Assembly: GCA_017514675.1 (NCBI GenBank)
Contig: JAFWIY010000017.1
Coordinates: 1-46,928 of the forward strand
Source: Candidatus Saccharimonadota bacterium
Lineage (GTDB): Bacteria > Patescibacteriota > Saccharimonadia > Saccharimonadales > Saccharimonadaceae
Length of the DNA: 46,928 bases
Reading direction: 5' to 3'
A model generated the notes under the pieces. It made no database searches, was not told the DNA's origin, and saw only the letters and a program-made list of their open reading frames with translations. Position 1 is the first letter of the stretch. Every line of letters begins with the position of its first letter. Shown piece after piece: positions 1 to 46,928 of this stretch. The translations under genes and the position numbers were made by a program.

Positions 1-126
1 GCCCGTCAAACCATGAGAGTCACCAACACCCGAAGTCCGCCTCGGCGGCCTAAGGTGGGGGAGATGATTGGGGTTAAGTCGTAACAAGGCATCGGTACGA
101 GAACGTGTCGATGGATTACCTCCTTT
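1..126 (+). rRNA. 16S ribosomal RNA, 3' end (partial)
   Basis: The start of the window carries the universal 3' region of small-subunit rRNA: the GTCGTAACAAGG block at about 79 followed by the GGATTACCTCCTTT tail. The CCTCC anti-Shine-Dalgarno core at 119-123 is intact, which fits the strong AGGAGG sites seen before many accessory genes here. The bases between these landmarks are divergent (GCATCGGTACGAGAACGTGTCGATGG). The mature end is placed within a few bases. No 23S or 5S rRNA follows in the window; a terminator comes about 165 bases later. Confidence 0.95.
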
Positions 127-288
127 CTTGAGAAGGAATTATGCGCATGAATCCTTTACGGACGCATGTAGCAAGGTCGGTTACGGTTGTGTTAAGTAAG
201 CTTATAACACAACAACATCTAGCAATAGACGTAACATTAAGCTAAAACACTAAACTTACGATGATTTGCACAACTAAGTTGTTAAAGG
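127..288 (+). other. 16S 3' trailer with processing-type hairpins, no gene
   Basis: This stretch after 16S holds no tRNA, no open frame worth calling and no start of 23S. It contains a strong hairpin (TTGTGTTA near 186 pairing with TAACACAA near 203) and a weaker GCGCATG/ACGCATG repeat. The likely role is a transcribed trailer used for 16S 3' processing before termination at about 300. Confidence 0.5.
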
Positions 289-314
289 AAGCCGCCCTAA
301 CGGGCGGTTTTTTG
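289..314 (+). terminator. Rho-independent terminator after 16S rRNA
   Basis: CCGCCC pairs with GGGCGG around a TAAC loop and is followed by six T. It lies only about 165 bases after the 16S end, so the 16S transcript seems to stop here rather than read into 23S. Confidence 0.85.
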
Positions 315-341
315 TGATTAGACCCGTTCGGTTTTCTGCTA

Positions 342-370
342 TTGACAAAACTGCCTAGTCTTGTTATAAT
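342..370 (+). promoter_or_regulatory. Sigma-70-type promoter of the 422 gene
   Basis: TTGACA at 342-347 and TATAAT at 365-370 are both consensus and spaced by 17 bases. Transcription would start near 377, giving a leader of about 45 bases that ends in the strong ribosome binding site AAGGAGGTGAG. Confidence 0.85.
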
Positions 371-421
371 GTAGGCAATTTTAGTACCTTAACACTTGCG
401 TTGAAGAAGGAGGTGAGAATA

Positions 422-1207
422 ATGTCTATTATCTATGTACTCAGCAACAGCGGCAAACAGATTGTTCTTAAAAATGCAGAGAAGGAACTTATGGAGATGC
501 TAGTCGAAAAGACTAACGAAGCTGGCAGGGTTCTAACGTCCAAAGAATTCGAGCAGTACCCAGACATGCCTAAGCCGAATTGTTATGCGATTTATTGTCG
601 CGATGGCTCATTTTCTGCATCGGCAATTAGAGCCTACAGACAGACAGAGCATTACAAGGCGGAAGAGGAACGCAGGAGGCAACAAGTCCGGGACGACTGG
701 GATGAGGACTCTATCAAGGAGGTCATCAAGGGCTTCTATGAGCGACACAACTGCTTGCCGAGCATGCAGCAGTTAAACGGGCACTTCGAGGGATTACCGC
801 CGTTCTCAATTGCTATGAAATTCCTTGGCAGAGACAGACGTAACTGGCTCTCGATGGTTCAAGGTGTTCAACCTACGGACTCCGCAGGACCGAGTGTTGA
901 TACTCAGCCCGTACCAGCGACGGTCACAGAAGAGCCTACCACAGAAGAGCCTACCACAGAAGAACCCACCTACGAGAAGGGTGCCCCAGTCGAGGAACTA
1001 GTGATCGAAAAGACTGATGAGCAATCCTCCGATAACACTGCTCTCGTCGTGGGGGCGAATGGGAACGAAGAGTTTCTAATTGAGGAACAGCTTCAATTGG
1101 AATCCGAAGTTGAAGAATCTCAAAAAATCATCGTAGAGGTAGAGGTAAAAATCAACTTACCAAACAGAGAACCTATCAAGATTACATTCACGACAACGCA
1201 AGCGTAG
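422..1207 (+). CDS. Acidic protein of unknown function with Thr-Glu-Glu-Pro repeats
   Basis: I do not recognise this 261-residue protein. The start at 422 is chosen because AAGGAGGTGAG ends 5 bases before it; an in-frame TTG at 401 would place the ribosome binding site inside the gene. The first 140 residues are mixed and look globular (a YAIYCRDGSF segment, then RDDWDEDSIKEVIKGF). Around residues 165-180 the unit TEEPT is repeated three times by a 15-nt direct repeat (about 929-972), and the region to 230 is acidic and probably disordered. The C-terminus ends in an alternating beta-type stretch (VEVEVKINLP...PIKITF). It has its own consensus promoter and terminator, so it is monocistronic and probably well expressed. 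No signal peptide or membrane segment is seen. Confidence 0.75.
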   Translation: MSIIYVLSNSGKQIVLKNAEKELMEMLVEKTNEAGRVLTSKEFEQYPDMPKPNCYAIYCRDGSFSASAIRAYRQTEHYKAEEERRRQQVRDDWDEDSIKEVIKGFYERHNCLPSMQQLNGHFEGLPPFSIAMKFLGRDRRNWLSMVQGVQPTDSAGPSVDTQPVPATVTEEPTTEEPTTEEPTYEKGAPVEELVIEKTDEQSSDNTALVVGANGNEEFLIEEQLQLESEVEESQKIIVEVEVKINLPNREPIKITFTTTQA

Positions 1208-1237
1208 CCTCCCCCCCCCAGAGGGAGGCTTTTTCTT
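1206..1237 (+). terminator. Terminator of the 422 gene
   Basis: AGCCTCCC (1206-1213) pairs with GGGAGGCT (1223-1230), followed by TTTTT. The loop contains an unusual run of C, which may be a site of length variation or of sequencing error. Confidence 0.85.
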
Positions 1238-1240
1238 TGT

Positions 1241-1582
1241 TCAGCGTTTATCTCCTTCGCCGTGCAACTTATTTCTTTGATAACGGTCTTCTAATTTCGC
1301 AATATTACCATTTGCTACCCCTGATAAACTCACCTCCAAATACCGCGAAATCGCCGCGATATACCACAAAGTGTCGCCTAACTCCTTTATGATCAGCTCG
1401 CGGTCTTCCTCTGATACCACACCATCTTTGTCGCGCAGAATCTTCTTGATTTTATCCGCTGTTTCACCGGCCTCGCCTACTAGGCCTAAAACTTTCTCTA
1501 TAAACCCAGGTGCTTTTAAATCCGCAGTCGCCTCGGCCAAATCATATTTCGCCGCCTTTTTCTGATATTCATTAAAATTCAT
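1241..1582 (-). CDS. MazG-like nucleotide pyrophosphohydrolase
   Basis: A 113-residue protein of the all-alpha NTP pyrophosphohydrolase (MazG-like) family, which hydrolyses (d)NTPs to the monophosphate and pyrophosphate and is thought to clean the nucleotide pool. The metal-binding pattern is visible: E37-A-G-E40 in GLVGEAGE and E67-L-G-D70 in KELGDTLWY, with helical flanks. The length matches single-domain members. AGGAGG lies 7 bases before the start, so it is a leadered gene. It is divergent from the SpoU methyltransferase gene, with only 46 bases between start codons. The substrate cannot be told from the sequence. Confidence 0.85.
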   Translation of the reverse strand: MNFNEYQKKAAKYDLAEATADLKAPGFIEKVLGLVGEAGETADKIKKILRDKDGVVSEEDRELIIKELGDTLWYIAAISRYLEVSLSGVANGNIAKLEDRYQRNKLHGEGDKR

Positions 1583-1628
1583 AAAACCTCCTTATCTGTA
1601 AACTATTATATCATGTTATAATACGGGT

Positions 1629-2150
1629 ATGGAAGACACCCGCAACCTCATTGATGAATACAAAGGCTTAGAAAACGAACAAGTTTTTTCCGCGCTTGAA
1701 GCCCACCGCACGCCTCTAGAAATCGCCATCGAAAATGTCGAACACGATTTTAACATCGGCTCTATTGTTCGCACCGCGAACTCTTTTAACGTATCAAAAG
1801 TCCACATCATCGGAAAAAAGAAATACAACCGCCGCGGCGCTATGTGCACTGATAAATACCTCAAAATCGAACATCACGCGGGCCTAGATGACTTCCTAAA
1901 AACCCAAGAAAACAGGGAATTAGTCGCCATCGAAAACAACACCCCGCGCGCCAAACCCCTAAACGATAAAAAATTTGTTCAAAATACCACTCTAATTTTC
2001 GGCTCCGAAAACAATGGTATCACCAAAGAACTTCTCGAAAAAGCCACAGATGTCCGCTTTATCGAGAGCTTCGGCTCCACCCGCAGTGTTAATGTCGGCG
2101 TTGCCGCAGGGATCGCGATGTATGAGTACATCCGCCAAATCATCTTCTAA
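1629..2150 (+). CDS. SpoU/TrmH-family RNA 2'-O-methyltransferase
   Basis: A 173-residue protein of the SPOUT class, which transfers methyl from S-adenosylmethionine to a ribose 2'-OH in tRNA or rRNA. The three family motifs are in order: N-[IF]-G-S-I-x-R-T-A-N-S-F at about residues 42-53, LIFGSENNGI at about 123-132, and the cofactor-knot motif ending SVNVGVAAGIAMYEY at about 153-167. It is a bare catalytic domain without the N-terminal RNA-binding extension of larger TrmH/RlmB enzymes. The gene is leaderless: TGTTATAAT ends at 1622 and ATG follows after 6 bases. The target nucleotide is unknown. The next gene starts inside its 3' end. Confidence 0.88.
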   Translation: MEDTRNLIDEYKGLENEQVFSALEAHRTPLEIAIENVEHDFNIGSIVRTANSFNVSKVHIIGKKKYNRRGAMCTDKYLKIEHHAGLDDFLKTQENRELVAIENNTPRAKPLNDKKFVQNTTLIFGSENNGITKELLEKATDVRFIESFGSTRSVNVGVAAGIAMYEYIRQIIF

Positions 2151-2955
2151 AAAAACCAAAAAGCCCGGCCTTTTTCGCCGCCTTGACATCTGTTTTCCGT
2201 GGCTCAAGCTCATCGCGGTTTGCGTGATTGGCCTCATTATTCTCCTGGACCTCTTAGATTTCACAATTTCTAAAACTCGCGACCCCTATGACAAAATCAA
2301 AATCGCCCCTATGGCAAAACATGTTCGTGTCAGCGAGCGCACTCTAGAAGGGAAGAAAATTGTTGCACTTACCTTTGATGATGGCCCCTCCGCCGAAACC
2401 ACGCCGCGCCTCTTAGACATTCTTTATCAAAAAGATGCCGTGGCGACTTTTTTCATGCTGGGCAGTCGCGCAAGATACAATCCTGATATAGTGTTTCGCG
2501 CAGTAAAAGATGGCCATGAGGTCGCCAGCCATACCATGTACCACCAAAACCTCGCTCGCATTCCCGCTGGCGCTATCGCCGATGATGTAAACGAAGCCCA
2601 AGCCGTGTTTAGAGAAATCCTCGGCCAAAGCGCCGCCCTCTCTCGTCCACCTTATGGCAGTATTAACGACCATGTCCGCGCCCACATCGGTACACCGATG
2701 ATTTTGTGGTCGGTGGATACTCTAGACTGGAAGCATAAAAGTACTGAGTCTATCATGGGCTATACTCTAGACCAAGTCTACGATGGCGCGATCATTCTGA
2801 TGCACGACATTCATCCTACTTCGGTGGATGCTGTCCCGACTTTGATAGACACTCTCCGCGCCGATGGTTACGAATTTGCTACTATTTCCGAACTGATTGC
2901 AAAAAGAAACATAACTCTTGTTCCGGGCGCGTCTTATTACGGCTTCGCGCCTTAG
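2122..2955 (+). CDS. Membrane-anchored polysaccharide deacetylase (NodB domain)
   Basis: A 277-residue protein with a basic N-terminus, one membrane segment (about residues 28-46, LKLIAVCVIGLIILLDLL) and an extracytoplasmic NodB homology domain. Carbohydrate esterase family 4 motifs are seen: TFDDGP (84-89), SHTMYH for the metal histidines, RPPYG, W-S-V-D-T-L-D-W, and LMHD near the end. It probably removes N-acetyl groups from peptidoglycan or a surface glycan. The start at 2122 is preferred over upstream ATGs because residues before it would merely translate the methyltransferase gene in another frame. It overlaps that gene by 29 bases, suggesting translational coupling. Confidence 0.87.
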   Translation: MSTSAKSSSKKTKKPGLFRRLDICFPWLKLIAVCVIGLIILLDLLDFTISKTRDPYDKIKIAPMAKHVRVSERTLEGKKIVALTFDDGPSAETTPRLLDILYQKDAVATFFMLGSRARYNPDIVFRAVKDGHEVASHTMYHQNLARIPAGAIADDVNEAQAVFREILGQSAALSRPPYGSINDHVRAHIGTPMILWSVDTLDWKHKSTESIMGYTLDQVYDGAIILMHDIHPTSVDAVPTLIDTLRADGYEFATISELIAKRNITLVPGASYYGFAP

Positions 2956-3191
2956 CGATTGAATATCAGTTTGACCAAAAATTCAAGAATAAAAGTATGC
3001 AGATTCGCGGTAACAACAAAACCCACGATAACAGTAATTACGCCAAATAACTTCACTCTGTCGTATGACGATACACCATTTGCGAGGTTGTCGGCGATCT
3101 GCTTATAAAAAATCACAACCGCACCGCCAACCGCGGCTATCACGAGCCCAGCAATCATCCAGCCAACGCTAAATTCGTAGCTTATATCCAT
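2952..3191 (-). CDS. Small membrane protein, two predicted membrane segments
   Basis: A 79-residue hydrophobic protein with two membrane segments (about residues 10-30 and 48-75) separated by a short polar loop (YKQIADNLANGVSSYDRVK). I do not recognise a family. The start at 3191 is chosen because TATAAT lies 6 bases upstream on this strand, in the same GTTATAATGATTCTATGG context that precedes the DUF3137 gene at 6556; an upstream extension would translate the antisense of tRNA-Ile. Its tail overlaps the convergent deacetylase gene by 4 bases. Leaderless. Confidence 0.65.
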   Translation of the reverse strand: MDISYEFSVGWMIAGLVIAAVGGAVVIFYKQIADNLANGVSSYDRVKLFGVITVIVGFVVTANLHTFILEFLVKLIFNR

Positions 3192-3260
3192 AGAATCATT
3201 ATAACACAAACAATTTCCCAAGGTTGACTTTTTAAACATTTTTGGTAAAATTACATTGTT

Positions 3261-3337
3261 GGGGTTATAGCTCAGCTGGTTAGAGCGCGTCACTGATAAT
3301 GACGAGGTCAATGGTTCAAGTCCATTTAACCCCACCA
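3261..3337 (+). tRNA. tRNA-Ile (anticodon GAU), CCA encoded
   Basis: A full cloverleaf is readable: acceptor GGGGTTA/TAACCCC, D arm GCTC-AGCTGGTTA-GAGC, anticodon stem CGTCA/TGACG with loop CTGATAA (anticodon GAT), T arm AATGG-TTCAAGT-CCATT, discriminator A and encoded CCA. A -10-like TAAAAT lies about 10 bases upstream with TTGACT at -35. It is a stand-alone gene, not inside a 16S-23S spacer. Confidence 0.95.
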
Positions 3338-3367
3338 GATTTTATAAAACCCCGATTTTTCGTCATT

Positions 3368-3424
3368 TCGCCCCTGTAATTCGCTGTTAAGCACCTTCGC
3401 GAGTTCAGGGGCTAATTTTTTTTG
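3368..3424 (+). terminator. Terminator of tRNA-Ile
   Basis: A long stem (GCCCCTG.AATTCGC pairing with GCGAGTT.CAGGGGC) is followed by eight or more T at 3416-3423. Confidence 0.85.
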
Positions 3425-3592
3425 ACGATTTTTCTAGAAAATCGAGCCATGGATAGCACTTGAAAATCAGAAAGCAACAAACTCCTAAAAGAATTACTCT
3501 TAACCCGTAACCCTGGGTTCGGTTATAACGATAATTAGCTTTACATTTTTGGTACTATGAAATATCATTAACCTAATGACTGATGAGGGAGT

Positions 3593-3859
3593 ATGAGGAG
3601 AAATGATGACAAAGAAAAAGAAGATATGATATTTGGTACATTATGCACTACGGCAAACTTAGGTTTTTATATTATAAGGCTAAAGCGAAATTAACTCATC
3701 ATAACTTTGAATCTTTGACTGGCAAAACAGACGAGTACTATAAATGGTTGGGTTAAAATAATAAAGGGGTGAAATGGCGAAACGCTTGGAAATTATGGTT
3801 TACATTCTGTCGAAGATGAAATAAAATTAAGTCAAATGAACGAAAGTAGCCAGACATGA
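3593..3859 (+). pseudogene. Possible decayed gene upstream of the HAD-like gene
   Basis: The 430 bases between the tRNA-Ile terminator and the HAD-like gene hold no intact gene, but pieces of coding-like sequence run in shifting frames: a 33-codon frame from 3593 (behind GAGGGAG), an overlapping 37-codon frame from 3643 (MHYGKLRFLYYKAKAKL, ending EYYKWLG), and a frame near 3772-3859 reading GETLGNYGLHSVEDEIKLSQ. The last frame's stop overlaps the next gene's start as ATGA, as in coupled gene pairs. This looks like a small upstream partner gene broken by frameshifts and a stop. It could also be chance open frames. No family was recognised. Confidence 0.35.
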
Positions 3860-4296
3860 ATATTTATCTCGATATAGACGGTGTAATACTTGGTACAAAA
3901 TCCCCTAAAAGAGATATTATTAGGCTACTAAAATATATATTGAAGCATTATTCAGATAGTACATATTGGTTAACTACCCACTGCAAAGACGGAGTGAATC
4001 GTTGTGCCGAGTGGTTAGGGCAGAATGATTTACCTGAAGACTTAGTTTTAAAATTGGAGCAAACAGTAAAAGCAACCGATTGGGAAATGCTAAAAACCGA
4101 AGCGATAGATTTTAATCAGCCTTTTGTATGGTTCGATGACGCTCCTTTTGGGAGCGAACGATTAGTGCTTGAGAAGAACGGGGTTTCTGATGGCTGTTTT
4201 ATTATGGATAAACGAAATCCAAAGATGGCAAAGATAGCTCTAAAATATTTAAAGGATATAAAAAGGAGTCAATATGGCGGACAACGGCATTTTTGA
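3856..4296 (+). CDS. HAD-superfamily-like protein
   Basis: A 146-residue protein beginning MNIYLDIDGVILG, the D-x-D-G nucleophile motif (D6, D8) of the haloacid dehalogenase superfamily. WLTTHC at about 38-43 fits motif II and FVWFDDAP near 95-102 fits the acidic motif IV; a conserved lysine is plausible near 66-80 (VKATDWEMLKTEA). Members are phosphatases or related phosphotransferases; the substrate is unknown. The gene has no good ribosome binding site; its ATG overlaps the stop of the decayed frame upstream (ATGA), which may have driven its translation. It is lower in GC than its neighbours, so it may be acquired. Confidence 0.65.
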   Translation: MNIYLDIDGVILGTKSPKRDIIRLLKYILKHYSDSTYWLTTHCKDGVNRCAEWLGQNDLPEDLVLKLEQTVKATDWEMLKTEAIDFNQPFVWFDDAPFGSERLVLEKNGVSDGCFIMDKRNPKMAKIALKYLKDIKRSQYGGQRHF

Positions 4297-4317
4297 AATA
4301 TTTTTATTTTTTTGTGG

Positions 4318-4323
4318 TATAAT
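4318..4323 (+). promoter_or_regulatory. -10 box of tRNA-Ala
   Basis: TGGTATAAT ends at 4323, 8 bases before the mature tRNA-Ala 5' end; the region upstream is very T-rich and has no clear -35. Confidence 0.55.
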
Positions 4324-4331
4324 AAAAACAT

Positions 4332-4408
4332 GGGGTAATAGCTCAGCTGTTTAGAGCGCCGCCTTTGCAAGGCGGAGGTCCAGGGTTAGAGTCCCTGTTA
4401 CTCCACCA
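4332..4408 (+). tRNA. tRNA-Ala (anticodon UGC) with non-canonical 19-56 pair
   Basis: Acceptor GGGGTAA/TTACTCC contains the G3-U70 wobble that is the alanine identity element. Anticodon stem CCGCC/GGCGG with loop TTTGCAA gives anticodon TGC. CCA is encoded. Two positions that are nearly invariant differ together: the D loop reads AGCTGTTTA (G19 to U) and the T loop reads TTAGAGT (C56 to A), so the G19-C56 tertiary pair could be replaced by U19-A56. The 3' end overlaps the convergent GH30 stop by 11 bases. Confidence 0.93.
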
Positions 4409-5618
4409 TTACCGAAATAATTTCCGATTCGGCTAAGGTTAGCCGTTTTTTCTTGGCTCCGAGTTTTATCATCACTTCCTGCTCTCGCTCGGAGACGTTT
4501 GCTACTACTACATCGTAGCCGATTTTGGTCTTTCTTGCCACTGCTACCACATCCCTAGAATCATATTCGCAGCGCACTACTTCGCTTCCGGCAGGGAACA
4601 AATGCGCGAACTTTTTTAGCGCCTGATAGATCGGGGTCAAAATATAATCATCCCCACACTCATTCAAGATCACTGGGCTTTTTAGGTAATTCTTACACCA
4701 GCTTGGCCCACCCTGCCAAGACAAAAGCATATTCCAATCAATAAAAGCACTCGCGCCGGTATTAACATCGGCAAATAACTCGCGCCAGTATAATTTTGCA
4801 TCTTTTTGCCACGCGTCGGCATCATAAGGCGAAAACCCGCAGCTCATTTCGGAGCTAAGCATCAAAATAGTTGGATATTTTTGACGCACTCGCCACATTT
4901 CGTCTGGGAATACGCCGTCGTACCAGTGAAAGCACAACCCAGCTACCTTAGCCTTGCGGCCGCACTTATCGCGCACTAGTCTGTCGGCGACTTTCGTTAA
5001 GTCTTTCTTATTGTGGTCCCAAAGTAAAATTTGCGTATTTGAGTTATCAAGCTCTCTAGATAAATATTTATAAGCTAACTTGCGCTGGGCGGGGAATGAA
5101 TAAACACAAGACTCCCAGATCTGCTTCGCTCTCGGTTCATTTTGTGGTGTGATAAAATCCACTCGCACACCCTGCTTCTCGTAAGCCTCCAGCCATTTTC
5201 TGATATATTTAGCAAAATTTCGATACTGCCACGGCTTCAAAACTCCGCTCGGCCACTTGCCCAGCTTCATAAATTGCGGCGGCGACCACGGACTAGCCAC
5301 GAGTTTTAACTTTTTTCTAGCCAGGACTCGTCTTAGCATCGGCAAAACATACTTCTCGTCGTGCCTTACCGAAAAATCCGCCAAGCCCACTTTTTTGGTA
5401 TACTCATACGGCTCAAGGCAAAAATCGTTACTCCCAATACTTACTCTCCCCCAGCAGTAGTCCAGACCGTTTTTGCCGTAATACGCCTCTATTAGCTCCG
5501 CTTGTTTTTTTGCCGACAGTTTCGCAAAATTATAAGCCGTAGCCTCGGTAATTGCGCCGCCCAGCCCTTGCCACGCCCCTAGCAACAAGTCCTTTCTTAC
5601 TACTATTTCAGTGCTCAT
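4398..5618 (-). CDS. Glycoside hydrolase family 30 enzyme
   Basis: A 406-residue (beta/alpha)8-barrel glycosidase related to glucosylceramidase-type GH30. The family opening GLGGAITEATAYNFAKLS, the GRVSIGSNDFC motif (about 57-67) and ASPWSPP (108-114) are present. The acid/base is E161 in TPQNEP and the nucleophile is E257 in SSEMSCG. A beta-sandwich part expected beside the barrel is plausible in the last 80 residues. No signal peptide is visible, so it would act in the cytosol or leave by another route. Its ATG overlaps the stop of the upstream DUF3137 gene by 4 bases (ATGA), indicating an operon. It likely splits beta-glucosides or related host or environmental glycans. Confidence 0.9.
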   Translation of the reverse strand: MSTEIVVRKDLLLGAWQGLGGAITEATAYNFAKLSAKKQAELIEAYYGKNGLDYCWGRVSIGSNDFCLEPYEYTKKVGLADFSVRHDEKYVLPMLRRVLARKKLKLVASPWSPPQFMKLGKWPSGVLKPWQYRNFAKYIRKWLEAYEKQGVRVDFITPQNEPRAKQIWESCVYSFPAQRKLAYKYLSRELDNSNTQILLWDHNKKDLTKVADRLVRDKCGRKAKVAGLCFHWYDGVFPDEMWRVRQKYPTILMLSSEMSCGFSPYDADAWQKDAKLYWRELFADVNTGASAFIDWNMLLSWQGGPSWCKNYLKSPVILNECGDDYILTPIYQALKKFAHLFPAGSEVVRCEYDSRDVVAVARKTKIGYDVVVANVSEREQEVMIKLGAKKKRLTLAESEIISVMVE

Positions 5619-6556
5619 TTTTGCACGAATAGTTTCTTATCTAATTTTAGCTTATCCACAAAATTCGTAATCGGACGCACTTCTCTTGCCACCTTTTCCA
5701 TTTCGGTTTTCTCATCTAATTTCTTAAACACGCTAGGCGGTTCGAACGCGTCTTTACCGTCTTTTAGGCCGACTAGCAGCTTGTTTTCAAAGAATCCTAA
5801 CATCAGCTTACCTTCATGTTCATCTGCAAGCTCCATAATGTTATGCATAAAAGCCGGGTCTAACAAATAAAAAGCCTCAAATCCATCCTCGGAATACGTC
5901 TTAAAGCGCTTATTGAATTCAGGAGATTCTAATTCTATCTTGTGCATTTTGCGTCCAGATTCTTGCCTTCTCGCCGGGACCATATTTGCCCCGAAACCTT
6001 TTTCCGCCACCTCCAACCTAAAATTAAACTTTTTGTGGAATTCGAAAATCATGAATCGCCCCTTGAAAACAGTTACGTAAGTAGTATTGCCATCACTATC
6101 AGTATGTTCATCCTGAATATGAACATCTGCTTGCACAAAAGCCACGTCCTTATATTTTCCCATAGTCAAGTCATTTGAGCTATAGGTATCCCCAGTACGC
6201 ACCATCCGCGTAGCCAATAATATTTCCTTGGGCAGACCACGGGCATGATCATATTTCAGATGGGTAAAAATTTGCGCTAGCGTTTTCTCGACAAAATATG
6301 CCTTATAGACAGCGCGATAATTATTGAATTGCTTTCTAGTGGTAAAGGTGATAATAATAAAGCCCGCTATTCCTACCATGAAGCAAGTACATAGTAGCGT
6401 AAAAAAGAATTTAACAAGTAAAATCTGCGAGCGAACCTCTCCAGTCAACATGATTATCAAAGTCAAAAGTAAAGTAATCGCAAGACAAATCCAGATACCA
6501 CGCACAAGTTTATCTTTATAGATTTTTTTTGCAATCTCGACATTTATGAATTCCAT
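5615..6556 (-). CDS. DUF3137-like membrane protein
   Basis: A 313-residue protein with two membrane segments near the N-terminus (about residues 20-40 and 48-72) and a large soluble C-terminal part. The segment FKGRFMIFEFHKKF with the later FEAFYLLDPAFMHNIMELA and KLMLGFFENKLLVGL resembles DUF3137 proteins, whose function is unknown. The gene is leaderless: TGCTATAAT then 6 bases then ATG. It is the first gene of a two-gene operon with GH30. A predicted small RNA is encoded just upstream on the same strand. Confidence 0.7.
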   Translation of the reverse strand: MEFINVEIAKKIYKDKLVRGIWICLAITLLLTLIIMLTGEVRSQILLVKFFFTLLCTCFMVGIAGFIIITFTTRKQFNNYRAVYKAYFVEKTLAQIFTHLKYDHARGLPKEILLATRMVRTGDTYSSNDLTMGKYKDVAFVQADVHIQDEHTDSDGNTTYVTVFKGRFMIFEFHKKFNFRLEVAEKGFGANMVPARRQESGRKMHKIELESPEFNKRFKTYSEDGFEAFYLLDPAFMHNIMELADEHEGKLMLGFFENKLLVGLKDGKDAFEPPSVFKKLDEKTEMEKVAREVRPITNFVDKLKLDKKLFVQK

Positions 6557-6573
6557 AGAATCATTATAGCATA

Positions 6574-6652
6574 GAGAAAATCGCCCTTTTCAGGCGATTT
6601 TCGTAGGTCATACATGGATTTAAGTAACCTCGCAGTTCGGTTTACTTAAACT
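6574..6652 (-). ncRNA. Predicted small RNA upstream of DUF3137 gene
   Basis: On the minus strand TTGACT (6687-6682) and TAAAAT (6664-6659) are spaced by 17 bases, giving a start near 6652. The RNA could fold GCAGTT/AACTGC or, mutually exclusively, TTTAAGTAA.CC with GGTTACTTAAA, and ends with AAAATCGCC/GGCGATTTT. The leaderless promoter of the DUF3137 gene follows this hairpin. It may be a stand-alone sRNA or a conditional leader. No known family is recognised. Confidence 0.4.
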
Positions 6653-6776
6653 GCCCCTATTTTATCTCACAAAACGCATAAAGTCAATAGCGTTTTCCAC
6701 AATTTGTGTAAAAAGGTAGGGAATTAATGTTCGGGAAACTTTGAAATATTACAACATAAATTTAAGAAAAAGCATA

Positions 6777-6805
6777 TTGACAAAACGAAAGCGGTATGCT
6801 ATAAT
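6777..6805 (+). promoter_or_regulatory. Strong promoter of the KGG-protein gene
   Basis: TTGACA at 6777-6782 and an extended -10 TGCTATAAT (TATAAT 6800-6805) are spaced by 17 bases. The leader of about 60 bases carries TAGGAGTT before the start at 6873. Both hexamers are consensus, pointing to high expression. Confidence 0.85.
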
Positions 6806-6872
6806 GTAGTCATACACTCGTAAAAGGGTGGTGATTAATTTTAAATTCGGTGGGCAGAATAGGAGTTCTACA

Positions 6873-7073
6873 ATGGCTGGAACTAAAGCTGGTGGCATGA
6901 AAGCTGCCGCAACCAACAAAGCCAAATACGGTAAGGAATTCTATGCTCGTATTGGTAAAAAAGGTGGCCAAAATGGCCACACCGGCGGTTTTGCCGCCAA
7001 CCCTGCACTAGCTCGTATTGCTGGCGCCAAGGGTGGCCGCATCTCTCGTCGCGGTCCTGCGAAAAAGGCCTAA
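6873..7073 (+). CDS. Small KGG-motif (stress-protein-like) basic protein
   Basis: A 66-residue, Gly/Ala/Lys-rich protein with two copies of the KGG pattern (ARIGKKGGQNG at about 27-37 and ARIAGAKGGRISRR at about 47-60). This resembles the short repeats of the stress-induced GsiB/conidiation-specific con-10 type (KGG domain), which are hydrophilic and flexible. The high lysine and arginine content would also allow nucleic-acid binding. The start at 6873 follows AGGAGTT by 7 bases; an in-frame ATG at 6828 has no such site. It has a consensus promoter and is probably abundant. Its tail overlaps the convergent peptidase gene by 4 bases. Confidence 0.75.
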   Translation: MAGTKAGGMKAAATNKAKYGKEFYARIGKKGGQNGHTGGFAANPALARIAGAKGGRISRRGPAKKA

Positions 7074-7471
7074 GAGGCCAAATTCTCGCACCGCGGGCAA
7101 TGATATCCGCCCGCATCTTGAAATCGCGTGAGCCCGCAAGCTGGGCAACGCGATTTTTTGTGTAGCCACTCTCTGTAAGTATCTAATTCATCCTGGATGA
7201 AGTCCTCATCAATCTCCATCTCGTACCTAGTAGCCAACTCCTTAGCCTTTTCCCAAGCCGCACTTTCCATTTTTAGCCGCTCCACATCCAAAGTAAAATC
7301 ATTATGCCCCAAAACTGCGTGCGAAATTTCGTGTAAAAACAGCCACTCATCATGTGGCTCACCAGGGCCAATCACGATAGTCCGCGGCGGCCGAAAGGCA
7401 AACTTCCGCCCCTCCCGAAAACGATATTCGGGGAAATCCTGTTTTATTTTCTCTAAAAAAGCCGCGCGCAT
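7070..7471 (-). CDS. ImmA/IrrE-like zinc metallopeptidase with C-terminal zinc ribbon
   Basis: A 133-residue protein with the gluzincin-type motif LHEISHAVLGH at about residues 46-56 (HEISH binds zinc and supplies the catalytic Glu). A following helix with E69 (KMESAAWEKAKELA) can give the third ligand. The C-terminus adds a four-cysteine ribbon (CPACG at about 114 and CPRC at about 126). Domain order fits short IrrE/ImmA-type peptidases that cleave repressors or regulators, though the ribbon suggests a fusion. It lies 9 bases after the ROK gene stop on the same strand and is probably cotranscribed. Confidence 0.75.
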   Translation of the reverse strand: MRAAFLEKIKQDFPEYRFREGRKFAFRPPRTIVIGPGEPHDEWLFLHEISHAVLGHNDFTLDVERLKMESAAWEKAKELATRYEMEIDEDFIQDELDTYREWLHKKSRCPACGLTRFQDAGGYHCPRCENLAS

Positions 7472-7480
7472 AAGAGGGAA

Positions 7481-8254
7481 CTACTCCCGCTCTTTTTGTT
7501 TGGCATAGATATAGCAGCCATAAATTACTGATTCGTTTGGGCGCTTTGGCCGGCGCAGTTTCACCCCAAGATCCTGCGGCAGATACTTGGCATACAACTT
7601 AAAAATCTTACCCATCGGCCCGCCTAGCACGATCGTATCGGGCTTATATTGCTTAATGATATCCGGTAACCCCAGTGCTATACGCCGAGCGATATCCTCT
7701 AGTTGCTCCTTTTTCCGTAAATTAGTGGCATAATCTACGTGATAAGCACATTCTAGAGCGTGCGCCGAAGCAATATCTTCCCATTCTTTCTTCTGTCCAT
7801 TATACTCATAAATCTTGTGGCCCGGCTCTAGGCTATTCGAGATCGGCAAAATGCGATTTTTCTCGCAGACCCCGCCACCAATGCCAGTTGAAAAAGTCAA
7901 AAAAACCGTGCGCCCTGGCAGCCGAAACGACTCAGAAAGCGCCGCCAAATTCGCATCGTTTTCAAAATAAATCGGCACCCCGAACAACTCACTTATAGGG
8001 GTGAAAATATCAATATTATCCCAATCGCGGTTGCCAAATTTGACTGAATAACTTTTTTGTACAAGGCCCGGAATCGCCACCACGATATTTTTAATTTTGA
8101 ATTTAGTAAACGGCTGCAAATAGTCGCTAAGCTCCGACAAGAACATCCGCTGGTTTTTGGAGGTCTTAAATTTTATCCGCTTTAATACTCGCCCTCGGCT
8201 AGAGAATAGAGCAATCAAAGTTTTAGTCCCACCAATATCTACCGCTAAATACAT
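7481..8254 (-). CDS. ROK-family sugar kinase-like protein lacking the zinc motif
   Basis: A 257-residue ASKHA-fold protein. The phosphate-1 motif VDIGGTKTLIALF (5-17), the substrate/ATP segment ENDANLAALSE (about 98-108) and STGIGGG (about 122-128) are clear, and VLGGPMG near 209 fits the adenosine motif. ROK kinases normally carry CxCGxxGC after GHK; here GHKIYEYNGQKKEWED has no cysteines, so the structural zinc site is lost. It is also shorter than the usual 300 residues. It could phosphorylate glucose or an amino sugar, but specificity is uncertain. Leaderless: TGATATAAT, 6 bases, ATG. Confidence 0.78.
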   Translation of the reverse strand: MYLAVDIGGTKTLIALFSSRGRVLKRIKFKTSKNQRMFLSELSDYLQPFTKFKIKNIVVAIPGLVQKSYSVKFGNRDWDNIDIFTPISELFGVPIYFENDANLAALSESFRLPGRTVFLTFSTGIGGGVCEKNRILPISNSLEPGHKIYEYNGQKKEWEDIASAHALECAYHVDYATNLRKKEQLEDIARRIALGLPDIIKQYKPDTIVLGGPMGKIFKLYAKYLPQDLGVKLRRPKRPNESVIYGCYIYAKQKERE

Positions 8255-8342
8255 ATCTTGATTATATCACGATTTTTTGCTATAATTAAACGAGATGTCT
8301 TCTTGGCTTAAGTCAAGGACAAAGGAAGGAATAAATTTAATT

Positions 8343-9407
8343 ATGGCAAATGCCAAAAAAATCACTATGGATGAGCTCCTTAAAGATGAAGCCGCATCCA
8401 AAAAAGTCATGGCGGGAGATACTGTAAACGGTACAGTATTGTCTGTCAAAAAACACGAAATATTAATTGACCTCGGCGCCCAAGGTGTCGGTTTGGTCCC
8501 ACGCCGCGAAGCGAGCTTCGCGCGCAATTTGAATGTCGGCGATGAGGTTTCCGCCTCTGTCGTAGAGGCCGAGATGGATGATGGGTATGTCCTCCTCTCC
8601 CTCAGGAAAGCCGTCAAAGACAAGGGTTGGGATGAAATTATCGCCAAGTTAGAAAGCGGCGAAACTGTTGAAATCGTTCCGTTTGACGCTAATCGCGGCG
8701 GTCTTCTCGTAGAATACGAAGGTATCCGTGGCTTCTTGCCGGTATCTCAGCTATCCGCCGAGCACTATCCACGCGTAGGCTCCGCCGATAAGGATGAAAT
8801 CTTGCAGAGGCTTAACTCTCTAGTCAACAAGACTATCAAGGTTCGTATCCTTGATGCCAACAAAAAAGACAACAAGCTAATCTTCTCCGAAAAAGAAGCT
8901 GTCAAAGATGGCCTTGCTGAGCGCTTCGCTGAGCTTAAAGTCGGCGACACCATCAAGGGCGTAGTCACTGGCGTAGTAGATTTCGGTGTATTTGTCAATG
9001 TTGACGGTATCGAAGGCTTAGTACATATTTCTGAGATTTCCTGGGAACGTGTTAATAGCCCAGCCGATTATGTTAAGGTTGGCGATACTATTGAGGCTAA
9101 GATTATCGCTATCGACAAGGAGCGCCTATCTCTCTCTATGAAGCAACTCGTAGAAGACCCATGGATATCCGAAGTAGAAGGTCTGAAAAAAGGCTCCAAG
9201 GTAGAGGGTACCATTACTCGCATCACTCCGTTTGGCGCGTTTGTCCAAATCTCCCCAGCTGTGGAAGCTTTGGTGCACGTATCCGAGCTAGGTGAAGGCT
9301 CCGATGTCGACCCAGAAAAGATCTTTACCTTGAACGAGCGCAAGAACTTCAAAGTTCTAGACATCGATAAAGAAGGTCGCAAGATTTCTCTATCCATTAC
9401 AAAATAA
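8343..9407 (+). CDS. rpsA: S1 RNA-binding domain protein (ribosomal protein S1-like)
   Basis: A 354-residue protein with four S1/OB-fold repeats: residues about 18-83, a divergent second repeat about 95-180 (GLLVEYEGIRGFLPVSQL), 195-270 (GDTIKGVVTGVVDFGVFVNV) and 283-354 (GSKVEGTITRITPFGAFVQI). Its four repeats match the short S1 of low-GC Gram-positives and other bacteria. S1 binds mRNA at the small subunit and helps initiation. The promoter TGCTATAAT at 8278-8286 allows two starts: a near-leaderless ATG at 8295, or ATG 8343 behind AAAGGAAGGA. I prefer 8343 because the extra 16 residues only translate the ribosome binding region; this is not certain. Confidence 0.85.
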   Translation: MANAKKITMDELLKDEAASKKVMAGDTVNGTVLSVKKHEILIDLGAQGVGLVPRREASFARNLNVGDEVSASVVEAEMDDGYVLLSLRKAVKDKGWDEIIAKLESGETVEIVPFDANRGGLLVEYEGIRGFLPVSQLSAEHYPRVGSADKDEILQRLNSLVNKTIKVRILDANKKDNKLIFSEKEAVKDGLAERFAELKVGDTIKGVVTGVVDFGVFVNVDGIEGLVHISEISWERVNSPADYVKVGDTIEAKIIAIDKERLSLSMKQLVEDPWISEVEGLKKGSKVEGTITRITPFGAFVQISPAVEALVHVSELGEGSDVDPEKIFTLNERKNFKVLDIDKEGRKISLSITK

Positions 9408-9414
9408 CACAACC

Positions 9415-9449
9415 TAAAAAACTAGCCTGCAAAAAGGCTAGTTTTTTTG
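9415..9449 (+). terminator. Terminator of the S1 gene
   Basis: ACTAGCC (9421-9427) pairs with GGCTAGT (9436-9442), with A before and seven T after. Confidence 0.9.
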
Positions 9450-9452
9450 GTA

Positions 9453-9481
9453 TTGACAAAAATAACCTTAAACGTTATGAT
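9453..9481 (+). promoter_or_regulatory. Promoter of the 9530 gene
   Basis: TTGACA (9453-9458) and TATGAT (9476-9481) with a 17-base spacer. The leader contains GAAAGG about 12 bases before the start. Confidence 0.7.
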
Positions 9482-9529
9482 GAAAGAAATGCATTTAAAT
9501 CTAAAGCCGAAAGAAAGGTTATACAAAAG

Positions 9530-10906
9530 ATGGACAACATAAACAATCCAAACGTTGGAAATAAGGAAAACCCCCTAGCGAAACAATGGGCCAATATGGA
9601 TCCGAGAGGCGAGTATAAGCATATTACAGATGCCGTAGAAAGAAAGATTCAGGAGGCTAAAGACAGCAAGGATCCGCTGCGCATGGCTGTTGAAGCCGCC
9701 GCACAAAAAGCAGCCCCACAGGCGCCAGCGGAAGCGACTCATAGCAAGCCAAGCTCGCAAGAAAATATCTGGGCTGGTCTAGGGGAAGCCATAAGAGAAG
9801 AAAACAACAAAGCGTTGGGGTATGTGTATGAAAATGATTATTATACCAATGATGCTGGCGAAATGGTCCCATCAGGTAATGATTTGACAGAAAGAGAATT
9901 CGAAAACCTGAGAGACAAATATTCGTATACTAAGTCAGCTGAACGTGAAAACAAATGGCGCAATCCACCCCTCGAAACGGTTCCGCACGCCCAGCCGGAG
10001 GTCACCGAACCGGCATCCGTTGAGCCTGAAACCAAAAATAGCACCCAAAATACCGTAGAAACAAAGGCCAATGAGGTCAATTCGGCAAAAGAAATGATCA
10101 GCAAGGAGCACCACGAAAAAATAATTGCCGAGAAACTCGCCGAACAACAGGCTAAAGAGGATTTGAGCCGGCAGCCCGACCAGCAAAAAAGGGACGAGCA
10201 AATACAGCGACTCGAAGCAGATTCACGACAAAAGGATGAGCAGATACGACAACTTAAAGAAGACTTACAAAGTAGGAATGAGCAAATGAAGCAGCTCGAA
10301 AGAAAACTCGACCAGCTAATGCTGATTCTCAATATGGAAAAATCCAAAGCGGCAAATACAACTAACGAAACGAAGCAACTAAAAGTCGAACCGCAAGAAG
10401 TTCAAAACCCGTCAGCATTTTCCGTGGCGACTCAAAAAACAACCGGCGAAGCATCCTCGTCCCATGAAGCCGCTGCAGCACCCGAAACATCCTCGTCCCA
10501 TGAAGCCGCTGCAGTACCCGAAACACCCCAGGCTGACGAAGCTACAACGGCGTCTGTCTCGGAAGCCGAGAAAAGCGGCACCGAAGCCGAGGAAGTTGAA
10601 AGCGAAAACAATATGGAGAAACAACGAGGAAAACTACTAAAGTTCTTGACCAGGCGATTCAGGGGGGAGATAGGGGACGACATTGGCCCCAATGGCTTTA
10701 GATTTATGACTGAACCAAAAGTATACGGCGACAAGCGCAATGCGTATATAGAAGAGATGGATTTATACTATCATGGCGTCATGAAAGAAAACCCAATCGT
10801 AAGAGATGCTATACTGCGTTACTATCGTAATCAGGATATCAACGAAATGGTATTTGGCCCTGATTTTTACAACTACCTTGTCTCGCGTGGCGAAATCCGG
10901 CCTTAG
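9530..10906 (+). CDS. Coiled-coil acidic protein of unknown function
   Basis: A 458-residue hydrophilic protein, not recognised. Residues about 1-190 are charged and low in hydrophobics. Residues about 190-265 form a strong heptad coiled coil (repeated RDEQIQRLE, KDEQIRQLK, RNEQMKQLE units). Residues about 300-365 are Ala/Glu/Ser/Thr-rich and carry a perfect 12-residue tandem duplication. The last 85 residues (TRRFRGEIGDDIGPNGFRFMT ... YNYLVSRGEIRP) look folded and are the likeliest conserved domain. No signal peptide or membrane segment is seen. It is monocistronic, with its own promoter. Style and size recall the 18611 and 29802 proteins, but no shared motif was found by eye. Confidence 0.65.
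   Translation: MDNINNPNVGNKENPLAKQWANMDPRGEYKHITDAVERKIQEAKDSKDPLRMAVEAAAQKAAPQAPAEATHSKPSSQENIWAGLGEAIREENNKALGYVYENDYYTNDAGEMVPSGNDLTEREFENLRDKYSYTKSAERENKWRNPPLETVPHAQPEVTEPASVEPETKNSTQNTVETKANEVNSAKEMISKEHHEKIIAEKLAEQQAKEDLSRQPDQQKRDEQIQRLEADSRQKDEQIRQLKEDLQSRNEQMKQLERKLDQLMLILNMEKSKAANTTNETKQLKVEPQEVQNPSAFSVATQKTTGEASSSHEAAAAPETSSSHEAAAVPETPQADEATTASVSEAEKSGTEAEEVESENNMEKQRGKLLKFLTRRFRGEIGDDIGPNGFRFMTEPKVYGDKRNAYIEEMDLYYHGVMKENPIVRDAILRYYRNQDINEMVFGPDFYNYLVSRGEIRP
10452..10523 (+). repeat. Two tandem 36-nt coding repeats
   Basis: Two adjacent 36-base copies (10452-10487 and 10488-10523) differ at one base and encode SSHEAAAAPET and SSHEAAAVPET. The near identity suggests a recent slippage duplication in a disordered linker, a likely site of length variation between strains. 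Confidence 0.9.
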
Positions 10907-10965
10907 TAGGCCTACCACATTTTTCACGCTTATGATATAATAAATATGTTATAGGAGTTATTTTC

Positions 10966-12684
10966 GTGAAAAAGAATCAAAAAACCAACAAGCAGCCATG
11001 GTTTAAATACTACGAAGAAGACGGTGTGTCTAGTAGCATAGAGTATCCAGATTGTTCGATGGTGGATATGGTTATCCAATCGGCCGAGAAATGGCCAGAC
11101 AATACGGCTTATAGCTACTACGGCCACAAAGTTACCTACAAAAACTTTGTCAAAAAAATCGAAAAAACCGCCCGCGCTCTCAAAAACTACGGCGTCAAAG
11201 AAGGCGATCGCGTTACTATCTGTATGCCCAATACACCAGAGGGCATTACGATGGTTTATGCCGTCAATATGGTTGGCGCAGTTTGTAATATGGTACACCC
11301 ATTGTCATCCGAAAAAGAGCTAGAGTACTACATCAAAGTCGCCGAGTCTAAATATGTCCTAGTAATTGATGCAGTTTTTGATAAAATCTATCGTCTTCGC
11401 GACACTGCACAGCTAGAGCGCATCATCGTAGTTCGCCCATCAGATGGTCTAGGGTTTTTAAAGAAGAAACTCTACAATACTCTTCACATTAAAAAGGTTA
11501 GGTTGCCAGCCAATGACAGTCGCGTGGTCTTGTGGGAAGACTTTATTGCCAATTCCTACTTCTATCAGGGAAATTATCATGAAGAACGCGGCGCAAATGA
11601 CCTTGCGGTAATTATGTATTCTGGTGGCACTACTGGCGCCCCTAAAGCTGTAATGCTCTCAAATCTCAATATCAACGCCGAGTCTATTTGTGATACTGCC
11701 ATGATTCGCCAGTGTATTCCAGGGGCAACAGTCTTGTCAATTCTACCACTATTTCACTGTTTTGGTCTGGGTGTTTGTATTCATACTCCACTATCAAAAG
11801 GTATGGGCTGTATCTTGATTCCAGCCTTCTCGCACAAGCAGTTTGCGGATATGATCAAGAAAAACTCCCCTAATTTCATCGTGGGCGTACCTACTCTATT
11901 TGAAGCATTGATTAATACCAAGCTCAAGAAAAACGACCTAGAATCTGTCACCGCAGTAATCTGTGGTGGCGATGCCTTGAATCAGACTCTCCGCGACAAG
12001 GTCAACGAGTTCTTAAAGAGTCACGGTTCCAACGCCAAAATCCGGGTTGGCTACGGCCTTACCGAAGGTTCCGGCGCGGTTTGCTTGTCTCCCGAAAACA
12101 CCTTTGCCGATGGCATTATTGGTGTACCATTCCCGGATATGGGCTTTAAAATCATCAAAAACGACACTTTCAAGGAATTGCCAGTCGGCGAAGAGGGTGA
12201 GATTTGCATCTCTGGTCCGTTAGTGATGATGGGTTATCTCGGTGACGATGCCGAAACTGCTCAAACTTTGCGACTTCACGATGATGGTAAAATCTGGCTC
12301 CATACTGGCGATCTCGGTCGTTTAGGTGATGACGGACTAATTTACTTCGCTCAGCGTTTGAAGCGTATGATTATCTCCTCCGGTTACAATATCTATCCGA
12401 CCCATCTAGAATCTATCATCAACTCGCACGAGGGCGTGCTCACTTCCACCGTGATTGGTATTGACCACCCCTACAAGGGCCAAGTACCAAAAGCCTTTAT
12501 CGTTTTGAAGCCAGGCTACAAAGCAGGGAAGAAAGTCGAAAAAGAAATCCGAGCCTTACTAGAGCGCAACGTACCAATTTATGCTCTGCCAACCGCTTAC
12601 GAATTTCGCGATAAACTGCCTCAGACTCTAGTCGGTAAAGTCGCCTTCAAAAAACTCGAAGCCGAAGAAAAAACCAAGAAATAA
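10966..12684 (+). CDS. AMP-forming acyl-CoA synthetase-like protein
   Basis: A 572-residue adenylate-forming enzyme. Core motifs are in order: YSGGTTGAPK (218-227, phosphate loop), YGLTEGSG (about 364-371), HTGDLGRLGDDGLIYF (about 445), RLKRMIISSGYNIYPTHLE (hinge) and the C-terminal catalytic lysine region LVGKVAFKKLE. It would adenylate a carboxylic acid, probably a medium or long-chain fatty acid, and pass it to CoA or another thiol. GTG start at 10966 behind ATAGGAG; TGATATAAT lies about 30 bases upstream. No other lipid gene is nearby. In reduced-genome lineages that scavenge lipids, it may activate host-derived fatty acids; that is inference. Confidence 0.87.
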   Translation: MKKNQKTNKQPWFKYYEEDGVSSSIEYPDCSMVDMVIQSAEKWPDNTAYSYYGHKVTYKNFVKKIEKTARALKNYGVKEGDRVTICMPNTPEGITMVYAVNMVGAVCNMVHPLSSEKELEYYIKVAESKYVLVIDAVFDKIYRLRDTAQLERIIVVRPSDGLGFLKKKLYNTLHIKKVRLPANDSRVVLWEDFIANSYFYQGNYHEERGANDLAVIMYSGGTTGAPKAVMLSNLNINAESICDTAMIRQCIPGATVLSILPLFHCFGLGVCIHTPLSKGMGCILIPAFSHKQFADMIKKNSPNFIVGVPTLFEALINTKLKKNDLESVTAVICGGDALNQTLRDKVNEFLKSHGSNAKIRVGYGLTEGSGAVCLSPENTFADGIIGVPFPDMGFKIIKNDTFKELPVGEEGEICISGPLVMMGYLGDDAETAQTLRLHDDGKIWLHTGDLGRLGDDGLIYFAQRLKRMIISSGYNIYPTHLESIINSHEGVLTSTVIGIDHPYKGQVPKAFIVLKPGYKAGKKVEKEIRALLERNVPIYALPTAYEFRDKLPQTLVGKVAFKKLEAEEKTKK

Positions 12685-12717
12685 ATAAATGGCGCCTCGA
12701 GGAGGCGCTATTTATTT
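12683..12717. terminator. Bidirectional terminator between convergent genes
   Basis: AAATAAAT.GCGCCT pairs with AGGCGC.ATTTATTT around CGAGG. The A/T flanks serve both the acyl-CoA synthetase gene and the ATPase gene that converges on it. Confidence 0.85.
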
Positions 12718-12729
12718 GGTAATATTATG

Positions 12730-14280
12730 TTATTTGAACAAATCCTTCAAGATTTTGTTGGTAATTTTGCGACCAACTGTACTGCCGAGCGACCCGACTA
12801 CGTTACCTAAGAAACGGTCACCAAGAGTCTTGGATTTTGACTTGGCGGCAGAGGCGGCCTTTTCAGCGGCTTTACGCTCCTTTTCAGCAAGCTTAGCCTG
12901 CTCGTCTGCGGCTTTAGCGGCGGCTTTATCGGCCTCGGCTTGTTGTTTAGCCGCGAGCTCCGCTTCCACACGAGCCTGCTCTTCGGCGGCTTTAGTTTGA
13001 GCTTTTTGTTCAATAATTTCGGCGGCAGATTCTGGATCCAGTGTCTCATCATACTTTCCGGCCAACGAACTATTATTGATTACTTTATTACGAGTAATTC
13101 CATCAATTGCTCCCATCATGCTTTGCGGTGGCAAAATTGTTGCTCGTTCCACAATCTCTGGCGCACCCTTTTCGTCTTGGAAGGAAATTAGTGCTTCTCC
13201 GGTACCAAGCTCCAAAATCGCTTTTTCGGTATCAAATTTTGGGTTCGTACGGAACGCTTGCGCTGCCGCTTTCACTGATTTTTGTTCAGACGGCGTATAA
13301 GCTCTTAAGGAATGCTGCACTCTGTTGCCGAGCTGCGCCAAAACTTCATCCGGCACATCAGTCGGACTTTGAGAAATAAAGTATAGCCCAATCCCGCGCG
13401 AGCGAATCAGCTTTACCACCTGCGTAATCCGCTTCAATCTATAAGCTGGCATATTATGGAATAAAAGATGCGCCTCATCAAAGAAGAATACCAGTTTTGG
13501 CTTATCCAAGTCGCCAACCTCTGGTGAAGTAGAAAATAGCGTGGTAAGTAGCCAGAGCAAAAACGCCGCATACATATCTGGACTTTCAAATAGCGTGACC
13601 GCATGAAGGATATTAATTACGCCACGGCCATCTTCGATATCAAAGAAATCTTTCACGTCCAGCGCTGGTTGACCAAAGAAATGACCAGCCCCTTGATTTT
13701 CTAGCGTCAGAAGGGAACGCTGAATCACGCCAATACTCTGCGCCGTAATGTTGCCGTATTTGGCGGTATATTTGTCCTTATTTTCGCTTACATATTGAAG
13801 CACCGCGCGCAGATCCTTCAGGTCAATTAGCGCCAGATTCTCATCCTTAGCAATCGCAAAAGCAATCGCAAGGTTACCTTCCTGAGCTTCAGATAAGCCT
13901 AGCATAATTGAAAGCACTTCTGGCCCCACCGCCTCTACTGTAGCGCGAATTGGGTGACCGTCTTGACCGTAAAGGTCCCAAAACCGCACCGGAAATTCTT
14001 TCGCCTCAAAATCCTTAATTGCCAATTTGTCCAAGCGCTTTTGGATATTCTCGTTGATGTCACCTTTAACCGCAGTTCCCGCAATATCGCCTTTTACATC
14101 GGCCAAGAAGACTGGCACGCCTGCGTCAGAAAAACTTTCTGCCATTACTTTAAGTGTAATAGTCTTGCCCGAGCCAGATGCGCCGGTAATAATTCCATGC
14201 CGATTTGCCATCTGCGGCAAAATATAAAGCTCCTTTTTGTCTGCGGTTTTTCCAATCAAAAGCTTTTCGTTGTAATACAT
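12730..14280 (-). CDS. HerA-like helicase-family ATPase (DUF853 type)
   Basis: A 516-residue P-loop ATPase of the HerA/FtsK superfamily. Walker A GASGSGKT is at 33-40, a VFLADVKGDIAG motif follows near 60-71, and Walker B (KLVFFFDEAHLLF) is near residue 285, followed by a sensor region SRGIGLYFISQSPTDVPDEVL. The last 110 residues are an Ala/Glu/Lys coiled coil ending in a short conserved tail (LGDRFLGNVVGSLGSTVG). DUF853 proteins are cytosolic ATPases of unknown role. The start at 14280 follows AAAGGAG; a TTG-type extension to 14301 would contain that site. It lies 10 bases downstream of the DUF1307-like gene, as an operon. Confidence 0.82.
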   Translation of the reverse strand: MYYNEKLLIGKTADKKELYILPQMANRHGIITGASGSGKTITLKVMAESFSDAGVPVFLADVKGDIAGTAVKGDINENIQKRLDKLAIKDFEAKEFPVRFWDLYGQDGHPIRATVEAVGPEVLSIMLGLSEAQEGNLAIAFAIAKDENLALIDLKDLRAVLQYVSENKDKYTAKYGNITAQSIGVIQRSLLTLENQGAGHFFGQPALDVKDFFDIEDGRGVINILHAVTLFESPDMYAAFLLWLLTTLFSTSPEVGDLDKPKLVFFFDEAHLLFHNMPAYRLKRITQVVKLIRSRGIGLYFISQSPTDVPDEVLAQLGNRVQHSLRAYTPSEQKSVKAAAQAFRTNPKFDTEKAILELGTGEALISFQDEKGAPEIVERATILPPQSMMGAIDGITRNKVINNSSLAGKYDETLDPESAAEIIEQKAQTKAAEEQARVEAELAAKQQAEADKAAAKAADEQAKLAEKERKAAEKAASAAKSKSKTLGDRFLGNVVGSLGSTVGRKITNKILKDLFK

Positions 14281-14290
14281 TCTTACTCCT

Positions 14291-14800
14291 TTACTCTTCA
14301 ACCTTAGTAAAGCCAGAATCTTCTAGCCATTTAGTAGATTTTTCTAAGCTCCATCCCTGTTCAGTATCGCCTTCGAAGTATGCCCCAACGATATCTTTTA
14401 ATTTATCTTTGTCGACAACATTAAAGTCAATCGAGACGTTTTCGATAGCCTTATCGTCGTGATATTCAACGGTATCTTCGTATCCATCGATTTCGAGGGC
14501 GTCTTTCAAGACTTCTTCCATAGCCGGGTCAAGAATAGCTCCAGCTTCCTCTTTAGTTGTTGCGCCAAGTACGGAATAGGGAATAGTATTTTTCGCTGTC
14601 TGCTTGTAAACCAGTCCGTCTTTGGCGTAATAAGTTAAACTCATAGTGATGCCATCGCTGACTTTTTCGTAAGTCACCACTTGCTCATTACCGCCAGAAT
14701 TCCTATTTAGAACTAGTACTAGCGCTATCACAAAAGTCACTATGCCAGCAACTATCGCCACAATAATATTAGTGTTATTATTATTTTTTCCTTTAGTCAT
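14291..14800 (-). CDS. Membrane-anchored DUF1307/YehR-like protein
   Basis: A 169-residue protein with one N-terminal membrane segment (about residues 12-31) and an extracytoplasmic domain. The domain pattern (YYAKDGLVYKQTAKNTIPYS, then EEAGAILD, VEYHDDKAIENVSIDF, and LEDSGFTKVEE at the end) matches DUF1307 (YehR family), usually lipoproteins of unknown role. Here a membrane anchor replaces the lipobox. AGGAGG precedes the start. First gene of an operon with the HerA-like ATPase and divergent from the 14842 gene. Confidence 0.72.
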   Translation of the reverse strand: MTKGKNNNNTNIIVAIVAGIVTFVIALVLVLNRNSGGNEQVVTYEKVSDGITMSLTYYAKDGLVYKQTAKNTIPYSVLGATTKEEAGAILDPAMEEVLKDALEIDGYEDTVEYHDDKAIENVSIDFNVVDKDKLKDIVGAYFEGDTEQGWSLEKSTKWLEDSGFTKVEE

Positions 14801-14841
14801 TTAGCCTCCTTTTTGTTATTTTATCATGATATAATCAAAAC

Positions 14842-16452
14842 ATGACAGAAAAAGCTATTTCGCTACAGAATCAAGTCGAGAATAAGTGGACATCTTTAGA
14901 AAAATATGAGCAGCAATCAAATCCATCAAGACTGCGGAGATTTGGTCAAAAAATACACAGACTATTTATCGGGCAGACCGCCGAAGCGCGCCAGCAAGAA
15001 GTCGTGGAGGCAGTGGAGGAAAGCTCAATCGAGCAGTTGCCCGAAATAGATCCAGATCGCGAACAACTTGCTAAAGAGATGAGTGAAGCACGAAGTAGGT
15101 TCGAGAAAAGCAAAAAGGAAAAATTCCAAATTCAAAGAGCACAAGAGCTCACAGAGCGAGATTTTAATTCTCGCTTGCTAAAAGTAGATGATCTAGATGA
15201 ACAAATTTTAGCCGGGAATCCAGAGGTTAGTAAGCGCAGTATTGAATTTGAGGGACAAGAAATACCGGTATATGATTTGAAAGGTATTCCGTATGCGCTA
15301 TTTACTACGGTAGTTGATTATAAAAATAAGAAAGACACGGCCACTAGACATGACACGGCCATGAAGGTTTTAGAAGACCCATCTTTTTGGACTCAAACAT
15401 TTGAACAAGCATTTGGGGAGAATCGAATGGCAGACCCAGACTCCCTAGAAGAAAAAGCCAAAGATATGAGTACGACAATTTGTGGTTCATACAATAATTC
15501 GGAGACTAGGAGCAGAAGAAAATTTGTAAAAGATGGAAAACTAAGATACGGTTTCGACCATCTTGCCTCAGACTCCTTAATAATTGGCGGCACGAAAGAT
15601 CAGCAATCCGGGCGGATGGATGGCCTAAAACGGAGTAAAATAAAAAATTCAAGTCTAGTATGGGAGTTGGAGCAAGGAGAATACGATGGGGAATACGATG
15701 AAGTCGTAATCCGGCGGTATTCGGAGACCGGCCAGCCCAAACTCCCAGATTATATCGTGACTTATGATGGGCAAATCAGTGAAGAGACTAAGCGGCATGC
15801 GGCATATTTCAAAATACCAATTCTTAATATAGAGAACGCATACTATTCTGAGCGTGAAGAAAAAAAGGCAAGACGGCTACTTGACTCTATCTTCACGGAA
15901 AGCGACTATAGCATTGTCGACACAAATATTGCTAGCATCAAAAATAATTACCCTTACACAAAATCAGCTGGGTATTATCATGACAAGAACAGTATTGGCA
16001 GAAAAAGCGATAACAAATCATCTCTCCCAGATAGGGAGGAATATTTCGACGCCTCTCAGTCGGAATTTGCAAAGAGACTTGCATTCATCCAAGAAACCCT
16101 CCAAAAAGCTACCGAAAATATCAAAGAAATGACTCAAAATGGCGAAAAAGCTCCAGATGTCCCACCAGGATTTGATAAATTCGACATTTCAATTCGCAAA
16201 AAAGAAGATGGAGCCAGAAGACCAACGGATTGCGATTCTGTCGCGATAGACTTTCAACTAGATGGTAGCCAGCGTAAAGTTATTACTAATCTCTATGACG
16301 GCGAGCATATCTTAGACCCAGAAGCGGCTATCAAATACGGCATTATTAAGCAAGAAGATCTAGATGGTGCGGATAGTAGCCATTATTTAGCGATGTTGCC
16401 ACTAGCTCTTGATTACCTTGATGCGATGCAAAAAAACCACGAGGCAACCTAA
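14842..16452 (+). CDS. Large cytosolic protein of unknown function
   Basis: A 536-residue soluble protein, not recognised. The first 130 residues are helical and charged. Residues about 140-170 form a compact segment (IPVYDLKGIPYALFTTVVDYK). Around residues 235-250 it reads FDHLASDSLIIGG, and at about 300-325 PDYIVTYDGQISEETKRHAAYFKIPILNI, an alternating beta-alpha pattern that could be a nucleotide-related fold. The C-terminal 120 residues are mixed. It is leaderless (TGATATAAT, 6 bases, ATG). It is followed 33 bases later by an independent leaderless gene. The IP[IV]-rich segment is the best handle for remote homology search. Confidence 0.65.
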   Translation: MTEKAISLQNQVENKWTSLEKYEQQSNPSRLRRFGQKIHRLFIGQTAEARQQEVVEAVEESSIEQLPEIDPDREQLAKEMSEARSRFEKSKKEKFQIQRAQELTERDFNSRLLKVDDLDEQILAGNPEVSKRSIEFEGQEIPVYDLKGIPYALFTTVVDYKNKKDTATRHDTAMKVLEDPSFWTQTFEQAFGENRMADPDSLEEKAKDMSTTICGSYNNSETRSRRKFVKDGKLRYGFDHLASDSLIIGGTKDQQSGRMDGLKRSKIKNSSLVWELEQGEYDGEYDEVVIRRYSETGQPKLPDYIVTYDGQISEETKRHAAYFKIPILNIENAYYSEREEKKARRLLDSIFTESDYSIVDTNIASIKNNYPYTKSAGYYHDKNSIGRKSDNKSSLPDREEYFDASQSEFAKRLAFIQETLQKATENIKEMTQNGEKAPDVPPGFDKFDISIRKKEDGARRPTDCDSVAIDFQLDGSQRKVITNLYDGEHILDPEAAIKYGIIKQEDLDGADSSHYLAMLPLALDYLDAMQKNHEAT

Positions 16453-16485
16453 TTAAAGTCCTCGGCTGTATGCTATAATAAGTTT

Positions 16486-16968
16486 ATGTTTTGGAAAATC
16501 TTAATAGTTTTATTAATTTCAATGGTCCCACTAGTGGAACTTCGCGGCGCCATTCCGGTGGCGGTCGGTATGGACCTCGGCCTGCCGGAGTGGCTAGTCT
16601 TAATTGTGGCGATTATCGGCAACATTATTCCGGTACCGATTATCTATTTCTTCGCCCGCAAATTTTTAGAATGGGGAAGTAAGGTAAAATGGAAGCCACT
16701 CAAGCAGTTTTGTAACTTTTGTTTGAAAAAAGGCGAAAAAGCCGGGAACAAACTCTTAAAAAAAGTCGGCAATTACGGTATTTACTTTGCGCTATTTTTG
16801 TTTGTGGCGATACCTTTACCAGGCACCGGCGCCTGGACCGGCACTCTCGCTGCTAGCATTTTGAAACTAGACTTCAAGAAAACCATCATCGCCATCACTG
16901 CCGGCATTCTCGCCGCCGGGCTAATTATGCTGTTGGTCTCACTTGGGCTCTTTAAGTGGCTGTTTTAG
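16486..16968 (+). CDS. Small multi-drug export-type membrane protein (COG2426)
   Basis: A 160-residue polytopic membrane protein. The family signature MVPLVELRGAIPVA at about 12-25 and the PLPGTGAWTGTLAA motif at about 108-121 are both present, with four membrane segments and a central basic loop. The family is annotated as a putative small multidrug export protein, with distant likeness to DedA/SNARE-associated proteins; its transport role is not established. Leaderless: TGCTATAAT, 6 bases, ATG. Confidence 0.87.
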   Translation: MFWKILIVLLISMVPLVELRGAIPVAVGMDLGLPEWLVLIVAIIGNIIPVPIIYFFARKFLEWGSKVKWKPLKQFCNFCLKKGEKAGNKLLKKVGNYGIYFALFLFVAIPLPGTGAWTGTLAASILKLDFKKTIIAITAGILAAGLIMLLVSLGLFKWLF

Positions 16969-16981
16969 GATATATTAAAAC

Positions 16982-17230
16982 ATGAAACGCAAACTCAAAA
17001 TCCCTGGCATCTACAAACATTTCAAAGGCGATTTGTATTTGGCTGAAGATATTATTTATCACTCTGAAACTGGCGAAAAAATGGTTGCCTACCGTGCACT
17101 TTATGGCGACAATAAACTTTGGTGCCGGCCATACGACATGTTTCTTGAAGAAGTTGACCACGAAAAATACCCGGATGTAAAACAAAAATATCGTTTTGAG
17201 CTCCAAAATATTAAAAGTAAGGCAAAATAA
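16982..17230 (+). CDS. DUF1653 domain protein
   Basis: An 82-residue protein covering one DUF1653 domain: GIYKHFKGDLYLAEDI, then HSETGEKMVAYRALYGD and LWCRPYDMFLEEVDH. The function is unknown; the domain occurs widely as a stand-alone small protein. It starts 13 bases after the COG2426 gene, with an imperfect -10 (TATATT) just before it, so it may be cotranscribed or have its own leaderless start. Confidence 0.85.
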   Translation: MKRKLKIPGIYKHFKGDLYLAEDIIYHSETGEKMVAYRALYGDNKLWCRPYDMFLEEVDHEKYPDVKQKYRFELQNIKSKAK

Positions 17231-17400
17231 CACCCGGCCAGGCGTCGTGGATTTTCTTCTTAAAAGGCCAGTCTGTGGTTATTTCTTCGAAATAACCACA
17301 CCTTACTTCGTCATTCGGTATATTAAAATAAATTTTCAATATACACTCATTTCCTTGCAAGGGCGAACTTCGTTCGCGCCCGGCCCAGAGACAGTAATTA
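17231..17400. other. Intergenic region with three successive hairpins
   Basis: No gene is seen. Three inverted repeats follow each other: an 11-bp perfect stem with a CTTCG loop (17274-17284 with 17290-17300), GTATATT/AATATAC (17318-17324 with 17338-17344) and GGGCGAAC/GTTCG..GCCC (17361-17381). They lie just outside the proposed left edge of the integrated element. They could be a small structured RNA or stacked terminators. Confidence 0.45.
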
Positions 17401-17434
17401 ATAAAAATAATGCCCTAAGGGCATTCTTTTTATT
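17401..17434 (-). terminator. Terminator, probably the original one of tRNA-Asn
   Basis: Read on the minus strand, AATGCCC pairs with GGGCATT and is followed by ATTTTTATT. It sits directly downstream (minus strand) of the sequence GGGAGCCATT, which is the last 10 bases of the tRNA-Asn acceptor end plus TT. This is what one expects if it terminated tRNA-Asn before the element inserted. It also faces the DUF1653 gene and may serve both strands. Confidence 0.6.
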
Positions 17435-17444
17435 AATGGCTCCC
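17435..17444. repeat. Proposed left attachment repeat (attL core)
   Basis: AATGGCTCCC is identical to 25667-25676, which covers the 3' end of tRNA-Asn with its CCA. Sequences to either side differ. Confidence 0.55.
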
Positions 17445-17493
17445 GCTTGCTGACACATTGCTAACTCAAACTCCTAAGTATGGCTCATCCAAT

Positions 17494-17637
17494 ATGATGC
17501 GGATGAGGAAACTGGTGAATGATATTAGGTTCAGTGCCTCGGCTGATGCCGCTAGGGAGTGTTTTAATGATAACATACCGAAAGTTCTTATACAAGACAT
17601 CGAAGCAGTGATGTCCGAAGCGGTAAAACAGGTGTAA
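17494..17637 (+). CDS. Small protein of unknown function (47 aa)
   Basis: A 47-residue frame beginning MMRMRKLVNDIRFSASADAA and ending with an amphipathic helix (LIQDIEAVMSEAVKQV). It has the look of a short regulator or antitoxin but no motif is recognised. No good ribosome binding site is seen; several in-frame ATG codons allow other starts. It is the first gene inside the proposed left edge of the element and precedes a zinc-ribbon mini-protein and the toxin-like gene. Confidence 0.4.
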   Translation: MMRMRKLVNDIRFSASADAARECFNDNIPKVLIQDIEAVMSEAVKQV

Positions 17638-17655
17638 GAGAGGTATAATATGTGT

Positions 17656-17769
17656 ATGAGTTATGAAACTGAGCCAAGATACTGCGTAAACTGTGGTAAT
17701 CCGTTAGAAAACGCATCGGAAGTGTTCCTTTGCTGGATGTGCGAGGAGGAAGAAGAAGAGGGTTGCTAG
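17656..17769 (+). CDS. Mini zinc-ribbon protein (37 aa), leaderless
   Basis: A 37-residue protein with CVNCG and, 15 residues later, CWMC, enough to bind one zinc, followed by a run of six glutamates and a final Cys. TATAAT at 17644-17649 lies exactly 6 bases before the ATG at 17656, the spacing seen for leaderless genes in this window, which supports both the gene and this start over the ATG at 17650. Function unknown; such ribbons often bind nucleic acid or a partner protein. Confidence 0.5.
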   Translation: MSYETEPRYCVNCGNPLENASEVFLCWMCEEEEEEGC

Positions 17770-17879
17770 GCCGAAACTAATCTACCCCCGCCGCATACGG
17801 CGAGGGCTTAGAAAAGAGGTTTTTCCGCATCACCTATTATAGTAAAAGCGGATCAGATATGATAAAATAAGGAGTAATT

Positions 17880-18266
17880 ATGGAAAATGATTTTTCAGAG
17901 TGGATGGACGTAAAAGACAAACTGCACAAGGGCGGTGCTGTTACGAAATTTTCTGAAGGTCAGATTTGGTGGGCGGCACTTGGTAAGAATGTTGGCGTGG
18001 AAATCAACGGCAAACATAAAGATTATTCAAGGCCAGTAGTTATTTTCAAAAAACTTAGTCACCTCAGTTTTTTAGCCATTCCGCTCACTTCTCAGCCGCA
18101 TAGTGGCACCTGGTATGCTGAGTTTAATTTTAGGGGTAAACAAGAGTATGCTGTTCTTTCTCAGATACGAATGATGAGCGTTTCTCGCCTCTATAACCGT
18201 ATGGGGAAGCTTTCCACTGGCGATTTTAAGAAGATCCAGGCGGGCTTTAAGAAACTGATCAAGTAA
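17880..18266 (+). CDS. PemK/MazF-like toxin
   Basis: A 128-residue protein with the PemK/MazF fold pattern: GQIWWAALGKNVGVEI at about 27-42 (first strand and loop), SRPVVIFKK at about 50-58 (the conserved Arg-Pro), FLAIPLTSQ at about 64-72 and VLSQIRMMSVSRL at about 95-107. Family members are mRNA endoribonucleases held by an antitoxin encoded next door. Here no typical antitoxin overlaps the start; candidates are the 47-aa protein at 17494 or a predicted minus-strand RNA across its 3' end. An N-terminal extension of about 25 residues precedes the core. AAGGAG lies 7 bases before the start. Confidence 0.75.
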   Translation: MENDFSEWMDVKDKLHKGGAVTKFSEGQIWWAALGKNVGVEINGKHKDYSRPVVIFKKLSHLSFLAIPLTSQPHSGTWYAEFNFRGKQEYAVLSQIRMMSVSRLYNRMGKLSTGDFKKIQAGFKKLIK

Positions 18267-18316
18267 AAAAATACCTCCCAACCTTTCGGTTGGGAGAACG
18301 ACTAGTTGTCGAATAT
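18264..18316 (-). ncRNA. Predicted minus-strand sRNA at the toxin gene 3' end
   Basis: On the minus strand TTGCAT (18351-18346) and the extended -10 TGCTATAAT (TATAAT 18328-18323) are spaced by exactly 17 bases. About 20 bases after the predicted start near 18316, a stem CTCCCAACC/GGTTGGGAG (18296-18288 with 18283-18275) is followed by GTATTTTTTT. This gives an RNA of about 50 bases whose end reaches the toxin stop codon. The A/T distribution around the hairpin favours termination on the minus strand over the plus strand. It may be an antisense regulator; the small overlap makes that uncertain. Confidence 0.45.
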
Positions 18317-18394
18317 GCTTACATTATAGCAAATAATGCCAAAAAATGCAAGCCTAAACATAACCTTTTTTTGTTGCAACGTGAAGTTGTATGA

Positions 18395-18610
18395 TATAAT
18401 TAAATTGTTCCAGCATTTACATCTATAACAGGTCTACCCTGACAAGGTAGGTAAAGAATCAGATCCAGAGCGGGACACCCGCTCCAGTCGGTTTGATCGC
18501 CTGCTGTAGAAAGTGAGTGCTGGAACACCCATAGCGGGTGTTCCGCTTAGTTTAAGGAACCCTGCACTAATATCAAATAATAGCGGGTTCTTCGCTGGAG
18601 GTAATAAAAA
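18395..18610 (+). promoter_or_regulatory. Promoter and structured 5' leader RNA of the 18611 gene
   Basis: TGATATAAT (TATAAT 18395-18400) starts an RNA at about 18407. The RNA begins with GTTCCAGCA, which pairs with TGCTGGAAC at 18518-18526. Inside, CTATA.CAGG pairs with CCTG.TGTAG, and two hairpins form: CTACC/GGTAG (18435-18450) and GAGCGGG/CCCGCTC (18467-18484). The 3' strand of the closing stem shares GGAAC with a following hairpin, GGAACACCC/GGGTGTTCC (18522-18543), so the two compete, a hallmark of riboswitch-type leaders. A further stem GAACCC/GGGTTC ends just before GGAGGT at 18598. No known riboswitch class is recognised. Confidence 0.5.
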
Positions 18611-19762
18611 ATGAATGAATTCTTTTCGGGCGGAGGCAACGAAAACTCTGTCGAAAGTGCAGGCGACAATGATGTTAATTTAAACTTGGCGGTGGAAGCC
18701 GAACCTACGGAGAGCGTAAGGCCAGAAATAAACCTAACGGCTAAAAATAACATATATCGTGAAATTGCAAAAAATGCCTTAAAAAATTGGAACGGACTAT
18801 CAGAAAATGACGCTCAAGAAGCAGTAGCAGGAAAATCTGTTGAGGAACTAGAACAACAGGTATACGCTGGCGACTCCATTAAAGCCGCAGTGGGCGGAAT
18901 TTTTCACGCGTTAGAACGTAGAGGCGTAAAATTTGGTGATGAAGAACAAGGCTCTCTGCTCGAAAATATATTGAATGGAAGCAAGGATGCCGATCATTCC
19001 ATAATTAGAGACTTAAAAGACGGACTTAAACCGATGGCTAGATTGTCGGAAATTGATCCGACCAGCGAGAATTCTTTAGAGAATTTTACTCTTGATGTGC
19101 TTGAAGGTATTCACACCGACTGGATTAAGCATAATTCTAAAAAATTCTTCGACGAGAAGAGAGTTGATAAAATGTATCAGTTTATGCCGTTGGAATTGAT
19201 TGGATTTAAGGAAGCGAAGGCGGATAATTTATTCCTAGCTCCGATTCTCGAAGCGGTTGGCTTTAAAGTTGATGACAAAAGACTCGAAAAAGCTTACGAA
19301 GCAAGACAGCAGAAGTTTTTTGAGGAAAACGACTTGTTTGCAAGAGGAAAATTAGAGTCGTCGAGAACGCTACAGAAAATGTTTAGGATGAATTTCGAAA
19401 ATGAGGAAGTGCCAGAAGAGCTGAAAAAGATTGATGAGGCATTAACAGATTGGGAGTTCTGGAGAGATCGAAACCCTTCCAAGATCGCACGCCAAATTCG
19501 TGATAAAAATATCGACACCTTCTATAAGCGAGAAGGATTTGAGTCTAATTGGCCTTCGGTTTTGCGTGGATATTCCGACAGAAAGGGGAAGTATTACGAA
19601 GATCTAAAAATAGACACCCTCTTTGATGGCTGGCCAGCCGAACGCCTTAACATTCACTCAGCCAATGAATTCGTTAAAAACGGCATTAGTCTTGAAAAAG
19701 TCTTAAAAAAGCTACCGAGAAACATCATCGAGGAATTCTTATCTGAGGAAGGAGAAGCTTAA
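18611..19762 (+). CDS. Acidic soluble protein of unknown function (element gene)
   Basis: A 383-residue acidic, helix-rich protein, not recognised. Residues 1-45 are Asn/Glu/Ser-rich and probably disordered; the rest reads as an alpha-helical protein with segments such as LKNWNGLSENDAQEAV, KMYQFMPLELIGFKEAKADN and ALTDWEFWRDRNPSKIARQI. No cysteines or membrane segments are evident. GGAGGT stands 9 bases before the start, at the end of a long structured leader. It is immediately followed by the 19763 gene with no gap, so the two are cotranscribed and perhaps form a complex. Confidence 0.65.
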   Translation: MNEFFSGGGNENSVESAGDNDVNLNLAVEAEPTESVRPEINLTAKNNIYREIAKNALKNWNGLSENDAQEAVAGKSVEELEQQVYAGDSIKAAVGGIFHALERRGVKFGDEEQGSLLENILNGSKDADHSIIRDLKDGLKPMARLSEIDPTSENSLENFTLDVLEGIHTDWIKHNSKKFFDEKRVDKMYQFMPLELIGFKEAKADNLFLAPILEAVGFKVDDKRLEKAYEARQQKFFEENDLFARGKLESSRTLQKMFRMNFENEEVPEELKKIDEALTDWEFWRDRNPSKIARQIRDKNIDTFYKREGFESNWPSVLRGYSDRKGKYYEDLKIDTLFDGWPAERLNIHSANEFVKNGISLEKVLKKLPRNIIEEFLSEEGEA

Positions 19763-20665
19763 ATGAGTGAACGAACTGTAGCTGGAGCCTTAGCCCAGGA
19801 GCAAAAGCACGCCAATATGAATAATCACCTTATCGAGGACAGTATGCTGAAGGTAATTGGTAAGGTAAGTCTCGAGCAAATGCGTGAAGAACACAAGAGA
19901 GAAGATCTTTCGGAAGAATGGGATCATTTTGGCCGAGAGGTTCACATAGAGTGGGCGGAAGAAAGCAGTTCAGATTATATTAACTGGTTAGCCGAGACGA
20001 TGGAGTGGCGTAGGTCTAGACAGGGCGAAGATACTCCATTTATCGGTAGGCTAGGCGATATTGAATTTACGGTTAACCCGAAGAATCCGTCCCGAGTTTA
20101 TTTTGCGGGCGAAGATAATTTATCGTCGGCTACCATTGATAAGGATGATGAATATGTAGAATACGGATTCGAAGGATTCGAACCTAACATTCTTCGCTTT
20201 AACTATAATGCAAACGGTTTATCAGCCAGTGGTCTAAATCTTCGTAGAATTATACTTGTTACAAACGAAGGCGAGATTAACGAACAATATTCACTTTCGG
20301 AAGGAATTCACTTTTCTGGCGAAAGCCAACCATCCGAAATTGTTGCCGACTTCGTGAGTAATCATCCAGAATATGAAATAGGCGAAAGCGACAATACTTT
20401 TGTAAGAAGTAATATAGACCCTTTTGAATCTATAAGTAGTATAAGTAGTGAACCTCTAGATGGATTTAAGGTATGGTATAGGGATATTATTGACGGAGAG
20501 TATGCTCGTAAGATGAAGGAACGCGAGTTTGAACAAAGAGAAGGCCAAGACCCAAATTCTATTAAAACCTACGGCGACATTATCCCGTTTGCTGAGAAAT
20601 TCGGGGAACGATGCAGAAAGGTTTATAATATCGCTACCGCTGCTTACGAGAAGTCGCTGCGGTAA
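19763..20665 (+). CDS. Soluble protein of unknown function (element gene)
   Basis: A 300-residue acidic protein, not recognised. Its ATG directly follows the stop of the 18611 gene, with GAAGGAGAAG upstream as ribosome binding site. The N-terminal 90 residues are helical; residues about 90-200 look beta-rich (PFIGRLGDIEFTVNPKNPSRVYFAG ...), and the C-terminus is helical again. The pair may supply one function for the integrated element. No signal peptide. Confidence 0.6.
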   Translation: MSERTVAGALAQEQKHANMNNHLIEDSMLKVIGKVSLEQMREEHKREDLSEEWDHFGREVHIEWAEESSSDYINWLAETMEWRRSRQGEDTPFIGRLGDIEFTVNPKNPSRVYFAGEDNLSSATIDKDDEYVEYGFEGFEPNILRFNYNANGLSASGLNLRRIILVTNEGEINEQYSLSEGIHFSGESQPSEIVADFVSNHPEYEIGESDNTFVRSNIDPFESISSISSEPLDGFKVWYRDIIDGEYARKMKEREFEQREGQDPNSIKTYGDIIPFAEKFGERCRKVYNIATAAYEKSLR

Positions 20666-20793
20666 AAACTTTTGCGGTTTTGCAGGTTTTGCGTGTGAAT
20701 TGGGGGTTTTGGAGAGATATTTTTTCTCCGCCACTCTAGTAATATATACTCACATCAAAAAATGAGACCCCCCTTCCGTGTTAAGATAAAAAT
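20666..20793 (+). other. Short spacer with T/G-rich repeats, no gene
   Basis: It contains three near-tandem copies of TTTTGCRGG/TTTTGCGTG at about 20669-20698 and a weak hairpin GGAGA/TCTCC at 20711-20729. It ends with the TGTTAAGAT -10-like box 6 bases before the 20794 start. Confidence 0.4.
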
Positions 20794-21357
20794 ATGAAGA
20801 AAAACGGAAGACCTACGAAATACACCGAAGAGTTAGGCGATAAAATTGCAAGACATATCCTTGAAGGATTAACGATCAAGGATGCTTGCTACGGTGCTGG
20901 CATATCTGACGATACTTTTAGGAGATGGAGAGAAAAATACCCAGAGTTTAATAAGAAGGTAGTAGAGGCGAGTAATAAGCAATGGGAAAGCTCCGAGGCG
21001 ATTGCGAAGTATCATAGCGGCTATAGGCCTTACAGAAGGCCAAAAACGTATCTCAGCCCTGATTATGACGAAAATGTGCGTAAAGTATCATCTGTGCCAC
21101 AAAACCCCGCCAAAGAGCCTCTAATGCCGCCACGACCGCAATTCTGGATGGGGTTGCCAGTAAAATATCAGGCTCCTGATGGGGAGCTGGTGCCAACGCC
21201 GAGGTATTATAACGCCACCACCGATCGAGTCGAGTGGGTTGAACGAGATTTTCGTGGCAGATGCGTGTTTCATACTTGTCGATCAGAAACCTACGTCCGT
21301 AAGCTACAGGAACAAGCCTGGAGGGCTGAACTAGACTCCATCATCACCGTAATTTAA
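20794..21357 (+). CDS. HTH protein resembling phage terminase small subunits
   Basis: A 187-residue protein opening with GRPTKYTEELGDKIARHILEG and a helix-turn-helix (TIKDACYGAGISDDTFRRW, about 26-44) followed by KYPEFNKKVVEAS. This N-terminal layout is typical of phage terminase small subunits and related homeodomain-like DNA binders. The rest (residues 65-187, with many Pro, Tyr and Arg) is not recognised, and no terminase large subunit is present nearby, so packaging is not shown. Probably leaderless (TGTTAAGAT, 6 bases, ATG). Its stop overlaps the convergent HTH gene by 4 bases. Confidence 0.6.
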   Translation: MKKNGRPTKYTEELGDKIARHILEGLTIKDACYGAGISDDTFRRWREKYPEFNKKVVEASNKQWESSEAIAKYHSGYRPYRRPKTYLSPDYDENVRKVSSVPQNPAKEPLMPPRPQFWMGLPVKYQAPDGELVPTPRYYNATTDRVEWVERDFRGRCVFHTCRSETYVRKLQEQAWRAELDSIITVI

Positions 21358-21554
21358 TTTTTGCTACCGTCATCCATATTTTTTATAAAGGCCTCCACGT
21401 CTGAACGGCGATAACGTCGGGTGCGTTTTTCGCCGAGGCGTAAAGCTTTAAGGGTGCCATTAGCATCGTAGTTTCTCAAGGTGTTAGGGTGAAGATGGAG
21501 CATCTTGCTCACTTCTGTTAGGGTTAAAATATCAGATTCTGCTTCTTTTTTCAT
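21354..21554 (-). CDS. Excisionase-like helix-turn-helix protein
   Basis: A 66-residue protein with the MerR/excisionase-type winged HTH: LTLTEVSKMLHLHPNTLRNY followed by a wing GTLKALRLGEKRTRRYRRSDVEAFI. Such proteins act as recombination directionality factors or small repressors. The start at 21554 is chosen because TATAAT lies 7 bases upstream; longer readings run through the intergenic promoter. It is the only minus-strand gene within the element and faces the 21597 gene across a 42-base divergent promoter. With the serine recombinase in the same element, an excision or regulatory role is likely. Confidence 0.75.
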   Translation of the reverse strand: MKKEAESDILTLTEVSKMLHLHPNTLRNYDANGTLKALRLGEKRTRRYRRSDVEAFIKNMDDGSKN

Positions 21555-21596
21555 ACTTACTATTATATAACAAAAAGTGATATAATATTTCATAAT
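21555..21596. promoter_or_regulatory. Compact divergent promoter region of the element
   Basis: Two -10 boxes point away from each other within 42 bases: TATAAT on the minus strand at 21567-21562 for the HTH gene and TGATATAAT (21581-21586) for the 21597 gene. Each -35 region must overlap the other promoter, so a DNA-binding protein here would set the direction of transcription. Confidence 0.6.
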
Positions 21597-22544
21597 ATGA
21601 CAAAAGTTAAAACAAGCAGAGAAGAAAAGCAGAAAGCCCAAGATTATATAGAGGCCTACAATCTGCTAGCCAAAGGAATGGAGGTGTTGGGAGTTTTCGT
21701 TAGTTATCCTGCGATAAGAGAAAACCCTATTGTCAAAGGGCGGCTTGAACGAGCCTACATTTTATTAAAGAACGACTTTTTTAGTATATGTGATAGATAC
21801 CCAGGGTTTGATGACTGGAAAGAAAACATTTTCCGTGCGATTCCTAGACTAGGAGGCTCATATACTGTGGATTATATACAGGAGTGGGTAGAGGGGGAAT
21901 ATATAATGCCAGAGGAAGACCCTCGTCGTTACGGCGGTTCACACGCATATGAGGATGAACTGGCTATGATATCGGAGCAAATTTACACTGTTGATCCTGA
22001 CAAAAAGGATATTGATAAAATGCCAAAAGACTGCGTTTATCATAAATCTTACAACGAGGCCAATGAAGCGTTGATGGATGCGGAGGCCGCAAAAGAACTA
22101 TCGTGGAACAAAATTGAGGAATATACATTCGACTGGGACGATAAAAATGGAAAAATTACTATAAATGGCGTTTATAAGGTGATGAAAACGAAGCCAGGTT
22201 CTGGATCCGACACGCAAAAAATAATGGAACAATTGGCTAAGGAAAGAGCTGGCAAGACTTCGGTAGAATTTGAGCCGAAACTAAAAATTAGTAGCAATAA
22301 AAAGAGAACTCTATCTCACATTATAAGTGCAGAGTTAAAAATGGCAGGAGCACTCAAACCTATATTCTTTAAGGGGACAGAGGATAAGACGCTTCGCTTT
22401 CGCTCTCCTGTTAGTAGAGAGACCGTCGAAAACGAAAGGATTGAAGGGGTGGGGGAATTAGACTTGGCTATTATGCGTGCGAAAATTAGTGCTGGCGAAA
22501 TTGAACACTCCAACAATAAAAAGCAACAAAAGGCTGAAAAATAG
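21597..22544 (+). CDS. Protein of unknown function (element gene)
   Basis: A 315-residue charged protein, not recognised. The first 120 residues are helical (QDYIEAYNLLAKGMEVLGVF ... YPGFDDWKENIFRAIPRLGG). Residues about 180-200 hold a beta segment (YTFDWDDKNGKITINGVYKV) and the tail is lysine-rich. It is transcribed from the divergent promoter, with the ATG at about +4 of the predicted start site. It may be an element-specific early protein; nothing in the sequence names a reaction. Confidence 0.55.
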   Translation: MTKVKTSREEKQKAQDYIEAYNLLAKGMEVLGVFVSYPAIRENPIVKGRLERAYILLKNDFFSICDRYPGFDDWKENIFRAIPRLGGSYTVDYIQEWVEGEYIMPEEDPRRYGGSHAYEDELAMISEQIYTVDPDKKDIDKMPKDCVYHKSYNEANEALMDAEAAKELSWNKIEEYTFDWDDKNGKITINGVYKVMKTKPGSGSDTQKIMEQLAKERAGKTSVEFEPKLKISSNKKRTLSHIISAELKMAGALKPIFFKGTEDKTLRFRSPVSRETVENERIEGVGELDLAIMRAKISAGEIEHSNNKKQQKAEK

Positions 22545-22563
22545 TAAAAAAATAGCACAAAAA

Positions 22564-22725
22564 TATGGCTTATCTGGACTATATATTTTTATGGTATGGC
22601 TAGGGTATGGTAAATTATTGAATAATATGGCTAGGGTATGGTCAAAATGAAGTAGGTATATTTAATTCGGCATATCGCTCACAAGAATTTGGTAAAATAC
22701 CCCTGTAAAAAATAAAGATATGGCT
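22564..22725 (+). repeat. Iteron-like repeats upstream of the replication gene
   Basis: TATGGCT occurs four times (22564, 22595, 22626, 22719). The second and third are part of a 17-base direct repeat TATGGCTAGGGTATGGT (22595-22611 and 22626-22642) spaced by 31 bases, about three helical turns. The stretch 22545-22785 has no gene. Lying just before a replication-initiator-like gene, this is a candidate origin or autoregulatory operator. Confidence 0.6.
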
Positions 22726-22785
22726 CATTGACAAGATTGCCTAAAAGTGTTGAAGTATAGTTTTTGATGCTATAAAATGCGAAGT

Positions 22786-22962
22786 ATGAAAACAAAGCAT
22801 CAAAAACCTGACTTCACGGAAAGCGATATCAAACGTTTCGCTCAGGCTTTTGATATTCTCTTAGAGGGTGCGATTCAGAGCCGCTTAATTGATGAACACG
22901 GAAAACTTGCGACTGCCAGGATTGCTATTCATAGCGAAGCAACGGGAGGTGGCAATGATTGA
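22786..22962 (+). CDS. Small helical protein upstream of the replication gene
   Basis: A 58-residue protein (MKTKHQKPDFTESDIKRFAQ ...) with an amphipathic helix DIKRFAQAFDILLEGAIQSRL. Not recognised. Its last codons overlap the replication gene start by 8 bases, so the two are translationally coupled. ATG at 22777 is in frame, but a -10-like TATAAA ends at 22776, favouring 22786. Possibly a copy-control or auxiliary replication protein. Confidence 0.5.
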   Translation: MKTKHQKPDFTESDIKRFAQAFDILLEGAIQSRLIDEHGKLATARIAIHSEATGGGND

Positions 22963-24052
22963 TACTATTAAGTTGGTAAAAATCTTGGAACGGCCATTGC
23001 CTTACGGTATAGTAAAGTGGCAATCATTTAAGACTAACGAAAAAAGCGTAACTAGCGGCGTGATTAACCCTACCGCCGAAGATCGCCGCCGTAGCATCTA
23101 CAAACCAAATGTAACCTATTACGAGCGGCCGATGCCTGGCGGAGGCTACCGTTACGAAATAGGGATAGAAGTTTCGCTTCCAAAACTCCATTTCGGTAAT
23201 AACTTCGAAGAATTAACGGAAGCAGACTACAAGGCAGTCGTAAAGGGCATTAAACGTTCGCTCCGAAGTATGGGGTTCTCGCACGCCGTTGTTGCTGATA
23301 TCAGTAACTTTGGGGTGCGGAAGGTGGACTTTTGTAAAAACATTCGCTACACGGATGGAACTACTGTTGCCACGGTGATTGGCAATCTGGCTAAGGCGGA
23401 TATTTCGAAGGTATATGATGTTCAAAAAACCGACTTTAGGAATGGCGGCAAGATTCTTCACATCCATACAAACAGCCAAGATATTGCGTTTTACGACAAG
23501 ATTTCCGATCTTGAACAGGCTAAACGAACGGAACGAAGAGCGAAGGACAGAACTCCTAGTTATTGCCAGTATAACCTCCTAAAATCTCTTGATGAAGAAC
23601 GAAAAAGATGTCGTCTGGCAGTGCTCCGATACGAAGTTAGGTTAAACGGTAAAGATAAGATCCAGTCCGCACTCGATACCGCAGGCATCAAAACGCCACT
23701 TACTTTTAAGGGTATCTTTAAGCAGGAAGTAGCGAAAGCGATCCTGCTCCAAAATCTAGATAAAATTATGGCTAAAGTCCCGAACTCGGAATTACTAGAG
23801 GAGACTCCAGAAAACCTTCTGATCGACATTTTAGCTGAAGGCAAGAATAAAAGACCAAAAGACGTGTTTGCGAGGCTTGGTTTTGAGCTAGCGGTGAATA
23901 GTGTGGGTGATCTGCGAAAGTTCCGCACTCTTATTGATGAAAATTTCCAAAAAGATGCGTGGAGACGGCTTGCTAAAGATTATTTGACTAGGCCTTCAAA
24001 AAGTCAGTTGAGGGCGTTGCTTAAATTGCGGGAGGAGGTAGAAATGGGTTAA
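22955..24052 (+). CDS. Phage gene II/X-like replication initiation protein
   Basis: A 365-residue protein starting MIDTIKLVKI. The pattern IEVSLPKLHFGNNFEELTEADYKAVVKGI at about 71-99, followed by FSHAVVADISNFGVRKVDFCKNI and IAFYDKISDLEQAK, resembles the filamentous-phage gene II/X replication family (Phage_X/Phage_CRI type domains), which nick the origin for rolling-circle replication. A catalytic tyrosine is plausible in FYDK (about 176) but not proven. GGGAGGTGG lies just before the start. Iteron-like repeats upstream and a serine recombinase downstream support a replicating, integrating element. Confidence 0.68.
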   Translation: MIDTIKLVKILERPLPYGIVKWQSFKTNEKSVTSGVINPTAEDRRRSIYKPNVTYYERPMPGGGYRYEIGIEVSLPKLHFGNNFEELTEADYKAVVKGIKRSLRSMGFSHAVVADISNFGVRKVDFCKNIRYTDGTTVATVIGNLAKADISKVYDVQKTDFRNGGKILHIHTNSQDIAFYDKISDLEQAKRTERRAKDRTPSYCQYNLLKSLDEERKRCRLAVLRYEVRLNGKDKIQSALDTAGIKTPLTFKGIFKQEVAKAILLQNLDKIMAKVPNSELLEETPENLLIDILAEGKNKRPKDVFARLGFELAVNSVGDLRKFRTLIDENFQKDAWRRLAKDYLTRPSKSQLRALLKLREEVEMG

Positions 24053-24165
24053 ACACATTATTATTAGTAAGTTATAGTATGTTTTGTTAGGTTAATATGC
24101 TATAATATAAGTAAGAAAACTTAACAATCAAATTTTATAATTAAGCCAAAAAGAAAGGAATTTTT

Positions 24166-25710
24166 ATGGCGACTTTAATCGGAAAAACTGAACAAAAAGA
24201 TTATACAGGCACGAAGGCCTGGCTGATCGCAAGGGTGTCTGATCCGAGCCAGAGATCCGCTCTCCCCGCTCAGGAACTCAGGCTGAACGAATACTCTAAA
24301 AAACTAGGACTCGATAGCGAGCTGCATAGTTTCGACGAGACTGCCTACAAGGAAGACCGCAGAAAATTTCAGGAAGTAGTGAAGGAAATTGCTCATTACG
24401 AAGGGGGTTTAGCCGTGGTGGTGTTTGATAAAATCGACCGTTTTACTAGGGATGCCTCATCTGAAGTAGTGCGTATTTTAAAGGACAGGGTAAAGGATGG
24501 AAAATTGGAGCTTCACTTTCCGTCCGATGGTCTAGTGTTTCACAAAAACTCGCCTGCGTGCGATAAGACTCGGCTAGGTATGGGGATGGTGTTTGGCGAG
24601 TATTACTCGGCCGCCATTTCCGATAACGTTAAACGTAAGATCGAACAAAAACTTCACGATGGCGAATGGCCTGGAAAAGCACCTATCGGCTATTTGAATG
24701 TTACGAAGCCAGATGGGACAAAAGATATTATTCCAGATCCAGAACGTAGGGATTACATTAAACGTATCTTTGATCTTCGTAACGAGGGGGAAACCTTCCG
24801 TTCCATCGCTAAAATTATAAAAAAAGAAGGCTTAACGTCTAATAACGCAAGCCGTAAACCTCTCGGACGAAGTCAAATCGAGAGCATTCTTAAAAACCCT
24901 TTTCCGTATGGCGAGATGAAGTATAATGGCCGAATCTATAAACACCGCTACGAGCCAATTATTAGTAAAACGGATTTCTTGAGTGCTCAGGAAGTCAATA
25001 AGCGGCAGTTGGAAAACAAGAACAAGAAAGACGTAAAACGCCGCTATACTTTCACTGGCGTGGCTAAATGTGCCGTTTGCGGCTGCTCGATGTCTTCATA
25101 TGTAGCAAAAGGGCGTGTTTATATGAAGTGTTCACAGGCGAAAGGGCACTGTCCTGGCACTAACGTGTCGGAGGAGTATGTCGAAGAGCAATTAAATGAT
25201 ATTCTCGATCATCTTGTGCCCGATGATGCGACCTGTAAACGCATCTACGAAGAGTTGGCGAAACGCCGCAATGATTCGCAGGAATATTTCGTAAATTCCA
25301 TCGAGGAAGTCCGCCAGAATATTAAAAAAATTTCACGAAAAGAGGCTACTCTTTATGATGATAGGCTCTGTGGGCGTATTACTGTGGATACTTACGACAA
25401 AATTGCAAATGATCTTAAGGAAGATAAGGAACGCTACGAACAGCAGCTATTGGAGCTGACGGCGAATGATAAGTCGTTCGAATTGGATGCTGCCACCCTG
25501 TTATGGGTGGCTCAGCACGCCCGTGAGTTATATAAGAGTTTGAAGGTGGAACAAAAAACTAGGTTTTTGAACCTTCTACTTTCTAACCTCAAAATCCAAC
25601 AAAAAACGGCTCTTCCATCTCTGTTAGAGCCGTTTGCGAGCCTGGTGGATGGCTCTAAAACCTTAAAATGGCTCCCCCGGCCAGACTCGAACTGGCAACC
25701 TCGAAGTTAA
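24166..25710 (+). CDS. Large serine recombinase (site-specific integrase)
   Basis: A 514-residue resolvase/invertase-type integrase. The catalytic domain covers about 16-150 with the nucleophile S25 in ARVSDPSQRSALPAQ and VVFDKIDRFTRD near 84-95. The recombinase domain follows (GYLNVTKPDG ... LKNPFPYGEMKYNGRIYKHRYEPII), then the zinc ribbon CAVCG ... CSQAKGHC near 305-330 and a coiled coil. The promoter TGCTATAAT lies near 24095 and AAAGGA precedes the start. The last 50 codons run through the tRNA-Asn terminator and into the tRNA antisense (ending WLPRPDSNWQPRS), so gene and attachment site are physically fused. Confidence 0.93.
   Translation: MATLIGKTEQKDYTGTKAWLIARVSDPSQRSALPAQELRLNEYSKKLGLDSELHSFDETAYKEDRRKFQEVVKEIAHYEGGLAVVVFDKIDRFTRDASSEVVRILKDRVKDGKLELHFPSDGLVFHKNSPACDKTRLGMGMVFGEYYSAAISDNVKRKIEQKLHDGEWPGKAPIGYLNVTKPDGTKDIIPDPERRDYIKRIFDLRNEGETFRSIAKIIKKEGLTSNNASRKPLGRSQIESILKNPFPYGEMKYNGRIYKHRYEPIISKTDFLSAQEVNKRQLENKNKKDVKRRYTFTGVAKCAVCGCSMSSYVAKGRVYMKCSQAKGHCPGTNVSEEYVEEQLNDILDHLVPDDATCKRIYEELAKRRNDSQEYFVNSIEEVRQNIKKISRKEATLYDDRLCGRITVDTYDKIANDLKEDKERYEQQLLELTANDKSFELDAATLLWVAQHARELYKSLKVEQKTRFLNLLLSNLKIQQKTALPSLLEPFASLVDGSKTLKWLPRPDSNWQPRS
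25607..25637 (-). terminator. Present terminator of tRNA-Asn, inside the recombinase gene
   Basis: On the minus strand AAACGGCTCT pairs with AGAGCCGTTT and is followed by TTTTG, about 32 bases past the tRNA CCA end. It is encoded within the recombinase reading frame, so the element carries a replacement terminator for the tRNA it interrupts. Confidence 0.85.
25667..25676. repeat. Proposed right attachment repeat (attR core)
   Basis: AATGGCTCCC covers the tRNA-Asn CCA and three to four acceptor-stem bases on the minus strand. The same 10 bases stand at 17435-17444. Confidence 0.55.
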
Positions 25711-25743
25711 CAGCTTCTTGCTCCACCATTGAGCTACAGGGGA
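25669..25743 (-). tRNA. tRNA-Asn (anticodon GUU), CCA encoded
   Basis: On the minus strand: acceptor TCCCCTG/CGGGGGA, D arm GCTC/GAGC, anticodon loop CTGTTAA (GTT) and T arm GCCAG-TTCGAGT-CTGGC, then discriminator G and CCA. TGCTATAAT lies about 10 bases upstream. The recombinase gene overlaps its 3' half by 42 bases on the other strand. Confidence 0.95.
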
Positions 25744-25911
25744 ATCCATATCTATTATAGCACAAAATCCAATTTTGTGGTAAAATTACCCATAAATCTA
25801 TACCAACATACCCTGAAATCTTGTAAAAATCAAAAAATATGCTACAATATCACAATAAACTGTGTAAATAGCTTTTATTTACAGGCACATCACAAGTTAG
25901 GAGGTATTAGT

Positions 25912-26358
25912 ATGGAGAAAAAGGCTATCGTATCAGCACGAGTTCTGATTTCGAGCTGCAGGGATTGTCCGCATTGCTTTCGCCGAACTTTGGCCGTTGA
26001 TTATGATTATTATGGTTATAATTTTGATGATGGCGAAGAGAAAGAGCTTGTAGGTTACTTTTGCGAGCAAGTCACTTACGATCAGGGAAGAGATAGTAGC
26101 TTCTACAATAAAATTGACAGTATAATTCGATATGAGAAACTTCACCGCTATGGGGATTATGATAATAAATATAGACCAATAGCACACGATACTATCAACC
26201 CCTCAATGGAAGACAAGAACATAATTGGAATCGTAGAACGCGAGGATTGGGTATCCGGCGTATCAGTATTCCAGATACCGGATTGGTGTCCATGCCTTGC
26301 AGAATCTGATCCTCACGGAGGCTCCTTTGATTTTAAGTTTTCTTCGCGAGTCACCTGA
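25912..26358 (+). CDS. Cysteine-containing protein of unknown function
   Basis: A 148-residue soluble protein, not recognised. It has SSCRDCPHCFRR near residues 14-25 and later a WCPCLAE near 128-134; the spacing of these cysteines could bind a metal. The middle is Tyr/Asp-rich (DYDYYGYNFDDGEEKEL). TAGGAGGT precedes the ATG at 25912, and the leader has a TGTAAATA/TATTTACA hairpin; a TGCTACAAT -10 lies near 25840. It has its own terminator. Like the 422, 39549 and 42084 genes it is a monocistronic, strongly initiated orphan. Confidence 0.65.
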   Translation: MEKKAIVSARVLISSCRDCPHCFRRTLAVDYDYYGYNFDDGEEKELVGYFCEQVTYDQGRDSSFYNKIDSIIRYEKLHRYGDYDNKYRPIAHDTINPSMEDKNIIGIVEREDWVSGVSVFQIPDWCPCLAESDPHGGSFDFKFSSRVT

Positions 26359-26368
26359 CTAGCCTTCT

Positions 26369-26403
26369 CCCCCAGCTCCGGCGCACCCGGAGCTATTTGT
26401 TTT
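26369..26403 (+). terminator. Terminator of the 25912 gene
   Basis: AGCTCCGG pairs with CCGGAGCT around a short GCGCAC loop and is followed by ATTTGTTTT. Confidence 0.8.
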
Positions 26404-26433
26404 AGAATTTAATTTGTGTTATAATCAACAGAT

Positions 26434-28203
26434 ATGGAACAAAAAACCATCCAAATCGCCGGTTCTATCACCGTGGACGAGCTATCTAAAGCGCTCGGCC
26501 TTTCTGTTACCGACCTTATCGGCACTCTCTTTAAAAACGGTATCGTCGCAACCATTAACCAGCGCCTTGACTACGAAACTGCCAGCATTATTATAGATGA
26601 GCTTGGTCTCAAAGATGTTAAACTCGAACGCAAAAACACCGCCACCAAGACTGCAAACGGCCCCACTCGCGAGCTTTCCGACAAAGCCGTCACTCGTCCG
26701 CCTGTTGTTGCCGTGATGGGTCACGTTGACCACGGCAAAACCACCCTTTTAGATACCCTCCTCAACAAGAAAACCGTTGAAGGTGAAGCCGGCGGCATCA
26801 CCCAACACATTTCCGCGTATCAATTAGAGCATGATGGTCGCTTGATTACTTTCCTTGATACTCCAGGTCATGAGGCCTTTGCTGCTATCCGCCAACATGG
26901 CGCCATGCTTACTGATATTGTCATTATCGTGGTCGCTGCTGATGATGGCGTAAAGCCCCAGACTATCGAAGCGATCAACTTTGCCAAAACTGCAAACGCC
27001 AAAATCATTGTCGCCATTAACAAAATTGATCGCGAGGGCGCCGATATCCCACGCACCATGGCAGATCTTGCCAACAACGGCCTCCAGCCCGAGGAATGGG
27101 GCGGCGACATCGTGATGGTGCCAATCTCTGCCAAGCAAAACCAAAATCTCGACAAACTCCTAGATATGATTCTGCTTACCGCCGATCTCGAAGAACTTAA
27201 GGCCGACATCAACATCCCAGCCGAAGGTTTAGTGATTGAATCGCATATGGAAGTCGGCAAAGGCTCGGTCGTAAATCTATTAGTTACGGGTGGGGAATTA
27301 AAAACCGGCGAATTCATCGTAGCTGGTTCCACCTATGCCAAAATCCGTACCATGCTAGATTGGAAGGGCAAGCCTAAAGGCAAAGCCACCCCATCCACCC
27401 CAGTTACTATTACCGGCTTTAAAGAGCTCCCGAATTTCGGCGACCGTTTCACTGAAGCAAAAGATGAAAAAACCGCCCGCAAAATGGCGCTTCTTAACGC
27501 CCAGAATGCCGCGAACGAATCTGCTTCCGCCAATGTCACCAGCTCCGATCTCCTCCGCATGATGAATGTTGCGGACAATTCCAAGGTCTTTAATGTTATT
27601 ATTAAGGGCGATGTGCTCGGCTCGGTCACTTCTGTGGTGGACAGCCTTAAAATGATTGACACCCACGGCGAAATTACCTTAAATATTGTTTCTACCGGCG
27701 TTGGCGATATTAACGAAAACGATGTCTACATGGCCGCCGGCGACAACACTGTTATTTACGGCTTTAATGTTTCAGTACCGATTAACATTTCCAAAATGGC
27801 TGCCCGTGATGGCGTAAAGATTCGCACCTACAAGGTTATTTATGAACTCTTAGATGATGCCAAATCCGAAATGGAAAATTTGCTTGATGCTGAAATTATA
27901 GAGGAAGACAAAGGCGAAATGAAGGTTCTCGGCGTTTTCCGCACCGAAAAGACTAGCATTATCGCCGGCGGGGAAGTCTTAAAGGGCGATGCTAAGCCTG
28001 GCTATCTCGCAAAAGTCATTCGTGATAAAAAATATCTCGGCGAAGCCGAAGTTACCTCTGTCCAAAAAGAAAAAATGGATGTAAAAGAACTTGTCGCCGG
28101 CGAAACTGGCGGCCTCGCGCTGAAAACCAAAGCCAAAATCGACCTCCAAGTCGGCGACCGCCTCAAATTCTTCACCCGCGAATCCAAAAAACGCACGTTG
28201 TAA
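26434..28203 (+). CDS. infB: Translation initiation factor IF-2
   Basis: A 589-residue GTPase that places initiator fMet-tRNA on the ribosome. The G domain has GHVDHGKTT (96-104), DTPGHEAF (about 142-149) and NKID (about 195-198). Domains II-IV follow, with the C-terminal region binding fMet-tRNA. The N-terminal region before the G domain is only about 90 residues with one IF2-N-like segment ([24 protein letters not shown]), far shorter than in E. coli. The gene is leaderless or nearly so (TGTTATAAT, 8 bases, ATG), which is notable for a factor known to affect leaderless-mRNA initiation. No nusA or rbfA neighbours. Confidence 0.97.
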
Positions 28204-28226
28204 AAATCTCATGCTATAATCGAAGC

Positions 28227-28640
28227 ATGAGCAATAATAAACCCGCAAAACAAATAAGCCAAACATCAGCATTAGTAACCGGCATACTGGGTATATTAAT
28301 CCCTGTTGGCTTACAAAATTTTATTGCGAGAAGAACTGCTTGGGGTTTTATTCATTTAGGATCTAAACTCTTACTTCCCGCGGGGTATTTTATTTGGCTC
28401 TTTGACGGATATTGCGCTGGCGGTAAATTTTGTAGTAAACCGCCGAGCTTCTTGGCATTTATAGGTTCATTTATTATTGCGTTATGTATAACAACATTGG
28501 TTTTGAATTTAGTCGAATGTGCAAAAATAATTAATAAAGGCAAAATTATTTTTAAAAAAGAAAGCTCGATTTTAGGAATCGCTGTATTAATTTTAACGCT
28601 AATTGTTTTTGCATATAGATATTGTCTGTATTTATCATAG
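28227..28640 (+). CDS. Small multi-pass membrane protein
   Basis: A 137-residue protein with about four hydrophobic segments (about 16-35, 40-60, 72-98 and 112-133). Two cysteine-containing loops (YCAGGKFC) could form a disulfide outside. GLQNFIARRTAWGFIHLG recalls TM2-like membrane proteins but the match is weak. Leaderless: TGCTATAAT, 6 bases, ATG. Confidence 0.6.
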   Translation: MSNNKPAKQISQTSALVTGILGILIPVGLQNFIARRTAWGFIHLGSKLLLPAGYFIWLFDGYCAGGKFCSKPPSFLAFIGSFIIALCITTLVLNLVECAKIINKGKIIFKKESSILGIAVLILTLIVFAYRYCLYLS

Positions 28641-28707
28641 TTTTCAAATTTCTCACATAAGAGTTCAAGGCGCACGCCGTAGCTTATAGTGTGCATATCT
28701 TAACGAT

Positions 28708-29058
28708 TTATTGTAAGAAAAACTTAATTTGAGCCTCGGGCGGAAGAAACATATTAACGAAAAACATACACGGGAAGATAACGCAAAAAACAAGCATCAT
28801 GATGTCTAGAATTAATATTGCTCTTTCGGTTGCCTTGAGTTCGGTTTTTCTTGATTTTTTCCAAGTAATCAACGAAATTAAACCTATTAGCCAGAGTATA
28901 AATATTATTAAGTTGGCCCCCATTTCGCTAAAAGCACAGCTAAGTCCACGGCATTCGGGTCTAATCTTTAGGATTTTTTGTACAAACACTAAAATCGTGG
29001 ATAGTACTATTAAGGCGGTTGCCACAAATAATTTATTAGGAGTTCGTTTATTCTTCAC
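28708..29058 (-). CDS. Small membrane protein, three predicted segments
   Basis: A 116-residue protein with segments at about 10-28, 47-68 and 83-106, a basic loop KKSRKTELK, and a C-terminus after FFVNMFLPPEAQ. GTG start at 29058, 6 bases after TGTTATAAT on the minus strand, so it would be a leaderless GTG gene. Not recognised. Confidence 0.55.
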   Translation of the reverse strand: MKNKRTPNKLFVATALIVLSTILVFVQKILKIRPECRGLSCAFSEMGANLIIFILWLIGLISLITWKKSRKTELKATERAILILDIMMLVFCVIFPCMFFVNMFLPPEAQIKFFLQ

Positions 29059-29092
29059 GATGCTATTATAACATGGTAAAGCTTTGAATAGT

Positions 29093-29227
29093 AAACTTCT
29101 TTCAATCTCACTATTTACCGGCTAAAAAACTGAAAAAATAGCAGCGGGAAACCGGTACTGAAATACCGGAGGGATCCCACTTGATTATTTTTTCAGTTTT
29201 TTACCGCAGTGAGATTGAAAGAAGTTT
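29093..29227. repeat. 135-bp long inverted repeat
   Basis: Outer arms AAACTTCTTTCAATCTCAC (29093-29111) and its exact complement (29209-29227) are 19 bp and perfect. Inner arms AAAAAACTGAAAAAATA (29124-29140) and complement (29186-29202) are 17 bp and perfect. The top has GCGGGA/TCCCAC and ACCGGTA/TACCGG stems. No gene lies inside and no target-site duplication is seen at the ends. It separates two divergent genes. It may be a MITE-like element, a double-stranded RNA source or a long bidirectional terminator. Confidence 0.85.
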
Positions 29228-29312
29228 ATGGTTATGATTTTCACCCCGGCAAGCGCGAAAAAGTTTATTATTTTACTTCCGCATGCTATAATAACCACAA
29301 GGAGAATAAATA

Positions 29313-29606
29313 ATGGAATTTGACGACAAATTTTTACAAGAAATGGGCCTCTCGGCGATGCCAGAGCAAGAAAAACAGGCTTTCCTTGATTATGTTCAGG
29401 AAGAACTTGAAGTTCGCATCGGCGAACGCATATCAAAAGGTCTCACCGAGGTTCAATTAAACGAATTTGATATGATTACCGACCCCGCCGAAGCCGCCAA
29501 GTGGCTAGAGAAAAACCGCCCCGACTACCGCGAGATCGTCACTCGCACCATCAGCGAAATGAAAGAAGAAATCCGCGCCAACCGCGCCAAACTCGTCGGC
29601 GCGTAA
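29313..29606 (+). CDS. DUF5663-like small protein
   Basis: A 97-residue acidic helical protein (MEFDDKFLQEMGLSAMPEQE ... FLDYVQEELEVRIGERISKGL ... MITDPAEAAKWLEKNRPDYREIV). The pattern matches small DUF5663 proteins that are frequent in CPR genomes; function unknown. TGCTATAAT near 29284-29292 and AAGGAG 10 bases before the start give a short-leader gene. Confidence 0.65.
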   Translation: MEFDDKFLQEMGLSAMPEQEKQAFLDYVQEELEVRIGERISKGLTEVQLNEFDMITDPAEAAKWLEKNRPDYREIVTRTISEMKEEIRANRAKLVGA

Positions 29607-29651
29607 AGTTATAAAGTATACATATCGGCGAATATGTATACTTTTTTGTGT

Positions 29652-29801
29652 TATAATTAAATTGCGAAACTATAACCTATTTGACTCTTAATCGAGCGAT
29701 AGATGCGGCTATTTACGCAATTTGCTTGATTAAGAGTAGGTTGTAGTTTCGCGACTAAGTAAATAGTCGCATTTTTGTTAGGTGCGAGAAAGTGAGGAAA
29801 A
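29652..29801 (+). promoter_or_regulatory. Promoter and attenuator-like leader of the 29802 gene
   Basis: TGTTATAAT (TATAAT 29652-29657) starts an RNA near 29664 whose first bases GCGAAACTATAACCTA pair with 29737-29752, with ACTCTTAATC/GATTAAGAGT continuing the stem (29684-29693 with 29729-29738). A second hairpin GCGACTA/TAGTCGC (29751-29770) followed by ATTTTTG looks like a terminator and shares its first bases with the long stem. GTGAGGA precedes the ATG. The start TATAATTAAATTG is identical to that of the 18407 leader. Confidence 0.55.
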
Positions 29802-31361
29802 ATGTCAAATCCTAATACTCCCGGCGAAAGCAGGAGCGAACAATCTCACGGCAACGACGGGCCGTGGGGAAAAGAATACCAAGAATCCGTCCCACCCTTT
29901 AATCCGGACCAAAAACCGGAATCGCCGGAATCAGATGATTATTTTATGGATCAAGGAATCGAACAAAAAAATCTCGACAATATAGATATTTCCACCGAAC
30001 AAGGCAAATACGAATATTTAGATAGCCTTATAGGCAATGCGGAACAATGGCACGAAGAAAACCCGCAAGAAGCTAGTGATGATCGGGCGGTTGTCGCGAG
30101 ACAAAGAAAAATTTTACAAAATCTTGATATTAATAGCGACGGTCAGACTGTCGAAAAAGCATTAGAACAAAGAATAGCGAGTTTTGCCGAAGTCATGAAT
30201 AACCCAAACGCTTCAGATGAAGCACAAAAGACAGCATACGAGAATTGGTATGCCGCACAAAACCTACATTCGATACTGGCATCTGAAACGAAAAGACGAA
30301 GCCTAGAAAATTCCCAAGAAGCACAAACAGAAAACCCAGACGACCAAGAAGCCGAGGATGATTCCAAAAAAGAACAAGAATCTTCGCCCGAAAACTTGCG
30401 TGAGAAATTTAATAAAACCAGGGATCTTATCGATGAAATAAAGAAAGTAGACGAGGTTCTCAATAATAGCGATTTGGATATGTTTTATTTGGATTTTGGT
30501 ATAGACATTCTATCGAAGTATTATGGCATCGTAGCAATGCAGGATGCAATGCTGTTTGGTTGTAATGATATTAAAAACAAGAAAAACCCAAGCCCTAGTG
30601 ACATCGAAAAAGCATTAGGTCACATTTTTAGTGGGGCAGAAGCAGTGGGTTGCGGCAAGGGAAGCGTTGATCTTCCGATACCTTACGATTTATTTTACGA
30701 AGAAAATAATCTTCGAGTCGCAGGAACTATAGAGGTTGAGAGATATGACGATGGGCCACTATTAAATAACTGGAAAGTTAAAATACTCCAAGCCGGCAAT
30801 GGAACAAAAGACCTTAATCATCGGGTAGCTTACGATGGCTTACGGGCGTGGTATTCTTTATTCTCTCTTGAGTTTTCTTCTCCCATTCTTTCGTATGAAG
30901 GCAATGATGAAGAATGGCAAGCAGAGATGAAAAAAATGTATGTTTCCGAAAAGAAACCAGGCGAACGCCCCGGCTTATTTGATTATCTTACGGCGGCCAG
31001 GAAACAAGTTACCAAAAAGGCGAGTGAAGCCGCTCAATCTCTTATAGCCATTCAATCTAGTATTGAAGAAAAAGCCGGTTCATTCAAAGAAGCAACCATG
31101 AACGATTTGCAAGAAAAAATCAATCAACTCGAAGAAGTGAAAAAATCCGTCGTCGGAGGTAGTGAGCTTGATGACTCCGAAGAAAGTGAAATTATTTCAG
31201 ATGTTGTAAGAAAATTAGATGCGCTCGAAAAGGCGAGAAAAGCCGCATCCTCCAAAGCAATAGCGACCGAACGCCGCCGACTATACGACGAGCTAGGCGA
31301 GGGCTCGGAAGAATATCTTTCAAAAACTATCCCAGCTATGGAAAAACGCGCGCAAGGCTAA
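29802..31361 (+). CDS. Large acidic protein of unknown function
   Basis: A 519-residue hydrophilic protein, not recognised. Residues 1-190 are Asn/Gln/Glu/Ser-rich and probably disordered. Residues about 195-340 look folded (YLDFGIDILSKYYGIVAMQD ... GCGKGSVDLPIPYDLFYEEN). Residues about 390-480 are helical and may form coiled coil (IQSSIEEKAGSF ... MNDLQEKINQLEEVKKSV). No membrane segment or signal peptide. It has its own promoter and structured leader. It shares composition and leader design with the 18611 gene; sequence homology is not evident by eye. Confidence 0.6.
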   Translation: MSNPNTPGESRSEQSHGNDGPWGKEYQESVPPFNPDQKPESPESDDYFMDQGIEQKNLDNIDISTEQGKYEYLDSLIGNAEQWHEENPQEASDDRAVVARQRKILQNLDINSDGQTVEKALEQRIASFAEVMNNPNASDEAQKTAYENWYAAQNLHSILASETKRRSLENSQEAQTENPDDQEAEDDSKKEQESSPENLREKFNKTRDLIDEIKKVDEVLNNSDLDMFYLDFGIDILSKYYGIVAMQDAMLFGCNDIKNKKNPSPSDIEKALGHIFSGAEAVGCGKGSVDLPIPYDLFYEENNLRVAGTIEVERYDDGPLLNNWKVKILQAGNGTKDLNHRVAYDGLRAWYSLFSLEFSSPILSYEGNDEEWQAEMKKMYVSEKKPGERPGLFDYLTAARKQVTKKASEAAQSLIAIQSSIEEKAGSFKEATMNDLQEKINQLEEVKKSVVGGSELDDSEESEIISDVVRKLDALEKARKAASSKAIATERRRLYDELGEGSEEYLSKTIPAMEKRAQG

Positions 31362-31463
31362 TTTGCTCACGTATCTTATCGATAAAACGATTGCTCCTTG
31401 TGATATAATAAATTAGAGAATTAGTATAGCTGAATTTTATTAACTTAAAAGAAAGGCTACTTT

Positions 31464-32489
31464 ATGAGCTCTAAAAATCAAGAACCAACCGACAACCAAG
31501 AAAACATCATTTTTTACCAATCCGACGATGGTTTGGTAAAGATAAAAACCACACTAAACAATGAAACGATTTGGTTATCATTAGATCAAATTGCCGAACT
31601 ATTCGAAAAAGACAAATCGAATATTTCCAGGCATTTAAAAAACATCTTCGCCGAAGGGGAATTAGACAAAAACTCAACTGTTGCATTTTTTGCAACAGTT
31701 CAAAAAGAAGGGAATCGGGAAGTAAAGCGCCAAATTGAATACTATAATCTCGACGCAATCATTTCAGTCGGCTACCGCACGAACTCCGCCCGCGCCACCG
31801 CATTTCGCATCTGGGCCACCAAAGTCCTTAAAGAATACATCGTCAAAGGTTTCGCTCTAGACGACGACCGTCTTAAAAACCGCGCCGGCGGCGATTATTG
31901 GAAAGAATTGCTCGGCCGCATTCGCGACATCCGTTCATCCGAAAAAATGCTCTACCGCCAAGTTCTCGACCTCTACGCGACTTCCGTAGACTACGACCCA
32001 AAATCTAAAGAATCCATCAAATTCTTCAAAATCGTCCAAAACAAACTTCACTACGCTACCCACGGCCACACCGCCGCCGAAGTTATCTACGAACGTGCCG
32101 ACGCGAAAAAACCTTTTATGGGACTCACGACTTTTTCGGGCAAATTCCCAACTCTCTCCGATGCTAAAATCGCCAAAAACTACCTAAATGAATCCGAACT
32201 AAAAGTCCTAAACAATCTCGTTTCCGGTTATTTTGATCTTGCCGAAATCAGCGCTATCGAACATAAACCGATGTATATGAAAGACTATATCGAAAAACTC
32301 AACACGATTTTATCGTCTAGTGGCAGGGAATTACTAAACGATGCTGGTAAAATCACTCGCGAAAAAGCGCTCGAAAAAGCCACTAAAGAATATCGTAAAT
32401 TTGAGCTCGAAAATCCTTCTCCCGTCGAAGAAGCTTATCTAAAATCCCTCACTTCTCTCGAAAAACAAGTCAAAAAGAAAACCAAATAA
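31464..32489 (+). CDS. RhuM-family virulence-type protein
   Basis: A 341-residue protein of the RhuM family (named from a Salmonella pathogenicity-island gene; role unclear). The family core is clear: IIFYQSDDGLVKIKTTLNNETIWLSLDQIAELFEKDKSNISRHLKNIF (about 15-63, DNA-binding-like), VAFFATVQKEGNREVKRQIEYYNLDAIISVGYRTNS, then RIWATKVLKEYIVKGFALDDDRLK. A C-terminal helical part includes YATHGHTAAEVIYERADAKKPFMGL, typical of Fic/DOC-linked proteins. AAAGAAAGG precedes the start. Often mobile; neighbouring defence genes are not seen. Confidence 0.88.
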   Translation: MSSKNQEPTDNQENIIFYQSDDGLVKIKTTLNNETIWLSLDQIAELFEKDKSNISRHLKNIFAEGELDKNSTVAFFATVQKEGNREVKRQIEYYNLDAIISVGYRTNSARATAFRIWATKVLKEYIVKGFALDDDRLKNRAGGDYWKELLGRIRDIRSSEKMLYRQVLDLYATSVDYDPKSKESIKFFKIVQNKLHYATHGHTAAEVIYERADAKKPFMGLTTFSGKFPTLSDAKIAKNYLNESELKVLNNLVSGYFDLAEISAIEHKPMYMKDYIEKLNTILSSSGRELLNDAGKITREKALEKATKEYRKFELENPSPVEEAYLKSLTSLEKQVKKKTK

Positions 32490-32490
32490 T

Positions 32491-33315
32491 TTATTTTTTA
32501 TACCCATTCACAAACGACTTCGCATCCATAATTTTGCGCCCCTCGGGTTGCAAAAAGTCAATCGCGAGTTTCTCGCCATCCGCGCATGGCATTTCCAATA
32601 CCGCCGTTTCGCCCGGCGCCATTGTATGCGCACCGTGAATAATGCAAGAAATCCCAAAAAATTCACGCTTTGGCTTCGGAAAACCGGCAAACGCAATAAT
32701 CTTCCTAAGAGTTTTTTCCGCCGAATCTACTTCTGGCGTTAAAATCCCCATCGACTTATCCAATTTGCCACAAAAAGTCGCCCGCGAGTCATCCTGTAAA
32801 ACCGGTTCCGGTAAATCTGTTAAATGTTCACAAATCCACTTCGCTCCTGCCTCCGCGAGAACCTGATAAATCGCTTTCTTTTCCGGAATTAACCCCGAAA
32901 CTAATTCGGAATCTGTAATTTTCGCAATCTCCGCACTAGAAAAAGTAGTCTGATAATAAACCGGCCCAGCATCCATCGCCTTCACTAGTTTCATCACCGA
33001 AACACTAAAATTAGAACAGCCGTCTAAAATTGCCGATTCAATCGGCGACGCCCCGCGGTATTCCGGCAAAAGGGAAGGATGAATATTTAAAATCCCCTCC
33101 GGCTCAAACATTTCCAAAACCGAACCCGGAATCAAAACTCCAAACGATGCCAAAATACCGTGAATTTTCGGGTTTTCAGCCCGTAATTCACGCGCCTTTT
33201 CTAAATCCTCCCGTGTTCGCGCATGAAAAACAATCTCAAAATGCTCCGATAAAACCGCTAAAGCATACTCGGCCAAGGCTCCATTCCCAAAAAAGATAAT
33301 TTTCTGCCTAGTCAT
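32491..33315 (-). CDS. fmt: Methionyl-tRNA formyltransferase
   Basis: A 274-residue enzyme that formylates initiator Met-tRNA using 10-formyltetrahydrofolate. The catalytic triad is visible: N77 and H79 in GILNIHPSLLPEYRGASPI and D115 in AMDAGPVYY. It is about 40 residues shorter than typical, with a reduced C-terminal tRNA-binding domain. It overlaps the upstream def gene by 8 bases, so the fMet-addition and fMet-removal genes are coupled. Its end lies one base from the RhuM gene end, convergent, with no terminator between them. Confidence 0.92.
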   Translation of the reverse strand: MTRQKIIFFGNGALAEYALAVLSEHFEIVFHARTREDLEKARELRAENPKIHGILASFGVLIPGSVLEMFEPEGILNIHPSLLPEYRGASPIESAILDGCSNFSVSVMKLVKAMDAGPVYYQTTFSSAEIAKITDSELVSGLIPEKKAIYQVLAEAGAKWICEHLTDLPEPVLQDDSRATFCGKLDKSMGILTPEVDSAEKTLRKIIAFAGFPKPKREFFGISCIIHGAHTMAPGETAVLEMPCADGEKLAIDFLQPEGRKIMDAKSFVNGYKK

Positions 33316-33880
33316 CCGGGAAAAGCTCTTTGTTGTTTTTTATCTTTTTGTCGTAATCTACTGGAATGAGATCGCCTTTGTCATTCATTTCATAAAACGC
33401 ATCGCGCTCATCCTTGATATGGTCAATAAACAACACCCCGTCCAAGTGGTCAATTTCGTGTAGCAGAGTTCGCGCCAACTCATCGGTAGCCTTAATGCGA
33501 ACTTCCGTACCATCTTCTAGGCGAGCCTTAATCTTGACTTTAGTCGGGCGCGGCACCTTGCCATAAATAAACGGCACCGAAAGACATCCCTCGAAATCCG
33601 ACACTACCTTACCATCCGTCTTAATCACCTCTGGATTTATCAATGCCGTAAATGAAGCGTTCTTTTTATCTTCCATATCGTCACGTATAATAATAATCCG
33701 CTTCGAAACTCCCATCTGTGGTGCTGCCATCGCGGCGGAGAGTTCATACGGATGATCCTTCTCCCAATCCAGCGATAACTTCCGCATCTCCTCAATAATC
33801 TTCAAAACCTCATCATCAATCACACCAACTTTCGTTGATTTCTGCCGTAGTCTCTCATCCGGTGTTGTAATAATTCTCAT
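33308..33880 (-). CDS. def: Peptide deformylase
   Basis: A 190-residue metalloenzyme that removes the N-formyl group from new proteins. Motif 2 GCLSVP (C99) and motif 3 HEIDH (141-145) supply the metal ligands and catalytic Glu. Motif 1 reads AAMAAPQMG (49-57) instead of the usual GxGLAAPQxG, so the first glycine is lost. The C-terminal 30 residues are an acidic and lysine-rich extension. Leaderless: TGATATAAT, 6 bases, ATG. First gene of the def-fmt operon. Confidence 0.95.
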   Translation of the reverse strand: MRIITTPDERLRQKSTKVGVIDDEVLKIIEEMRKLSLDWEKDHPYELSAAMAAPQMGVSKRIIIIRDDMEDKKNASFTALINPEVIKTDGKVVSDFEGCLSVPFIYGKVPRPTKVKIKARLEDGTEVRIKATDELARTLLHEIDHLDGVLFIDHIKDERDAFYEMNDKGDLIPVDYDKKIKNNKELFPDD

Positions 33881-33943
33881 ACCCCAATTATATCACATAA
33901 GCATATGTTATAATAGAGGTAAGCATTAAACGAAAGGAACTTC

Positions 33944-34621
33944 ATGAAAAATCGCTCTGGGCTAATTTGGGGATTAGCGCTTATCGCTGTCGGCGTAATC
34001 TGGGCCGGCAACGCCCTCGGCCTATTTAATATTAACCTCTTTTTTAACGGTTGGTGGACGCTGTTTATTATCGTCCCGTGCCTTTGGGGCCTCATCACCG
34101 AATCCGAAAAAGTCGGTAACCTTATCGGCCTTCTTATCGGCATTCTCCTACTTCTTTCCGCGCAAAATGTTATTTCGTTTGGCCTCATTTGGCGCATCTT
34201 CATCCCGGCGGTTCTCGTTATTATCGGGCTCAACCTCGTATTTAAAAACCTTTTCAATCGTTCTATCAACGAAGAAATTAAGAAGCTGAACAAAAATCTT
34301 AACAAAGACGATGCAATCGCTGCGGTTTTTTCCGGGCAAAAATTAAATTTTGACAAAGAGGAGTTTAAAGGCAAAAACTTGGATGCGATTTTTGGCGGCA
34401 TTGATCTCGACCTTCGCAGCGCGAAAATCGTGAGCGATGTGGTGATAAATGCCAGTGCAATTTTCGGCGGTATCGACATTATGGTTCCGGAAAATGTCAA
34501 AATCAAAATTAAATCAAACGCGATTTTCGGCGGGGTTTCCGATAAAACTAAAAAATCAGAAGGGAAACACACAATTTATATTAATGCGACCGGTATCTTT
34601 GGCGGAGTGGAGATTAAATGA
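33944..34621 (+). CDS. LiaF-like membrane protein
   Basis: A 225-residue protein with an N-terminal block of four membrane segments (about 7-24, 37-50, 60-76 and 82-100) as in LiaF/DUF5668 proteins. A soluble part follows with four repeated AIFGG turns (DAIFGGIDLDL, SAIFGGIDIMV, NAIFGGVSDK, GIFGGVEIK), a beta-helix-like ladder. LiaF-type proteins control cell-envelope stress systems in Firmicutes, but no liaRS genes are near. AAAGGAAC precedes the start; TGTTATAAT lies at about 33906. The next gene overlaps by 4 bases. Confidence 0.8.
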   Translation: MKNRSGLIWGLALIAVGVIWAGNALGLFNINLFFNGWWTLFIIVPCLWGLITESEKVGNLIGLLIGILLLLSAQNVISFGLIWRIFIPAVLVIIGLNLVFKNLFNRSINEEIKKLNKNLNKDDAIAAVFSGQKLNFDKEEFKGKNLDAIFGGIDLDLRSAKIVSDVVINASAIFGGIDIMVPENVKIKIKSNAIFGGVSDKTKKSEGKHTIYINATGIFGGVEIK

Positions 34622-35406
34622 GTAGTTTCGTTCGCGTAATTAAATATCTCGCCATTGCTTTTGCGATTTTCCTCATCGTCACGATTTTCACCGCCATTCT
34701 CGGCGTCGGGCAGGGAATTATCTCTTTCTCCGGCTTTTTTAACGACGGTACGGTTTTAGAATTAGATGCAAAATCCAATTATCTTGATATAGACATGAAA
34801 TGCGGCGACCTAAAAATCAGAAAAGCCGATGAATTAAAAGTTGAAACCGGAAGCGACAAAATTAAAGTCGAGCAAGATGGCGAAAAGATTAAAGTAAAAG
34901 ATGAAACGAATTCAATGTTTGGCTGCGATAAGCAGGAAATATTTGTCTATTTACCGGAGCTTATCTTTGAGGCAGTCAGTATCAAAAGTGGCGCCGGGCG
35001 TGTTGAGGCGGAGAGTTTGAAGACCGATGAAACTTATCTTTCACTTGGAGCCGGCGAGGTGATTATTGATGAATTGATTTCAAAAAATCCGCGCATTAAA
35101 ACCGGCGCTGGCTCACTTACGATAAAATCCGGCGAACTTAAGGATTTGAAATTAGAAATGGGTGCCGGCGAGGCAAGAATCTCGGCAAACCTAACTGGTA
35201 AAAACGAAATCGAATGTGGCGTCGGCCGGCTAGAACTAAATCTCGCCGGCGAAAAATCTGAATATACCTTTGATGTTGAAAAAGGCCTCGGCCGCATTCT
35301 TTTGAACGGTACCGAAATCTCAAACGACACTAACCTCGGCACCGGCGGAACTAAAATCGAAATCGACGGCGGTATCGGCGAAATCGATATCCGTACCAGA
35401 AATTAA
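34618..35406 (+). CDS. Membrane-anchored DUF4097-like beta-repeat protein
   Basis: A 262-residue protein with one N-terminal membrane segment (about 9-36) and an outer domain of short beta repeats (SGAGRVEAESL, LGAGEVIIDEL, TGAGSLTIKSG, MGAGEARISAN, CGVGRLELNL), the pattern of DUF4097/putative adhesin domains. It is coupled to the LiaF-like gene by an ATGA overlap, and both proteins share the ladder design, suggesting a complex at the cell envelope. C98 or nearby Cys are few, so disulfides are unlikely to matter. Confidence 0.78.
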   Translation: MSSFVRVIKYLAIAFAIFLIVTIFTAILGVGQGIISFSGFFNDGTVLELDAKSNYLDIDMKCGDLKIRKADELKVETGSDKIKVEQDGEKIKVKDETNSMFGCDKQEIFVYLPELIFEAVSIKSGAGRVEAESLKTDETYLSLGAGEVIIDELISKNPRIKTGAGSLTIKSGELKDLKLEMGAGEARISANLTGKNEIECGVGRLELNLAGEKSEYTFDVEKGLGRILLNGTEISNDTNLGTGGTKIEIDGGIGEIDIRTRN

Positions 35407-35475
35407 CCTGTATAGTCATATTCATCTCCTTCCTGGCAAAAAATAAGCCTAGGCAGTTTACGGAGCTCTCATGGG

Positions 35476-36423
35476 TTACTTTACAATCAACTCACTCGCA
35501 TCCAGATCGCAGTCACTCATCGCCACCGACCGAATTGCCGGGTCCTCGTAAGTATTATAATAGTAAGTTTTAGTGCGAGTCGAATATCCGCCGGTATAAA
35601 TCGTTTTCTCAAACTGTCCATCTGCCATCGCCGCCCCGCCATCAATCATCGCCACCCCTGTCAAAGTATGAAACAACCGCGAAACATTTGTCGCCTCATC
35701 GGCTTGCGCCGGATAATGCGTATTAAAATACGCCACGCGAATAAACCGGTCGCTCGAATAAAACCCGCCCGGCAGGCCTCGAAGTAAAGACCCACTCCCA
35801 AACGGCTTCATCGTCGCCTTATTCCACTTCACTTCTTTCGGCATCTGCGGGAACAAGTTCATATAATTTCGCAAATTCTCCTTGTGCCACCCATACCCCG
35901 GCTGATTAGTCAAAACATCCGCCTCATTCTCAAAAATCTCCATCCCGTTTTCGGTATACTCAACCACAATCGAGCGCTTCGCATCGCCGATAATCCAATG
36001 AAGCTCCGAAACAGGGAATTGCTCGTTTATTGGCTTCGCTACAATCGCAACATCCCGGAGCGCCTTCTTCGCCTCGTCTACTGTCTTAAAATTCAAAGCT
36101 ACCCAAAGCGGAAATTCATACGCCGCAACATTGGTTTTCCCCTCAATCGGCGCATCAGCATACTTCGCATAACCCGGAAAATTCAGCCCCGCAATCGCGA
36201 GCCCATGCTCATTCGCGCAATCAAAATATAGCGGAGTGTTTTCGGCCACAATCCCCATTCCGATGAGCGCCGGGGAATTAGCCATCTCACCAAGAAACGC
36301 CGATTTATATTTATAACCCCGCGGTGTCACCACGACCTTCTCGCCGTACCCCACCGACCAATCCAAATTCCGCCCAAAATACATATTCCCATCTGCATCG
36401 CTAAACCTTACACCTGTACACAT
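35476..36423 (-). CDS. Choloylglycine hydrolase / penicillin acylase-family amidase
   Basis: A 315-residue Ntn-hydrolase. C2 becomes the N-terminal nucleophile after Met removal; R18 and D21 in GRNLDW are the next family residues, with asparagines in GLAIAGLNFPG and VLTNQPGYGWHKENLRNYM and an arginine in YSSDRFIRVAYF completing the site. Family members split bile salts, penicillin V or acyl-homoserine lactones; the sequence alone does not decide. There is no signal peptide. AAAGGAGG lies 5 bases before the start. If active on bile salts it would point to a gut host, but related acylases are widespread. Confidence 0.9.
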   Translation of the reverse strand: MCTGVRFSDADGNMYFGRNLDWSVGYGEKVVVTPRGYKYKSAFLGEMANSPALIGMGIVAENTPLYFDCANEHGLAIAGLNFPGYAKYADAPIEGKTNVAAYEFPLWVALNFKTVDEAKKALRDVAIVAKPINEQFPVSELHWIIGDAKRSIVVEYTENGMEIFENEADVLTNQPGYGWHKENLRNYMNLFPQMPKEVKWNKATMKPFGSGSLLRGLPGGFYSSDRFIRVAYFNTHYPAQADEATNVSRLFHTLTGVAMIDGGAAMADGQFEKTIYTGGYSTRTKTYYYNTYEDPAIRSVAMSDCDLDASELIVK

Positions 36424-36525
36424 AAAACCTCCTTTGTTAATTTATTAAAACACTTATGCTTATAATTATACTCCAAATCCGAAAAAACGGACAATTTAAT
36501 CCAAAATATACGCTATAATAAAACT

Positions 36526-36573
36526 ATGGACAACGAAAAAAATCTCGCCCTGCTTAAAAATAGTATGTTATAA
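36526..36573 (+). CDS. Possible leaderless mini-ORF (15 aa)
   Basis: TATAAT (36514-36519) stands 6 bases before an ATG that opens a 15-codon frame (MDNEKNLALLKNSML). Its TAA stop is part of the -10 box (TGTTATAAT) of the next leaderless gene at 36581. The exact promoter-to-ATG spacing used elsewhere in the window supports real initiation. It may be a leader peptide or the relic of a duplicated gene start. Confidence 0.35.
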   Translation: MDNEKNLALLKNSML

Positions 36574-36580
36574 TAAAGCC

Positions 36581-37150
36581 ATGAAAAATAGTGGGCTAAC
36601 AGAGAAAAAAATGGCAAACAAAAAATTCAAAAAGAATGAAAACGCCATCTTTCTCGCCTACTATAAATTTCGCGATTGCCCAACCGCAAAAGCCCTCGCA
36701 AAATGCGCCGGCATCTCTCGCTCGACCTTGTATCGCCACCACAAATCCCCCCACTCCATCCCCGAAAACTACGAAAAATACATCCTCGAAATCTACTCAA
36801 AAAGAATTAAAAACTTCCTAAAACAGGGAACAACCCTTAAAAAAATATTTTTTCGCAAACTAGTTTTTATCCATAATCACCACATAATTTTCACTGCGCT
36901 ATTTCAAGGCGGCCGAAAAGACATTGTAAAAGATATGCTTGAAATCATCAAAAAACCAATTCTATCTGAATGGAACTATAAAAACCCCGAAAAACTCTAC
37001 AAAGTCTACCAAAACGAAGTCTTGGGCCTCATCGAAACTTGGGCTGAAGGCGGTTTCAAAATTGACGAAATCGAAATCGTCCTAAACGACATCCTCTACC
37101 TCAACAAATCCACCCCAAAACACCTCTCCCGCTTTCTCGAACAATCATAG
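36581..37150 (+). CDS. TetR-like DNA-binding regulator
   Basis: A 189-residue protein. The N-terminal third has a helix-turn-helix of TetR type (CPTAKALAKCAGISRSTLYRHHKS, about 33-56), followed by an all-helical C-terminal domain (about 70-185), likely for ligand binding and dimerisation. The TetR consensus is weak, so another HTH family is possible. Leaderless (TGTTATAAT, 6 bases, ATG); a second ATG at 36611 is in frame. Convergent with priA, overlapping by 6 bases. Targets unknown. Confidence 0.65.
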   Translation: MKNSGLTEKKMANKKFKKNENAIFLAYYKFRDCPTAKALAKCAGISRSTLYRHHKSPHSIPENYEKYILEIYSKRIKNFLKQGTTLKKIFFRKLVFIHNHHIIFTALFQGGRKDIVKDMLEIIKKPILSEWNYKNPEKLYKVYQNEVLGLIETWAEGGFKIDEIEIVLNDILYLNKSTPKHLSRFLEQS

Positions 37151-39079
37151 AAGCCCCGGCGGATCAAGTGTAACCTTAAAATTCTTATCCAACCCCGAAA
37201 TCGCCTGAATCAAAACCTTCCGCGATTTCGCGCGCACAATAATTTGCCAGGTATACCCTCGCGCAGTCCTTTCGTGAAACGCCGGCATCGGCGGGGAAAC
37301 AGTCAAATCCTTGTTTCGGGCGAGTTTAGCGGCGGTAGTGCGCACTTTTTTTAGCACCAAACTCTCGGTTTTTAGAGTAATTTCAATCTTAGCGGTGAAC
37401 CGAAACGGCGGAAAACCAGCTCGCCGCCGTTTTTTCAGCAAATATTCTGCCGCGCCCAGATAATCGCCAGCCACAGCGTATTGAATTATCTCGTGCTCGG
37501 GGCGAAAAGTCTGAATAATCACCTCGGCCCTTTCAGTATGCCCACGCCCAACTCGCCCAATCACCTGAGTAATCAGCTGAAAAGCGCGCTCCTCGGCGGC
37601 ATAATCTGGTAGCGACAGCCCGGCATCAGCCTGAACCACCCCTACAGTAGCAAGTTTCGGCAAATCCAGCCCTTTTGCCAGAGTTTGCGTGCCGACCAAT
37701 ATATCCACTTCGCCATTTTTCACCTCATCGTAAACCGCATCAAGGCTTTCGCTTTTCTTATTATCGGCATCAAATCGCGCCACGCGAGCTTTCGGAAAAA
37801 GCTTCTTTAATTCCGCCTCTAATAACTTGGTGCCAAAACCTCTGTGTAGGACCCCGGCATTGCCACATTTTGGACAAACAGACGGCACTTTTTCGCGATG
37901 CTCACAGGTGTGGCAAACCAGTTCGTATTTGTCGGCGTGTAAAGTTAGCGGCAGGTAACAGTTTGGACAAACAATTTCTTCGCCACAGTTTTCGCAGATA
38001 GTAAGGGGAGCAGAGCCACGGCGATTATGAAAAATCAAAGTCTGCCAGCCCCGCGCCAGATTATCCGCGATACTTTCAAGTAATGCGTTGCAAAAATAGC
38101 GGTTCTTTGTGAAATTTTCGCGAGTTTTAAAATCTATCACCCGGATTTTTGGCTCTCTTGCGGCCTTTTTGGCCTTTTCCGTTATTTCTACCAGGGCATT
38201 TTTTCGCTTCGCCAGATAAAAATCCTCAACCGTCGGCGTTGCCGAACCGAGAATTAGCGGTATTTTGAGCTCTTTTGCTATCAGGCTTGCCACTCTAACA
38301 GCGGAGTATCTGGGAGCGTTTTCTTGGTAATAGGTGGTCTCGTGCTCTTCATCAATGATAATCAACCCCAGATTAGAAAGTGGTGCAAATAGTGCCGAAC
38401 GTGGGCCAATCACAATCTTTGGCGCCTCTGTCTCTAGGAGGGAATCAAAGATACGGTGCCTTTCCGCCTCTGTCTGTTTGGAATGGATTAGCACGATATT
38501 TTGCCCAAAAACCTCCTGAAAAACCCGAACAAGTTGCCCGGTTAAAGCGATTTCTGGCACTAAAACGATGCTGGATTTTTGCTGTTTAAACGCATTTAGG
38601 GCTATTTTAAGGTAGATGTTCGTCTTTCCGCTTCCGGTTATCCCCCGCAGCAGTTTCGTGCCTTCTCCGGCCTTCTGGAGGCTCTGAAAGGCCTTTTTCT
38701 GGGCAGTATTAAGCGGAATTTCTGCAAAATCGGGAAACTGTTTGGTTTTTTCACGGTCACCGAACATTTGTTCGGTTTTTCGGCGTTTCTTCTCGACCCC
38801 TCTAGGCAACACTACCGCTACTGCTTGCCCGCTTGCCGCCAAATAATATTCGTGTAAAAACTTCACCGCCGCCAAAAGATGATTCGGCAGCGGCTTTGAA
38901 TACAAAATTGTCAAAATTGATTTGGTCGGAAAATCCGGTTGCGCAACTTTTTTAATTACCACACCCGGCACTTTGCGCCGACCCACCGGCACCAACACAA
39001 TTTGCCCCGGCAACAGGGAACCATCAAAATCATATGTGAGCCCCTCCACTTTCCCCTCCGGTACAACCTCGTAAAACAT
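37145..39079 (-). CDS. priA: Primosomal protein N' (PriA helicase)
   Basis: A 644-residue replication-restart helicase. After the N-terminal 3'-end-binding domain come Walker A GITGSGKTN (about 190), DEEH (Walker B) and the zinc region with four CxxC pairs (CENC, CPNC, CHTC and CPKC) between about 410 and 460, then helicase motifs V-VI (VGTQTLAKGLDLP, QVIGRVGRG). The start at 39079 is chosen because TATAAT lies 6 bases upstream; a longer frame to 39217 would read through the terminator of the neighbouring gene. It is leaderless. Confidence 0.95.
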   Translation of the reverse strand: MFYEVVPEGKVEGLTYDFDGSLLPGQIVLVPVGRRKVPGVVIKKVAQPDFPTKSILTILYSKPLPNHLLAAVKFLHEYYLAASGQAVAVVLPRGVEKKRRKTEQMFGDREKTKQFPDFAEIPLNTAQKKAFQSLQKAGEGTKLLRGITGSGKTNIYLKIALNAFKQQKSSIVLVPEIALTGQLVRVFQEVFGQNIVLIHSKQTEAERHRIFDSLLETEAPKIVIGPRSALFAPLSNLGLIIIDEEHETTYYQENAPRYSAVRVASLIAKELKIPLILGSATPTVEDFYLAKRKNALVEITEKAKKAAREPKIRVIDFKTRENFTKNRYFCNALLESIADNLARGWQTLIFHNRRGSAPLTICENCGEEIVCPNCYLPLTLHADKYELVCHTCEHREKVPSVCPKCGNAGVLHRGFGTKLLEAELKKLFPKARVARFDADNKKSESLDAVYDEVKNGEVDILVGTQTLAKGLDLPKLATVGVVQADAGLSLPDYAAEERAFQLITQVIGRVGRGHTERAEVIIQTFRPEHEIIQYAVAGDYLGAAEYLLKKRRRAGFPPFRFTAKIEITLKTESLVLKKVRTTAAKLARNKDLTVSPPMPAFHERTARGYTWQIIVRAKSRKVLIQAISGLDKNFKVTLDPPGLL

Positions 39080-39108
39080 ATTACTATTATACACCACCCC
39101 TAAATTAA

Positions 39109-39143
39109 ACCAAAAAATTAGGGCGCAACACATGGTTGCGCCC
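39109..39143 (-). terminator. Terminator of the 39549 gene
   Basis: On the minus strand GGGCGCAAC pairs with GTTGCGCCC and is followed by TAATTTTTTGG. It separates the 39549 gene from priA. Confidence 0.85.
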
Positions 39144-39159
39144 TTCGGTATAGGACAGA

Positions 39160-39549
39160 TTACAGGTTTATCACAATTCCTGCAGGACAGAGTAGCTCTT
39201 GTTCGATTACGGAGCACTGATCTTGGCGGCTCCTTTTCTCGGATATGGCGATATCTATGAGGCTCTTGGTAATTTTAGCATTAGTGCCACGTTCTTCGAC
39301 GAATAATACGCTTTTCGGCTCCACATGTACCTCTTTAAATTTTTTGACAATAAGCGACCATTCTTCTCGTTTGCCGAGTTCTTCTTGAGCGGCAATAAGA
39401 ACAGGTATATAGTTCTCGTCTCTTCGGAGTACCAAAGAAAGTCCGAGAGCCTGCTCATACACTTCGGCGAGCACATTCGTCGAATGACAATGTGCTAATT
39501 CCTCGCGGATATCTTCCTCTACCCATCCATTAAATTCTCTTGCATGCAT
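39160..39549 (-). CDS. Small soluble protein of unknown function
   Basis: A 129-residue protein (MHAREFNGWVEEDIREELAH ...), helical in the first half and mixed after residue 65 (KEVHVEPKSVLFVEE). Three cysteines occur, two near the end (CSVIEQELLC). Not recognised. AGGAGGA precedes the start and TGCTATAAT lies about 50 bases upstream with TTGACT at -35; the leader has a TTGGC/GCCAA hairpin. Own promoter and terminator, like the other orphan accessory genes here. Confidence 0.65.
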   Translation of the reverse strand: MHAREFNGWVEEDIREELAHCHSTNVLAEVYEQALGLSLVLRRDENYIPVLIAAQEELGKREEWSLIVKKFKEVHVEPKSVLFVEERGTNAKITKSLIDIAISEKRSRQDQCSVIEQELLCPAGIVINL

Positions 39550-39673
39550 AAAGTGCTTCCTCCTAATTGAGAATAAATTTTGGCAAAAGCCAATACTTTG
39601 TATTATAGCACAGTCAAGCAAAAAAGTCAAGCAAAACCTCTATAAAACCTAACCGCAACCTCAATAAAAGGGG

Positions 39674-39702
39674 TTGCAAATTCTTGATCACCATGCTAGC
39701 AT
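39674..39702 (+). promoter_or_regulatory. Promoter of the 39709 RNA
   Basis: TTGCAA (39674-39679) and the extended -10 TGCTAGCAT (TAGCAT 39697-39702) with a 17-base spacer. The predicted start falls at about 39709, just before the first strand of the RNA closing stem. Confidence 0.6.
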
Positions 39703-39708
39703 CCACAC

Positions 39709-39963
39709 CAGACGAACTTTGGTGGGAAAGGAGTAGAATTTACTTTCAAAATCTGGCGGTGGAAAGGAGGGTTTATTGATGACGATTGCCGTTAAACTGG
39801 GGCGATTTCACCTCAAATTAACAATCGCCCTCAGAAGAAGGCGATATCGTTAATTTAAATCCTAATTAAATTTTAACTCTAACGACTCTGGAAGTCAATA
39901 GCCAAAGTTCGTCCAACCCGCCAGATAGCCGCCCGCAGGATTTTGATTTTGCGGGCGGTTTCC
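39709..39963 (+). ncRNA. Structured RNA with pseudoknot topology and a mini-ORF
   Basis: Two perfect pairings cross: A, GACGAACTTTGG (39711-39722) with CCAAAGTTCGTC (39902-39913); and B, ATCTGGCGG (39751-39759) with CCGCCAGAT (39918-39926). The order A-B-A'-B' is a pseudoknot. Between them GGGCGATT/AATCGCCC and AATTTAA/TTAAATT form hairpins. Two copies of GGTGG(G)AAAGGAG lie at 39721 and 39758. The RNA ends in a strong terminator, CCGCCCGC/GCGGGCGG plus TTT (39929-39960). It has no acceptor-like ends, so it is not a tmRNA, and it lacks RNase P consensus. Confidence 0.6.
39779..39853 (+). CDS. Cationic 24-aa mini-protein inside the 39709 RNA
   Basis: AAAGGAGGG ends 8 bases before an ATG that opens a 24-codon frame: MTIAVKLGRFHLKLTIAL followed by an arginine-rich tail (RRRRYR). 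The stretch K-L-G-x4-K-L-T-I-A-L matches the K-F-G-x4-R-V-T-I-H-L of the mini-ORF remnant at 44061-44120 position by position. Net charge is strongly positive. It could be a translated regulator, a secreted peptide, or a by-product of a strong ribosome binding motif in the RNA. Confidence 0.45.
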   Translation: MTIAVKLGRFHLKLTIALRRRRYR

Positions 39964-40041
39964 AAGCCGCATAAATCCGTTGTAATTTTTACCCAAAAAC
40001 CAAAACCCGTGCTATAATTAGTTTATTATAAGCGAGGGAAT

Positions 40042-40332
40042 ATGTTAGATATATTTGTGACTTCTCGGGTGCGCCGTAAAATTATCATTGTTTTTGCTAA
40101 GTATCCGGATTTTAAAACACACGCGCGTGGCCTAGCCAAACTCATCAAAGAAGACCCCGGCAACATCCAGCGGGAACTTAGCCATATGGCTGAGGGCAAG
40201 TTTCTCACCGTTACCAAAAAAGGCAAGACCAAAATCTACCAAACCAACAAACAATTCCCAATTTTAAAAGAGCTCCAAAGCATCGTGATTAAAAGCCAAA
40301 AAGGCGCCAAGCCTTCCAAAACTATTGGCTAA
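40042..40332 (+). CDS. Winged-helix DNA-binding protein
   Basis: A 96-residue protein with a winged helix-turn-helix like MarR/ArsR nucleotidyltransferase-linked regulators: IIIVFAKYPDFKTHARGLAKLIKEDPGNIQRELSHMAEGKFLTVTKKGKTKIYQTN. The helix pattern (LAKLIKEDPGNIQREL) and beta-hairpin wing are clear. It ends 12 bases before recJ and is probably cotranscribed. TGCTATAAT near 40010 and GCGAGGGA before the start. Confidence 0.75.
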   Translation: MLDIFVTSRVRRKIIIVFAKYPDFKTHARGLAKLIKEDPGNIQRELSHMAEGKFLTVTKKGKTKIYQTNKQFPILKELQSIVIKSQKGAKPSKTIG

Positions 40333-40344
40333 CAGGGGTACAAA

Positions 40345-41958
40345 TTGAGTAAATTATTTGAACAGTTGGTCAAAGTAAGGGGCCTTTCACCGGATTTCCT
40401 AAACCCTAAATATGAAGATTTGAAAGATCCGTTTTTGCTACCGGACATGAAAAAAGCCACCGCTCGCATCAAAACCGCCATCAAAAACCAAGAAAAAATC
40501 CTCATTTATGGCGACTATGATGTGGATGGTGTCACCGCGAGTACTCTGATGGAAGAGGCCTTAAAACTCGCCGGCGTCAAACCAGAGAATATAGAAATCA
40601 TGCTTCCAGATAGGTTCATAGATGGTTATGGCATGAGTCCAAAATTAATTAAAGCCGCTGAAAAATTCGGCGCTAACCTCGTTGTTACTGTTGACTGCGG
40701 CTCTCGCAACCACGAAATCGTAAACGAACTAAACGAGCTGAAAATTGACTGCATTATCACTGACCACCACGAAGTCGGCGAAACTCTCCCCGAGACCATA
40801 GCGGTCATTAACCCGAAACGAAAAGATTTTAAAGATGAAAACTTGAAAAACCTTGCCGGTGTTGGCGTAGCTTTTAAATTTGCCCAGGCTCTCGCGAAAG
40901 AAAACCTCATTCAAAACGGCCAAGAAAAATGGCTCCTTGACCTCGTTCTCGTTGGTACAATCTGCGACAGCATGCCCCTAACCGCCGAAAACCACATTCT
41001 CGGTTTTTACGGTCTAAAAGTTTTACAAAAAACCCGCCGCCCCGGCCTCAAGGAACTCATCAAATCCGCCAGGTTAAAAAATTTGAACTCCGAGACCATC
41101 GGCTTCGTAATTGGCCCGCGCTTAAACGCCGCCGGCCGCCTAGAAACCGCCAACCTCTCTTTAAATCTCCTCCGCGCCGACAATAACCCGACCGCCGCCG
41201 CTCTCGCCGAAAAACTCGAAACCCTGAACAAAAAAAGAAAAACTGAACAAAATCTTGCGCTAAAAGAGATTGAGGAGCGCCCCGAAACTACAGAGCCGGT
41301 CATTATTGAAACAGGGAAATGGCACGAGGGTATTCTCGGCATTGTCGCTGGCCGGCTAGTTGAGAAATACGAAAAGCCCGCCTTTGTCCTTTCTGAAACC
41401 GAAAACGGTATTTTTAAGGGGTCAGGCCGCAGTTTCGGCGATTTTAACCTCGCCGAGGCGCTAAATTTCGCCAAAGATTCCATAATCGGTGGAGGTGGCC
41501 ACGCCGCCGCCGCCGGTGTTAAGGTTGAACAAAAAAACCTCTATCGGTTTCGCGAGACAATCAACGAATACTATAAATCTCTCAAACTAAAAGACCAGAA
41601 AAAATACCTCAAAAAATCTGCCGATCTCGAAGTTGAAAACCTCGCCGACCTAAATCTTGATTTTCTAAACGAGCTAAAACAACTCGAACCCTTCGGAACA
41701 GGGAACGAAGAGCCGATTTTTCGCCTCAAAAACATCCAAATCGCCGAAATTAGAAAAATGGGCGCCGAAGAAAATCACCTCCGCCTCGATGTAAGAGATA
41801 AACACGGCAACACCCTTAAACTTGTCGCCTTTTTCGCCCCTGAAAACTGGCTGAATCTCGACTACGAAGCGAAAATCGAACCAATCATAAAACTCACCGA
41901 AAACGACTTTAACGGCATAAAATCCCCCGAAGCCCAAATCCTCGATATTATCATCTAG
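40345..41958 (+). CDS. recJ: Single-stranded-DNA exonuclease RecJ
   Basis: A 537-residue DHH-family 5'-3' exonuclease used in recombination and mismatch repair. Motif I DYDVDG (57-62), DCGS, TDHHE (the DHH motif, about 140-144) and the DHHA1 motif GGGGHAAAAG (about 382-391) are present, with an OB-fold C-terminal part. TTG start behind AGGGG. It is somewhat shorter than E. coli RecJ. Its last 11 codons (ending PEAQILDIII) are duplicated at 43175-43210. Confidence 0.94.
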   Translation: MSKLFEQLVKVRGLSPDFLNPKYEDLKDPFLLPDMKKATARIKTAIKNQEKILIYGDYDVDGVTASTLMEEALKLAGVKPENIEIMLPDRFIDGYGMSPKLIKAAEKFGANLVVTVDCGSRNHEIVNELNELKIDCIITDHHEVGETLPETIAVINPKRKDFKDENLKNLAGVGVAFKFAQALAKENLIQNGQEKWLLDLVLVGTICDSMPLTAENHILGFYGLKVLQKTRRPGLKELIKSARLKNLNSETIGFVIGPRLNAAGRLETANLSLNLLRADNNPTAAALAEKLETLNKKRKTEQNLALKEIEERPETTEPVIIETGKWHEGILGIVAGRLVEKYEKPAFVLSETENGIFKGSGRSFGDFNLAEALNFAKDSIIGGGGHAAAAGVKVEQKNLYRFRETINEYYKSLKLKDQKKYLKKSADLEVENLADLNLDFLNELKQLEPFGTGNEEPIFRLKNIQIAEIRKMGAEENHLRLDVRDKHGNTLKLVAFFAPENWLNLDYEAKIEPIIKLTENDFNGIKSPEAQILDIII

Positions 41959-42083
41959 CTATTGACTTTTTAAGCCACTTATGCTATAATGTAATCAGGA
42001 AGTTGTGAAACTCGCACCTTTTCAATTTGTTTAGGGTAATCCTAACTTTTTGGGGAGGGCAAAAAATTTAGGAGGTGTATATC
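41925..42083 (+). promoter_or_regulatory. Promoter and leader A (first copy of a duplicated block)
   Basis: TTGACT (41962-41967) and TGCTATAAT (TATAAT 41985-41990), spacer 17, drive a leader of about 85 bases. It has the element GCACCTTTTCAATT, then a small hairpin TTAGG-GTAAT-CCTAA, then CTTTTTGGGGAGGGC, then TTTAGGAGGT before the ATG. The block from 41925 to 42076 matches 43175-43327 with a few changes. The conserved leader may be regulatory. Confidence 0.65.
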
Positions 42084-42671
42084 ATGAAAAAAATGAAGGT
42101 TTTTAGGTGTACTATGGCAATACTGATTGCTTTATGCCTGTTGTTTGCAGGGTATGTAATGGGCGCCAATAGTTCCGCTAAAACAATCTCGCGTAGCGAG
42201 ATATTTACTAATGACTCAATCGTAGCTGTATTTGATAAAAATTATGGCACGCTTGCCTTTTCTGGAAACGGCATCGTTGAGCGCTGCGATGAGTGGATCA
42301 CAATAAGTCAAGAAGATCGTTGCGAAATTTATGACATTGTCTTTCATAATGGGATATCCGAGATAGCATCAAATGTAGTCTCTAATAGCTTCTTTCGAGA
42401 GCTCCCTAATCTGCAACGCATATACTTCGAGGATGATGTTAGTATAGGCGGCGGTGCTTTTGCGTGTAATCCTCGTTTGCGCCAGGTTACATTCTTCTCG
42501 AGCTGTCGAGAAATCGGATTCTATGCATTCGGAGAATGTCCCGAATTGCGTAATTTCGACTTCGCATCGTGCCACGAGATAGATAATATGGCCTTTGCCT
42601 TCTCGCCGGTGGATGAAATCTGGAGAGCGCGTTGCATTTATGATGTGACGCCAATCACGCCCACGCCCTAA
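42084..42671 (+). CDS. Secreted or anchored leucine-rich-repeat-like protein
   Basis: A 195-residue protein with an N-terminal hydrophobic segment (about 10-27, MAILIALCLLFAGYVMGA) usable as signal or anchor. The rest shows BspA/TpLRR-type repeats (leucine-rich repeat 5): IVFHNGISEIASNVVSNSFF, LPNLQRIYFEDDVSIGGGAF, NPRLRQVTFFSSCREIGFYAF, CPELRNFDFASCHEIDNMAF. These often mediate surface binding. The C-terminus ends in a Thr/Pro tail. The start at 42084 sits 7 bases after AGGAGGT; an in-frame ATG at 42075 overlaps that site. Own promoter, leader and terminator. Confidence 0.75.
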   Translation: MKKMKVFRCTMAILIALCLLFAGYVMGANSSAKTISRSEIFTNDSIVAVFDKNYGTLAFSGNGIVERCDEWITISQEDRCEIYDIVFHNGISEIASNVVSNSFFRELPNLQRIYFEDDVSIGGGAFACNPRLRQVTFFSSCREIGFYAFGECPELRNFDFASCHEIDNMAFAFSPVDEIWRARCIYDVTPITPTP

Positions 42672-42677
42672 ACCAAA

Positions 42678-42706
42678 CCCCCGCACCACTCGGCGCGGGG
42701 GTTTTA
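42678..42706 (+). terminator. Terminator A (same core as terminator B)
   Basis: CCCCCGC pairs with GCGGGGG around ACCACTCGGC and is followed by TTTT. The 22-base core at 42679-42700 is identical to 43665-43686 after the second unit. Confidence 0.9.
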
Positions 42707-42814
42707 ACATCCTAAAATTATTTTAAGCAGAGCGGAATAGCTTTTAAGCCTAGGCGGAATGGCAATTTTTCCAGAGGTGAAAATGCTCATGCATACTTTC
42801 AGGGGTCTTGGGGG

Positions 42815-42844
42815 TTGAAATTATTTTTCTAGTGTGATTATAAT
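42815..42844 (+). promoter_or_regulatory. Promoter of RNA 1
   Basis: TTGAAA (42815-42820) and TATAAT (42839-42844) with an 18-base spacer; start near 42851. Confidence 0.65.
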
Positions 42845-42849
42845 AGCGG

Positions 42850-43162
42850 CGGGTTTGGGAGAAGTTTGTTTTCGATTCGTAGGTCCTGGGTGGTGGCGTT
42901 GGAGCCATAAACTCTCAACGAGGAGCTGCAAAAAGTAATGTGCTAGGTAAATTAGGGTCGCAGACGTCCCCAGTGATTTGTCAAAAACAAAAAGCGAAAG
43001 GAGTCTAGTATGCTAGAAATAGAATGTTATTTCCGCATTACGAAGAAGCCCAAGACAAAAAAAGTTACTGTCCAGATCGAATCTGAACAGTAACACCCAA
43101 ACACACGCGATGCCCTAGCCATCGCACCTACCATCATAATACACCACCTTCCCAAAAACCGC
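42850..43162 (+). ncRNA. Structured RNA 1 with a mini-ORF
   Basis: The predicted RNA starts CGGGTTTGGGAGAAG, which pairs imperfectly with CTTCCCAAAAACCG at 43148-43161, closing the molecule. Inner stems include CTGGG/CCCAG, GTTACTGT..CAGAT with ATCTG..ACAGTAAC (43063-43093) and GCGATG/CATCGC (about 43107-43125). RNA 2 (43975-44165) has the same order: similar 5' end (CGGGTTTGGGAGAAG against CGGGTTGGAGAAAC), a mini-ORF or relic, a hairpin over its stop, and a closing 3' strand. No known family is recognised. Confidence 0.5.
43010..43093 (+). CDS. 27-aa mini-protein inside RNA 1
   Basis: GAAAGGAG precedes an ATG that opens a 27-codon frame beginning MLEIECYFRITKKPK and continuing TKKVTVQIESEQ. 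The TAA stop lies in the 3' arm of a strong hairpin. KTKKVTVQIE aligns with KTKRVTIHLE of the remnant in RNA 2. Conservation at the peptide level with differing bases suggests that the peptide is, or was, selected. Confidence 0.45.
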   Translation: MLEIECYFRITKKPKTKKVTVQIESEQ

Positions 43163-43174
43163 AAGCATTTTAGT

Positions 43175-43335
43175 CCCCGAAGCCCAAATCCTCGATATTA
43201 TTATCTAACTATTGACAAATTATCGCGCTTGTGCTATAATGTAAGTATAAGTTCAAAAAACTAGCACCTTTTCAATTCGTTTAGGGTAAATCCTAACTTT
43301 TTGGGGAGGGCAAAAATTTTAGGAGGTAAAAAACA
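43175..43335 (+). repeat. Duplicated recJ 3' end plus promoter and leader B
   Basis: 43175-43210 repeats the end of recJ (same PEAQILDIII codons, one synonymous change, stop TAG to TAA). It runs on into TTGACA (43212-43217), TGCTATAAT (TATAAT 43235-43240, spacer 17) and the same leader elements as copy A (GCACCTTTTCAATT, TTAGGGTAA.TCCTAA, GGGGAGGGC, AGGAGGT). The copy extends to 43327. It shows that unit B arose by duplication of the segment starting inside recJ. Confidence 0.85.
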
Positions 43336-43656
43336 ATGTTTTCAAAAAAGTTCAGAAATTTTTGTAAAGGAACTTTCGTTGTAGTACTCACTACTGCTGC
43401 TTGTGTGGCTATACTTTATGGGCTGCGTTTTCTCATCGTTGAGGCTATCCCTTGGATGCAGTCGCATCCTTGGCGACCTTTTTCGTCCATGTCGCAACAC
43501 ATGTCTCAGAGTGAGTATGTGACATTCGTAGTTATCATTAATATTCTTGTTTGTATAGTGTTTGGCATTCTCTACGCAGGGTTGCTGTGTATACTATCGG
43601 ACAAACAAGATCGGCTATCGTCTAATGACGATCATGAGACCACCGAACAGCCCTAA
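43336..43656 (+). CDS. Small two-pass membrane protein (unit B)
   Basis: A 106-residue protein with membrane segments at about 13-36 and 62-86. An outer loop is rich in Trp, Pro, Ser and Met (IPWMQSHPWRPFSSMSQHMSQSEY), and the C-terminus is acidic (DKQDRLSSNDDHETTEQP). Not recognised and not visibly homologous to the protein of unit A, although leader and terminator are shared. TTTAGGAGGT lies 9 bases before the start. Confidence 0.65.
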   Translation: MFSKKFRNFCKGTFVVVLTTAACVAILYGLRFLIVEAIPWMQSHPWRPFSSMSQHMSQSEYVTFVVIINILVCIVFGILYAGLLCILSDKQDRLSSNDDHETTEQP

Positions 43657-43660
43657 ACGA

Positions 43661-43692
43661 AAAACCCCGCACCACTCGGCGCGGGGTTTTTC
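43661..43692 (+). terminator. Terminator B
   Basis: CCCCGC (43665-43670) pairs with GCGGGG (43681-43686), with A before and TTTTT after; same core as terminator A. Confidence 0.9.
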
Positions 43693-43708
43693 ACGCTCAG
43701 GGAACACC

Positions 43709-43879
43709 GGTTAAATCTTAAAACCTAATTTGAGTTCGCATCTTTTGTGAACCCGATAAAAATAAAAGTTTCACAGGGCGAGTACGAAACTGCTAATTCC
43801 GGCGCAGCCCTGCCTGAAACTTTTATTTTTATCCGGCGTGAGCAAAACGCGAACGAGGATTAGGTTTTAAGATTTAACC
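43709..43879. repeat. 171-bp long inverted repeat
   Basis: Outer arms of 21 bp are perfect (43709-43729 with 43859-43879). Then come GTTCGC/GCGAAC (43734-43739 with 43849-43854), a perfect 19-bp stem GATAAAAATAAAAGTTTCA (43755-43773) with its complement at 43815-43833, and CAGGGC/GCCCTG. The loop is only about 27 bases. No gene and no flanking direct repeat are seen. Its architecture parallels the inverted repeat at 29093-29227 with different sequence. Confidence 0.85.
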
Positions 43880-43940
43880 CTAGGCGTTTTGATTTTTACC
43901 GCAAGCGTTTTGGGTTTTGTAGATTTTCGTTTAAGGGGGG

Positions 43941-43970
43941 TTGTAATTTCCGTTAATATGTGCCTATACT
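43941..43970 (+). promoter_or_regulatory. Promoter of RNA 2
   Basis: TTGTAA (43941-43946) and TATACT (43965-43970) with an 18-base spacer; start near 43977. Confidence 0.5.
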
Positions 43971-43974
43971 ATGT

Positions 43975-44165
43975 GCGGGTTGGAGAAACTTTTGGTTGGT
44001 GAATAATATAGATCCTCCGCGTAGTAAGCGGACCATGGGCAAAGTAGTTGCGACGAAATCTCTAGTCCGCTTATTCTTAAAATCAAGTTCGGTTCTAAAA
44101 CTAAAAGAGTTACCATTCACCTAGAGTGGTAACTCTCCAAACCAAAGCGGGTTTCTAGGGCCCGC
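43975..44165 (+). ncRNA. Structured RNA 2 with degenerate mini-ORF
   Basis: The ends pair in three blocks: GCGGG (43975-43979) with CCCGC (44161-44165), AGAAAC (43984-43989) with GTTTCT (44151-44156), and TTTGGTTGG (43991-43999) with CCAAACCAAA (44137-44146). Inside are TCCGC/GCGGA (44013-44029) and AGAGTTACCA/TGGTAACTCT (44106-44135). A frame ending ILKIKFGSKTKRVTIHLEW overlaps the last hairpin but has no start codon; where RNA 1 has TCTAGT-ATG this copy has TCTAGT-CCG. An alternative ATG at 44034 reads another frame. Confidence 0.5.
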
Positions 44166-44228
44166 GCCTAATCTAAGTATAAGTAACATGGTATAAACTG
44201 TCAACGCCCATATGCTATAATAATACTA

Positions 44229-45968
44229 ATGCTAAAAGAGTATTATCGCTATATTAGGGAGTATTGGCAGATAGCGGAGTTGAACCGCTGGTATTTTGCG
44301 CTGAACTTTATCGCCTGCTTACTATACAAAGCTTTCGCGGTAGCGTTGCCGTTTATCGCCGGGGTTATCGTAGATGCTCTGACCGCCAAAAACTCAGCCG
44401 AAACTTATCGCTTCATCATTATTTATTTCGTAATTTATTTATGCTATCGCGGAGCGATATATTTTTCTTGGCGGGCTTATTCGTGGAACGCCAACTATAG
44501 TTATCGCCACATGCACAAAAAGATTTTCGCCAAACTCACCAACATTGATGACAACTTCACTCGCAAAATCAAAAAAGGCCGTTTTATGAACACAGTAAAC
44601 GATGACCTAATTAGCGTAGGCGACATGAGCGATGAATTATCGGAGCTTGCCACTACTTTATTGCAAGTGGCAGTGGTGCTAATTATCGTAGGTATTTACA
44701 ACCCGCTTTTTGCTATTCTGATTGTGATATCGCTAATTTTATATGTAGCAGCCAGAAACTATGCCGACCGCAAAATGAATCACTATTGGTACAAGACCAG
44801 GAAAGAAGAAGATGAGTATAGCAACTTTATCAGCCAAGTTGCGACCGGGCTTCAGGAGGTCAAAACCTTCAACATGCTGCCAAAATTAAAGCGCAAACTC
44901 AGCGCAATTAACTATCGCTACAACAAGCATTACGAACGTCAGCGACATTATGTGAGCCTACGCGATACTGATATAGATATTCTGTATTATGTTTTCCAAG
45001 TTTTGCTATACATTTTACTTGCGGTACTGTTTTTCGGTGGGCAAGTAGAACTGGGCGTGGTAGTAATGATTGTGGCTTATCATGAGTCTATCACGAGTCA
45101 CGCCAGCGATTTTATTGATGCCGCCAAAGAAATCCGCCTCGCCAATGCTTCGGTCAAGCGGCTTGGCGATATTCTTCATTACCAACCAGAGGAAAATTAC
45201 GAATTTGGCCGCACTAGTATTGAACATCTAGATGGTAAAATTGAGTTCAAAAAAGTTTCATTAAAAATCAAAAACAAACCAATTTTATCTAATCTTTCTT
45301 TTGCAATTAAACCCCACGAAACCGTGGCGATTGTTGGCTTCCCGGGAGCAGGAAAGACCATGCTCATAAATCTATTACTGCGCCTCCGCCGCCCTACTAG
45401 TGGCAAAATCTTATTAGACGATATTGAAATCGGCGAATTTTCTAAGGAGATTTATACTTCATCTGTAGCAGTGGCTAACCAGGCACCGTTTATTTTTAAC
45501 ACTACCATTCGCAACAATTTGGATTTTGTGGATACCGATATCAAGGCCCAAATCAAAGCTTGCAAAACCGCCGGCGTGCATGATTTTATTCAGACTTTGC
45601 CACAAGGTTACAACACAGTATTGAGAGAAAATGCCGCCAATGTATCCGGCGGGCAAAAACAAATGATTTCCATCGCCCGCACTATTTTAACCGATGCCGA
45701 GATACTTTTGCTTGATGATATCACCACCTCGCTAGACCCGGACACCGCTACTTTTATTCCGCAACTAATTAAAAATCTCAAAAAAGACCACACCGTAATT
45801 ATGGTTACTAGAAAACCAGACCTCATGGCTCTGGCCGACAAAGTAATTGTCTTAAACCGCGGCAAAATTGAAGCAATCGGCACACCCAGAAGCCTCTTCG
45901 ACAAGAGTAAAACTTACCGCGCTCTGCAGTTTGCCTCATCGGATCTAGGAAGGAGGAAAGGTGCCTAA
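44229..45968 (+). CDS. ABC exporter half-transporter (membrane plus ATPase)
   Basis: A 579-residue exporter subunit: six membrane segments over about residues 20-290, then an ATP-binding domain. Walker A reads GFPGAGKT (about 374-381), the signature VSGGQKQ is near 478 and Walker B ILLLDDITTSLD near 498. The catalytic position after Walker B is D-I rather than D-E (LLLDDIT), and VTRKPD replaces the usual H-loop, so this is likely the degenerate half of a heterodimer. Leaderless (TGCTATAAT, 7 bases, ATG). The partner gene overlaps by 8 bases. Substrate unknown. Confidence 0.9.
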   Translation: MLKEYYRYIREYWQIAELNRWYFALNFIACLLYKAFAVALPFIAGVIVDALTAKNSAETYRFIIIYFVIYLCYRGAIYFSWRAYSWNANYSYRHMHKKIFAKLTNIDDNFTRKIKKGRFMNTVNDDLISVGDMSDELSELATTLLQVAVVLIIVGIYNPLFAILIVISLILYVAARNYADRKMNHYWYKTRKEEDEYSNFISQVATGLQEVKTFNMLPKLKRKLSAINYRYNKHYERQRHYVSLRDTDIDILYYVFQVLLYILLAVLFFGGQVELGVVVMIVAYHESITSHASDFIDAAKEIRLANASVKRLGDILHYQPEENYEFGRTSIEHLDGKIEFKKVSLKIKNKPILSNLSFAIKPHETVAIVGFPGAGKTMLINLLLRLRRPTSGKILLDDIEIGEFSKEIYTSSVAVANQAPFIFNTTIRNNLDFVDTDIKAQIKACKTAGVHDFIQTLPQGYNTVLRENAANVSGGQKQMISIARTILTDAEILLLDDITTSLDPDTATFIPQLIKNLKKDHTVIMVTRKPDLMALADKVIVLNRGKIEAIGTPRSLFDKSKTYRALQFASSDLGRRKGA

Positions 45969-46928
45969 GTACGGTTATTATCTTCGTATTCTCCGCCGTT
46001 TCTTTGCGCTCGGCGCCACTAGTAATAAAAATCTTACCCATCTCGTAACCTCATCACTAATGCGAGTGCTGGCATATTTATTGGTGCCATTTACTGCCTC
46101 TATGATTATCAGCAGTCTAGAAACCGGCGACCAAACCCAGACTTTTGTAAATATCGGGCTGTTTTTTGCTAGCGCCGTATTTTATTTGCTTTGCAATCAC
46201 TACAACTACTGGTCTTATTATAAAAACGCCAACGATACCCACAATAACTTGCAACACCAAATCTTAAAGAAAGTCACCGAATTTGATGCTGGGTTTACCG
46301 CCAACATCCCCAAAGCCACTTTAATTAGCACGGCCTTCCAAGATGTGGACCAGGCCCGCCAGGTGCCGGATTTCTTCTGCGATACAGCCACTAACGCTGT
46401 TGGTATTATCGCGAGTAACGTAGTCTTGTGCTTTGTAGATCTTAAAATTGGTCTAATTGTCGCCGGGTTACTTCTAATTTCAGTGCTTATTTTCGTTCAC
46501 CACACCAAAAAGCGCGACTATTATAGATTTATCCAGCGCGAACATGCCGATGAGCTAGCCGGCCTCTATGGCCAAATGATTGATGGCTATAAGGAAGTCC
46601 AAACTTTAAATCTCGGTGATGAGTTAAGCCCGTATCAAGAACGCGAGAATGATGCTCTTAGTAAGTACCACGCCCTGCAGCGCCACCATCGCGATTTCGC
46701 GGCTGGTATGGTGCCGTTTATTATTGGCGTTGGCAGGATAATTATTTATCTAATTTCCGCCGGTCTGATATTAAAAGGCGAATATACCGTGGCCGCGCTG
46801 GTGCTGGTACTCGGCTACTACGAAAACATCCTTTTCCGCTACGACAAAATTTGCGCGTGTATTGATAATGTCTCGCGTAGCTCGGTGGCAGTTGAAAGAT
46901 TGCATCGCCTGCTCAACTACAAAACTCC
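45961..46928 (+). CDS. Second ABC exporter half-transporter (partial, runs off the window)
   Basis: GTG start at 45961 behind AGGAGGAAAG, overlapping the first subunit gene by 8 bases. The 322 codons present (MPKYGYYLRILRRFFALGAT ... RLHRLLNYK) cover the membrane domain with about six segments (for example VLAYLLVPFTASMIISSL and FFASAVFYLLC), and end just before the ATPase domain. Gene order and coupling indicate a heterodimeric exporter; the canonical catalytic residues are expected in the missing part. Confidence 0.85.
   Translation, partial: MPKYGYYLRILRRFFALGATSNKNLTHLVTSSLMRVLAYLLVPFTASMIISSLETGDQTQTFVNIGLFFASAVFYLLCNHYNYWSYYKNANDTHNNLQHQILKKVTEFDAGFTANIPKATLISTAFQDVDQARQVPDFFCDTATNAVGIIASNVVLCFVDLKIGLIVAGLLLISVLIFVHHTKKRDYYRFIQREHADELAGLYGQMIDGYKEVQTLNLGDELSPYQERENDALSKYHALQRHHRDFAAGMVPFIIGVGRIIIYLISAGLILKGEYTVAALVLVLGYYENILFRYDKICACIDNVSRSSVAVERLHRLLNYKT

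Follow-up and report, generated by a model that had tools for sequence, protein, structure and literature searches.

The two structured RNAs that were originally predicted side by side in a Saccharibacteria genome belong to a multicopy family of cassettes in which an mRNA with a very short reading frame faces a predicted small antisense RNA, and these cassettes probably function as type I toxin-antitoxin systems. The fuller account of the family, as a new type I group limited to one genus of Saccharibacteria (Patescibacteria), with a β-hairpin toxin, an antisense terminator lodged inside the toxin ORF and an mRNA silenced by a leader that mimics both the loop and the linker of the antisense RNA, stands in our judgement at about even chances. 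The original prediction of paired structured RNAs with mini-ORFs thus captured their relatedness and a conserved ORF, but was incomplete: it saw only two copies, whereas this genome has at least five, and it missed the antisense partner. All coordinates below refer to the window, i.e. the 46,928-nt stretch of contig JAFWIY010000017.1 that was analysed.

Positions 42850-44165 of the window contain two structured plus-strand units, unit 1 (RNA1) and unit 2 (RNA2), each of which folds more stably than any of its dinucleotide shuffles (z -3.87 for unit 1 and -5.30 for unit 2), in agreement with the proposal of two related structured RNAs at these places. The similar 5' starts (CGGGTTTGGGAG and CGGGTTGGAGAA), the paired ends, the stop codon within a hairpin (43064-43094 in unit 1 and ~44106-44134 in unit 2) and the aligned peptide ends are all present, and neither unit has a match in Rfam, as expected of RNAs said to belong to no known family. 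Predicted -10 boxes precede both starts, TATAAT ending at 42844 and TATACT ending at 43970. In unit 1, the first of these is part of a promoter (TTGAAA-18-TATAAT, 42815-42844, plus strand) that matches the consensus at 11/12 positions and has equivalents upstream of many relatives. The predicted mRNA 1 (42850-43125, start at ~42850), defined by its fold and by alignment with 58 full-length relatives, consists of a long structured leader, the mini-ORF and a 3' hairpin. Its 5' end, CGGGTTTGGG (42850-42859), is the partner of CCCAAAC at 43096-43102, as judged by a permutation test of pairing, and further along the leader lies an element, GTGCTAGGTA (42940-42949), a mimic of the antisense loop with complementarity to that of the mRNA 3' hairpin, a pairing backed by covariation. 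Then come a Shine-Dalgarno (SD) sequence, AAAGGAG (42997-43003), predicted to be partly sequestered, mini-ORF 1 (43010-43093), encoding a putative toxin of 27 aa, MLEIECYFRITKKPKTKKVTVQIESEQ (peptide HMM E 6e-13), and the 3' hairpin GCGATGCCCTAGCCATCGC (43107-43125), which is the complement of the antisense 5' hairpin and covaries in all 7 helix pairs. As far as its sequence can tell, RNA1 is a complete module.

Unit 2 is a relic in which the start of the peptide was lost and the antisense RNA was kept. Its mRNA (43976-44165), preceded by a promoter with 9/12 consensus positions (TTGTAA-18-TATACT, 43941-43970), is a degenerate copy that, by BLASTN and alignment to its sister C21 in this genome, lacks ~90 nt, from the last part of the leader through the SD and start codon into the first codons. 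The start codon had indeed been recognized as lost, but its description as CCG in place of ATG was too simple for a deletion of this size. What remains of mini-ORF 2 (44067-44132), PLILKIKFGSKTKRVTIHLEW, has no start codon and is matched by the peptide HMM at positions 6-24 only. On the 3' side of the cassettes (~43125-43175 and 44165-44200 in the window), no intrinsic terminator of the forward mRNA was recognized, and its 3' end may be generated by Rho, by collision with antisense transcription or by processing.

A different picture emerges on the minus strand. In both units, a terminator scan identified the hairpin followed by a T run (GTTACTGTTCAGATTCGATCTGGACAGTAACTTTTTTT) as an intrinsic (Rho-independent) terminator on that strand, and a sigma-70 promoter lies directly to the right of each unit in the same orientation. 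The stop-codon hairpin, earlier taken for a feature of the plus-strand RNA, is thus chiefly an antisense terminator, and together with the adjacent promoter it implies that each unit encodes a ~75-nt antisense RNA under its own control. Antisense RNA 1 (43056-43128, minus strand), the putative antitoxin, starts with its 5' hairpin, whose loop is CUAG, continues through a linker to the terminator hairpin (43094-43064) and its U-run, and scores 71 bits (E 2.7e-16) against the covariance model described below, in whose training set this copy was included. Its promoter, TTGCGG-17-TATTAT (43136-43164), has a weak -35 box and 8/12 consensus positions; the 3' end formerly assigned to RNA1, at 43162, falls within it (43164-43136). 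Antisense RNA 2 (44101-44168, minus strand) is intact, with 65 bits (E 1.5e-14), likewise for a copy in the training set, and is preceded by a promoter with 11/12 consensus positions (TTGACA-17-TATACT, 44176-44204). The same order of elements, i.e. 5' hairpin with CUAG loop, short GGUUUGG linker and terminator hairpin, characterizes the antisense RNA, and the loop reads CTAG in 93/98 family copies. The terminator sits within the last third of the mini-ORF, so placed that the KTKK codons are the complement of its U-run. At least 9/12 consensus positions are found at the antisense promoter in 76/98 copies, compared with 2/93 control stretches.

The extent of the family was charted by a DNA search of 60 relatives, which gave further cassette copies, and by a covariance model, built from 12 aligned antisense RNAs with the promoter excluded, with which 174 Saccharibacteria genomes, all of this genus, were searched. 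The model has matches in 58 of these, amounting to ~100 copies, some of them held out of training, with a maximum of six per genome. The position of many matches, at most a few hundred bases from a contig end, suggests that short-read assemblies are interrupted by near-identical copies and that the numbers of copies given here are too low. No convincing homologue of the antisense RNA or of the peptide HMM was found outside the genus in sampled genomes of the phylum and order; two weak matches there were discarded, one because it is internal to a 525-codon frame (G488) and the other because there is no mini-ORF nearby (G715). A highly diverged cassette relative (L007 1501-1800, G001:C6), with the peptide MTIRINLLCIVFPGRKRRSKKSS and an antisense match of 15 bits, suggests that the family is wider than the model detects. 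Across 92 copies, 90.3% of alignment cells at the paired positions of the antisense RNA do pair and two-sided changes occur in 17/18 pairs, with 327 cells showing two-sided and 24 one-sided changes, a value reached by 0/500 shuffles; this alignment was fitted to the model, and the unfitted alignment of 12 sequences agrees. Homologous loci with compensatory changes, which a covariance model had been expected to reveal, thus exist in the genus. The scarcity of G-U changes is what would be expected if the hairpins must form on both strands.

The mini-ORF has 24-28 codons, within the limit of <60 codons set for the ORF of a type I system, and a spacing from its SD that is constant in the family. 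Some SD-preceded ORF runs into the antisense terminator in 82/98 copies, and a strict rule finds the canonical start and stop positions kept in 73. Typical products are MEIEFYFRFKLKPKTKKVTVVVDEQ, MSIEFNFKIKFGSKTKKITIRVEW and MRRRFVFALVVRLFRKEITIRIEW. Over the codons ahead of the antisense overlap, pN/pS is 0.17-0.29 in frame (uncorrected values from non-independent pairs), against eight out-of-frame values of 0.64-3.1, six of which are at 1.2-1.4. The peptide frame is therefore conserved, another point on which the original prediction could be checked, and this ratio and the constant SD mark the mini-ORF as a real gene. In the peptide, charged and hydrophobic residues alternate, with a moment of 2.31 at 170 degrees compared with 1.04 in shuffled sequences (0.65 at 100 degrees), a mean net charge of +2.7 and a mean GRAVY of -0.4. 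AlphaFold2 modelled one 34-residue member, from a single sequence and with uneven confidence, as a two-stranded hairpin (pLDDT 83, pTM 0.35). The peptide is thus predicted to be a cationic, amphipathic β-hairpin, and by its GRAVY, strand-type amphipathicity and AlphaFold2 model it is not a hydrophobic α-helical transmembrane segment of the kind seen in membrane type I toxins. It has no family match in Pfam, NCBIfam or PADLOC; two matches to Integrin_B_tail in Pfam were at chance level (best E 0.08) and were dismissed. Strong purifying selection, the cationic amphipathic strand pattern and a sequence that is less hydrophobic than, and atypical for, a type I toxin would also suit a small protein that is not a toxin, a conserved β-hairpin that serves in housekeeping, at the surface or in interaction with a host and whose abundance is controlled by the antisense RNA and by folding of the mRNA. 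We consider this unlikely, since a patchy distribution with up to six dispersed copies fits a toxin better, as do copies in which the ORF is dead and the antisense RNA intact, the reverse never being seen.

This asymmetry is best appreciated from the coupling between the two genes. Independent searches placed 88 of 90 peptide-HMM matches on antisense matches, the exceptions being a copy with a divergent antisense RNA (G118:C7, E 0.008) and a decayed copy in which the antisense RNA is only weak (G086:C9). Among the copies examined, no intact ORF was seen without its antisense partner, whereas in ~20 copies the ORF is broken or missing and the antisense RNA intact, with an antisense promoter that averages 9.92 of 12 consensus positions compared with 9.6 in intact copies. 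Probable frameshifts with an intact antisense RNA were also noticed at or near the A-run of the KTKK codons in three copies (G018:C41 at ~31717, L050; G123:C11, L096; G089:C7, L124), and could be phase variation, decay or assembly errors. That the antisense RNA outlasts the ORF in ~20 copies, and that the terminator U-run falls on the KTKK codons, might be taken to mean that the antisense RNA is itself the functional product, a multicopy trans-acting sRNA, with the ORF a passenger constrained by the terminator. Such a scenario is very improbable, as the ORF is under strong selection in codons beyond the antisense RNA and has a conserved SD and forward promoter. Moreover, the antisense RNAs of this genome pair far better with their own mRNA (-131 to -145 kcal/mol) than with those of other copies (-22 to -79 kcal/mol), which implies that protection across copies would be possible but weaker.

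Several lines of covariation bear on how the mRNA of a toxin-antitoxin cassette might be kept inactive. The GGGUUGG at the mRNA 5' end pairs with CCAACC between the ORF and the 3' hairpin, more stably within a copy than between copies (-13.4 vs -10.9 kcal/mol; 0/500 permutations). The CUAG leader element is found in 54/56 leaders, where 15 would be expected, and it too pairs better with the mRNA 3' loop of its own copy (-7.75 vs -6.07 kcal/mol; 0/300 permutations), a coevolution that persists when only CUAG pairs are considered (0/300). Pairing of the same leader element with the antisense loop, another possibility that was considered, shows no coevolution (247/300 and 283/300 permutations equal or better). 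This pattern of pairing implies that both elements by which the antisense RNA would recognize its target, the loop and the linker, have copies in the leader. Coevolution between the SD and an anti-SD is weak (1/500 permutations), and the mean unpaired probability is 0.28 at the SD compared with 0.36 over the mRNA. From this covariation, we infer that the full-length mRNA silences itself.

These observations can be assembled into a working model. In a cassette of ~450 bp, one promoter would produce an mRNA with a ~160-nt leader and a mini-ORF for the cationic amphipathic peptide, and a promoter at the opposite end a ~75-nt antisense RNA that stops at the intrinsic terminator within the ORF. As long as the mRNA is full-length, its 5' GGGUUGG would hold the 3' region, the leader CUAG would kiss the loop of the 3' hairpin and an upstream anti-SD would partly hold the SD; with all three in place the mRNA should be translationally silent. 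Trimming of the 3' end, or opening of the fold, would expose the 3' sites to the antisense RNA, whose CUAG loop (a YUNR motif) and linker would pair with them in the cell and either block translation or mark the duplex for RNase III. Loss of the antisense RNA would then release the peptide, most likely to the harm of the cell, through the membrane or another target. The succession of an inert full-length mRNA, its activation once the 3' end is gone and its neutralization by antisense RNA is modelled on hok/sok and AapA/IsoA (PMC6733600).

In AapA/IsoA, the mRNA is ~225 nt long, with a long-distance 5'-3' interaction and transient anti-SD hairpins, and its ORF of ~30 codons is overlapped by a cis antisense RNA of ~80 nt, the whole being present in several chromosomal copies (PMC6733600). 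The Saccharibacteria cassette resembles this system of Helicobacter and Campylobacter in layout, down to the covarying 5'-3' pairing of the mRNA, but has its antisense terminator inside the ORF, a leader CUAG loop mimic and a range of one genus; its peptide, predicted to be a β-hairpin, appears unrelated to AapA by searches of Pfam and NCBIfam, where it has no match. The hok/sok locus, found on plasmid R1 and enterobacterial chromosomes, has a stable mRNA, whose two ends pair and thereby render it inert, and an antisense RNA with a YUNR-type loop. Pairing mRNA ends and a YUNR-type antisense recognition loop are common to the cassette, in which, unlike in hok/sok, the antisense RNA covers the end of the ORF and the 3' region instead of the leader, and the peptide is half the size and is predicted not to be a transmembrane helix. 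Fst/par of pAD1 and Ldr/Rdl likewise consist of a small peptide gene and a facing antisense RNA, with U-turn (YUNR) recognition loops. The cassette shares the facing arrangement; in par, however, both RNAs end at one bidirectional terminator that lies outside the ORF, and the peptide is a hydrophobic helix. A review describes membrane type I toxins as α-helical (PMC8309996), unlike the peptide predicted here. The cassette is assigned to no named type I family. Paired ends, a short reading frame and a stop codon in a hairpin are also reminiscent of tmRNA, but the units have no tRNA-like domain and do have an SD, a start codon and an antisense RNA; the region gave no RF00023 match and the tmRNA of this genome lies elsewhere. 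A coincidence of two unrelated hairpins is ruled out by the homologues, the covariation and the coding selection.

Within the genome, the copies are discrete dispersed units of ~350-470 bp with sharp shared borders and differing flanks. In the window, both units, together with two small genes, lie between recJ and an ABC transporter gene. The goat-ileum Saccharibacteria genome L177 shows the same succession of priA, a 96-aa ORF, recJ and the ABC transporter, with a recJ-ABC gap of 172 nt (5829-6001) compared with 2.27 kb in the window (41958-44229), which implies gain or loss of both cassettes at this place. By the ABC transporter, the closest named relatives (53-66% identity) come largely from the ruminant gut. 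The sharp borders and the short gap in the relative would also be compatible with a mobile cassette, MITE-like or plasmid-derived, that uses its RNA pair for its own maintenance or copy control. To this we give hardly any credence as a separate explanation: no transposase, integrase or terminal repeats were recognized at the unit borders, two exact patterns, a search of weak scope, had no match in viral contigs, and mobility is compatible with a toxin-antitoxin role and does not exclude it. The surroundings of the units have features of their own. In a tandem duplication (41925-42708 and 43175-43694), the recJ end is repeated together with a strong promoter, the conserved leader GCACCTTTTCAATTYGTTTAGGGTAA...CCTAACTTTTTGGGGAGGGC and a terminator rich in GC, around two small ORFs that are unrelated to each other (42093-42671, 43336-43656); the duplicated leader, which has no Rfam match, may be another structured RNA. 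Immediately upstream of unit 2 lies a MITE-like nested inverted repeat of ~170 bp (43709-43879), with outer arms of 36 nt (83% complementary) and inner arms of 22 nt (95%).

According to a 2025 study (PMC12390103), type I systems had been known only from Proteobacteria, Firmicutes and Tenericutes, to which it added Cyanobacteria. A literature search, whose coverage did not extend to most subscription journals and preprints, found no report of a type I toxin-antitoxin in Saccharibacteria or the candidate phyla radiation. For annotation, the cassettes illustrate how reading a 'structured RNA with a mini-ORF' on one strand can hide an antisense gene. A β-hairpin toxin, if confirmed, would add a new kind of peptide to the type I class, and the antisense-mimicking leader offers a testable model for the silence of an mRNA. 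Should the toxin-antitoxin assignment hold, the type I class would gain a multicopy family in the genome-reduced, epibiotic Saccharibacteria and so reach into a very large group of tiny, parasitic bacteria, and one would have to ask why as many as six such cassettes are retained in genomes of 0.6-0.9 Mb.
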